Below are positions 1 to 35,270 of a stretch of 35,270 nucleotides of DNA, in pieces. The first letter of the stretch is position 1. Each line of letters begins with the position of its first letter. Below the pieces are notes generated by a model that was not told the origin of the DNA, did not search any database, and saw nothing but the letters and a program-made list of their open reading frames with translations. The DNA is from a virus: positions 1-35,270 of the IMG/VR virus record IMGVR_UViG_3300023108_000084; one strand, written 5' to 3'. The position numbers and the translations under genes were made by a program.

Positions 1-223
1 CGTTATATCTGTGAATACCTATATCCTTTAAATAAATATAAGCCCCAGGTCATAAGAGATACTGGATGGAGCTTTTAGTATATAGGGGTAGGTTTATATG
101 GCCACATAAAAGGGCCCGTAATATAGTTATTTAGGCTGTTTAATCAAAGTATCAAACGATACCCTGGTTAACACTATAGCCTTGTAATTATTACCCTTTT
201 GTGTTCATGGCCCTATGGCTTTA

Positions 224-416
224 GTAGCCAAATACACCTATGCGAGCCAAATCTTTTTTAGAATTATTCTAAACTACAACCGCCCAAAGCCCAAAGCCAA
301 CGGCGTTGCAGGCTCTAACCCAAGAGTATCAGGCGATATAGGCCCTAGGCCTGGGGCGTGGGGGTAGCTATGTAAGAATTTGTAGGGCCTAGATGGTAGC
401 AATACCTATGGCGAGC
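224..416. repeat. Imperfect direct repeat pair (224-247 and 396-416)
   Basis: Both copies read GTAGC, then AATAC, CTATG and CGAGC in the same order. The first has short insertions (CA and AC) and the second has one extra G. They are 172 bases apart in non-coding DNA. The second copy overlaps the left arm of an inverted repeat (392-401 with 455-466). A protein-binding or RNA-structural role is possible but unproven. Confidence 0.45.
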
Positions 417-424
417 TGAGGCTT

Positions 425-445
425 GGGGTGTACAACCCCTTTTTT
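425..445 (+). terminator. Probable rho-independent terminator
   Basis: GGGGT (425-429), loop GTACA, ACCCC (435-439), then six T (440-445). The short G+C-rich stem followed at once by a T-tract is the classical intrinsic terminator layout on the + strand. It would end transcription entering from upstream of the window, before the portal operon. Confidence 0.65.
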
Positions 446-482
446 GCGGCAAAATGCTATACCATCGCCAGATATGGCCAAA

Positions 483-532
483 CAAAAACTATTTTGATCT
501 GGGATTACGCCAATCAAAACTTATTTTAACCT
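483..532. repeat. Two near-identical 18-base motifs upstream of the portal gene
   Basis: The motifs at 483-500 and 515-532 (CAAAAACTATTTTGATCT and CAAAACTTATTTTAACCT) match at 14 of 18 positions and are spaced 32 bases apart, about three helical turns. They lie between the terminator and the portal start, where a late promoter or operator would be expected. A -35-like TTGAGT follows at 532-537, but no good -10 box is at the right distance, so I do not call a promoter. Confidence 0.3.
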
Positions 533-579
533 TGAGTATATCCGTGATTGCTCTCTACTAACGTTTTAGGAAACACAAA

Positions 580-2211
580 ATGTCAATTAAATACACAAAT
601 AGTTCTATAGTTAAGTCTAGTAGAACTAACAAAGGGCCAGGATACCCTAATGATGAGTATCTTAGCCAGGTAAACGAATGGAAACGTAACAGAGCTGTTA
701 TACAAGGGCCTTCTTACACGAAGGATTACGATAGTGTACCTAGTTCTGACAACCTATTATTACCTTTTAATCCAACTATGACACAAGCCCAGTACGATTT
801 TTACAAAGCTGAGGCTGAAGTACCAGGAATTACTTCAGAGTTCTGTAAAATGATTATTGGTGGTCTATTAAGAAAACAACCCTTACTAGAGATAAGTAAT
901 GCACCTGAAGAGGCTAAGAAATGGGTGTTAGACGAGATAGGTTCTGATAAATCTAACCTAATATCGTTCTTATCTTCTGCTTTATGGGAAGAATTACAAA
1001 CATCTAGAGCCTGGATACAAATAGATTACCCAGTTGTAGATCTAGAAGCCCTAAGCCCAGAAGATCGTAAGGAAGTTAAACCTTATCCTGTGTTACATAC
1101 AGCCGAGAATATAGTAAATTGGTCTAGTATGGTAGATTACAAAGGTCAAGTTAAGTTAAATATGCTAATTACTAGATATTTCACTCTACAAGATGACCCT
1201 AACTCACCATATCACCCTAAATACATTGATACGGTTAATGTACACAAGTTAGACGAGAATGGATTGTATATAATTGACAGTTTTATAAGAAACACATCAG
1301 ATACTCCTTCATTTATTGATGGTGGTATTGATTATAACTTTGATCAATTAACTGATGAGTGGATATCGACTGGAAGTAACTCAAATTTATTTATTAATGG
1401 TAAAAGAATGGATTTTATTCCATTTTACCCATTGAATGGTAGTATTGATACTGTTGACCCTATCATGACAGCTATTGTTAATCGTGAGATTGGTCTATAC
1501 AACAAGATATCAAGACGTAACCATTTATTATATTTATCTGCTACATACACGCCAGTGGTGAAATCAGATGCATTAACTGACACAGAGAAGAATGACCTAG
1601 TAAGACAAGGCTTAGGTACTTGGATGTTTGTTAATAAGGATGATAGTGTTGAAACATTATCAACTCCTACTGATGCATTGAAGGATATGGAGGCGGCTAT
1701 AAAGAATAGTTATGATGAATTGACTAGAATTGGTGTTAAGATGTTAAGCCTAGAGCCTAACAACTCCGATCAATCTGGTGTAGCCTTATCTTTAAGAAAC
1801 GCATCTCAGAACGCGGCTTTAGCTAGTTTGAATGCTAAAGTATCTGAGTCTATGAAGAAGATAATTAAACATATGGTTAATTGGAGATATGATATTAATA
1901 TCCAGGAAACTGATATTAGATTTAACTTATCAAGTGACTTCAACCCATCACCTAGGGGTGCTGATTGGATGAGATTGATAACTGAATGGTATCAGAATGG
2001 ATTAATACCAAGATCTACATTTATCGAAGTAGCTAAAAACAATGATGCTCTACCAACTGATTATGACGATACGAATGGCCAAAATGAAATAAGCCAGGAT
2101 GATCGTATTATATCACCAAGAGAGCAATACGAAAAAGAGCTTGCATCTTTAGAGTCTTCTAATGATAATTCTGATGATGACGAAGAACAAGATCAAGCTA
2201 ATGAAGAATAG
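580..2211 (+). CDS. Portal protein (DUF4055-type)
   Basis: This 543-residue protein looks like a DUF4055-family phage portal, the dodecameric ring at the capsid vertex through which DNA is packaged and to which the connector binds. The N-terminal part has the family-like stretch with 'YKAEAEVPGITSEF' and 'GGLLRKQPLLE' (about residues 83-107). The middle is the mixed clip/stem region, and the C-terminal 40 residues are acidic and Asn/Asp/Glu-rich. The start has an AGGAAA ribosome binding site about eight bases upstream (TTTTAGGAAACACAAAATG). It opens the structural operon, and its last codons overlap the SpeD-like gene. Terminase is not in the window, so it probably lies upstream of position 1. 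Confidence 0.85.
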   Translation: MSIKYTNSSIVKSSRTNKGPGYPNDEYLSQVNEWKRNRAVIQGPSYTKDYDSVPSSDNLLLPFNPTMTQAQYDFYKAEAEVPGITSEFCKMIIGGLLRKQPLLEISNAPEEAKKWVLDEIGSDKSNLISFLSSALWEELQTSRAWIQIDYPVVDLEALSPEDRKEVKPYPVLHTAENIVNWSSMVDYKGQVKLNMLITRYFTLQDDPNSPYHPKYIDTVNVHKLDENGLYIIDSFIRNTSDTPSFIDGGIDYNFDQLTDEWISTGSNSNLFINGKRMDFIPFYPLNGSIDTVDPIMTAIVNREIGLYNKISRRNHLLYLSATYTPVVKSDALTDTEKNDLVRQGLGTWMFVNKDDSVETLSTPTDALKDMEAAIKNSYDELTRIGVKMLSLEPNNSDQSGVALSLRNASQNAALASLNAKVSESMKKIIKHMVNWRYDINIQETDIRFNLSSDFNPSPRGADWMRLITEWYQNGLIPRSTFIEVAKNNDALPTDYDDTNGQNEISQDDRIISPREQYEKELASLESSNDNSDDDEEQDQANEE

Positions 2212-2593
2212 TTTATTGATTCATAAGCATTTAATTATTAGAGCTGAGATTAATAATCCGCCAAAAGATACTGAAGAGTTATCTGAATGGATGAAGGAAT
2301 TAACTCAGCTCATTAATATGAAAATAATGCTTGGCCCTTATGTTGCCTATTGTGAAACACCAGGTAACAGGGGTATCACGGGAGTAGCTGTTATTGAGAC
2401 ATCTCATATTGCAATGCATGTATGGGATGAGATAACTCCAGGACTTATGCAATTTGATGTGTATAGTTGTGCTGAGTTTGACCCATATATGATAGCTGAT
2501 AAAATTAAAAAAGATTTTGACGTAACTAAAATAGACTATAAATTTTTAAATAGGGAGACAGGCCTAAAGCCTATACGTCTCAAAAATAAATAG
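2201..2593 (+). CDS. speD: S-adenosylmethionine decarboxylase-like pyruvoyl enzyme (SpeD family)
   Basis: The 130-residue product resembles bacterial class 1B AdoMet decarboxylase, which self-cleaves to make a pyruvoyl group and yields the aminopropyl donor for spermidine. Aligned by eye to the Thermotoga enzyme, the cleavage serine is Ser68 (motif ETSHIAMHVWDE), the catalytic His is His73, the catalytic Cys is Cys90 (DVYSC), and Glu77 is kept. The processing Ser55 equivalent is Thr60. The residue before the cleavage serine is Thr rather than the usual Glu. The open frame extends upstream to 2162, but the family begins near residue 7 (LIHKHLIIRAE), so I start at ATG 2201, overlapping the portal stop by 11 bases. 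Some SpeD homologues have become ornithine or arginine decarboxylases, so the substrate is uncertain. Confidence 0.8.
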   Translation: MKNSLLIHKHLIIRAEINNPPKDTEELSEWMKELTQLINMKIMLGPYVAYCETPGNRGITGVAVIETSHIAMHVWDEITPGLMQFDVYSCAEFDPYMIADKIKKDFDVTKIDYKFLNRETGLKPIRLKNK

Positions 2594-2613
2594 TTTATAC
2601 TAAGGGGGCTAGT

Positions 2614-2703
2614 ATGAATTGGTTTATATTTAATACAATAATACTAACACTTTTATTCTCACTTGCTTTATGGCAAGGGGGATGGTTTGGAAGGATTTTA
2701 TGA
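2614..2703 (+). CDS. Small single-pass membrane protein (29 aa)
   Basis: A short frame, MNWFIFNTIILTLLFSLALW..., with one hydrophobic helix (about residues 4-20) and a Gly/Trp-rich end (QGGWFGRIL). It has a strong ribosome binding site (AAGGGGG, about eight bases upstream), and its stop overlaps the next start (ATGA at 2700-2703). That tight coupling supports a real gene. Function unknown; it is too short to assign to a holin family. Confidence 0.5.
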   Translation: MNWFIFNTIILTLLFSLALWQGGWFGRIL

Positions 2704-3122
2704 GTAATAATAAGCCTCTAAATATTTCGGAAGAATCTAAGGTCGCAATGCCGATGAAAACCGTAGCTTCACTAATCGCTATGGTCGCAATTGGAACCTG
2801 GGCTTATTTCGGGGTAATAGAGACACAAAATAATTTAAGGTCTAGATTGAACTTAATGGAAAAAGATTTAGTTGAGAATACTGATTTTAGAATCAAGTGG
2901 CCAAGAGGACAATTAGGTTCATTGCCCGCTGATTCTGAACAATTCATGCTTATTGAAGATCTATATAAACAAGTAGAGAAACTTCAAACACAACAAGAAT
3001 CTGGAATGCATAACAAGGTCAATATAGAGTTTTTACAAAAACAAATGAGTAAAGCTTTAGAAGATATTGAAGAGTTAAAAGATTCTCAAAGGATAATAAT
3101 AAATAACAACGGAACACACTAA
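2700..3122 (+). CDS. Membrane-anchored coiled-coil protein, function unknown
   Basis: The 140-residue product has a short polar N-terminus, one transmembrane helix (about residues 20-41, ending TWAYFGVIE), a conserved-looking middle (DFRIKWPRGQLG, SLPADSEQFMLIEDLYKQVE) and a C-terminal coiled coil (about 85-135). The ATG at 2700 is preferred over 2670 because it has an AAGGA site nearby (GGAAGGATTTTATG) and overlaps the previous stop. From memory, very similar sequences recur in marine phages without known function. The type II topology recalls inner-membrane spanins, but no outer-membrane partner is evident. A role in lysis, infection or envelope association is open. Confidence 0.65.
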   Translation: MSNNKPLNISEESKVAMPMKTVASLIAMVAIGTWAYFGVIETQNNLRSRLNLMEKDLVENTDFRIKWPRGQLGSLPADSEQFMLIEDLYKQVEKLQTQQESGMHNKVNIEFLQKQMSKALEDIEELKDSQRIIINNNGTH

Positions 3123-3415
3123 TGATTAAGACACTAGTATTTTTATGCACCATGATGAATGGTGAATTAGTAAAACAGACTATGATGGAATCAAAGGTAG
3201 ATTGTTTAAAAGAAAAACGTAAAATTGAAAGAAAACACATAACTGATACATCTATGACATTTATGTGTGATGAACTAAAAGCGGAAATTAAACATGACGC
3301 TGATGGAAACATACAAATAGTTAAAATAATACAAGATATGAAATCAGGTATGCATGATGATAAACATGGTGGTATTAAATCTGACATATCTAAAATGGAA
3401 CACAAAGGACATTAA
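3122..3415 (+). CDS. Small cysteine-containing protein (paralogue A)
   Basis: This 97-residue protein overlaps the previous stop by one base (TAATG). It has a short hydrophobic start ending in Cys (MIKTLVFLC), a Gly a few residues on, then Cys28 (KVDCLKEKR), Cys49 (FMCDELKAEIKH) and a His/Lys/Asp-rich tail. The same pattern (hydrophobic strand with Cys, Gly, DCL/TCLKxKR, YMC, AEIxH-DG) recurs in the next gene, so these are tandem paralogues. The N-terminus is too short for a convincing signal peptide, and no lipobox fits. Function unknown; the His-rich tail could bind metal. Confidence 0.6.
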   Translation: MIKTLVFLCTMMNGELVKQTMMESKVDCLKEKRKIERKHITDTSMTFMCDELKAEIKHDADGNIQIVKIIQDMKSGMHDDKHGGIKSDISKMEHKGH

Positions 3416-3416
3416 C

Positions 3417-3635
3417 ATGGTAACTAAGGTAGTAGCCTTGTGTCTATTTCTTAGTGGTACTTTAATAGAACATCGTATCCAAGATGATATGCGAACATGC
3501 CTTAAACATAAAAGAGAAGCTGAAAGGCAATATAAGCCTAACTTAACTTATATGTGCGGAAACGTAGAGGCTGAGATTGAACATAACATAGATGGTTCAC
3601 CTACTATTAAGATGATAATAACTAAGGCCGATTAA
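3417..3635 (+). CDS. Small cysteine-containing protein (paralogue B)
   Basis: The 72-residue product begins MVTKVVALCLFLSG. I use ATG 3417 because AAAGGA lies about eight bases upstream; an in-frame ATG at 3354 lies inside the previous gene. It aligns by eye with paralogue A: Cys9, then Cys28 (RTCLKHKREAER), Cys46 (YMCGNVEAEIEHN) and DGSPTIKMI against DGNIQIVKI. It lacks A's His-rich tail. The paired genes suggest local duplication. Function unknown. Confidence 0.6.
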   Translation: MVTKVVALCLFLSGTLIEHRIQDDMRTCLKHKREAERQYKPNLTYMCGNVEAEIEHNIDGSPTIKMIITKAD

Positions 3636-3645
3636 TTTAAAAACA

Positions 3646-3729
3646 ATGAAATATATACTGTACACTTTTTTAGGATTGTACTTAGTAAGTATTACAGTGT
3701 TAGCCGCTAACGCTATAGCTGTAATTTAA
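3646..3729 (+). CDS. Possible 27-aa membrane peptide
   Basis: A short frame, MKYILYTFLGLYLVSITVLA..., composed almost wholly of one hydrophobic helix. No ribosome binding site is obvious, and it sits in the 117-base gap before nrdA. Similar tiny membrane frames at 2614 and 5507 make it plausible, but it could be chance. Confidence 0.3.
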   Translation: MKYILYTFLGLYLVSITVLAANAIAVI

Positions 3730-3752
3730 TAACGTAAAGGTAATTAAATAAT

Positions 3753-5507
3753 ATGATAATAAATGATAGAGATAATTTACTAACAGATTTTGGTAAAACA
3801 ACATTAAAAGATAGGTATTTATTACCAGAGGAAAATTCACCACAAGAAGCATTTATGAGAGCGGCTAAAGCTTACTCTGATAATGATGAGATGGCTCAAA
3901 GGATTTATGACTATGCATCTAAATTGTGGTTTATGTACTCAACGCCAGTACTAAGTAACGGAGGTACAGGTCGAGGTATGCCTATTTCATGTTTTTTAAA
4001 TTATGTAGGCGATAGTAGAGAGGGATTAACAGCTCATTATACTGAGAATGCCTGGTTAACATCTATTGGTGGTGGTATTGGTGGATATTGGGGTGATATT
4101 AGATCAGATGGTACATTAACATCTGGTGGTTCTCAATCATCTGGTTCAATACCGTTCTTACACGTAGTTGATAGTGAGATAATGGCGTTCTCTCAAGGTA
4201 AGACTAGAAGAGGAAGTTATGCGGCTTATATGGATATTACTCATCCTGAGATCTTAGAATTCTTAGATATAAGAAAACCAAGTGGTGGTGATATACACAG
4301 AAAATGCCTAAACTTACATCATGGTATTAATATTACTAATGAGTTTATGGAATTGATTGAGAAGTGTATTTCTGAACCTACTTATGATGATACCTGGAAA
4401 CTTATTGACCCTCATACAAAAGAAGTTGTTAAAGAAGTTTCTGCAAGAGAGTTGTGGCAAAAGATATTAGAAAATCGAGTTGCTACTGGTGAGCCGTATG
4501 TCTGTTATATTGATCATATTAATGATGCATTACCTGAAACACAAAAAGCTTTAGGTTTAAAAGTTAATCATTCTAATTTATGTACTGAGATAACATTACC
4601 AACAGATGAAGATAGAACTGCTGTGTGTTGTTTATCTAGTGTAAATCTTGAGACATATGATGAGTGGAAGGATAATAAATTATTTATATCTGATTTAGTT
4701 AGATTTTTAGATAATGTACTAACTAACTTTATTGAAAATGCACCTGATAGTGTATTCAGAGCTAAATACTCTGCAACACAAGAAAGATCTATTGGTTTAG
4801 GGGCTATGGGCTTTCATGCATACTTACAGAAATGTAATATACCATTTGAGTCTGCTTTAGCTAAAGCCAAAAACCTACAGATGTTTAAACATATCAAAGC
4901 TGAGGCTGTAGCTGAAAGTAAAAGATTAGCTATTAAGCGTGGTGAGGCTCCTGATATGGAAGGTACTGGAATGAGGAATGCTCATTTACTTGCTATTGCA
5001 CCTAATGCCTCAAGCTCAATTATTTGTGGTACTACATCACCTTCAATTGAGCCTTACAGAGCTAATGCATATGTGCAAAAGACTATGAGTGGTTCATTCT
5101 TAGTTAAAAATAAATATTTAGAAAAACTATTAGAACAAAAAGGAATTAACAATGATAAAACGTGGACTTCAATACTTGCTAACAGGGGTTCGATATTGCA
5201 TCTCAAAGATCTATCAGATTATGAAAAAGATGTTTTTAAAACTAGTATCGAAATTAACCAACAATGGATAATAGAACACGCGGCTGATAGGCAAGAGTTT
5301 ATATGCCAAGGCCAAAGTGTTAACGTTTTTGTACCAGCTGATGTGAATATAAAAGAATTACATGATATTCATTACCTGGCCTGGAAGAGAAAACTTAAAA
5401 CATTATACTATTGTAGAAGTGAGGCTATTAAAAGAGCTGAACTTGTATCATTAAAAGTTGAAAGAACAATAATACCTGAGGCTGAATGTTTGGCTTGTGA
5501 GGGATAA
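3753..5507 (+). CDS. nrdA: Class I ribonucleoside-diphosphate reductase, alpha subunit
   Basis: NrdA reduces ribonucleoside diphosphates to deoxynucleotides, with the radical supplied by NrdB. At 584 residues it is much shorter than E. coli NrdA and starts directly in the barrel region, so it has no N-terminal ATP cone; dATP feedback inhibition is therefore probably lost. Catalytic features seen (numbers approximate): Cys80 (MPISC), the NLCTE motif near 275-279 (Asn, thiyl Cys, Glu), the second redox Cys near 292 (AVCCLSS), the radical-transfer Tyr pair near 551-552 (KTLYYCRS) and a C-terminal CLAC pair for re-reduction. AAAGG lies about 13 bases before the ATG. It forms a cluster with nrdB, split only by a 39-aa membrane protein. 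No glutaredoxin is seen. Confidence 0.95.
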   Translation: MIINDRDNLLTDFGKTTLKDRYLLPEENSPQEAFMRAAKAYSDNDEMAQRIYDYASKLWFMYSTPVLSNGGTGRGMPISCFLNYVGDSREGLTAHYTENAWLTSIGGGIGGYWGDIRSDGTLTSGGSQSSGSIPFLHVVDSEIMAFSQGKTRRGSYAAYMDITHPEILEFLDIRKPSGGDIHRKCLNLHHGINITNEFMELIEKCISEPTYDDTWKLIDPHTKEVVKEVSARELWQKILENRVATGEPYVCYIDHINDALPETQKALGLKVNHSNLCTEITLPTDEDRTAVCCLSSVNLETYDEWKDNKLFISDLVRFLDNVLTNFIENAPDSVFRAKYSATQERSIGLGAMGFHAYLQKCNIPFESALAKAKNLQMFKHIKAEAVAESKRLAIKRGEAPDMEGTGMRNAHLLAIAPNASSSIICGTTSPSIEPYRANAYVQKTMSGSFLVKNKYLEKLLEQKGINNDKTWTSILANRGSILHLKDLSDYEKDVFKTSIEINQQWIIEHAADRQEFICQGQSVNVFVPADVNIKELHDIHYLAWKRKLKTLYYCRSEAIKRAELVSLKVERTIIPEAECLACEG

Positions 5508-5626
5508 TGAAAAAACTAATAAAAGATTGGGGTTGGACTAATATAATTTTAGGAACCTTATTAGGTGGATATATAGGTTATGTATTTATATTAGCTCTAG
5601 CCAACACAATCTGTAACTGTATATAA
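5507..5626 (+). CDS. Small single-pass membrane protein (39 aa) between nrdA and nrdB
   Basis: The start overlaps the nrdA stop (TAATG), with GAGGG just upstream, and the stop lies eight bases before nrdB. The product has a charged N-terminus (MKKLIKDWGW), one Gly-rich hydrophobic helix (about residues 13-34, TNIILGTLLGGYIGYVFILA) and two Cys at the end (TICNC). Coupling to nrdA argues for a real gene. Function unknown. Confidence 0.5.
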   Translation: MKKLIKDWGWTNIILGTLLGGYIGYVFILALANTICNCI

Positions 5627-5633
5627 GGAAACT

Positions 5634-6587
5634 TTGAGTTTATTTAAGACAAGAACATATTATAAGCCATTTGATTATGAATGGGCGTTTGAGGCTTATG
5701 ACACAATGCAAAAGATGCATTGGTTGCCCAGTGAAGTACCATTACATGAAGATGTACGTGACTGGAATGATAAACTTACTATTGAAGAGAAGAATTTAAT
5801 ATCACAAATATTAAAGTTCTTTACTCAAGGTGATGTTGATATAGCTCAGGCTTATCTAGACAGATATATACCTAAGTTTAAACCACCTGAAGTAAGAATG
5901 ATGTTAAGTTCTTTTGCATCAAGTGAGGCTAATCATGCTCATAGTTATTCATTATTAAATGATACAATAGGTGAAACACACTTAACTGACTATAAAGCAT
6001 TCCAAGAGTATAAAGAAATGCAAGATAAACATGAATACTTATTTAAAGATAAAGGTAAGGGTACTGAAGGTCTTATAAAAGACATTGCATGTTTTTCGGC
6101 TTTTGGTGAAGGCTTACAATTATTTGCATCATTCGTTATGCTACTAAACTTTCAAAGGTTTGGTAGAATGAAGGGTATGTGCCAAATAGTTACTTGGTCA
6201 ATTAGAGATGAAACTCATCATGTTGAAAGTATGATAAAATTATTCCATGCATTAGTAAAAGAAAACCCTAGTGTGTGGACTGAACAATTTAAAGCTGACA
6301 TATACCAAACAGCTAGAGATATGGTTGAACTAGAAGATAAATTTATAGATCTAGCATTTGATATGGGTGGTATACGAGGGTTAAAACCTGAAGAGGTTAA
6401 ACAATATATAAGATATATTGCTGATAGGCGACTATTACAATTATCTTTAAAACCAAATTACAAAGTTAAAGAGAATCCGTTAAGTTGGCTAGATTGGGTA
6501 ATTAATGGCGTTGAACACGCAAACTTTTTTGAAAATAGAGCTACTGAATATAACAAAGGTTCGATAACAGGAAGTTTGTGGGGATAA
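5634..6587 (+). CDS. nrdB: Class I ribonucleoside-diphosphate reductase, beta subunit
   Basis: NrdB houses the dinuclear metal site and the radical used by NrdA. By alignment to E. coli the ligands are Asp67 (TQGDVDI), Glu98 and His101 (SSEANHAHSY), the Glu in FGEGLQLF, and the Glu and His in IRDETHHVES. Tyr105 sits exactly seven residues after Glu98, as the radical tyrosine does (E. coli Glu115/Tyr122), and the Asp-to-Glu spacing of 31 also matches. That supports a tyrosyl-radical class Ia/Ib type. The start is TTG with AAGGAA three to four bases upstream; no nearby ATG fits. Its stop overlaps the next gene (TAATG). Confidence 0.93.
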   Translation: MSLFKTRTYYKPFDYEWAFEAYDTMQKMHWLPSEVPLHEDVRDWNDKLTIEEKNLISQILKFFTQGDVDIAQAYLDRYIPKFKPPEVRMMLSSFASSEANHAHSYSLLNDTIGETHLTDYKAFQEYKEMQDKHEYLFKDKGKGTEGLIKDIACFSAFGEGLQLFASFVMLLNFQRFGRMKGMCQIVTWSIRDETHHVESMIKLFHALVKENPSVWTEQFKADIYQTARDMVELEDKFIDLAFDMGGIRGLKPEEVKQYIRYIADRRLLQLSLKPNYKVKENPLSWLDWVINGVEHANFFENRATEYNKGSITGSLWG

Positions 6588-6808
6588 TGTCTAATTTTTT
6601 ATTAACTATATTTGTGTGTATGAGTACTAGTGGAACTTGTGCACCAGGTATATTGCAAGAGACTAAGTACAATGATTTATATGATTGTCTAGATGCTGGT
6701 TATCATAGATCTATAGAGGCTATAGCTGAAATAGGTAGAGAAGATACTAATGAGTTTGGATTTTTAGTTAGATTTACTTGTACTAAGGAGAAGATAACGG
6801 AGGCTTAA
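6587..6808 (+). CDS. Small cysteine-containing protein (related to paralogues A/B)
   Basis: This 73-residue protein is translationally coupled to nrdB (TAATG; the in-frame ATG at 6578 lies inside nrdB). It starts with a hydrophobic strand containing Cys (LLTIFVCMSTSGTC), then has YDCLDAGYHRS and a final FTC. The layout of hydrophobic-Cys, Gly, D-C-L and a late Cys resembles the two genes at 3122-3635, though identity is low. Small proteins of this kind are common in marine phages, as far as I recall, and uncharacterised. Disulfide bonding or metal binding is possible. Confidence 0.6.
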   Translation: MSNFLLTIFVCMSTSGTCAPGILQETKYNDLYDCLDAGYHRSIEAIAEIGREDTNEFGFLVRFTCTKEKITEA

Positions 6809-6809
6809 C

Positions 6810-7049
6810 ATGGCTAAGTATAAAGGCAGAACTGTAAAACTTAATAAACCTATGAGGGGTGATGTTAAGAAATTTAAAGTTTTTGTAAAGAATGCAAGCG
6901 GTAGAGTTGTTAAGGTTAACTTTGGCGACCCTAACATGAGAATACGTAAAAGTAATCCAAAAGCTCGTAAATCTTTTAGAGCTAGACACAATTGTGCTAA
7001 CCCAGGGCCTCGGACAAAAGCCAGGTATTGGTCGTGCAGGAAATGGTAA
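6810..7049 (+). CDS. Conserved small basic protein of marine phages
   Basis: The 79-residue, strongly basic product begins MAKYKGRTVKLNKPMRGDVKK and ends with a Cys/Trp/Arg motif (SFRARHNCANPGPRTKARYWSC). It has a very good GGAGG site about nine bases upstream. I recognise the C-terminal motif as recurring near the capsid genes of marine phages, but I know of no assigned function. The high charge and Cys residues would fit a nucleic-acid-binding or virion-internal protein; that is inference. Confidence 0.75.
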   Translation: MAKYKGRTVKLNKPMRGDVKKFKVFVKNASGRVVKVNFGDPNMRIRKSNPKARKSFRARHNCANPGPRTKARYWSCRKW

Positions 7050-7054
7050 TTCAT

Positions 7055-7153
7055 ATGGCTTATAAGAAAAAGAAATACAAAGGTAAATCTTGTTGGAAAG
7101 GTTATCGTAGAGGTAAAGGTAACAGTTGTATTAAAATGAAAAAAGGAAGATAG
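7055..7153 (+). CDS. Very small Lys-rich protein (32 aa)
   Basis: The frame MAYKKKKYKGKSCWKGYRRG... encodes 32 residues, of which about half are Lys or Arg, with two Cys. It sits directly behind the 79-aa basic protein and has AGGAAA about twelve bases upstream. Its basic composition and Cys/Trp use match that neighbour. Function unknown; it may be a nucleic-acid-binding virion or scaffold-associated peptide. Confidence 0.5.
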   Translation: MAYKKKKYKGKSCWKGYRRGKGNSCIKMKKGR

Positions 7154-7154
7154 G

Positions 7155-7244
7155 ATGGCTAGATGTTGTTGCGATATAAGAAGAGTAAGAAAACAAAAGA
7201 TGACGATAAGAAGAAATCGAAAAAGCGTAAGAAGAAAAAAATAA
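7155..7244 (+). CDS. Very small Cys/Arg-rich protein (29 aa)
   Basis: The frame MARCCCDIRRVRKQK... has an AAGGAAG site about eight bases upstream and starts two bases after the previous stop. It begins with three consecutive Cys and then becomes Arg/Lys-rich. A second frame, shifted by two bases (7163-7267), also encodes a very basic peptide, and I cannot be certain which is translated. This frame has the better start signal. Confidence 0.4.
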   Translation: MARCCCDIRRVRKQKMTIRRNRKSVRRKK

Positions 7245-7267
7245 AACGTATAATAAGGAGAAAATAA
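7163..7267 (+). CDS. Alternative Lys-rich frame overlapping the Cys/Arg-rich peptide
   Basis: ATG at 7163 opens MLLRYKKSKKTKDDDKKKSK..., 34 residues, ending one base before the next gene's ATG. It has no ribosome binding site of its own but could be reached by reinitiation or by frameshifting from the 7155 frame. Its length and end point fit the operon spacing better than the 7155 frame; the start signal fits worse. Confidence 0.25.
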   Translation: MLLRYKKSKKTKDDDKKKSKKRKKKKIKRIIRRK

Positions 7268-7268
7268 A

Positions 7269-7493
7269 ATGTCGATTGAAAATAAAACAGAAGAAAAAGT
7301 ATTCACTATAAACAATGTTGAATACAAGGAAAGTGAATTATCACTAGAGACTAAGAATGATGTTATTATTCTTAATGATCTTAAACAAAAGAAATTAGTT
7401 AGATCTATTGAATTAGAACAAACTGATATGCTTATTGCTAGCTATGGTAAAAGAATTGATGAAGCCTTAGCTAATATTAAAAAGGACAATTAA
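7269..7493 (+). CDS. DUF6447-like small phage protein
   Basis: The 74-residue product starts with a short beta-hairpin-like segment (FTINNVEYKESELS) followed by a long amphipathic helix (LNDLKQKKLVRSIELEQTDMLIASYGKRIDEAL). This matches my memory of the small DUF6447 proteins of marine phages (hairpin 'I.GKEY...LS...K' then 'L..A...R..Y...L'). AAGGAG lies about nine bases upstream, and the gene ends four bases before the MuF gene. Function unknown. Confidence 0.6.
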   Translation: MSIENKTEEKVFTINNVEYKESELSLETKNDVIILNDLKQKKLVRSIELEQTDMLIASYGKRIDEALANIKKDN

Positions 7494-7496
7494 TAA

Positions 7497-9431
7497 ATGT
7501 CAATAAATGATGATATATTATCTAGAGAGCTGAAACACCGTGCTCTTTTGAGTCTTTACGAGAAGAAACTAGATAATGACCTAACTAAAGTCATGTCATC
7601 CCATAAAAAACGTTTAGTTAATAGTACACTAAAGAACGGTATGAAGGGTTCTAATGCCCTCAACCGTGCTTTGGGTATAGAAACACGAAAAACTTATAGA
7701 CGTATTTATAGAGAAGCTCTTAAAGAACTAAAACAATTAGCTAAAGTAGATGCTAAGTTTCAAGCTAGTACTTTAAATAAAGCTTTTGGTAAAGTTTATA
7801 GAGCTAGAGTGTATACGGGATTGAAAGTTAATGACTTAATAATTAATTCCGCAGGAACATACTCTCAACAAATAACATCTATAAGTTTAGCTCAACAGAG
7901 AAGAATTAAGAGTATAGTTAAACAAGGTATGGTTGACAATCTTGCTGTTAATAAGATTGCTGACAATATTGGTAGGACTGTAGATTTACCACAGGCCCAA
8001 CTAAGAACCTTGTCCAGGACTGCTATAACTGAAACATCTACAACAGTTAATAAGGCAACTTATAAATTGAATGAAGATGTGTTAGACGGTTATGAGTATG
8101 TGGCTACACTAGACTCCAGGACTTCTCTTATTTGTGCTAATCTTGATGGTAGAGTATTTAGATTAGATGACCCTAAAGGTATTAGACCACCACAACATTT
8201 TAATTGTAGGTCTACTACTGTACCTATTGTTAAATCTCATGAAGATCTAATTAATACTGATAGTAATAGAATTAGTAAAAGAAGATTGAAGAGAATGACT
8301 AGAGGTAAGAGAGCATCTTTTAATGGTCAAGTACCAGCTGAAACTAGATTTGAAGACTTTTTTACTAAACAAGATAATGATTTTAAATTAGCTGTGTTAG
8401 GTAATCAAAAAAGAGTTGATATATTTAATACAGGTAAATTAAAATTTAAACAATTTAGTACTAAAGATGGTAAGTTAGTATCTATTGATAGATTAAATGA
8501 ATTACTTAATGGTGTTAAAAAGCAAGCTAGAAAAACTGCTAAAACTATTATTAAGGTAGGTACTTTAACAAATGTACCTTCTTATAAAGAATTAAAAATA
8601 GTTGATAAGAATACTGCTAAGAAGAGTTTAAATGCTACTTTAAAACAAGCATCTGAAGACCCTAGATACAGAGTAACTAATGATGATTATGGTTATCCGT
8701 TTAGAAGATTTGCAAGTAGAAAATCTGATAAATTAGGTAGAGTAAATGGTGCAGGTGGTAAGGTTAGTGATGAGGCTGTTTCTGTTGTTAATCAATTAGT
8801 TCAAGAAACAAATGCTTTAGCTGATAAATATAATGTACCTAGAATTAGAGGTGTAGTGTTTAAAGATTATAACGCTATTGCATCTATGGGTGATGGTGAG
8901 TTAACTATAAATTATACTTATTTTAATAAACTTGATAAGAAATCTGAGTATGGTGGTTTCTTCGCTGGTGCATCAAATTATAATGTTACAAAAGCTAAGG
9001 CTTTTAAATTAGGTGATGATGTATCTGGTGAAGTTCTTAACTATAATGTAACTAAATATAAATATGATATGGATTATAGAAAAAGAGTTCAAAATACTTG
9101 GGTAAGACCGCATAACGGTTATCATTATTTCGATGACCCTATGGATAGAGCAAGAAATACAGTTTATCATGAGTTTGGACATCAAATACATCAAAATTTT
9201 AAACTAACTAGGGATACAAGATTTAGTCCTTATTTAGAAGATAAAATGGATGAAGTGATACCAAACGCTACTCTAAAAACTAAAAGACCTGGTGCTAGTA
9301 GATATGGTAATTCTGATAACCAGGAATGGTTTGCTGAAAACTTTGCGTTATATGAAATGAATCGTAAAGATTTAGTTGACCCTGATTTTATAGAACTGTT
9401 TGAAAAAGAGGTAGTAAATGCCAAGAAGTGA
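7497..9431 (+). CDS. MuF-type head protein fused to a C-terminal zinc-metallopeptidase-like domain
   Basis: The 644-residue protein carries a phage MuF / SPP1 gp7-type head morphogenesis domain at about residues 120-245, with the family's RTAITETSTTVNKA segment, DGYEYVATLDSRTS and PPQHFNCRSTTVPI. These proteins enter the capsid and are thought to be ejected with DNA. The C-terminal part holds HEFGHQIH (His558, Glu559, His562), an HExxH zinc site, followed about 50 residues later by QEWFAENFALYE, where Glu614 could be the third ligand. That order is the gluzincin layout. MuF proteins with C-terminal toxin domains are an established polymorphic-toxin class, so this may be a virion-delivered protease effector; a virion-internal protease is an alternative. 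AAGGA lies upstream, and the C-terminus overlaps the next gene by 14 bases. Confidence 0.85.
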   Translation: MSINDDILSRELKHRALLSLYEKKLDNDLTKVMSSHKKRLVNSTLKNGMKGSNALNRALGIETRKTYRRIYREALKELKQLAKVDAKFQASTLNKAFGKVYRARVYTGLKVNDLIINSAGTYSQQITSISLAQQRRIKSIVKQGMVDNLAVNKIADNIGRTVDLPQAQLRTLSRTAITETSTTVNKATYKLNEDVLDGYEYVATLDSRTSLICANLDGRVFRLDDPKGIRPPQHFNCRSTTVPIVKSHEDLINTDSNRISKRRLKRMTRGKRASFNGQVPAETRFEDFFTKQDNDFKLAVLGNQKRVDIFNTGKLKFKQFSTKDGKLVSIDRLNELLNGVKKQARKTAKTIIKVGTLTNVPSYKELKIVDKNTAKKSLNATLKQASEDPRYRVTNDDYGYPFRRFASRKSDKLGRVNGAGGKVSDEAVSVVNQLVQETNALADKYNVPRIRGVVFKDYNAIASMGDGELTINYTYFNKLDKKSEYGGFFAGASNYNVTKAKAFKLGDDVSGEVLNYNVTKYKYDMDYRKRVQNTWVRPHNGYHYFDDPMDRARNTVYHEFGHQIHQNFKLTRDTRFSPYLEDKMDEVIPNATLKTKRPGASRYGNSDNQEWFAENFALYEMNRKDLVDPDFIELFEKEVVNAKK

Positions 9432-9663
9432 TAATGATAAAATACTTAAAGTAATAAATAATATACTTAATAAAAATTCTTTAGAAGTTTCAGATTATAA
9501 TAAATTCATTGAAACTAAAAAGAAATATAATTTAAACCTAAATGATATAATGGGTGATGAGATAGCATGGAAGATGGAAACCTTTGAAAGAAGACTATCT
9601 GAAATAGCTAAAAAAGAAAATGGTTATGATTCATGGTTCGATAGTGAGCAATGGGATTCATAA
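9418..9663 (+). CDS. Small acidic/helical protein overlapping the MuF-metallopeptidase gene
   Basis: This 81-residue protein starts inside the end of the MuF gene (14-base overlap), so the two are translationally coupled. It appears mostly helical (NDKILKVINNILNK, YNKFIETKKKYNLNLND, FERRLSEIAKKENGYD) and has an acidic, Trp-containing end (WFDSEQWDS). I do not recognise the family. Its position directly behind a putative toxin domain makes it a candidate immunity protein or inhibitor that would protect the producing cell; this rests on context only. Confidence 0.55.
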   Translation: MPRSDNDKILKVINNILNKNSLEVSDYNKFIETKKKYNLNLNDIMGDEIAWKMETFERRLSEIAKKENGYDSWFDSEQWDS

Positions 9664-9681
9664 CATTAATAGAATTTATAT

Positions 9682-9711
9682 TTGTTTATAAGTATAAGTT
9701 CATAATATAAC
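9682..9711 (+). promoter_or_regulatory. Weak promoter candidate before scaffold and capsid genes
   Basis: TTGTTT (9682-9687) and TATAAC (9706-9711) are 18 bases apart in the 74-base AT-rich gap ahead of the scaffold gene. A sigma-70-like promoter here would give extra scaffold/capsid expression, but in such AT-rich DNA chance matches are common. Confidence 0.25.
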
Positions 9712-9737
9712 AAGGGCCGTGTCCCAAGGAGAACAAA

Positions 9738-10412
9738 ATGAGTGAAGTAACACAAACATCAGGTAAATTAGAAAAAGATATGCTTGATGAAACTAAAGCT
9801 GAAAGAACTGAACAAGATGTTGATGTAAAATCATTAATAGATCAAGAAGTTTCTAAAGCTATTAAAAATATAAAAGGTAATTTAGATAGTGCTTATCAAC
9901 AACGTGATGAAGCCTTAGCTCAAGTAGCCTTAGCTAAAGAAGAAAAACAAAAAGCTGAGATTGCCGCTTTAGAAAAAGCTGGTAAACACCAAGAGATAAT
10001 GCAAATCAAGTTAAATGAGTTAACTGCTAAATTAGAATCTTATGAACAAAAGAACACAGAATTAAGTAGAGATAACGCCGTGCGAGCTCAACTTAGTGCT
10101 TTAAACTTCAAGTCTGACAAAGCCGCTAAAATGGCTTACACAGATATTGTAAGTAGTTTAAAGCGTGATGCTACAGGAAATTGGGTACATGAGAACGGAG
10201 CTAGTATAGAGGAGACTGTGAGCTCTTATGCTAAAGACGATAATAATGCATTCTTATTTTCTGTAAAAGCAAACGTAGGAACTGGAAGTAATCCAGCTAA
10301 ACCTACAACAGGAAACAATCCTGTCAAATCTATAAAAGAAATGTCATCCCAGGAAATGATCGATGCTGTTGCAAAAGGTCAAATTAACCCTGGTGGTGAG
10401 TGGTCTGAATAG
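9738..10412 (+). CDS. Capsid scaffolding protein
   Basis: The 224-residue protein lies directly before the major capsid gene and is dominated by a charged coiled coil (about residues 40-118, rich in Glu, Lys, Ala and Gln). A Gly/Pro/Asn-rich linker (GTGSNPAKPTTGNNPVK) and a short C-terminal helix (MSSQEMIDAVAKGQINPGGEW) follow; scaffolds often use their C-terminus to bind coat protein. It has no protease motif. Its start has AAGGAG about eight bases upstream. It would guide procapsid assembly and then leave or be degraded. The assignment rests on position and architecture. Confidence 0.8.
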   Translation: MSEVTQTSGKLEKDMLDETKAERTEQDVDVKSLIDQEVSKAIKNIKGNLDSAYQQRDEALAQVALAKEEKQKAEIAALEKAGKHQEIMQIKLNELTAKLESYEQKNTELSRDNAVRAQLSALNFKSDKAAKMAYTDIVSSLKRDATGNWVHENGASIEETVSSYAKDDNNAFLFSVKANVGTGSNPAKPTTGNNPVKSIKEMSSQEMIDAVAKGQINPGGEWSE

Positions 10413-10475
10413 ACTATCTTTTATAATAATAACTGCGACTAATGTTGCTACTAATAATAATAAAGGAAACAAACA

Positions 10476-11537
10476 ATGGCTGTAACAAGTTCAAACTTTA
10501 ATAACATTGCAAAAGCTATTTCTGCTTACGCTCAAGTTGAAAGAGCTGACGCGGCGTTATTAACTTCAACTGCTTTAGTTGGTTCTGATGCAAGAATCAC
10601 TGATTCAGGTGAAAACTATACTGGTACGCTAAGATGGTTAGACTATGTAGACCCAGTAACATATAACAAACAAAACGAGACTGCTACTGACGAGAATTTA
10701 AACACTATGTCGGTATCAAACAAATCTGCTGTATACGTCAAAAACATTGATCATATCGCGGCTCAAGAATTATCAATTCAGAAATTAATTTCTAAAGTTG
10801 ATGGTTTATCTTACTTAGGTTCACAATTCGCTGGAGTAAGAGCTAGAAGAGAAGATCTACAACTTAGATCTTTAATGAATGGTGTTGCTGATAAAATCTG
10901 GGGTGCTACTACTGTTGGTGCTTCTGACCCTGCGGCTGTAGTTAACTCGTTTGGTTACTACATGGGTTCTGACGCTAGTTCTAATCCAAATCCTCTATTT
11001 TCATTAGAGACTAACGCTAATAAAAGATCTGCGTTTTTCGATGCATTATTAGATGGTATTACTGCTCTTAAAGGTGAATTTGAAGAGCCTTTTTACTACC
11101 TAGTAATCGATACACCAACTTACAACACTCTAAGAAAACAAAACGTTCTTGATGTTGCTCCAGTTGTTGACGGTAACTTTAACTTCAACACTATTCTTGG
11201 TGGAAAAATCAGATTAGTTATTAACAACCAATCATTAACGGCTAACATGCCTGCTGGTTTAAAATGTTCATACATGGCTAAAGCTGGTGCGGTACACTAC
11301 AGTGAAATCGCTCAGACTAATCCAACTGCTATTGACAGAAATGAATTAGCTGGAAATGGTGGCGGACTTGTAACTATTATCTCTAGATGGGGTAATATTA
11401 TGCATCCTAAAGGTCTATCTTGGAGTGGTTCGGCAACTGCTTACCCTTCAAATGCAGATCTAGCGGCTGGTTCTAACTGGACAGTTCACGCTACTAATGT
11501 TAACCAAATGGGTATGTTCCCTATATTCCACGGTTAA
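10476..11537 (+). CDS. Major capsid protein
   Basis: This 353-residue protein forms the icosahedral shell. It follows the scaffold, has a strong AAGGAAA site about nine bases upstream, and reads like phage coat proteins of this family: an N-terminal helical arm (SSNFNNIAKAISAYAQVERADAAL), an extended-loop-like segment (ENYTGTLRWLDYVDPVTYNKQNE), the spine region with IDHIAAQELSIQKLISKVDG and RREDLQLRSLMNGVADKIWG, and a C-terminal domain with YLVIDTPTYNTLRKQNVLD. Codon use is more C-ending than in the neighbours (AAC, TAC, ATC, TTC), as expected for a very highly expressed gene. Confidence 0.9.
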   Translation: MAVTSSNFNNIAKAISAYAQVERADAALLTSTALVGSDARITDSGENYTGTLRWLDYVDPVTYNKQNETATDENLNTMSVSNKSAVYVKNIDHIAAQELSIQKLISKVDGLSYLGSQFAGVRARREDLQLRSLMNGVADKIWGATTVGASDPAAVVNSFGYYMGSDASSNPNPLFSLETNANKRSAFFDALLDGITALKGEFEEPFYYLVIDTPTYNTLRKQNVLDVAPVVDGNFNFNTILGGKIRLVINNQSLTANMPAGLKCSYMAKAGAVHYSEIAQTNPTAIDRNELAGNGGGLVTIISRWGNIMHPKGLSWSGSATAYPSNADLAAGSNWTVHATNVNQMGMFPIFHG

Positions 11538-11568
11538 TTATTATAACTATTAGATACGGAGAAATATA

Positions 11569-12117
11569 ATGGCTTTACAAATCGGAGTTAATTCCTTTGT
11601 TACTGCAACTGAGGCTGATAACTACTTTAACGATAGGTTAAATAGTGACAGTTGGTTCAGTGATGCTAATGAAGATAAATTAACACAAGCTTTAGTAACA
11701 GCCACAGGAATTCTTGATGACATGGATTGGGGTGGTACGGCTACGCCAACTGCCTCATATCCTTTATCTTGGCCTAGAGATATTACATATTATGATAATA
11801 AATCTGGTGACTATGTTGACCTAGAAGATGACAGATCTACTAGTTCATATGGTACAATTCCTGGAGATATCAAAAAGGCAACTTATGAACTTGCTCTGCA
11901 TTTATTAAATAATTTATCTACTGTAGAAGGTAATGCTACTGGTTCCAATAAAGTCAAAGACTTAACTGTTGGTGCTGTAAGATTAGTTTTTGACATCAAT
12001 TCTGGTGTTACTAATCTAAAAGAATTACCTGATCAGATAGGTGATATTGTAAATAAATATATGAGTGAGACTTCAAGTATCTCAAATAGAGGTGTTAAAG
12101 TTAGTGGAGGTGCGTAA
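11569..12117 (+). CDS. Head-tail connector / adaptor (DnaT_2-like)
   Basis: The 182-residue protein matches the phage adaptor often annotated 'DnaT-like ssDNA-binding protein': VNSFVTATEADNYFNDRL near the N-terminus, ALVTATGILDDMDWGG, and YPLSWPRD. In siphophages this helical protein sits below the portal as the first connector ring. Its place directly after the capsid gene agrees. The start has ACGGAG upstream, and the stop overlaps the next start (TAATG). Confidence 0.75.
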   Translation: MALQIGVNSFVTATEADNYFNDRLNSDSWFSDANEDKLTQALVTATGILDDMDWGGTATPTASYPLSWPRDITYYDNKSGDYVDLEDDRSTSSYGTIPGDIKKATYELALHLLNNLSTVEGNATGSNKVKDLTVGAVRLVFDINSGVTNLKELPDQIGDIVNKYMSETSSISNRGVKVSGGA

Positions 12118-12473
12118 TGAGTTATAAAACACTTATCACTAATAATGTAACAAATGCATTTAATTTAGTTGGTGATATAGCAGAAGATATAACATTAACA
12201 AATGAAACTGTTGATGGTTATGATTTTGCTAGTCAAACTATTGTCAACGGAAATACTACTACAAAAACTGTAAAAGGTATTGTTAGTAAAGAATATAAAA
12301 CTAATGATGATAAACCTAGAATAAATGCTGATATAATTCTTAAAACTTCTGATATAGACTCTAAGACTTTAGACGGATACGATTCACTTGTGTTTAGATC
12401 TAAAACTTGGGGTATTAATAAATATGAAGATAATGGATATATAATTACATTAACAGTTGGAAGGGAGGTTTAA
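12117..12473 (+). CDS. Probable head-closure / head-tail joining protein
   Basis: This 118-residue, beta-rich protein is coupled to the adaptor gene by TAATG. It contains strands such as TTKTVKGIVSKEYKT and NADIILKTSDID, and SLVFRSKTWGINKYEDNGYIITLTVG at the end. Size, strand pattern and order (adaptor, then this, then tail terminator) fit a head-closure protein (SPP1 gp16 / lambda FII type). No diagnostic motif is visible, so the call is mainly positional. Confidence 0.55.
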   Translation: MSYKTLITNNVTNAFNLVGDIAEDITLTNETVDGYDFASQTIVNGNTTTKTVKGIVSKEYKTNDDKPRINADIILKTSDIDSKTLDGYDSLVFRSKTWGINKYEDNGYIITLTVGREV

Positions 12474-12474
12474 T

Positions 12475-12870
12475 ATGGCTACGATAAGTCAATTATTAAC
12501 GTCTGTTGAAAATCTCTTCACAACCAATACTTGGACACAACATAATATTAAAGCTTTCCCAGGAAACTATCAAGGCGAAATTGATGCTGATGAATGGGTT
12601 AGAGTTAATGTATTGCCTTTTTCGTCTGATCTTGCTTTTAACCAAGATGTATCTGCAAACGGTCAAGTAGTATGTCAAATATTCGTACCATCTGGTAAGG
12701 GTATGAAACGTGCTTATGAGATCGCTGATATACTTAAAACATTATTAGACAGGAAAGAAATTTCAGGGTATCTGCAAACAACTAATAGCTTTATAACAAA
12801 CGTGGGAGTTGATACAGGTGATTCTAGTTTATACAACGTGAATTATACTGCCAACTTCCGTTCAATTTAA
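12475..12870 (+). CDS. Tail terminator / tail completion protein
   Basis: The 131-residue product resembles phage tail-terminator proteins (lambda gpU-like, DUF4128-type): an N-terminal helix (ISQLLTSVENLFTTNTW), DEWVRVNVLPFSSDLAFNQ, then VCQIFVPSGKGMKRAYEIADILKTLLD and a closing beta-strand (SLYNVNYTANFRSI). Such proteins cap the tail tube and dock it to the head. I use ATG 12475 because GGGAGG lies about seven bases upstream; the frame is open to 12457 but that overlaps the previous gene. Confidence 0.7.
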   Translation: MATISQLLTSVENLFTTNTWTQHNIKAFPGNYQGEIDADEWVRVNVLPFSSDLAFNQDVSANGQVVCQIFVPSGKGMKRAYEIADILKTLLDRKEISGYLQTTNSFITNVGVDTGDSSLYNVNYTANFRSI

Positions 12871-12898
12871 CCAATAAACAATATAAGGAAAAACTACA

Positions 12899-13396
12899 AT
12901 GGCTCTAATTTCAAATATAGGTGCTGGTATTTTCACTACACTTAAATTCAAAGCTGATAGTAGCTACACGCTACCAACAAATGATACTACACACCAAGCA
13001 TTTATTGCTTCTGGTACTGGTGATTTTGATGGTGCTACTGAAGTTACTAACATAAGAGAGTTCCCATCTTTTGGAAAACCTGCTAACATTGTTAACGTTC
13101 CTCAGTATGGTCAATCTGTAAGTTCTCAAATTCAAGGACAATCAGATGCACCTACTATGGAATTCACGTTAAACTATGTTCCAGGTTCTCATGATGCTAT
13201 TCAAGCATTAGTACAAGATGGTCTTACTTATGTATTTCAACTTGATGTTAAGAACGCTGAAACAGGTGATAACGCGGCATTTTATGTAAAAGGACAAATA
13301 GCTTCTTTTGAAGTATCTCCAAACTTGACTGATTCAAATCAGGCAACTTTGACTATGAGTACTCAAGGTGACTATGTTGGCCCTTTTGCTGACTAA
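12899..13396 (+). CDS. Major tail (tube) protein
   Basis: The 165-residue protein is probably the repeating tail-tube subunit. It has the beta-sandwich-type pattern of the family: TEVTNIREFPSFGKPANIVNVP, an SSQIQGQSDAPTMEFTLNYVPG segment, and GQIASFEVSPNLTDSNQATLTMSTQGD near the C-terminus. It follows the tail terminator and precedes a strong hairpin. C-ending codons are frequent, consistent with abundant expression. AAGGAAA lies upstream. Confidence 0.8.
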   Translation: MALISNIGAGIFTTLKFKADSSYTLPTNDTTHQAFIASGTGDFDGATEVTNIREFPSFGKPANIVNVPQYGQSVSSQIQGQSDAPTMEFTLNYVPGSHDAIQALVQDGLTYVFQLDVKNAETGDNAAFYVKGQIASFEVSPNLTDSNQATLTMSTQGDYVGPFAD

Positions 13397-13406
13397 TAAA
13401 ATTTTT

Positions 13407-13432
13407 GTGTTGGGGTGTAAAATCCCCAGCAC
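13407..13432 (+). terminator. Stable hairpin after the tail-tube gene (mRNA 3'-end element or attenuator)
   Basis: GTGTTGGGG (13407-13415), an 8-base loop, and CCCCAGCAC (13424-13432) form a 9-bp stem with one G-T pair. It is preceded by TTTTT and not followed by a T-tract, so it is not a standard intrinsic terminator on the + strand. It may block exonuclease and protect the abundant tube mRNA, or act as a partial terminator. A similar element lies at 31291-31318. Confidence 0.5.
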
Positions 13433-13459
13433 ATTAAAACCATTCATAAGGACAATTTT

Positions 13460-13777
13460 ATGACATTAAAAGAATATAATAAAAAATACTATCTAAGAAA
13501 TAAACACAAATGGAATAATCATAGTGATAAAAGATTATTAAGATTATACAACATTACTGTATCTGATTATGAGAAATTAAAAAAAGATCAGAATAACAAA
13601 TGTAAAATTTGTAATAAGCCTGAAAGAGCAACGCAATCTAATCGTATTAAAAGATTAGCGATTGATCATTGCCATACTACAGGTAAAGTACGAGGATTAC
13701 TCTGTCATTCTTGTAATGTTAGATTATCTTTTATAGAAAAATATAAAACACAAATTAATGATTATCTAAGGAAATAG
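13460..13777 (+). CDS. HNH endonuclease, recombination endonuclease VII type
   Basis: The 105-residue protein is a short EndoVII-like HNH nuclease. It has CKIC (Cys48, Cys51), then AIDHCHTTGKVRG (Asp69-His70 with His72) and LLCHSCN, giving the zinc-binding CxxC pairs around the His-Cys core. The N-terminus (LKEYNKKYYLRNKHKW and RLYNITVSDYEKL) is a DNA-binding-type helical arm seen in these proteins. It stands alone between the tail tube and tail chaperone genes, a typical place for a mobile free-standing nuclease. The alternative is a genuine junction-resolving role in packaging. Its start has AAGGA upstream. Confidence 0.85.
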   Translation: MTLKEYNKKYYLRNKHKWNNHSDKRLLRLYNITVSDYEKLKKDQNNKCKICNKPERATQSNRIKRLAIDHCHTTGKVRGLLCHSCNVRLSFIEKYKTQINDYLRK

Positions 13778-13779
13778 AA

Positions 13780-14109
13780 ATGAGTATAATAAAAATGAAT
13801 AAACCATTTAACAAGTATTACGTGCTACGCATCACGTCATTACATATTAAAAAGGCTATTGATACATCTATTCGTAAAACTTATGACAGACTAAAAGATG
13901 TACCAAGTAAGAATGAAGTCTTCGAGACATTAGACGTTCTACATAAAATTAGAAAATTAATGGAAGACTTTGAGGCAAATAATAAACATTTATATCAAAA
14001 ACCAGAAGATAATAAAAAGGATGAAAATGAAACACATAAAACTAGTGGACATAACGAAGAAGATACCGTTCCTGAATCAGGAAGTGGAGATCAAACAACT
14101 AACAGTTAA
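13780..14109 (+). CDS. Uncharacterised tail-module protein
   Basis: This 109-residue protein starts three bases after the nuclease gene with AGGAA upstream. Residues 1-72 look folded and helical (AIDTSIRKTYDRLKDVP, NEVFETLDVLHKIRKLMEDFE); the last third is polar and low-complexity (Lys, Asp, Glu, Thr, Ser, Gly). That tail is encoded in an 83-base overlap with the tail chaperone gene in another frame, so its composition may be dictated by the other gene. Function unknown; position suggests a tail assembly or tube-associated role. Confidence 0.6.
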   Translation: MSIIKMNKPFNKYYVLRITSLHIKKAIDTSIRKTYDRLKDVPSKNEVFETLDVLHKIRKLMEDFEANNKHLYQKPEDNKKDENETHKTSGHNEEDTVPESGSGDQTTNS

Positions 14110-14341
14110 GGGTGTTAAAGATTTACAAAAGCTTATGGATAAACATAAGGATGATGTAACAGGGATGAAAACCTTATCTGCAATTTTTAGATCTACAGTA
14201 GTAGGTGCTGAAGATATGAAGGATGAAGAATTTGAAAACTTCCCTATTAAATCATTAACAGAATTGTCTAGTGAGATCTTAATCTATAACGGATTAGGTG
14301 CAAAAGATGATAATGGTGGTACGTTGGGGAAGAAGAGCTAG
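14027..14341 (+). CDS. Tail assembly chaperone (lambda gpG-like)
   Basis: The 104-residue product has the look of gpG-type chaperones, which coat the tape measure before the tube assembles: MKHIKLVDITKKIPF, VEIKQLTVKGVKDLQKLMDKHKDD, an AIFRSTVVGAEDMKDEEFENFPI segment and a Gly-rich end. I use ATG 14027 because AAAAAGG lies six to seven bases upstream; ATG 14021 overlaps that site. It ends at TAG 14339-14341, but a -1 frameshift before that would extend it into the next frame to give a GT-like fusion. Confidence 0.75.
   Translation: MKHIKLVDITKKIPFLNQEVEIKQLTVKGVKDLQKLMDKHKDDVTGMKTLSAIFRSTVVGAEDMKDEEFENFPIKSLTELSSEILIYNGLGAKDDNGGTLGKKS
14324..14332 (+). promoter_or_regulatory. Probable -1 ribosomal frameshift site in the tail chaperone gene
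   Basis: The -1 frame is blocked by TAA at 14311-14313, and the zero frame ends at 14341, so slippage must occur between 14314 and 14341. In that span TTG-GGG-AAG (14324-14332) has four G in a row, letting the Gly tRNA re-pair perfectly one base back (GGGGAAG). The exact heptamer differs from lambda's GGGAAAG, so the site is inferred. After slippage the reading is GEEELAEYEMAFQLG, continuous with the next domain. Confidence 0.6.
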
Positions 14342-14700
14342 CAGAATATGAGATGGCCTTCCAATTAGGTATAACAATTGATCAACTATATAATATGTCT
14401 TCTAAAGAATATTATGGTTGGATTGAATATTTTAATAAAAGACCTTACGGTTGGCGAGAAGATCATAGATCTGCTGTAATAGCACAAACAACATACCAGG
14501 GTACAAAACCATTGAGAATAAATGAATTGTTTCCAACATTAAAAATGATGAGACAATCTATAGATGATAATGATATAAAAATGCAAGAAGGTTTAAAACA
14601 ATTAAAATCTATTGCTAAGAAAAATAAGATATCATTTTTAGAAGGCGATAAAGCTTCTAATAATAAACTTGCTAATAAAGGAGTAAATAATGACGATTAA
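14329..14700 (+). CDS. T domain of the tail assembly chaperone, made by frameshift (GT-like)
   Basis: This frame continues the chaperone after the -1 shift and holds the T domain: EELAEYEMAFQLGITIDQLYNMSSKEYYGWIEYFNKRPYGWRED, followed by helices (LFPTLKMMRQSIDDND, GLKQLKSIAKKNK). The 'E.E...A..LG.....L..M...E...W..Y' pattern is typical of GT-type proteins, and it extends upstream of the first in-frame ATG (14353). That ATG has no ribosome binding site, which argues for expression only as a fusion. The fusion would bind tape measure (G part) and recruit tube subunits (T part). Confidence 0.7.
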   Translation, partial: EEELAEYEMAFQLGITIDQLYNMSSKEYYGWIEYFNKRPYGWREDHRSAVIAQTTYQGTKPLRINELFPTLKMMRQSIDDNDIKMQEGLKQLKSIAKKNKISFLEGDKASNNKLANKGVNNDD

Positions 14701-15118
14701 TAATCTATCTATTTTCAATAAACTAAAACCAATGACTGTCGGGTTTGATGACATGTTTAATCACTTTGAAAGGATGTTTGACAATGAGTATATTCCAAAC
14801 TTCCCCTTTTACAACATTATTAAAACAGGTGATAATAAATATTGTATTGAACTTGCTCTTGCTGGTTATAGTAAAAAAGACATCGACATTACTTTGGAAA
14901 ATAGTTTGCTATCGATTAAATCCAAAGCAAAAGAGGTTTCTGAGGAAAAAGATACTATCATTCACAAGGGGATATCTAAAAGATATTTTAGCAAATCATT
15001 TACAATATCAGATGATGTTGAAGTTAAGGGAGCTGAGTTAAAAGACGGCTTACTTAAAATTGATTTAGAGAAGATAGTGCCTGAACATAAGAGACTAAAA
15101 ACTATATCAATTAAGTAA
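14690..15118 (+). CDS. Small heat-shock protein, IbpA-like Hsp20
   Basis: This 142-residue protein is an alpha-crystallin-domain chaperone that holds unfolding proteins. The N-terminus (MTVGFDDMFNHFERMFDN) and core match E. coli IbpA/IbpB closely by eye: FPFYNIIKTGDNKYCIELALAGYSKKDIDI, LLSIKSKAK, the KGISKRYFSKSFTISDDVEVKGAELKDGLLKIDLE end of the domain, and PEHKRLKTISIK at the C-terminus with an I-x-I-type anchor (ISI). It has a good AAAGGAG site and overlaps the T-domain end by 11 bases. Hsp20 genes occur in other marine phages; here it sits in the tail chaperone cluster and may help tail or virion protein folding. Confidence 0.9.
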   Translation: MTINNLSIFNKLKPMTVGFDDMFNHFERMFDNEYIPNFPFYNIIKTGDNKYCIELALAGYSKKDIDITLENSLLSIKSKAKEVSEEKDTIIHKGISKRYFSKSFTISDDVEVKGAELKDGLLKIDLEKIVPEHKRLKTISIK

Positions 15119-15131
15119 TAAATAAATAGGT

Positions 15132-15151
15132 AGGGCGGTTAATACCGCCTT
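15132..15151 (+). terminator. Terminator-like hairpin after the Hsp20 gene
   Basis: AGGGCGGT (15132-15139), loop TAAT, ACCGCCTT (15144-15151) form an 8-bp stem with one G-T pair. The following ATCTTTAAG is only weakly T-rich, so it may be a leaky terminator that lowers transcription into the downstream tail genes. The next ribosome binding site (AAGGAG) begins within eight bases. Confidence 0.5.
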
Positions 15152-15169
15152 ATCTTTAAGGAGTGTTTT

Positions 15170-15331
15170 ATGAGAGATACTAAAGTATTAAAGTCTTACA
15201 CTAATAAAATTAAAAAAGACAAAAAAGAAAAAGAATTATTTAAGAATTTAAAAAAAGAAGTTAACATTAATGGTTTTGGTAGTGGAAGATATACTATTAA
15301 AAATGGTGTTAACAAAGGTAAGGTTGTCTAA
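15170..15331 (+). CDS. Small Lys-rich protein (53 aa)
   Basis: The frame has AAGGAG about eight bases upstream and its TAA overlaps the next start (TAATG). The product is Lys-rich in its first half (KSYTNKIKKDKKEKELFKN) and ends with a Gly/Asn-rich segment (NINGFGSGRYTIKNGVNKG). I do not recognise it. Coupling to the following tail gene suggests a structural or assembly role. Confidence 0.55.
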   Translation: MRDTKVLKSYTNKIKKDKKEKELFKNLKKEVNINGFGSGRYTIKNGVNKGKVV

Positions 15332-15747
15332 TGGCAAAATCTATAACTACTATAGGATTAACTAAATTAGCATCAGACGCTATGAAGGATGTTGATAAAT
15401 TTGCTGAGAAGACAACTAGGGCCGCTGTATTTAGGGCAACAGCTAAAGTTAAAAAGGCTACACCTGTTGATACTGGTGCGGCTAGAAATGCATGGTGGAC
15501 AGGTTACACAGAAACTTATTATGATACAGCTGAACCACCTGATGGTAAGGGTGAAAGTAACCCACAAGCAGAATTAAATGTATTAAGACCTTTAGATAAA
15601 CCACAAAGGATTTACGTTACTAATGGTGTTCAATACATACAAGATTTGAACGAAGGGAACTCTAAACAAGCTCCTGCTAAATTTATAGAATCTGCATTTG
15701 AAGAAGAATTTGACGAAGTAAGAGTCGAATATAAAACAAGAATTTAA
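15331..15747 (+). CDS. HK97 gp10-like tail completion / minor tail protein
   Basis: The 138-residue protein has hallmarks of the HK97 gp10-like family: N-terminal helices with RATAKVKKATPVDTGAARNAWW (the 'P.DTG.LR..W' motif), a beta segment IYVTNGVQYIQDLNEGNSKQAPAKFIESAF ('Y....E.G.S.QAP.GF...A'), and a short C-terminus. The family acts at the tail end facing the head. It normally sits between head-closure and terminator genes, so its place just before the tape measure is unusual. The 40-base gap after it holds a small AACAC/GTGTT hairpin (15757-15772). Confidence 0.75.
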   Translation: MAKSITTIGLTKLASDAMKDVDKFAEKTTRAAVFRATAKVKKATPVDTGAARNAWWTGYTETYYDTAEPPDGKGESNPQAELNVLRPLDKPQRIYVTNGVQYIQDLNEGNSKQAPAKFIESAFEEEFDEVRVEYKTRI

Positions 15748-15787
15748 CCGAGTATAAACACGATATTGTGTTAACACGGAAACATAT

Positions 15788-18076
15788 ATGGCAAAAATAG
15801 TAATAGATACACAGATCAAGGGTCAAAGCCAGGTAAAAGCTTTAGCCAATGATATTAACAAAGTATCTAGAAATAGTGTATTAGCATCAAAAAGCTTAGA
15901 CTCACTTAAACGTAGTGCGGCTAGAGCTACTAGTGCTTTTGCGGCGTTAGGTACAACTCTTAAAGTTGGTGTTGTTGCAGGTTTAGGAGCTGTAACTTTT
16001 GGTGTTGGTAAATTTGTAAAAGACACTTTCAGTGCAGGTAATCAAGTAGAGCAACTACAAAATAGGTTTCAACTACTATTTGGTTCTGTAGAAGAAGGTG
16101 GTAAAGCTTTTGATAGTTTAGCGGCTTTTGCGGCTAAAGTACCGTTCTCACTAGAAGAGATTGCGGCAGGTTCAGGTAACTTAGCCGTTATTTCTGAAGA
16201 TGCTGATGAGCTATCTAAGATAATGGAGATTACTGGTAACGTTGCGGCGGCTACTGGTCTAGACTTCCAACAAACAGCAACACAAATTCAAAGGTCGTTT
16301 GCTGGTGGTATAGCGTCTGCTGATATATTCAGAGAACGTGGTGTTAGAGCTATGTTAGGATTTGAGGCTGGTGCTAAAGTATCAGTTGAGGAAACTAGAA
16401 AAAGATTTTTTGAAGTATTTGGCCCAGGTGGTGAGTTTGGTAATGCAACTAAATTACTTGCTAACACACTTACTGGACAAGTTTCAATGGTACAAGATAA
16501 GTACTTTCAATTTAGATCTATTGTGTCTAAATCATTTTTTGGCCCGTTAAAAGAACAGATATCTAATTTAAATAAAGATTTAGGTGCAAACCAAAGTTTA
16601 TTTGAGGCTTATGGTGAACTGATAGGTGAGAAGTTAGCTAGAGGTTTTCAATCTTTAGAGAGAGCTATAAGATTTGTAATTAATAATTTTGATCTATTTA
16701 TAACTGCAACTAAAGTTTATATCGCTTTAAAAGTTGGCGGTGTAATAAGTGGTTTAGTAGCACAGTTAGGTAAATTCACTGTAAAAGTATTTAGAGCTAC
16801 AAAAGGTCTTAAAGGTTTAACGCTTTCACAAAAAGCTTTAAACATTGCTATGAAGATGAATCCTTTAGGTATTTTTCTTACTGCTATACAATTAGTTTTA
16901 CCTGCATTAGTTTTATTAGATGTAGATCTAGGTAAGATAGCTAAAAAACTTAAAGATATGTTGTACAAAGCTGTTTTAAAAGTTAGTAAAGCCTGGTATG
17001 AATTTAAAGAAGCTATAGGTTTTGGTACATCAGAAAATAATGTAAAAAGAATTAATCAAATTAATAGTGCATTAAGAAAACAAGAGTATGGTGTTGACAG
17101 ATTAGCTATGAAGTACACTACTCTAACTAAAGAGGCTGACAAGTATAAAGCTAAATTAGAAGAGAGAAGATCTTATAGTCAACCATCACCACAAAGGGAA
17201 ATGCAAGCTGAGGCTAAGGCGGCGGCTGAAGAGCAAGCTAAGAGAATAGCTGAATTAAATAACAGAGCTGACTTATCTAACAGAAACTTTCATAGGAAAT
17301 CAGCATCAGATAAAGTTTTATTTGATGAAGAGACACAAAAACAAGTAATAGCGTATAGAAAAAGATTAGCTGAAATAGGAATAGAATCTAAAAAGATTGG
17401 CGGTATCATAGGTGATACATGGGTTAATGGTATTAAAGAAGGTAACTCTTTATTAGAGAATACTAAGAACTCATTTAAAAATGTAGCGTTATCTATTGCT
17501 GAAACAATGGTTAGAAGATCTGCTGAATTATTAGTAGAACAATTATTTTTAACTATTGCTGATCAAAAGATTATTAAACAGAGACAGTTAAATGCTGAAG
17601 TATCAAATCAAGGTAACATAATGGATACCTTAGTTGGTAAATCTCAAAATTTCTTAGGAACTTTAACTAGTGGTATAGGTAATTTGTTTAAAGGAGGCGG
17701 AGGCCCTCCAGGAACAAAAGGCGGATTGTTTAGTGGTATAACAAGTTTATTTAGTGGAGGCCTATCATCAGGAGGCGGAGGTTTCTTTAGTAACTTCTTT
17801 AAATTCTCTGAAGGTGGAATGGTTCCAGGCGGTGCTCCATACACAGACAGAATACCTGCAATGTTAACTCCAGGAGAAATGGTTGTACCAAGAAATAAAG
17901 TTAAAGATAATTCAATGGGTTCAACAAACATAACTAATATTAATATATCTGGTAATGTAGATCAGAGAGCTATAGATCAGATAAGAGCTGTTATATCATC
18001 ATCTCAAGCTGAAGTTGGTGGTGCTAATAGATCATATCAAACTAATACAAGAGGTGTTAGAGGGAGAAATAGATAA
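15788..18076 (+). CDS. Tail tape measure protein
   Basis: The 762-residue protein sets tail length and is ejected during infection. It contains a tape-measure N-terminal domain at about residues 80-210 (QLQNRFQLLFGSVEEGGKAFDSL, KVPFSLEEIAAGSGNLAV, RSFAGGIASADIFRERGVRAML). Hydrophobic stretches lie near 50-80 and 340-380, a charged helical part near 425-500, a Gly-rich region near 635-680, and the typical C-terminal motif GGMVPGGAPYTDRIPAMLTPGEMVVP. At about 0.15 nm per residue, 762 residues imply a tail near 115 nm. GGAAA lies upstream, and the stop overlaps the next start. Confidence 0.92.
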   Translation: MAKIVIDTQIKGQSQVKALANDINKVSRNSVLASKSLDSLKRSAARATSAFAALGTTLKVGVVAGLGAVTFGVGKFVKDTFSAGNQVEQLQNRFQLLFGSVEEGGKAFDSLAAFAAKVPFSLEEIAAGSGNLAVISEDADELSKIMEITGNVAAATGLDFQQTATQIQRSFAGGIASADIFRERGVRAMLGFEAGAKVSVEETRKRFFEVFGPGGEFGNATKLLANTLTGQVSMVQDKYFQFRSIVSKSFFGPLKEQISNLNKDLGANQSLFEAYGELIGEKLARGFQSLERAIRFVINNFDLFITATKVYIALKVGGVISGLVAQLGKFTVKVFRATKGLKGLTLSQKALNIAMKMNPLGIFLTAIQLVLPALVLLDVDLGKIAKKLKDMLYKAVLKVSKAWYEFKEAIGFGTSENNVKRINQINSALRKQEYGVDRLAMKYTTLTKEADKYKAKLEERRSYSQPSPQREMQAEAKAAAEEQAKRIAELNNRADLSNRNFHRKSASDKVLFDEETQKQVIAYRKRLAEIGIESKKIGGIIGDTWVNGIKEGNSLLENTKNSFKNVALSIAETMVRRSAELLVEQLFLTIADQKIIKQRQLNAEVSNQGNIMDTLVGKSQNFLGTLTSGIGNLFKGGGGPPGTKGGLFSGITSLFSGGLSSGGGGFFSNFFKFSEGGMVPGGAPYTDRIPAMLTPGEMVVPRNKVKDNSMGSTNITNINISGNVDQRAIDQIRAVISSSQAEVGGANRSYQTNTRGVRGRNR

Positions 18077-19860
18077 TGGCTGATAGTGCAATTTTTAAAT
18101 ATGCTAATGACATATCAATGAATAGATCAGCATCTTCTGCTAGATCTGTAACTACTGGTGGATATGCTAGAACACATAGATTAGGCCCAAGTCTTATTTC
18201 ATTAGATGTTAATTTACCTATTCTTACAGAAGAACAATATCATGAAGTTGAAAATGAATTATTTAGTATTGATGATGGTATATTCTTTTTAGATGTAAAT
18301 GTTAGTAATAATAATGGTAACAATATTATGTCTAAAACAGCTGTAGAATTAGGTGCTGGTCAAACAGAAATAAAAGTAATGAATAATGATTATTCTACTT
18401 TAAGACAAATTACTTTAACTAATTTAAAACCTAATACACAAGATATTTTTAAAGTTGGTGATTTTATACAATTTTATAATAGTCCTAAAGTATATCAAAT
18501 ATCAAAACCTTTAGGTTCAACTACTAGTACATTTACAACTACGTCTGCTGGTACATGTAAGATAAGATTATCTACACCTTTAGTTTCTAATATAGGATTA
18601 AGTGCTGGTTCCCAATCAGTAGGTAGTCAACAGACTTATCAAATAGTTAATGGTGTTGGTGATGAATCAGAACAAGTATCATACGATTGGGTTGGTGGTT
18701 CAGGAACAAACAGTCAAGGTTTAATTACATTTACAGATACATCTGGTAATCCATATCAATATGCTGACGGTACTTATGCTGTGTGTCATATTTTATCTGG
18801 CTTATATACAGCTAATGATATTAGAAATACTATTACTTCATCTATTGCTGGTAATGCTCCAGGCGGATTAACACAAGCTGAACAAGATGCTAATAATAAA
18901 CTTGGTGAAATATTAACTGCTGTTACAGGTGTTGGTAATCCTGATGGTACTTTAACATTTAATTTTAATGTTCCTAATGTAAGATTAGTATTAACTACAA
19001 CTACTAAACCAGGACAAAGTGTAAGTAATGAAACAGTATTAAGTACAATTACTAACCCTTATCAAGATGGTTTAATAACTATTAGAAATGCTGACAATTC
19101 AATAGCTAAAGATAGTAATGGTAATGATATAACTATACCATTATCTAGAACATTAACTACAGCACAAGATATTTATAATCATGTTTATAATTTATTTAAT
19201 GATAGTGCATCTACTAGTGTATTGAAAACTGAACCTGTATTTACATTTTTTGGTAGTGGTAATTTTAATGAATATTGGAATGAAACTAATTTAGATCATG
19301 TAGGAACATTTAGTGCTCGTTGGTCTGCTGAATATGAGGGTTGTACAATTGAATTAACAACACCTACAGGCCCTAATCCTACAGATTACAATGCATATGA
19401 ATTTTTAAATGATACCGTTTCTGCTCTTATTACAGATGGTATAGAAATTGAAAATGCTACACACACTTATACAGCTGGTGAATATATACAACCACAATGG
19501 GTTTTTCCTGGTACTAGTTATACTAAAAAGATTTTAAGTGTATCAACTGTTGGTACTACAACTACAATTAATTTTGATACTACATTTTCTAGTGGAACTA
19601 CAGGTTGGTATGACTATTCTCCTAATAATACTATTGCAAGACATCAAAACGATTCATTATCTCAAAGTACTGGATTTATAAGTTCTGCAAGAGTTACTAG
19701 TGCGGCTCAGTTTTATACTAGTACTTATCCAGCATTAATGGGGCCTGATGTTAATATGAGATTAATGTTAACTAAGAAACCTGCTGTAACTATTATTCCA
19801 AAAGATGAAGATAAGAATTTATATCAATATGGTAAATTTGAATTTACGGAGGTGTTATAA
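18076..19860 (+). CDS. Distal tail (Dit-like) protein with inserted repeat domains
   Basis: The 594-residue protein directly follows the tape measure, where the distal tail protein is expected. Residues 1-80 (ARTHRLGPSLISLDVNLPILTEEQYHEVENELFSIDDG) and the last 60 or so (LMGPDVNMRLMLTKKPAVTIIPKDEDKNLYQYGKFEFTEVL) look like two halves of a tail-ring domain. Between them are inserted domains, including two copies (nt 18721-19020 and 19069-19374) of a module also found in the tail-tip protein at 23098-23430. The inserts use T/A-ending codons heavily. Function would be to join tube to tip, with the inserts possibly exposed to the host surface. Confidence 0.65.
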   Translation: MADSAIFKYANDISMNRSASSARSVTTGGYARTHRLGPSLISLDVNLPILTEEQYHEVENELFSIDDGIFFLDVNVSNNNGNNIMSKTAVELGAGQTEIKVMNNDYSTLRQITLTNLKPNTQDIFKVGDFIQFYNSPKVYQISKPLGSTTSTFTTTSAGTCKIRLSTPLVSNIGLSAGSQSVGSQQTYQIVNGVGDESEQVSYDWVGGSGTNSQGLITFTDTSGNPYQYADGTYAVCHILSGLYTANDIRNTITSSIAGNAPGGLTQAEQDANNKLGEILTAVTGVGNPDGTLTFNFNVPNVRLVLTTTTKPGQSVSNETVLSTITNPYQDGLITIRNADNSIAKDSNGNDITIPLSRTLTTAQDIYNHVYNLFNDSASTSVLKTEPVFTFFGSGNFNEYWNETNLDHVGTFSARWSAEYEGCTIELTTPTGPNPTDYNAYEFLNDTVSALITDGIEIENATHTYTAGEYIQPQWVFPGTSYTKKILSVSTVGTTTTINFDTTFSSGTTGWYDYSPNNTIARHQNDSLSQSTGFISSARVTSAAQFYTSTYPALMGPDVNMRLMLTKKPAVTIIPKDEDKNLYQYGKFEFTEVL

Positions 19861-20462
19861 TGAGATCAATGTTAAACCAATATTCTGATTCAGAAAACGG
19901 TTATCCTGTACAGTTTGTTGTAGTTCAACCTGATGAAAACGAAACACACAGTTTATATTTAAATACTTCATATAGGAAATTAAATTTATATCATAATGGT
20001 CAAACAAAATTAACTTATCCTGCTACAGGTATATTAAATTTAACTGCTGTTGAAGAAACTAAAGATGTTAAAACAAATCAGATAACTGTAGAGTTAAATG
20101 GTTTACCTAATTCTATAATACCTATTTTAAAAAGATATGATGGTGTTGGTGGTATTGTAACTATTTATCAAGGTTGGATGAATGATCAAGATGCTGATTT
20201 TGATGAGACTAGCCCTGTAGAAGGTACTTATATAAAATGGAAGGGTGTTATACAATCTCATTCTGTTTCTGAAGAGAATCAAGAGTTTGGTAAAGTAAAA
20301 GTAAATTTAGAATGTAAAAATATACTATCAACAATATTAGATAGTACACACGGTAGATTTACATCAGACAGTTCTTTTAAAAGAAGTTCTGGGAATGATA
20401 GGTCTATGGAATATGTTGCGGCAATGGCTTTGTTTAATCCGCATTTTGGTAAAGAAGATTAA
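19860..20462 (+). CDS. Tail tip / hub-associated protein (DUF2163 or lambda L-like)
   Basis: This 200-residue, beta-rich protein is coupled to the Dit-like gene (TAATG). It contains LNLTAVEETKDVKTNQITVELNGLPNS, a YDGVGGIVTIYQGWMND segment, IKWKGVIQSHSVSEENQEFGKVKVNLECKNILSTILDSTHGRFTS, and a conserved-looking end (RSSGNDRSMEYVAAMALFNPHFGK). That end resembles the C-terminus of hub proteins upstream of J (for example 'D..M.......I.WG'). The role would be at the tip, between the Dit and J-like proteins. Confidence 0.65.
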   Translation: MRSMLNQYSDSENGYPVQFVVVQPDENETHSLYLNTSYRKLNLYHNGQTKLTYPATGILNLTAVEETKDVKTNQITVELNGLPNSIIPILKRYDGVGGIVTIYQGWMNDQDADFDETSPVEGTYIKWKGVIQSHSVSEENQEFGKVKVNLECKNILSTILDSTHGRFTSDSSFKRSSGNDRSMEYVAAMALFNPHFGKED

Positions 20463-20472
20463 GGATAATAAA

Positions 20473-20925
20473 ATGAATATTAGGATAGCTAGTAAAGAAG
20501 ATATAGATAATATAGTAGAAAAAATATTTGAGGCTCTAAAAGAGTTCCCAGATTTTACAATAAAAGGTTTAATTGTAACTAAAAGATACTATCAAACATT
20601 ATGTAATTTATGTTTTGATAATGGTGTTATTATAATAGCCGAAGATAATGGTGAAATTATTGGTGGTATATTAGGTTTTAAAAATGCTAATATATTTTCA
20701 GCAATGACTGAACTTGTGACAATTGCAACATGGGTTCAACCTAAAAGAAGAAAAAGCTCTGCATTTTATAGAATGTTTAAAAAGTATGAGGAATATTATA
20801 AAAAAGAAAGAGAACAAAATAAAATAGACAGAGTAATAATGGCAAAGTTAACTAATCATAAAACTAATATAAAGTTTGATAAGTTAGGTTTTAAATCAGT
20901 AGAATTAACTTACGAATGGAGATAA
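20473..20925 (+). CDS. GNAT-like acetyltransferase-fold protein in the tail-tip cluster
   Basis: The 150-residue product starts MNIRIASKEDIDNIVEKIFEALKEFP, the usual GNAT N-terminal strand and helix. It continues with GVIIIAEDNGEIIGGILGFK (strands 2-4), WVQPKRRKSSAFYRMFKKYEEYYKK (acetyl-CoA loop and helix) and NHKTNIKFDKLGFKSVELTYEW, the classic GNAT C-terminus. The phosphate-binding Q/RxxGxG/A loop is degenerate (RRKSSA), so catalysis is uncertain. ATG 20473 is chosen because AAGGA lies about seven bases upstream; the frame is open further up inside the hub gene. GNAT-fold genes at this spot are known in marine phages as far as I recall. Confidence 0.8.
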   Translation: MNIRIASKEDIDNIVEKIFEALKEFPDFTIKGLIVTKRYYQTLCNLCFDNGVIIIAEDNGEIIGGILGFKNANIFSAMTELVTIATWVQPKRRKSSAFYRMFKKYEEYYKKEREQNKIDRVIMAKLTNHKTNIKFDKLGFKSVELTYEWR

Positions 20926-20929
20926 ATAT

Positions 20930-23900
20930 ATGGCGGCTGTAGCACCTATAGTTGGGGGTTTAATTACTAAAGGTATTGGTAATGCGGTATTGAGATTTGC
21001 ACTATCTTTAGCTATTAGTTACATAACACAAAAAGTATTTGGCCCTGACTTGCCTGGAGGAGGAGCTGGTTCTGCAAGAGATCCTGGTGTTAAACAGAGA
21101 ATACCTGCTGACCCATCCAATAAACTTCCTGTTGTATACGGTGAAGATAAAATATTTGGTAGTATTGTTTATGCAGATATAACACAAGATAATCAGACAA
21201 TGGCTTTTATAATAGCATTATGTGAAGGCCCAATTAATAATATTGGGGATGTTTACTGGGATGATTATAAATTAACTTTAGATAGTACAGGTACAGTAAC
21301 AAGTGCATTACATGCTGATGGTATTAACACTGATGATTGGTTAAATGGTAATTTAAAAATTATAAAGTTTCCTGATGGCGGTAGATGTGGGCCTATGGAA
21401 TCTTTTAGTGGTAAATGGAATGGTAATAAAGAGAATAGACAAATGCCAGACGTTGCATATGTTTACGCTGAATTAAAATATGATAGGGAAGAAAACGTTA
21501 CAGGATTAACATCTAAGTTAGGTTTTGAAATACAAGGTAAATTAGTTAGAACGATAGTTAATGCTAATACTTTAGCGGGGCCACCGCCTAGACCTGAGCC
21601 TTTAAGAGATACAATTAACTTAGATATATTTGATAGGAATTTAAGTTTTAGTGATTTTCAAGGTAATCAATTAAAATATTATTCTACTTCAGGGATATTC
21701 CCAAGTAGTGCTATAGGTAGTTCTCACACAAAAGTTCATGTAAACGGTACATTACAAATAGTAGATTTAGGTGATGACCCAAATACTGGTCAACCTGCAT
21801 CAGTAACAGCTTACATAAATGGAACTGGTGGTGCATATGGTAGTGGCGTTAATGGTAGTGCTGAATTAGTATTTGTTGAACCTGGAGAGCATCATACATC
21901 TAGTCATAGTTCAAATACTACAACATATACTTATTGGCAACCATCAGGTTATACTAACCCTGCTACAGGCGTATCTTATCCTGATGATGGTTATAGAATT
22001 ATTAATGGTCTTAAAATTAAGAATTGGGGAAATAACTATAGTGTATCTGATGCATCTACAGGTAGTAATCAATTTAGAGTTTGGGGTATTTATACTTATA
22101 CAGATTATTTAGGTGTTACTGGTACATTTTATTTTCCAATTGTAACTTATAATTTTAATACTGGTAGTACTGATGAGCAAAAAAGAGATAATTTATTAAA
22201 TAATTTTAGTTTTGCTTATACAAGTGACCCTTATAATTATGGCTATAGACGTAAAGCTACTGCTAGTACAGATAGTTATGGTAATATTTATCAAGGTGTT
22301 TATCAAGAACACCAACAATGGTTTACTGCTAAGTTACCTTATGTAGTTGGTGAGGCCGCAAGAGGATATTATTCTAGTAATCCAGCAGAATGTTTATTAG
22401 ATTATTTAACTAATAAAATATATGGTTGTGGTTTATCAATAGAGGATAGCGACATAGATTTAGAAACATTTTATAATCATAAAGTATTTTGTGATACCTT
22501 AGTTACACATAATGACCCTGATGGTAATTCAGTAACAAGTAAAAGATATCAATGTAATGGTTTTATAAATACTAATGATAGTAAAGATTTAAATATATCT
22601 GATATAGTAAGTAACTCACAATCTATATTTAGTTATACTTTAGGTAAGTTTCAAATGATATCAGACACAACAGGTAGTCCTGTTATGAACTTTGATGATA
22701 CTAATATCTATGGTGATGTAAGTATACTTGAAGACGGATTTAATTCTAATTTAAATGAAATGACATTAAAGTTTAAATCTAAAAGTGAGAAGTATCAAGA
22801 TGATCAAGTGTTTATAGATTACCCTGATAAATATTTTAATGAACCTATATTATCTAAAGATTTAGATTTAAAATTTATTAATACAAATGTTGAGGCACAA
22901 AGGCTTGGTACTGTGTTAATGAATAAATCTAGAAGCTCTAAAATAATATCTTTTAAAACAGATACAAGAGCTGTTTCTTTACAAGTTAATGATGTAATTA
23001 GAGTTTATAATACTTATTATGATTTAGATACACCTAGAAAACTAAATGCTAATTTAACTAATACTTCTAACCAAGGTACTAGTCCCGCTAATGCTAAAGG
23101 TCAAATAAAGTTTATAGATAATACTGAATCTAAAGATGTTAAATATATGGATGGTACAGATGCAATTGTAACGTTCCCTTATAATGTTGCAACATTTGAT
23201 CAGTTATTTACATTTTTTAAAGACTGTATCATATCTCAATATGAAGATACTAGTGGTACTTTAACTAAAGAAGAGTTAGATCAAAATAATAAATTAGGCC
23301 AATTAGTAAGTTTAGTAGAATTAAATACTGCATTTACTACTGGTGGAGATTATGGTGGTGGATTTATATTTACATTAAATCATATTTCATTTGTACCTAA
23401 GAATAGTCCTAACAATATTGTTATACAAAATATAACTAGTATAGACAGTACTACTTGGAATGTTGGTGTTATAGATAATGGTTCAAGAAGTGGTACTCAA
23501 TATAAAGTTAATAGTATATCTGAAACTGAACTTCAAGGTGGAGTACAAGGTTATAATTTAACAGCTCAAGAATATAATCCTGACGATTATGTTGTAGCTA
23601 CATTAACTGCTAAGGCTGATGCACCACAATTAAATCCTAGTAGAGGGTTTTTAAATCTTGGTGTAGCAACTAATTTAACTTTAAATAGTTTAAACACTTC
23701 AGCAAGTATACCTAATGTAGATGTATCAATAACATTACCAAACTCAGCTAATGTTGAAGGGCTTGAGTTTTATTATTCTGATACTGTTACAGGTACAAAA
23801 TATTTAACAGGTTTATTTACAGCTCCAGCTGGAACTTATGCGGCTAATTCTGTAGAGACTTTTGCTTTACAAGGTATACCTACAACAGCAGATTTATATA

Positions 23901-24526
23901 TCTGGGTCAAATGTACAAATAGTTTTGGTAAGGGTGCATACTCTTCAGGTTTATCTTGTGGTGCTTGGAATCCAGTTAATGCTAGTACTAATGTTGGTAC
24001 AAACTCAGTAAGTACAACATCTATTCAAACTGGTGCTGTGGGTACTAATCAATTAGCGAACACATTAGATTTATCTGCTAAGACTGTTGTGTTAGCTGAC
24101 AATATGAAAAATACACCATCGTTTGAGGCGTATTTAAGTGCTGATCAAACTATAACATCTGGTACTGAAACTAAATTAGAAATTGATACTGAAGATTTTG
24201 ATGATGGTTCATCTTATGATAATGCAACTGATTTCAGATTTTTACCAACAACAGCAGGTAAGTATTATGTATATGCACAAACACAAATAAATAGTTCTGA
24301 TGACTTTGATGGTAGTGCTTTAATAATTAAAAAGAATGGGTCTGCTGTAGCGACTCATGCTAAGAGACATGAAGATAATGAATACTACAATGTATCTAAG
24401 ATTATACAATTAAATGGTACAACAGATTATGTTGAAGTATTTGGTTATCAAAACTCAGGAAGTGATAAAGACTTCTCTGGCGGTGCATCCAAAACATATT
24501 TTGGTGCATACAAACTAATTAATTAA
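20930..24526 (+). CDS. J-like central tail-tip / host-specificity protein with C-terminal C1q-like domain
   Basis: The 1198-residue protein is the largest here and closes the tail-tip cluster. Residues 1-50 are hydrophobic and Gly-rich, like lambda gpI fused to J (GGLITKGIGNAVLRFALSLAISY). Then come KQRIPADPSNKLPVVYGEDKIFGSIVYADI, DYLTNKIYGCGLSIEDSDIDLETF and the hub region of J proteins. Residues 723-833 carry a module shared with the Dit-like protein, and a fibronectin-like stretch follows (about 900-1015). The last 140 residues resemble a C1q-like jelly roll: PSFEAYLSADQTITSGTETKLEI, FLPTTAGKYYVYAQTQI, SALIIKKNGSAVATH, TKTYFGAYKL-type ending. C1q-like domains usually trimerise and bind ligands. 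GGAG lies upstream. Confidence 0.85.
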   Translation: MAAVAPIVGGLITKGIGNAVLRFALSLAISYITQKVFGPDLPGGGAGSARDPGVKQRIPADPSNKLPVVYGEDKIFGSIVYADITQDNQTMAFIIALCEGPINNIGDVYWDDYKLTLDSTGTVTSALHADGINTDDWLNGNLKIIKFPDGGRCGPMESFSGKWNGNKENRQMPDVAYVYAELKYDREENVTGLTSKLGFEIQGKLVRTIVNANTLAGPPPRPEPLRDTINLDIFDRNLSFSDFQGNQLKYYSTSGIFPSSAIGSSHTKVHVNGTLQIVDLGDDPNTGQPASVTAYINGTGGAYGSGVNGSAELVFVEPGEHHTSSHSSNTTTYTYWQPSGYTNPATGVSYPDDGYRIINGLKIKNWGNNYSVSDASTGSNQFRVWGIYTYTDYLGVTGTFYFPIVTYNFNTGSTDEQKRDNLLNNFSFAYTSDPYNYGYRRKATASTDSYGNIYQGVYQEHQQWFTAKLPYVVGEAARGYYSSNPAECLLDYLTNKIYGCGLSIEDSDIDLETFYNHKVFCDTLVTHNDPDGNSVTSKRYQCNGFINTNDSKDLNISDIVSNSQSIFSYTLGKFQMISDTTGSPVMNFDDTNIYGDVSILEDGFNSNLNEMTLKFKSKSEKYQDDQVFIDYPDKYFNEPILSKDLDLKFINTNVEAQRLGTVLMNKSRSSKIISFKTDTRAVSLQVNDVIRVYNTYYDLDTPRKLNANLTNTSNQGTSPANAKGQIKFIDNTESKDVKYMDGTDAIVTFPYNVATFDQLFTFFKDCIISQYEDTSGTLTKEELDQNNKLGQLVSLVELNTAFTTGGDYGGGFIFTLNHISFVPKNSPNNIVIQNITSIDSTTWNVGVIDNGSRSGTQYKVNSISETELQGGVQGYNLTAQEYNPDDYVVATLTAKADAPQLNPSRGFLNLGVATNLTLNSLNTSASIPNVDVSITLPNSANVEGLEFYYSDTVTGTKYLTGLFTAPAGTYAANSVETFALQGIPTTADLYIWVKCTNSFGKGAYSSGLSCGAWNPVNASTNVGTNSVSTTSIQTGAVGTNQLANTLDLSAKTVVLADNMKNTPSFEAYLSADQTITSGTETKLEIDTEDFDDGSSYDNATDFRFLPTTAGKYYVYAQTQINSSDDFDGSALIIKKNGSAVATHAKRHEDNEYYNVSKIIQLNGTTDYVEVFGYQNSGSDKDFSGGASKTYFGAYKLIN

Positions 24527-24536
24527 GGAAACAAAA

Positions 24537-26510
24537 ATGGCTGATATAAATTTAAAAGAAGGCAATGCTGATTATATTAATCTCTCTGATGGAGATATTA
24601 CAATAGGTAATCAGGGACAAAGCACAACTAGCGATTCTATTGTAGTCGATACACCTATTATAAATCAAATTATAAGTAATACAGATATTGAAACAACAGA
24701 TGATGTACCTGAAGGAACTAGTAATCTTTATTATACAGATGCGAGAGTTGATGCAAGAATTAATCAGGCAGATATAGTATTAGATGATGTTTATACTGAT
24801 GCGGATTTTGATGCTAGACTTGCTACTAGAACTACAGATCATTTAACAGAAGGTTCAAACTTATATTATACAAATAGTAGAGCCAGATCAGCTATTGGTG
24901 TTAGTGGTGATTTATCTTATAATAGTCAAACTGGAGTAATTAGTTATACTACACCTACTTTTAGTAGTGATGTTACAAGTGTTAACTCATTAACTGGTGC
25001 TGTTGTATTAAATACAGATAATATTAATGAAGGTAATAATAATTTATATTACACAGATCAAAGATTTGATAATAAGTTCAGTTCTAAATCAACAACAGAT
25101 TTAGCCGAAGGTACTAATTTATATTATACAGATACTAGAGCTAGATTAGCTATAAGTGCTGGTGGTGATTTATCTTACAATAGTACTACTGGTGTTATAA
25201 GTTATACTACTCCTGCTGTCTCTAATGCGGTTAACAGTGTTAATACACAAACTGGTACTGTAGTTTTAGACACAGATGATATTGCTGAAGGTACTAATAA
25301 TTTATATTATACAGATGCTAGAGTAGATGCTAGAGCACAATTAAAGATTGATCAAATATTAGATAGTGCTCCAGGTTCTTTAGATACATTAAATGAATTA
25401 GCAAGTGCTTTAGGCGATGACCCTAACTTTGCTACTACAATGACTAATAACTTAGCATTAAAATTAAATATATCTGATTTTAATTCTACATTTGATACTA
25501 GATTAGCTACTAAATCTACAACAGATATTAGTGAAGGTAGTAATTTATATTTTACTGATGCTAGAGTTGATACACATTTAAACACATCTAATGCTACTAG
25601 TGGTCAAGTATTAAATTGGAATGGTACAGATTATACTTGGGTAACACCAACTACATATACAGTTTATACTGATGCAGATGTTGATACACATTTAAATACA
25701 AGTTCAGCATTAACTAACCAAGTATTATCTTGGAATGGTACAGATTATGTATGGACACTTTTACCTTCTACTTTTGATGGACAATTTAGTTCGTTAACTG
25801 GTGTACCAACTACAATATCAGGTTATGGTATTACAGATGCATTTGACGGTGATTATAATAATTTAACTAATAAACCAACTTTATTTGATGGTGATTATAA
25901 TAATTTAACTAATAAACCAACTTTATTTGACGGTGACTATAATAGTTTAAGTAATAAACCAACATTAGTAACAGCTCTTAATGATTTAAGTGATGTAAAT
26001 ACATCTAGTATAGATAATGGTTATTTAGTTTATTCACAACAAGCAGGTTCACATAATATACAAGCTTTACATATATCACATGATACATCACCTGATTTAG
26101 GTGGTAACTTAAATACTAATAGTCATAATATTACAGGTGGTTTAAAATTATCTGATAATGGTATTATAGAAACTTTTGATACACATACAGGAATAATATC
26201 TACTATAACTTTAAATGCACAAACAAGTCATAGTTTATATATTTCAAGTGCTTCAAATAATAAGACTTTAAATGTAACTAATTTAAGCTTATCAAATAAT
26301 CAAGGTAGTAACATTACAATTATATGGAATCAAGGTTCAACACCTTATATGGTAAATGCATTAAATGTTAATGGTACATCACAAACAATTAATTGGCAAG
26401 GCGGTTCAACACCAAATGGTACTGCTAATGGTGTAGATATAATTTCATTTACAATTTATTATACAGGTTCAACATACGTTGTTATGGGTCAATCTGTTAG
26501 TTATTCATAG
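24537..26510 (+). CDS. Tail fibre with '[16 protein letters not shown]' repeats
   Basis: This 657-residue protein carries six copies of a repeat with consensus [21 protein letters not shown] between about residues 52 and 345, with interspersed SGDLSYNSQTGVISYTTP segments. Then come two YTDADVDTHLNTSSAL-type units, three tandem FDGDYNNLTNKPTL units (nt 25842-25967), and a beta-rich C-terminal domain (about 520-657, including SLYISSASNNKTLNVTNLSLS) that may be the receptor-binding tip. Such repeats form trimeric shafts in many marine phage fibres. AAGGAAA lies upstream. Confidence 0.82.
   Translation: MADINLKEGNADYINLSDGDITIGNQGQSTTSDSIVVDTPIINQIISNTDIETTDDVPEGTSNLYYTDARVDARINQADIVLDDVYTDADFDARLATRTTDHLTEGSNLYYTNSRARSAIGVSGDLSYNSQTGVISYTTPTFSSDVTSVNSLTGAVVLNTDNINEGNNNLYYTDQRFDNKFSSKSTTDLAEGTNLYYTDTRARLAISAGGDLSYNSTTGVISYTTPAVSNAVNSVNTQTGTVVLDTDDIAEGTNNLYYTDARVDARAQLKIDQILDSAPGSLDTLNELASALGDDPNFATTMTNNLALKLNISDFNSTFDTRLATKSTTDISEGSNLYFTDARVDTHLNTSNATSGQVLNWNGTDYTWVTPTTYTVYTDADVDTHLNTSSALTNQVLSWNGTDYVWTLLPSTFDGQFSSLTGVPTTISGYGITDAFDGDYNNLTNKPTLFDGDYNNLTNKPTLFDGDYNSLSNKPTLVTALNDLSDVNTSSIDNGYLVYSQQAGSHNIQALHISHDTSPDLGGNLNTNSHNITGGLKLSDNGIIETFDTHTGIISTITLNAQTSHSLYISSASNNKTLNVTNLSLSNNQGSNITIIWNQGSTPYMVNALNVNGTSQTINWQGGSTPNGTANGVDIISFTIYYTGSTYVVMGQSVSYS
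25842..25967 (+). repeat. Three tandem 42-base coding repeats (FDGDYNNLTNKPTL)
   Basis: Three in-frame 14-residue units follow one another inside the fibre gene; the first two are nearly identical at DNA level and the third has Ser substitutions (NSLSNKPTL). Tandem in-frame repeats allow length change of the fibre by slippage or recombination. YNNLTNKPT-type units are common in phage fibres. Confidence 0.85.
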
Positions 26511-26520
26511 GGGAAATATC

Positions 26521-27375
26521 ATGGGTTCATCGTTTAGTTCTATTGGTCATTCAATGACAAGAAGAGCAATAACAAGTGGAGGGACAACTCCTGCATGGGT
26601 TCCGTCTGATCTTAATGTAGCATTATGGATTGATGCTAATGATAGTTCTAGTATTTCTACTTCAGGTGCTACAGTTATTGGTGTAACAGATAAAGCAGGT
26701 GTACATAGTTTTAATATAGGCGGTACACCTAATTTAATTAACGATTTAAATAATAAAAATGTTTTAGATTTTAATGGGTCTAATGAGTATATACAAAGTT
26801 CAACTTATTATAATACAATAACTGGTGGAAATCATTTTGCTATTGGTATTTTTAAATGGGACAACGTAAACTCAACTTCAGATTCATTGTGGTCTATAGA
26901 AACTAATGCAAATCAAAAAAGAGATTATTCTATGAGTTCAGGTGCAAATAATGATACTTGGCCTGGAGAATTAGACTTAGATGGTTTAAGTAGTAATAGG
27001 ATTAGTTCAACAATTGGTAATCTTCAACAATGGAATTTAATATCATTAAGTAGATATACTTATCAGATTGTTGGTGTTTATTTTAATAAAACAGGTAATC
27101 AAATAGGTTTAAGAGTAGATGGGTCTAACGCATTTACACCAGTAAATGATTATGATAATAACTTATCACAAAACCAACAATTAAGGCTAATGAGAAATAG
27201 AGCATCGCAAGAATTAGATGGTCGAGTAGCTGAAATATTTTTTATTAATGGTATGCCTGGAACTAGTGGTACTGACATGACACATTTTGAAAAAGCTGAG
27301 GGTTATCTTGCTCATAAATGGGGATTAACTGGTCGTTTACCTAATTCACATCCATATAAGAGTAATGCCCCATAA
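26521..27375 (+). CDS. LamG / concanavalin-like lectin-fold fibre protein
   Basis: The 284-residue product contains a LamG-like jelly-roll: LNVALWIDANDSSSISTSG, GVTDKAGVHSFNIGGTPNL, NVLDFNGSNEYIQSST, HFAIGIFKWDN, a GLRVDGSNAFTPVNDY strand pair and GRVAEIFFINGMPGTS. The end, KAEGYLAHKWGLTGRLPNSHPY, is a motif seen in marine phage and bacterial lectin-like proteins. ATG 26521 is used, with GGGGAAA seven bases upstream. It probably contributes carbohydrate recognition at the tail or an accessory fibre. Confidence 0.78.
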   Translation: MGSSFSSIGHSMTRRAITSGGTTPAWVPSDLNVALWIDANDSSSISTSGATVIGVTDKAGVHSFNIGGTPNLINDLNNKNVLDFNGSNEYIQSSTYYNTITGGNHFAIGIFKWDNVNSTSDSLWSIETNANQKRDYSMSSGANNDTWPGELDLDGLSSNRISSTIGNLQQWNLISLSRYTYQIVGVYFNKTGNQIGLRVDGSNAFTPVNDYDNNLSQNQQLRLMRNRASQELDGRVAEIFFINGMPGTSGTDMTHFEKAEGYLAHKWGLTGRLPNSHPYKSNAP

Positions 27376-27380
27376 CAAAA

Positions 27381-27408
27381 TTTATATAAGACTATAGTTT
27401 TATATAAA
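27381..27408 (+). other. AT-only hairpin between fibre genes
   Basis: TTTATATAA (27381-27389) and TTATATAAA (27400-27408) form a perfect 9-bp inverted repeat with a 10-base loop, in the 61-base gap before the next gene. It contains no G or C in the stem, so it is weak as a terminator, but it could be an operator or promoter-like element. Confidence 0.3.
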
Positions 27409-27436
27409 CTCATAAACTAACCAATAGGAGATAATT

Positions 27437-27889
27437 ATGAGAATATCTAACATTGCACACTACTTAGGTGGTGCAGATGATGTTGTTGCTGAAGAGATAT
27501 TAGAAACCAATCAATTTAAGAAAACAATTTCGAGTGGTGATAATACAGATTTTACAACAACTACATTTACAATAAACGCAGAATTATTTACGGGAACTGT
27601 AAGTTATAAAAGAAGTGTTGCCGTTATAGAAAATTTACAAAAAGATAGTAACTCAAATGTTACAACATACACTGATACACAAGTGATAAGAGATAAGGCT
27701 GTTGGTGGATTTAGTTTTCTAATACCAAGTACTTTATTATCTGATTTTAATCAAGGTGGTCATGTACATACGTCAAGCCCAGATTCAACAACTCCATATA
27801 TAGTTGCTGTAAAGGTGCAATGGCAAAACGGTGAAGAAATTAAATCAATAAGGTTCTTATTTATAATAAGATATCAACCTAACTTATAA
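27437..27889 (+). CDS. Uncharacterised beta-rich fibre-cluster protein
   Basis: The 150-residue protein has AGGAG about seven bases upstream. It begins [21 protein letters not shown] and continues as alternating strands ([60 protein letters not shown]). I do not recognise the family. Placed between a lectin-like protein and a collagen-like fibre, it may be a small virion adhesin, fibre chaperone or attachment protein. Confidence 0.55.
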
Positions 27890-27900
27890 AGGAATTAAAA

Positions 27901-29808
27901 ATGTCAATAACTTATGGAACATTTACAGATGAGTACGGTAATGTAGGTTTGATAGGCCCACAAGGCCCAGTAGGCCCAACAGGCCCTCAAGGCCCAACAG
28001 GCCCAACAGGCCCTACAGGTTTAACAGGAGCAACTGGCCCACAGGGTGTACAAGGCCCTAGAGGAGATCAAGGTGTATCTATAACAGGCCCAGTAGGCCC
28101 ACAAGGCCCTCAAGGCCCAACAGGCCCAAAGGGTGATAAATGGGATTTTAGTGAATACGTTACAAGTACTGCAATAACAACTAATGACTGGGTATTGTGG
28201 TCTAGTGATAATACATTTGTAGAATACAAAATTAGATACTCAGATTTTTTAACAATATCGCAAGGTGCTGTACAAGGTAATGCTGTACAACAAGCTAATG
28301 CATATACTGATCAAGCTGTAGCAAACTTAGTTAATGGTTCACCAGCTCAACTTGATACACTTGGAGAAATATCAACAGCATTAAATGATGATGCTAATCT
28401 TGCTAGTACTTTAACAGCTAGTATTGCAACTAAATTAGCTATTGCTGATTTTAATACTACATTTGATACAAGACTTGCAACTAAGACAACTGATGATATA
28501 GCTGAAGGAAGTGCTTTATATTACACTGAGGCTAGAGTTAATGCTAACATAGCAAGTAAAACAACTGACGATATAGCTGAAGGTGGTAATTTATATTACA
28601 CTGACACAAGAGCTTATGCGGCTTTTGATCAAAGGTTATCTGTTAAAACTACATCTGATTTAGCAGAAGGAAGTAATTTATACTTTACAAATGCTAGAGT
28701 TGATAGTGCTTTTGATACTAGATTATCAACTAAAACTACTGATGACTTATCTGAAGGTAGTGTTAACTTTTATTATACTGATACTAAAGTTGATACAAGA
28801 ATTGCGGCTAAGAGTATTAGTTATTTAAATGATGTTAATGTTAGTAATGCACAAATAGGTCAAGTATTAAAATGGAATGGTTCTGTATGGGAAAACCAAA
28901 CAGATCAAACTAATGCTGATACAGATAGTTTACCTGAAGGTTCAAACAATTTATATTATACTGATGAAAGAGTAGATGATAGAATATCTAACTTATTAGT
29001 AGCTGGTTCTAATGTTACATTTAATTATGATGATGCTAACAACCAATTAACAATTAGTGCTAATAGTGTTGGTGGTTATGATTTAACAAATAATGATCTA
29101 AGTGATATTGGAAACGTAACAGTCACTTCACCTTCTAATGGTCAAGTATTAAGATACAATGGAAGTGGTTGGGTTAATGCTGGTGATGAAGAAACATTAT
29201 CAAATAACACAACAAGTGATTTAGCTGAAGGTTCTAATTTATATTATACTGATACAAGAGTTAGATCTGCTGTAAGTGCAACTATTGGTACTGCGGGATA
29301 TAATCAATCTACTGGTGCTTTTAGTATACCTAATAGTACAAATCATATATCTGAGGGTTCTAAATTATTTTATACTGATAGTAGAGTTGATAGTAGAATA
29401 AATTCTCAGTTTAAATTAGATGAAGATGATATGGCTTCTAATTCTGCCAGTCATTTTCCAACACAACAATCAGTTAAAGCTTATGTAGATTCACAAGTAT
29501 CTCATGGTACTTATGACTCATCAGTTAAAACATCGAATTTCACTGTCTCTTCTGGAGATCAATGGACAGGATATTTAATAGATACAGCGACTACGAGTAT
29601 AACTGTAACTTTACCTACTACACCAAATCATATGCAAAAGGTAAGATTTTTGGATGTTGGTGGTAATTTATCATCAAATAGTTTAACAATAAACCCTAGT
29701 GGAAATAGTATTCAGGGTGGTTCTGGTAATTTGAACGTGGCTTTAAATAATGCGGCATTTGAATTAATGTACGTAAATTCTTACGGCTGGTTCTTAACAA
29801 CTAAATAA
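27901..29808 (+). CDS. Collagen-like tail fibre with 'EGSNLYYTD' repeats
   Basis: The 635-residue fibre has a short N-terminus ([12 protein letters not shown]) and a Gly-X-Y collagen-like stretch (residues 19-79, broken once), which should form a triple helix. A shaft follows with seven copies of the [22 protein letters not shown] repeat and a segment ([24 protein letters not shown]) that also occurs in the 24537 fibre. The C-terminal 95 residues ([23 protein letters not shown] to [16 protein letters not shown]) are paralogous to the end of the next gene. AAAGGAA lies upstream. The end is probably a trimerising or receptor-binding tip. Confidence 0.85.
27955..28137 (+). repeat. Collagen-like Gly-X-Y coding repeat
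   Basis: Gly at every third position, mostly GPQ, GPT and GPV, with one short break near GVSIT. All 14 Gly-Pro pairs are coded GGC-CCN, while Gly not followed by Pro in the same tract uses GGT or GGA. The repeat can expand or shrink in frame. Confidence 0.9.
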
Positions 29809-29826
29809 TAATAAGGAAAACAAATA

Positions 29827-31281
29827 ATGGCTAATTATATAGATATAAAAACAAATAGTCAAATCAACAATCTAACAGTAGACTCAACTACGTTACATGT
29901 TGATAGTGCTAATAACAGAGTAGGTATAGGTACTATAACTCCAAGTGTAGAACTTGAAATAGTTGGTGGTATTCTTGCTGACTCGATTGCATTAGACGCA
30001 TCGTTTACACCAACGAATGCAACTGATGTAACAACTAAAGATTATGTAGATACAGAAATCGCAAGTGCTGTTTCTACTAGTGCTTCTGGTTTACAAGCTA
30101 CTTCTGAAAAAGGTCAAGCTAATGGTTATGCATCACTAGATAGTAATGCTAAAGTTCCTGCATCTCAACTTCCATCTTATGTAGATGATGTTGCTGAATA
30201 TGCTAATGTGTCATCATTCCCAACAACTGGTGAAACTGGCAAACTTTATGTAGATCAATCAACTGGTGATATTTACAGATGGTCTGGTAGTTCATATGTA
30301 CAGATTAATGATTCTGTATCTACTTCAGATTCAGCTACAAGATTAGCAACTGCTAGAGACTTTAGTTTAAGTGGTGATGTAACTGCTTCTGCTGTTTCTT
30401 TTGACGGTACTGCAAATGTTGTTTTATCAACTACTGTACCTGAGGCATCTGTTACTCAACATGAGGCGGCTTTAACAATTGCTCAATCACAAGTAACAAA
30501 CTTAACAACTGATTTAGCGGCTAAATTAGATGCTTCTTCAGTTTCTACTTTTGGTGGAACTTTAATTGACGATGCTGATGCGGCTACAGCTAGAACTACT
30601 TTAGGTCTAGGTTCTGCGGCTACTACTGCGGCTAGTGATTATGCTACTGCGGCTCAAGGTGCTAAAGCTGACACTGCTTTACAAAACATTAACAGTGAAT
30701 CAATTGATGAACTAAGTGATGTTACAATTACTACAGCATCATCTGGTCAAGTTATTAGACATGATGGTTCTAACTTTGTAAATGCTCAATTAGCGTACAC
30801 AGATTTATCTGGTACACCAACTAATGTATCTGATTTTACTAATGACAGTGCATTCATATCTGACATTACAAATGAAAACATTGGTGACTTATCTGATGTA
30901 ACTATTACTTCTGCATCTAATAAAGATGCTTTAGTTTACAATGGTTCTGCATGGGTAAACAATGCTAATGTATCTTTTGGTAAATGGGATACTACAGTTA
31001 AAACTAGTTCATTCTCTGTTTCTTCAGCTGAATACTGGCAAGGTTTCTTTATAGATACTACGTCTGCGGCTGTAACAGTAACTCTACCTGGTTCTCCAAG
31101 TAGTGGTGAATTAGTTAAGATTGTTGATGTTGGTGGTAACGCGGCGTCTAACAATATAACTATTGCTAGAAATGGTAATAACATACAAGGTGACGCATCT
31201 GACTTAACAGTTGCAACTTCAAGAGCTGGTTTTGAACTTATGTTCATTAGTTCTTATGGTTGGGTTTTAACTAATAAGTAA
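29827..31281 (+). CDS. Tail fibre / adhesin-like protein with C-terminus shared with the collagen fibre
   Basis: This 484-residue protein starts with MANYIDIKTNSQINNLTVDS and a TTLHVDSANNRVGIGTITPSVELEI motif common in marine phage fibres. It continues through NATDVTTKDYVDTEI, a segment KGQANGYASLDSNAKVPASQLPSYVDDVAEY and a YVDQSTGDIYRWSGSSYVQI unit. Its last 95 residues align with the end of the 27901 fibre (TSSFSVSSAEYWQGFFIDTTSAAVTVTLP to FELMFISSYGWVLTNK). AAGGAAA lies upstream. C-ending codons are more frequent than in the other fibres, suggesting higher expression. Confidence 0.8.
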   Translation: MANYIDIKTNSQINNLTVDSTTLHVDSANNRVGIGTITPSVELEIVGGILADSIALDASFTPTNATDVTTKDYVDTEIASAVSTSASGLQATSEKGQANGYASLDSNAKVPASQLPSYVDDVAEYANVSSFPTTGETGKLYVDQSTGDIYRWSGSSYVQINDSVSTSDSATRLATARDFSLSGDVTASAVSFDGTANVVLSTTVPEASVTQHEAALTIAQSQVTNLTTDLAAKLDASSVSTFGGTLIDDADAATARTTLGLGSAATTAASDYATAAQGAKADTALQNINSESIDELSDVTITTASSGQVIRHDGSNFVNAQLAYTDLSGTPTNVSDFTNDSAFISDITNENIGDLSDVTITSASNKDALVYNGSAWVNNANVSFGKWDTTVKTSSFSVSSAEYWQGFFIDTTSAAVTVTLPGSPSSGELVKIVDVGGNAASNNITIARNGNNIQGDASDLTVATSRAGFELMFISSYGWVLTNK

Positions 31282-31290
31282 TAATAATTT

Positions 31291-31318
31291 TGTGTGGCTC
31301 ATTTATTTGGGCCACACA
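31291..31318 (+). terminator. Stable hairpin after the 29827 fibre gene
   Basis: TGTGTGGCTC (31291-31300), an 8-base loop ATTTATTT, and GGGCCACACA (31309-31318) form a 10-bp stem with one G-T pair. Like the hairpin at 13407 it is preceded by TTTT and lacks a T-tract after it, so it fits an mRNA 3'-end stabiliser or a partial terminator rather than a standard one. Confidence 0.55.
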
Positions 31319-31336
31319 CAATATAAGGAATTTTAA

Positions 31337-34300
31337 ATGTCACGATATATAGAAATTAAGATACCTGACACAGCCAATGTAATTGAGAATACAAATACAA
31401 TGGCCGCAGGTACAAATACTTTAAATAATATAACTACAGCAACAGCATCAACTGGTTATGGTTATAATACTTTAGAGGCTTTAACAACTGGGGATGGTAA
31501 TACAGCTTTTGGTTCTCAGGCTTTAGATGATACAACAACTGGTTTTAGTAATACTGCTTTTGGTACAGATGCCTTAACAACTAATATAGGTGGTAGTGAA
31601 AATACTGCTGTTGGTTACAGAGCGGGAACTTCAGTGGTAGGTACAGGTAATACAGCTGGTTATAGAAATGCATTGTTTGGATATAATGCTGGGTATAGTA
31701 TGAGTACAGGTTCTTATAATACTCTTATCGGTGCTAAAACTGGAGAGAATATATCTACAGGTACTATGAATATTTGTTTAGGTTACGGTGCACAACCATC
31801 TACTGCTACAACAAGTTATGAAATTGTATTAGGTGCAAGTTATCCTTTCAAATTTAGAATACCAGGAATGACTAGTAGTGCTAGTGATGGTGATCTATTA
31901 ACTTATCAAGCATCAACAGATTCATTTGTTATTGCGGCACCTGGAAGTGGTGGTGTTACAGATATCGATGGCTTATCAGATGCTATTTATGATGCAGATC
32001 ATAACATTGGTATTGGTGATAATGCAATGGATAACATAACTGCTGGAAGTGGTATTGATAATATTGGTATTGGTCATAATGCAGGAACAGCTATAACTAC
32101 AGGTGATAGAAATACTATTGTTGGAGATAATTCAGGAGTAGCTATAACTAGTGGTGGTTCTAATATTGTTTTAGGTGCACAAGCTTTACAAGCAAACTCT
32201 ACAGGTAGTAATAATATTGCAATTGGTTACTCTGCTTTACAAAATCATACAGCGGCAAACTGTGTAGCAATTGGTACTAACTCATTAATTAATAACACAG
32301 CTGGAAATAATGTTGCTGTTGGTTACGGTACTGGTGATAGTGTTACTACTGGTAATACTAATACATTTATTGGATATTATGCTGGTCAATCAATTACAAC
32401 TACTAAAGATAACGTTGCTGTTGGTGGTTACGCTATGTACAATGCAAGTGCTGGTGAAAAAGCTGTTGCTATTGGTAGAAGTGCATTAAGTGATAACCAA
32501 GCAAACGGTACTATAGGTATTGGGTATCAAGCTGGTGTTAAAAACACAACAGGTTCTTGGAATACATACATAGGTTATGAAAGTGGTAGACTTACTACAA
32601 CTGGTTCTGAAAACTGTTTACTAGGTATGAGATCTGGTTGGGATTTAGTTACAGGTGGTTATAATACTTGTATAGGTTCAAGAGCAGGTGAGAATGTTTT
32701 AGGAAGTAGTAATACTTTAATTGGTTGGAGTTCTGGTTCAACATTAACTTCTGGTAGTAATATAACTACTTTAGGTTACGATGCAGAACCAAGTTCAGCT
32801 ACAGCAACAAATGAAATTACTTTAGGTAATTCCAATGTTACTTCATTAAGAATACCTGGATTAACTGGTTCAGCAACTACAGGAGATGTATTAACTTGGA
32901 ATGGTACAGATATAACTTTTGCTTCTGCTTCTGGTGTTTCAGATATAAATGGTTTATCAGATGCTATTTATGATTCAGATCATAACTTAGGTTTAGGTGA
33001 CGAGGCTATGGATGCTATTACATCTGGTGTTGATAATATAGCTATAGGTTACAGATCAGGTACAAATATAACTACTGGTAATAGAAACGTATTTTTAGGA
33101 GACATGGCAGGTTTTGCTAATACAACAGGTGGTAATAACATTGCTATTGGTAAAGATGCTTTTGGTTCTTCTCAAAGTGGTATTAATAACGTATCTATAG
33201 GTTATCAATCAAACTCAACTGGTACATCTCATAACAACACAAGTATAGGTTCAAATGCAAACAAAGTATTAACTACTGGACAAATGAACGTAAGTGTTGG
33301 TGAATCAGCTGGTTTAGCAATGACTACAGGTAGTAGTAATACTTTTATTGGTAAGAATGCCGCTGATAGTTTTGTTGATGGTTCTAATTGTACAGTTATT
33401 GGTTACAATGCTGAGGCTTCAGCAACAAATGCTACAAATGAAATTACACTTGGAGATACTAATGTTGATTCTTTAAGAATACCAGGATTAACTTCAAGTG
33501 CATCTAGTGGTGATGTATTAACATTTAACGGAACAGACATTACTTTTGCTTCTGCTTCTGGTGGCGGTGCTAGTGACATTGGTGATTTAACAAGTGCTGT
33601 ATATGATACAGACCACAACTTAGGATTAGGTAGTGGTGCTACAGATGCTATTACTACTGGAACAGATAACATTGGTATTGGTGAAAATGCTGGAACAAAT
33701 ATAACTAGCGGTACTGATAACATTGCAATAGGTTATAATACTTTATCAGCGGCTACAACTAATGGCTCTAATATAGCTATTGGTACTCAAGCAGGCCAAT
33801 CAACTACTAACTATCATAACGTATTTATTGGTTATACTTCTGGTAGAGATACTACAAGTGGTCAAAGTAATACTGCTGTTGGAAACTTCTCATTGAGACA
33901 AAACGTTACTGGTCAACAAAACGTTGCTGTAGGTAGAAGTTCATTGCTGAATAATACAGGTAGTTCTAGTACTGCTGTGGGTTATAATTCTTTATTTACT
34001 CAATCTAGTGGTTCAGATAATACTGCTGTTGGTGAAAGTGCAATGTCAAACTTAACAACTGGTTATACTAACACAGCAATAGGTAAGGCCGCAGGTCAAC
34101 AAATAACTACAGGTGCTAACAATACATTTGTTGGTTTTAGTGCTCAACCAAGTTCAGCAACAGTAAGTAATGAAATTACTTTAGGTAATAGTAGTGTTAC
34201 TGTAGTTAGAACTAATGGTTCAATAATGCCGTTCACTGATAATGCTCAAGACTTAGGTTCTTCAAGTTTACAATGGCAAAACATTTATACTGGTGACTTA

Positions 34301-34447
34301 CACTTATCTAATGAAAGACACAAGGAAGGTAACTCAGTTGATGGGACTACTGGTAATTGGACAATTCAAGAAGGTGCTAATGATCTTTATATTATTAACA
34401 ACAAAAATGGTAAGAAGTTTAAATTCTGCCTAAAGGAGATTGAATAA
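31337..34447 (+). CDS. Giant beta-roll repeat fibre / adhesin
   Basis: The 1036-residue protein is built from many short repeats of the type N-T-A-V-G-x-x-A-L/G-x-x-x-T-T-G-x-x, as in NTAFGSQALDDTTTGFS and NTAVGYRAGTSV. These resemble the left-handed beta-roll repeats of YadA-like adhesin heads. Longer modules (EITLGxSxVTSLRIPGLT, GDVLTWNGTDITFASASG, DAIYDxDHNLGLG) recur at nt 31820, 32813 and 33440, with a partial one at 34172. The C-terminal 75 residues (DNAQDLGSSSLQWQNIYTGDLHLSNERHK, NGKKFKFCLKEI) match a tip domain common in marine phage fibres as I recall it. AAGGAA lies upstream. Confidence 0.8.
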   Translation: MSRYIEIKIPDTANVIENTNTMAAGTNTLNNITTATASTGYGYNTLEALTTGDGNTAFGSQALDDTTTGFSNTAFGTDALTTNIGGSENTAVGYRAGTSVVGTGNTAGYRNALFGYNAGYSMSTGSYNTLIGAKTGENISTGTMNICLGYGAQPSTATTSYEIVLGASYPFKFRIPGMTSSASDGDLLTYQASTDSFVIAAPGSGGVTDIDGLSDAIYDADHNIGIGDNAMDNITAGSGIDNIGIGHNAGTAITTGDRNTIVGDNSGVAITSGGSNIVLGAQALQANSTGSNNIAIGYSALQNHTAANCVAIGTNSLINNTAGNNVAVGYGTGDSVTTGNTNTFIGYYAGQSITTTKDNVAVGGYAMYNASAGEKAVAIGRSALSDNQANGTIGIGYQAGVKNTTGSWNTYIGYESGRLTTTGSENCLLGMRSGWDLVTGGYNTCIGSRAGENVLGSSNTLIGWSSGSTLTSGSNITTLGYDAEPSSATATNEITLGNSNVTSLRIPGLTGSATTGDVLTWNGTDITFASASGVSDINGLSDAIYDSDHNLGLGDEAMDAITSGVDNIAIGYRSGTNITTGNRNVFLGDMAGFANTTGGNNIAIGKDAFGSSQSGINNVSIGYQSNSTGTSHNNTSIGSNANKVLTTGQMNVSVGESAGLAMTTGSSNTFIGKNAADSFVDGSNCTVIGYNAEASATNATNEITLGDTNVDSLRIPGLTSSASSGDVLTFNGTDITFASASGGGASDIGDLTSAVYDTDHNLGLGSGATDAITTGTDNIGIGENAGTNITSGTDNIAIGYNTLSAATTNGSNIAIGTQAGQSTTNYHNVFIGYTSGRDTTSGQSNTAVGNFSLRQNVTGQQNVAVGRSSLLNNTGSSSTAVGYNSLFTQSSGSDNTAVGESAMSNLTTGYTNTAIGKAAGQQITTGANNTFVGFSAQPSSATVSNEITLGNSSVTVVRTNGSIMPFTDNAQDLGSSSLQWQNIYTGDLHLSNERHKEGNSVDGTTGNWTIQEGANDLYIINNKNGKKFKFCLKEIE
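31820..34195 (+). repeat. Large module repeats inside the beta-roll fibre gene
   Basis: Starts of the recurring EITLG/EIVLG modules are at nt 31820, 32813, 33440 and 34172, so the intervals are 993, 627 and 732 bases. Modules 2 and 3 are the most alike; module 1 is more diverged and module 4 is cut short before the C-terminal domain. The pattern indicates duplication of whole blocks including differing numbers of short beta-roll units. Confidence 0.75.
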
Positions 34448-35270
34448 TGGCTTTATACGTAGGTGGAACAGTTTTATCTGGCGGAGGTTCTAGCCTTGAA
34501 ACTTTTAGAAATAAAATAGTAAATGGTACTATGGATGTATCTCAACGTGCTCAATCAGCTAATAGTATTTCAAATAGTACAAGTACATTTCATACATTAG
34601 ATAGATGGAAACTTAAAACTTTACAAGGTGGTACGTGGGGAATGGAACAAAAGAAGTTAGAGGATTATACTCAACAAACTTTAGGTTCTACTGACATAAT
34701 ACCTTTAGGTTCAGGTTTAAAATCTTCATTAAAAATTACTTGTGAAACAGCAGAGGCAAGTTTAGCTAGTTATAGTTATACTACTCTTCATTATGCTTTA
34801 GAAGGTAGAGATCTTCAAGATTTATCTTATGGTACAAGTACACCAAGTGATAGTACACTTTCATTTTGGGTTAAATCAAATGTTACAGGTACTTATATTG
34901 TGTTTTTTAATAACACAGATTATGCAGGTGGTATATCTCAAAGTTATACTATTAATTCTGCTAATACTTGGGAACAAAAAGAAATAACTATACCAGGAGA
35001 TAGTGCTAGAAAATATAGAGATGATGTTAATAAATCTTTAACTATAGATTTTTATGTAGCTTATGGAAATCAAAGTGGTGCATTAAACACTAGTTGGAAT
35101 ACTGTAAGTAGTAGTCAAAAAGCAACAGGACAAGTTAATTTAGCTGGTACTGTAAATAATGAATTTTGGTTAACAGGTGTTCAATATGAAAAAGGAAGTT
35201 CTAAAACTGACATAGAAATTTTGCCTTATGGTGTGAATTTACAGAGATGTCAGAGGTATTATGAAAAAGC
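34447..35270 (+). CDS. Tail fibre / receptor-binding-type protein (3' end beyond window)
   Basis: The frame is open from ATG 34447, overlapping the previous stop (TAATG), to the end of the window: 274 codons with no stop. It starts MALYVGGTVLSGG and contains RNKIVNGTMDVSQRAQS, STFHTLDRWKL, TLSFWVKSNVTGTYIVFFNN, and FWLTGVQYEKGSSKTDIEILPYGVNLQRCQRYYEK. This arrangement (NGxMxVxQR, DRW, FWVKS, LTGVQ-E-G, LQRCQRYYEK) is a family I know from phage tail spikes and fibres with carbohydrate-binding-like domains. It probably forms part of the receptor-binding apparatus. Confidence 0.8.
   Translation, partial: MALYVGGTVLSGGGSSLETFRNKIVNGTMDVSQRAQSANSISNSTSTFHTLDRWKLKTLQGGTWGMEQKKLEDYTQQTLGSTDIIPLGSGLKSSLKITCETAEASLASYSYTTLHYALEGRDLQDLSYGTSTPSDSTLSFWVKSNVTGTYIVFFNNTDYAGGISQSYTINSANTWEQKEITIPGDSARKYRDDVNKSLTIDFYVAYGNQSGALNTSWNTVSSSQKATGQVNLAGTVNNEFWLTGVQYEKGSSKTDIEILPYGVNLQRCQRYYEK

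Follow-up and report, generated by a model that had tools for sequence, protein, structure and literature searches.

The general question on repurposed SpeD homologs was largely answered in 2023, as judged from the accessible text of two reports (PMC9992855, PMC10407285). The SpeD of pelagiphage HTVC201P decarboxylates arginine with a kcat/Km of 290 M-1 s-1, and in the accessible part of that report activity on ornithine or lysine was not found and no spermidine was restored in a speD deletion strain (PMC9992855). According to the same text, the agmatine peak of E. coli was threefold higher with BAR31446, a close HTVC201P homolog, ornithine is the substrate of related phage proteins from freshwater and Lake Baikal, one of which (UCP01) takes both arginine and ornithine, and the ODC homolog of a Pelagibacter is an arginine decarboxylase clustered with an arginase/agmatinase homolog (PMC9992855). 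The ornithine decarboxylase-type SpeDs (SpeDC) were described by four diagnostic residues, Gln, Thr, Phe and Tyr, and a Pro was reported to separate AdoMetDC from ADC (PMC10407285). With respect to the hosts, the accessible text of PMC11107197 describes a functional AdoMetDC fused to an aminopropyltransferase in the SAR11 strains HTCC1062 and HTCC7211.

The window analysed is the whole of a 35,270-nucleotide stretch of virus DNA (positions 1 to 35,270 of IMG/VR record IMGVR_UViG_3300023108_000084), with a GC content, taken in 1.5-kb steps, of 0.289-0.373. Judging from its sequence, a speD-like gene in this window adds a further predicted member, most likely an arginine decarboxylase, to the already known SpeD-derived phage decarboxylases. 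The gene lies in the following neighborhood:

580..2211, plus strand: portal protein gene, the end of which overlaps the speD-like start by 11 nt (phrog_145, 2.1e-49)
2201..2593, plus strand: SpeD-fold ORF, predicted pyruvoyl-dependent decarboxylase of 130 aa (Pfam, 3.5e-16; fold; dN/dS)
2670..3122, plus strand: small gene of unknown function, located between speD and nrdA (phrog_20984)
3122-3415 and 3354-3635: two overlapping tandem ORFs, an apparent gene duplication, unknown function (both phrog_24646)
3753..5507, plus strand: ribonucleotide reductase (RNR) large subunit, nrdA (Pfam PF02867, 1.7e-116)
5634..6587, plus strand: RNR small subunit, nrdB (Pfam PF00268, 2.2e-73)

At the protein level the portal, nrdA and nrdB products of the phages Kolga and Aegir are 87, 93, and 90% identical to those of the window. 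No speD-like match was detected in the Kolga or Aegir records, where the gap between the portal-matching gene and nrdA is only 203 bases, and the gene is thus accessory in this lineage. Kolga infects HTCC7211, and on kinship to Kolga and Aegir alone the host of the window's phage is probably also SAR11 (Pelagibacter). Elsewhere in the window, the head morphogenesis protein (7497-9431) is only 49% identical to its Kolga/Aegir match, vs 87-93% for portal and RNR, a divergence that may mark a mosaic boundary; a 187-codon ORF oriented opposite to its neighbors (6764-7327, minus strand) gave no Pfam or PHROG match, and a 635-codon ORF (27901-29808) matched collagen-like repeats.

The program-made list of ORFs puts the start of the speD-like frame at 2162; the named pelagiphage homologs begin at the level of the M..H.H motif, which supports the ATG at 2201 as the start. 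In HTVC109P (MH598805.1, 3004-3375) the SpeD start given in GenBank is internal (3109, 88 codons), and both the open frame and the homology reach about 35 codons further upstream, including the conserved N-terminal histidines. The translated ORF matched Pfam AdoMet_dc (PF02675) at 3.5e-16, with 59.9 bits vs a curated cut-off of 25, and phrog_3125 at 3.3e-17, and one viral scan returned 366 tblastn-confirmed relatives, the best 80 of these 366 being used. Judged from these matches, homology of the ORF to SpeD is far beyond chance. The score with the AdoMetDC equivalog model TIGR03330 was 50.5 bits, below its cut-off of 75.65.

An AlphaFold2 model, built on an alignment of 73 sequences (the window protein and fetched relatives), showed the class 1b SpeD fold with a mean pLDDT of 91.9 and a pTM of 0.85. 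Structural searches, which also included Foldseek, gave class 1b AdoMetDCs as the best solved matches (1tlu, Z 14.5, rmsd 2.0 over 111 residues, 22% identity; 2iii, Z 13.2). The sequence around the predicted cleavage site of the 2201-2593 ORF is GNRGITGVAVIETSHIAMHVWDEITPGLMQFDVYSCAEFD, residue 66 of the ORF is Glu, and the positions on which the rest of the analysis turns are listed below:

2378..2380, plus strand: Thr60, at the position of Thermotoga Ser55 (Thr in 176/176 sequences with Thr before the serine and 17-residue spacing, and in 30/45 homologs with an acid there)
2399..2401, plus strand: Thr67, immediately N-terminal to the pyruvoyl serine (an acid, Glu or Asp, in each of the four published phage AdoMetDCs retrieved)
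2402..2404, plus strand: Ser68, at the place of T. maritima Ser63 in the alignment, predicted to be the site of self-cleavage and of the pyruvoyl group
2417..2419, plus strand: His73, catalytic/processing histidine predicted by alignment (T. maritima His68)
2426..2440, plus strand: turn DEITP (residues 76-80), where the model places the two extra residues (spacing 17 vs 15)
2450..2452, plus strand: Gln84, six residues before Cys90, a class-specific position by residue counts
2468..2470, plus strand: Cys90, catalytic/processing cysteine predicted by alignment (T. maritima Cys83)

The original prediction had described a SpeD-like enzyme that keeps the pyruvoyl serine, the histidine and the cysteine and is altered around its self-cleavage site, and the alignment agrees with both halves of this description: Ser68, His73, and Cys90 are present, Thr stands directly before the serine (position -1) and at the Ser55 position, and the His-to-Cys distance is 17 positions vs 15 in T. 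maritima SpeD, with the two additional residues modeled in the turn that connects strands 68-75 and 81-89. The interval originally assigned to these features (2384-2473) encloses all of them except Thr60, which falls just outside. Thermotoga Ser55 is a processing residue, and Thr at the equivalent position had been listed among the changes; it is not unusual, since Aquifex 2iii and 30 of the 45 relatives with an acid at -1 have Thr there as well, and Thr60 was ruled out as a sign of altered processing for the same reason. As for the residues expected of an AdoMetDC, Thr67 takes the place of the acid before the serine, a criterion of our own drawn from four phage enzymes, T. maritima and Aquifex rather than from a published definition, and Asp76 replaces the Pro of the HTWPE motif, which was equated here with the distinguishing Pro of the literature. 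The reported AdoMetDCs phiN3 and phiYS40 likewise lack the HTWPE Pro.

How far these changes extend was examined in an alignment of 289 distinct stretches, window included, taken from viral scans, named phages, plasmid records and 396 genomes from the phylum to which NCBI assigns one MAG (Actinomycetota); among the class-level relatives of that MAG, SpeD was found in 2 of 40 genomes. The sets were found by similarity and include near-copies (L001 is identical to the window), so that the counts describe this collection and not a random sample. The first class, defined by Thr at -1 and 17-residue spacing, both therefore fixed by definition, comprises 176 sequences, among them the window protein and HTVC201P. 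All 176 have Thr60, the Ser-His pair at the cleavage site and W-D-E, thereby keeping the canonical HTWPE residues Trp75 and Glu77; Ser68, His73, Cys90, Asp86, and Arg118 are invariant, Gln is found six positions before the cysteine (C-6) in 174, and position -5 is occupied by Ala (119), Gln (28) or another residue (29). When the 17-residue spacing alone is considered (177 aligned rows, window included), Thr60 is present in 177/177 and Thr before the serine in 176/177, the sole exception (L228, 67-432) having Lys. The second class (Thr at -1 with other spacing, which is 15 in 62) has 65 sequences, with Gln at -5 in 62, Phe after the His in 55 and Tyr at C-6 in 60, and His follows the cleavage serine in only 3/65 vs 176/176 in the first class. 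The third class, 45 sequences with an acid at -1 (44 Glu, 1 Asp), has 15-residue spacing throughout (45/45), Ala at C-6 in 32 and the HTWPE Pro in 33; three aligned rows fall outside all three classes. Two SpeD-like proteins (L288 and L292) have a Tyr aligned at the catalytic Cys position and no acid at -1. The changes at the self-cleavage site are thus real and yet not peculiar to one enzyme; by these residue counts they are lineage signatures of a large phage clade.

The four SpeDC residues were assigned here, by inference, to Gln at -5, Thr at -1, Phe after the His and Tyr at C-6, on the basis of second copies of tandem speD genes (four genomes), a Leptospira speD - second speD - speE cluster and phage sequences. 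An earlier assignment of the Gln to -2 was dropped, as the same three sources show it at -5. Pattern searches with Gln at -2 had returned no loci in one case, 20 phage loci in another (19 with a SpeD ORF of the 17-spacing class, QTSH, none being detected in L244) and two genome-contig loci in a third, one of which is not SpeD. With the revised positions, all four residues are present in 54 of the 63 usable rows of the second class, three in 7 and one in 2, two further rows without a readable His-Cys spacing (truncated or misaligned) being counted among the five “other” rows. In the first class, 148 sequences have one of the four and 28 have two; the window protein has Thr alone and HTVC201P has Thr and Gln. 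An acid stands at -1 in all four phage AdoMetDCs fetched (S-PM2, P2559S, phiYS40, phiN3), phiN3 having Asp together with the Gln, Phe, and Tyr of the SpeDC set. Judged from the few characterised enzymes behind this comparison, Thr in front of the serine seems to mark a shift in substrate and not a defect of self-cleavage. The reverse sign is less strict: four uncharacterised rows with an acid, as well as phiN3, fall outside the canonical group, suggesting that an acid at -1 need not mean AdoMetDC.

A SpeDC-type protein from Leptospira (L310, 1012-1878) carries an N-terminal extension of about 170-180 residues that gave no Pfam match. In five viral contigs (L330, L331, L333, L344, and L373) a SpeD-like gene with an acid at -1 adjoins a SpeDC-type gene, pairs that could yield putrescine and decarboxylated AdoMet side by side. 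Microcystis phage MaAM05 (MW495066.1, L092) has two speD homologs, speE and agmatinase in a row, an arrangement that would form a nearly complete route from arginine to spermidine should the non-canonical speD encode an ADC.

The original prediction had left the placement of the protein to phylogeny. A quick tree of 90 representatives recovered the window's class as one clade of 25 rows with support 99. In a more careful tree of 80 rows, from which 10 long-branched or odd rows were left out, including the published AdoMetDCs P2559S and phiYS40, the window and HTVC201P share this 25-row clade (100/99), and 18 canonical AdoMetDC-type rows lie on one side of a branch supported at 100/100 with the window outside. 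The protein is therefore found outside the canonical clade and inside that of a characterised arginine decarboxylase, which bears out the earlier view that repurposed homologs matter for this SpeD-fold enzyme. Within the clade, the window's sub-branch is separate from that of HTVC201P (a 6-row group, 100/95). The clade joins the SpeDC-like rows (99/89 as a group) and phiN3 at 97/85; after removal of the signature columns it was still recovered at 99/99, as was the canonical group at 100/100, and a polytomy of the clade, the SpeDC-like rows and a third group took the place of the sister relation. A topology in which the clade shares one side with the canonical SpeDs was not rejected by an AU test (p 0.398). 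On these trees, membership in the HTVC201P clade is firm.

Based on the available evidence, the gene product is best read as a pyruvoyl-dependent amino-acid decarboxylase that processes itself and belongs to a Kolga-like siphophage probably infecting SAR11, and L-arginine is most likely its substrate, with a probability of roughly 0.6. It would be a neofunctionalised class 1b SpeD homolog whose proenzyme self-cleaves between Thr67 and Ser68, aided by His73 and Cys90, creating a pyruvoyl group at the new N-terminus; a basic amino acid would be decarboxylated in place of AdoMet, most likely L-arginine to agmatine, and host enzymes would convert the agmatine to putrescine during infection. HTVC201P is active with the same Thr-Ser site, from which we infer that such a site can form the pyruvoyl group, and since a Pelagibacter ODC homolog is itself an arginine decarboxylase (PMC9992855) and HTCC7211, the strain infected by Kolga, already has an AdoMetDC (PMC11107197), the putrescine step would be a useful one for a phage to add. 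Against arginine, the window protein sits in a different sub-branch and departs from HTVC201P at two class-marking positions (Ala vs Gln at -5, Val vs Ser after His73), and UCP01 takes both arginine and ornithine; in addition, the clade retains Trp75 and Glu77, and the AU test cited above applies here too. Arginase/agmatinase was found in 0 of 25 long contigs carrying the window's type, and spermidine synthase in 0 of 25 long contigs of its clade, any of which may be a fragment.

The reading that follows most closely, still an unlikely one, is that of an ornithine decarboxylase similar to SpeDC, or of a dual arginine/ornithine enzyme, which would process itself in the same way and, with ornithine, form putrescine directly. 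Thr at -1 is shared with the class with 15-residue spacing in which the four SpeDC residues predominate (54/63 usable rows), the full-alignment tree sets the two side by side (97/85) and UCP01 uses both substrates (PMC9992855, accessible text); however, the window protein has the Thr without Gln at -5, Phe after the His or Tyr at C-6, the sister relation disappears with the signature columns, and, as far as the available text of PMC9992855 goes, HTVC201P, the sole clade member with published kinetics, showed no detectable ornithine activity and the Pelagibacter ODC homolog acts on arginine only. It can also be proposed, as tentatively as the previous reading, that the clade is a distinct large subfamily of pyruvoyl-dependent amino-acid decarboxylases, mobile among phages of differing make-up, often located next to RNR genes and marked by [ED/Q]-T-S-H, the two-residue hairpin insertion, W-D-E and Gln at C-6, within which the Kolga-like branch, which lacks the Gln at -5 of the assayed HTVC201P, may differ in substrate profile (dual Arg/Orn or other), with -1 and C-6 as the specificity switch.

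Selection bears on whether the gene encodes a working enzyme. Among the 25 nearest relatives, dS was finite and non-zero in 8; these gave dN/dS values of 0.067-0.104 at a dS of 1.5-2.5, thus near saturation, and 387 clade pairs of 85-97% identity and dS 0.1-1.5 gave a median dN/dS of 0.093 and a maximum of 0.46; the speD-like gene is under purifying selection. A degenerate SpeD relic that no longer catalyses, or an enzyme that serves some other purpose, would agree with the several residues that differ from canonical SpeD and with the close relatives Aegir and Kolga doing without the gene, and is nevertheless improbable in view of the low dN/dS, the five residues invariant in 176/176 and the confidently predicted fold; the relic was set aside as unlikely on the first two grounds. 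Least of all is the protein likely to be an ordinary AdoMetDC boosting spermidine synthesis with the host aminopropyltransferase, a very improbable reading to which the Pfam family, the retained Trp75 and Glu77, the missing HTWPE Pro of phiN3 and phiYS40 (so that loss of this Pro alone is no exclusion) and the AU result lend something, and which is opposed by Thr at -1 where the four phage AdoMetDCs have an acid, the TIGR03330 score, the position outside the 18 canonical rows, the failure of HTVC201P to restore spermidine (PMC9992855, accessible text) and the AdoMetDC already functional in HTCC1062 and HTCC7211 (PMC11107197, accessible text).

The proximity to RNR genes recurs in the clade. 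With one locus taken per distinct clade sequence, the flanks reached about 1.9 kb to either side in 99 viral loci (67 more were too short). An RNR match lay within 2 kb of the clade's gene in 39 of the 99 and was absent from the other 60; nrdA is downstream in 21 of the 39, and in 18 nrdA is upstream and nrdB downstream. None of 36 SpeDC-type phage loci (19 more were short) had an RNR match within 2 kb, in searches with queries drawn from window-clade loci, which would miss other RNR types beside SpeDC-type genes. The difference between clade and SpeDC-type loci gave a Fisher p of 6e-7, a value that overstates independence as the loci are related. Identity between the two RNR types is only about 25%. 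The neighbors of the speD-like gene differ among L014, where it lies between a ferredoxin-like gene and nrdB, L032 and L078, indicating that it occurs in phages of different make-up. An RNR-speD link was not seen in the passages of PMC10783043 examined.

In SAR11, an extremely abundant ocean bacterium, phages may redirect the polyamine synthesis of the host at the step that yields putrescine, using enzymes still labeled AdoMet decarboxylase in the records. The residue before the serine, the residue at C-6 and the His-Cys spacing offer a simple sequence criterion for doubtful phage SpeD labels, and the recurrent RNR proximity hints, short of proof, at a link between polyamine and dNTP supply in these phages.

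Among the closest known systems, HTVC201P (AXH71538, PMC9992855) shares with the window the IETSH site, Thr at the Ser55 position, the two-residue insertion, H-x-W-D-E and Gln at C-6, and its nrdA/nrdB, near speD, are 84% identical to those of the window. The two SpeD proteins are 41.0% identical over 95% of the query and differ in having Gln at -5 and Ser after the His in HTVC201P and Ala and Val in the window; HTVC201P is an Autographiviridae phage in which speD adjoins nrdA, whereas the window is Kolga-like and has three small ORFs between them. With SpeDC, as described in the accessible text of PMC10407285, the protein has in common the SpeD fold family, the Thr before the pyruvoyl serine, and the His and Cys, and it differs in having one of the four diagnostic residues, Ser-His after the cleavage site and a His-Cys spacing of 17 instead of 15. 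The SpeD of Sinorhizobium phage phiN3, which PMC9992855 (accessible text) reports to be a genuine AdoMetDC in spite of its grouping with phage ODCs, resembles the window protein in being a phage SpeD outside the canonical group in the present trees, and departs from it in Asp at -1, Gln at -5, Phe after the His, Tyr at C-6 and the spacing of 15. T. maritima AdoMetDC (1tlu, 1vr7) has the same fold, Ser, His, and Cys, at 22% identity, and the window protein departs from it by Thr instead of Glu at -1, Asp in place of the HTWPE Pro and the two-residue insertion.
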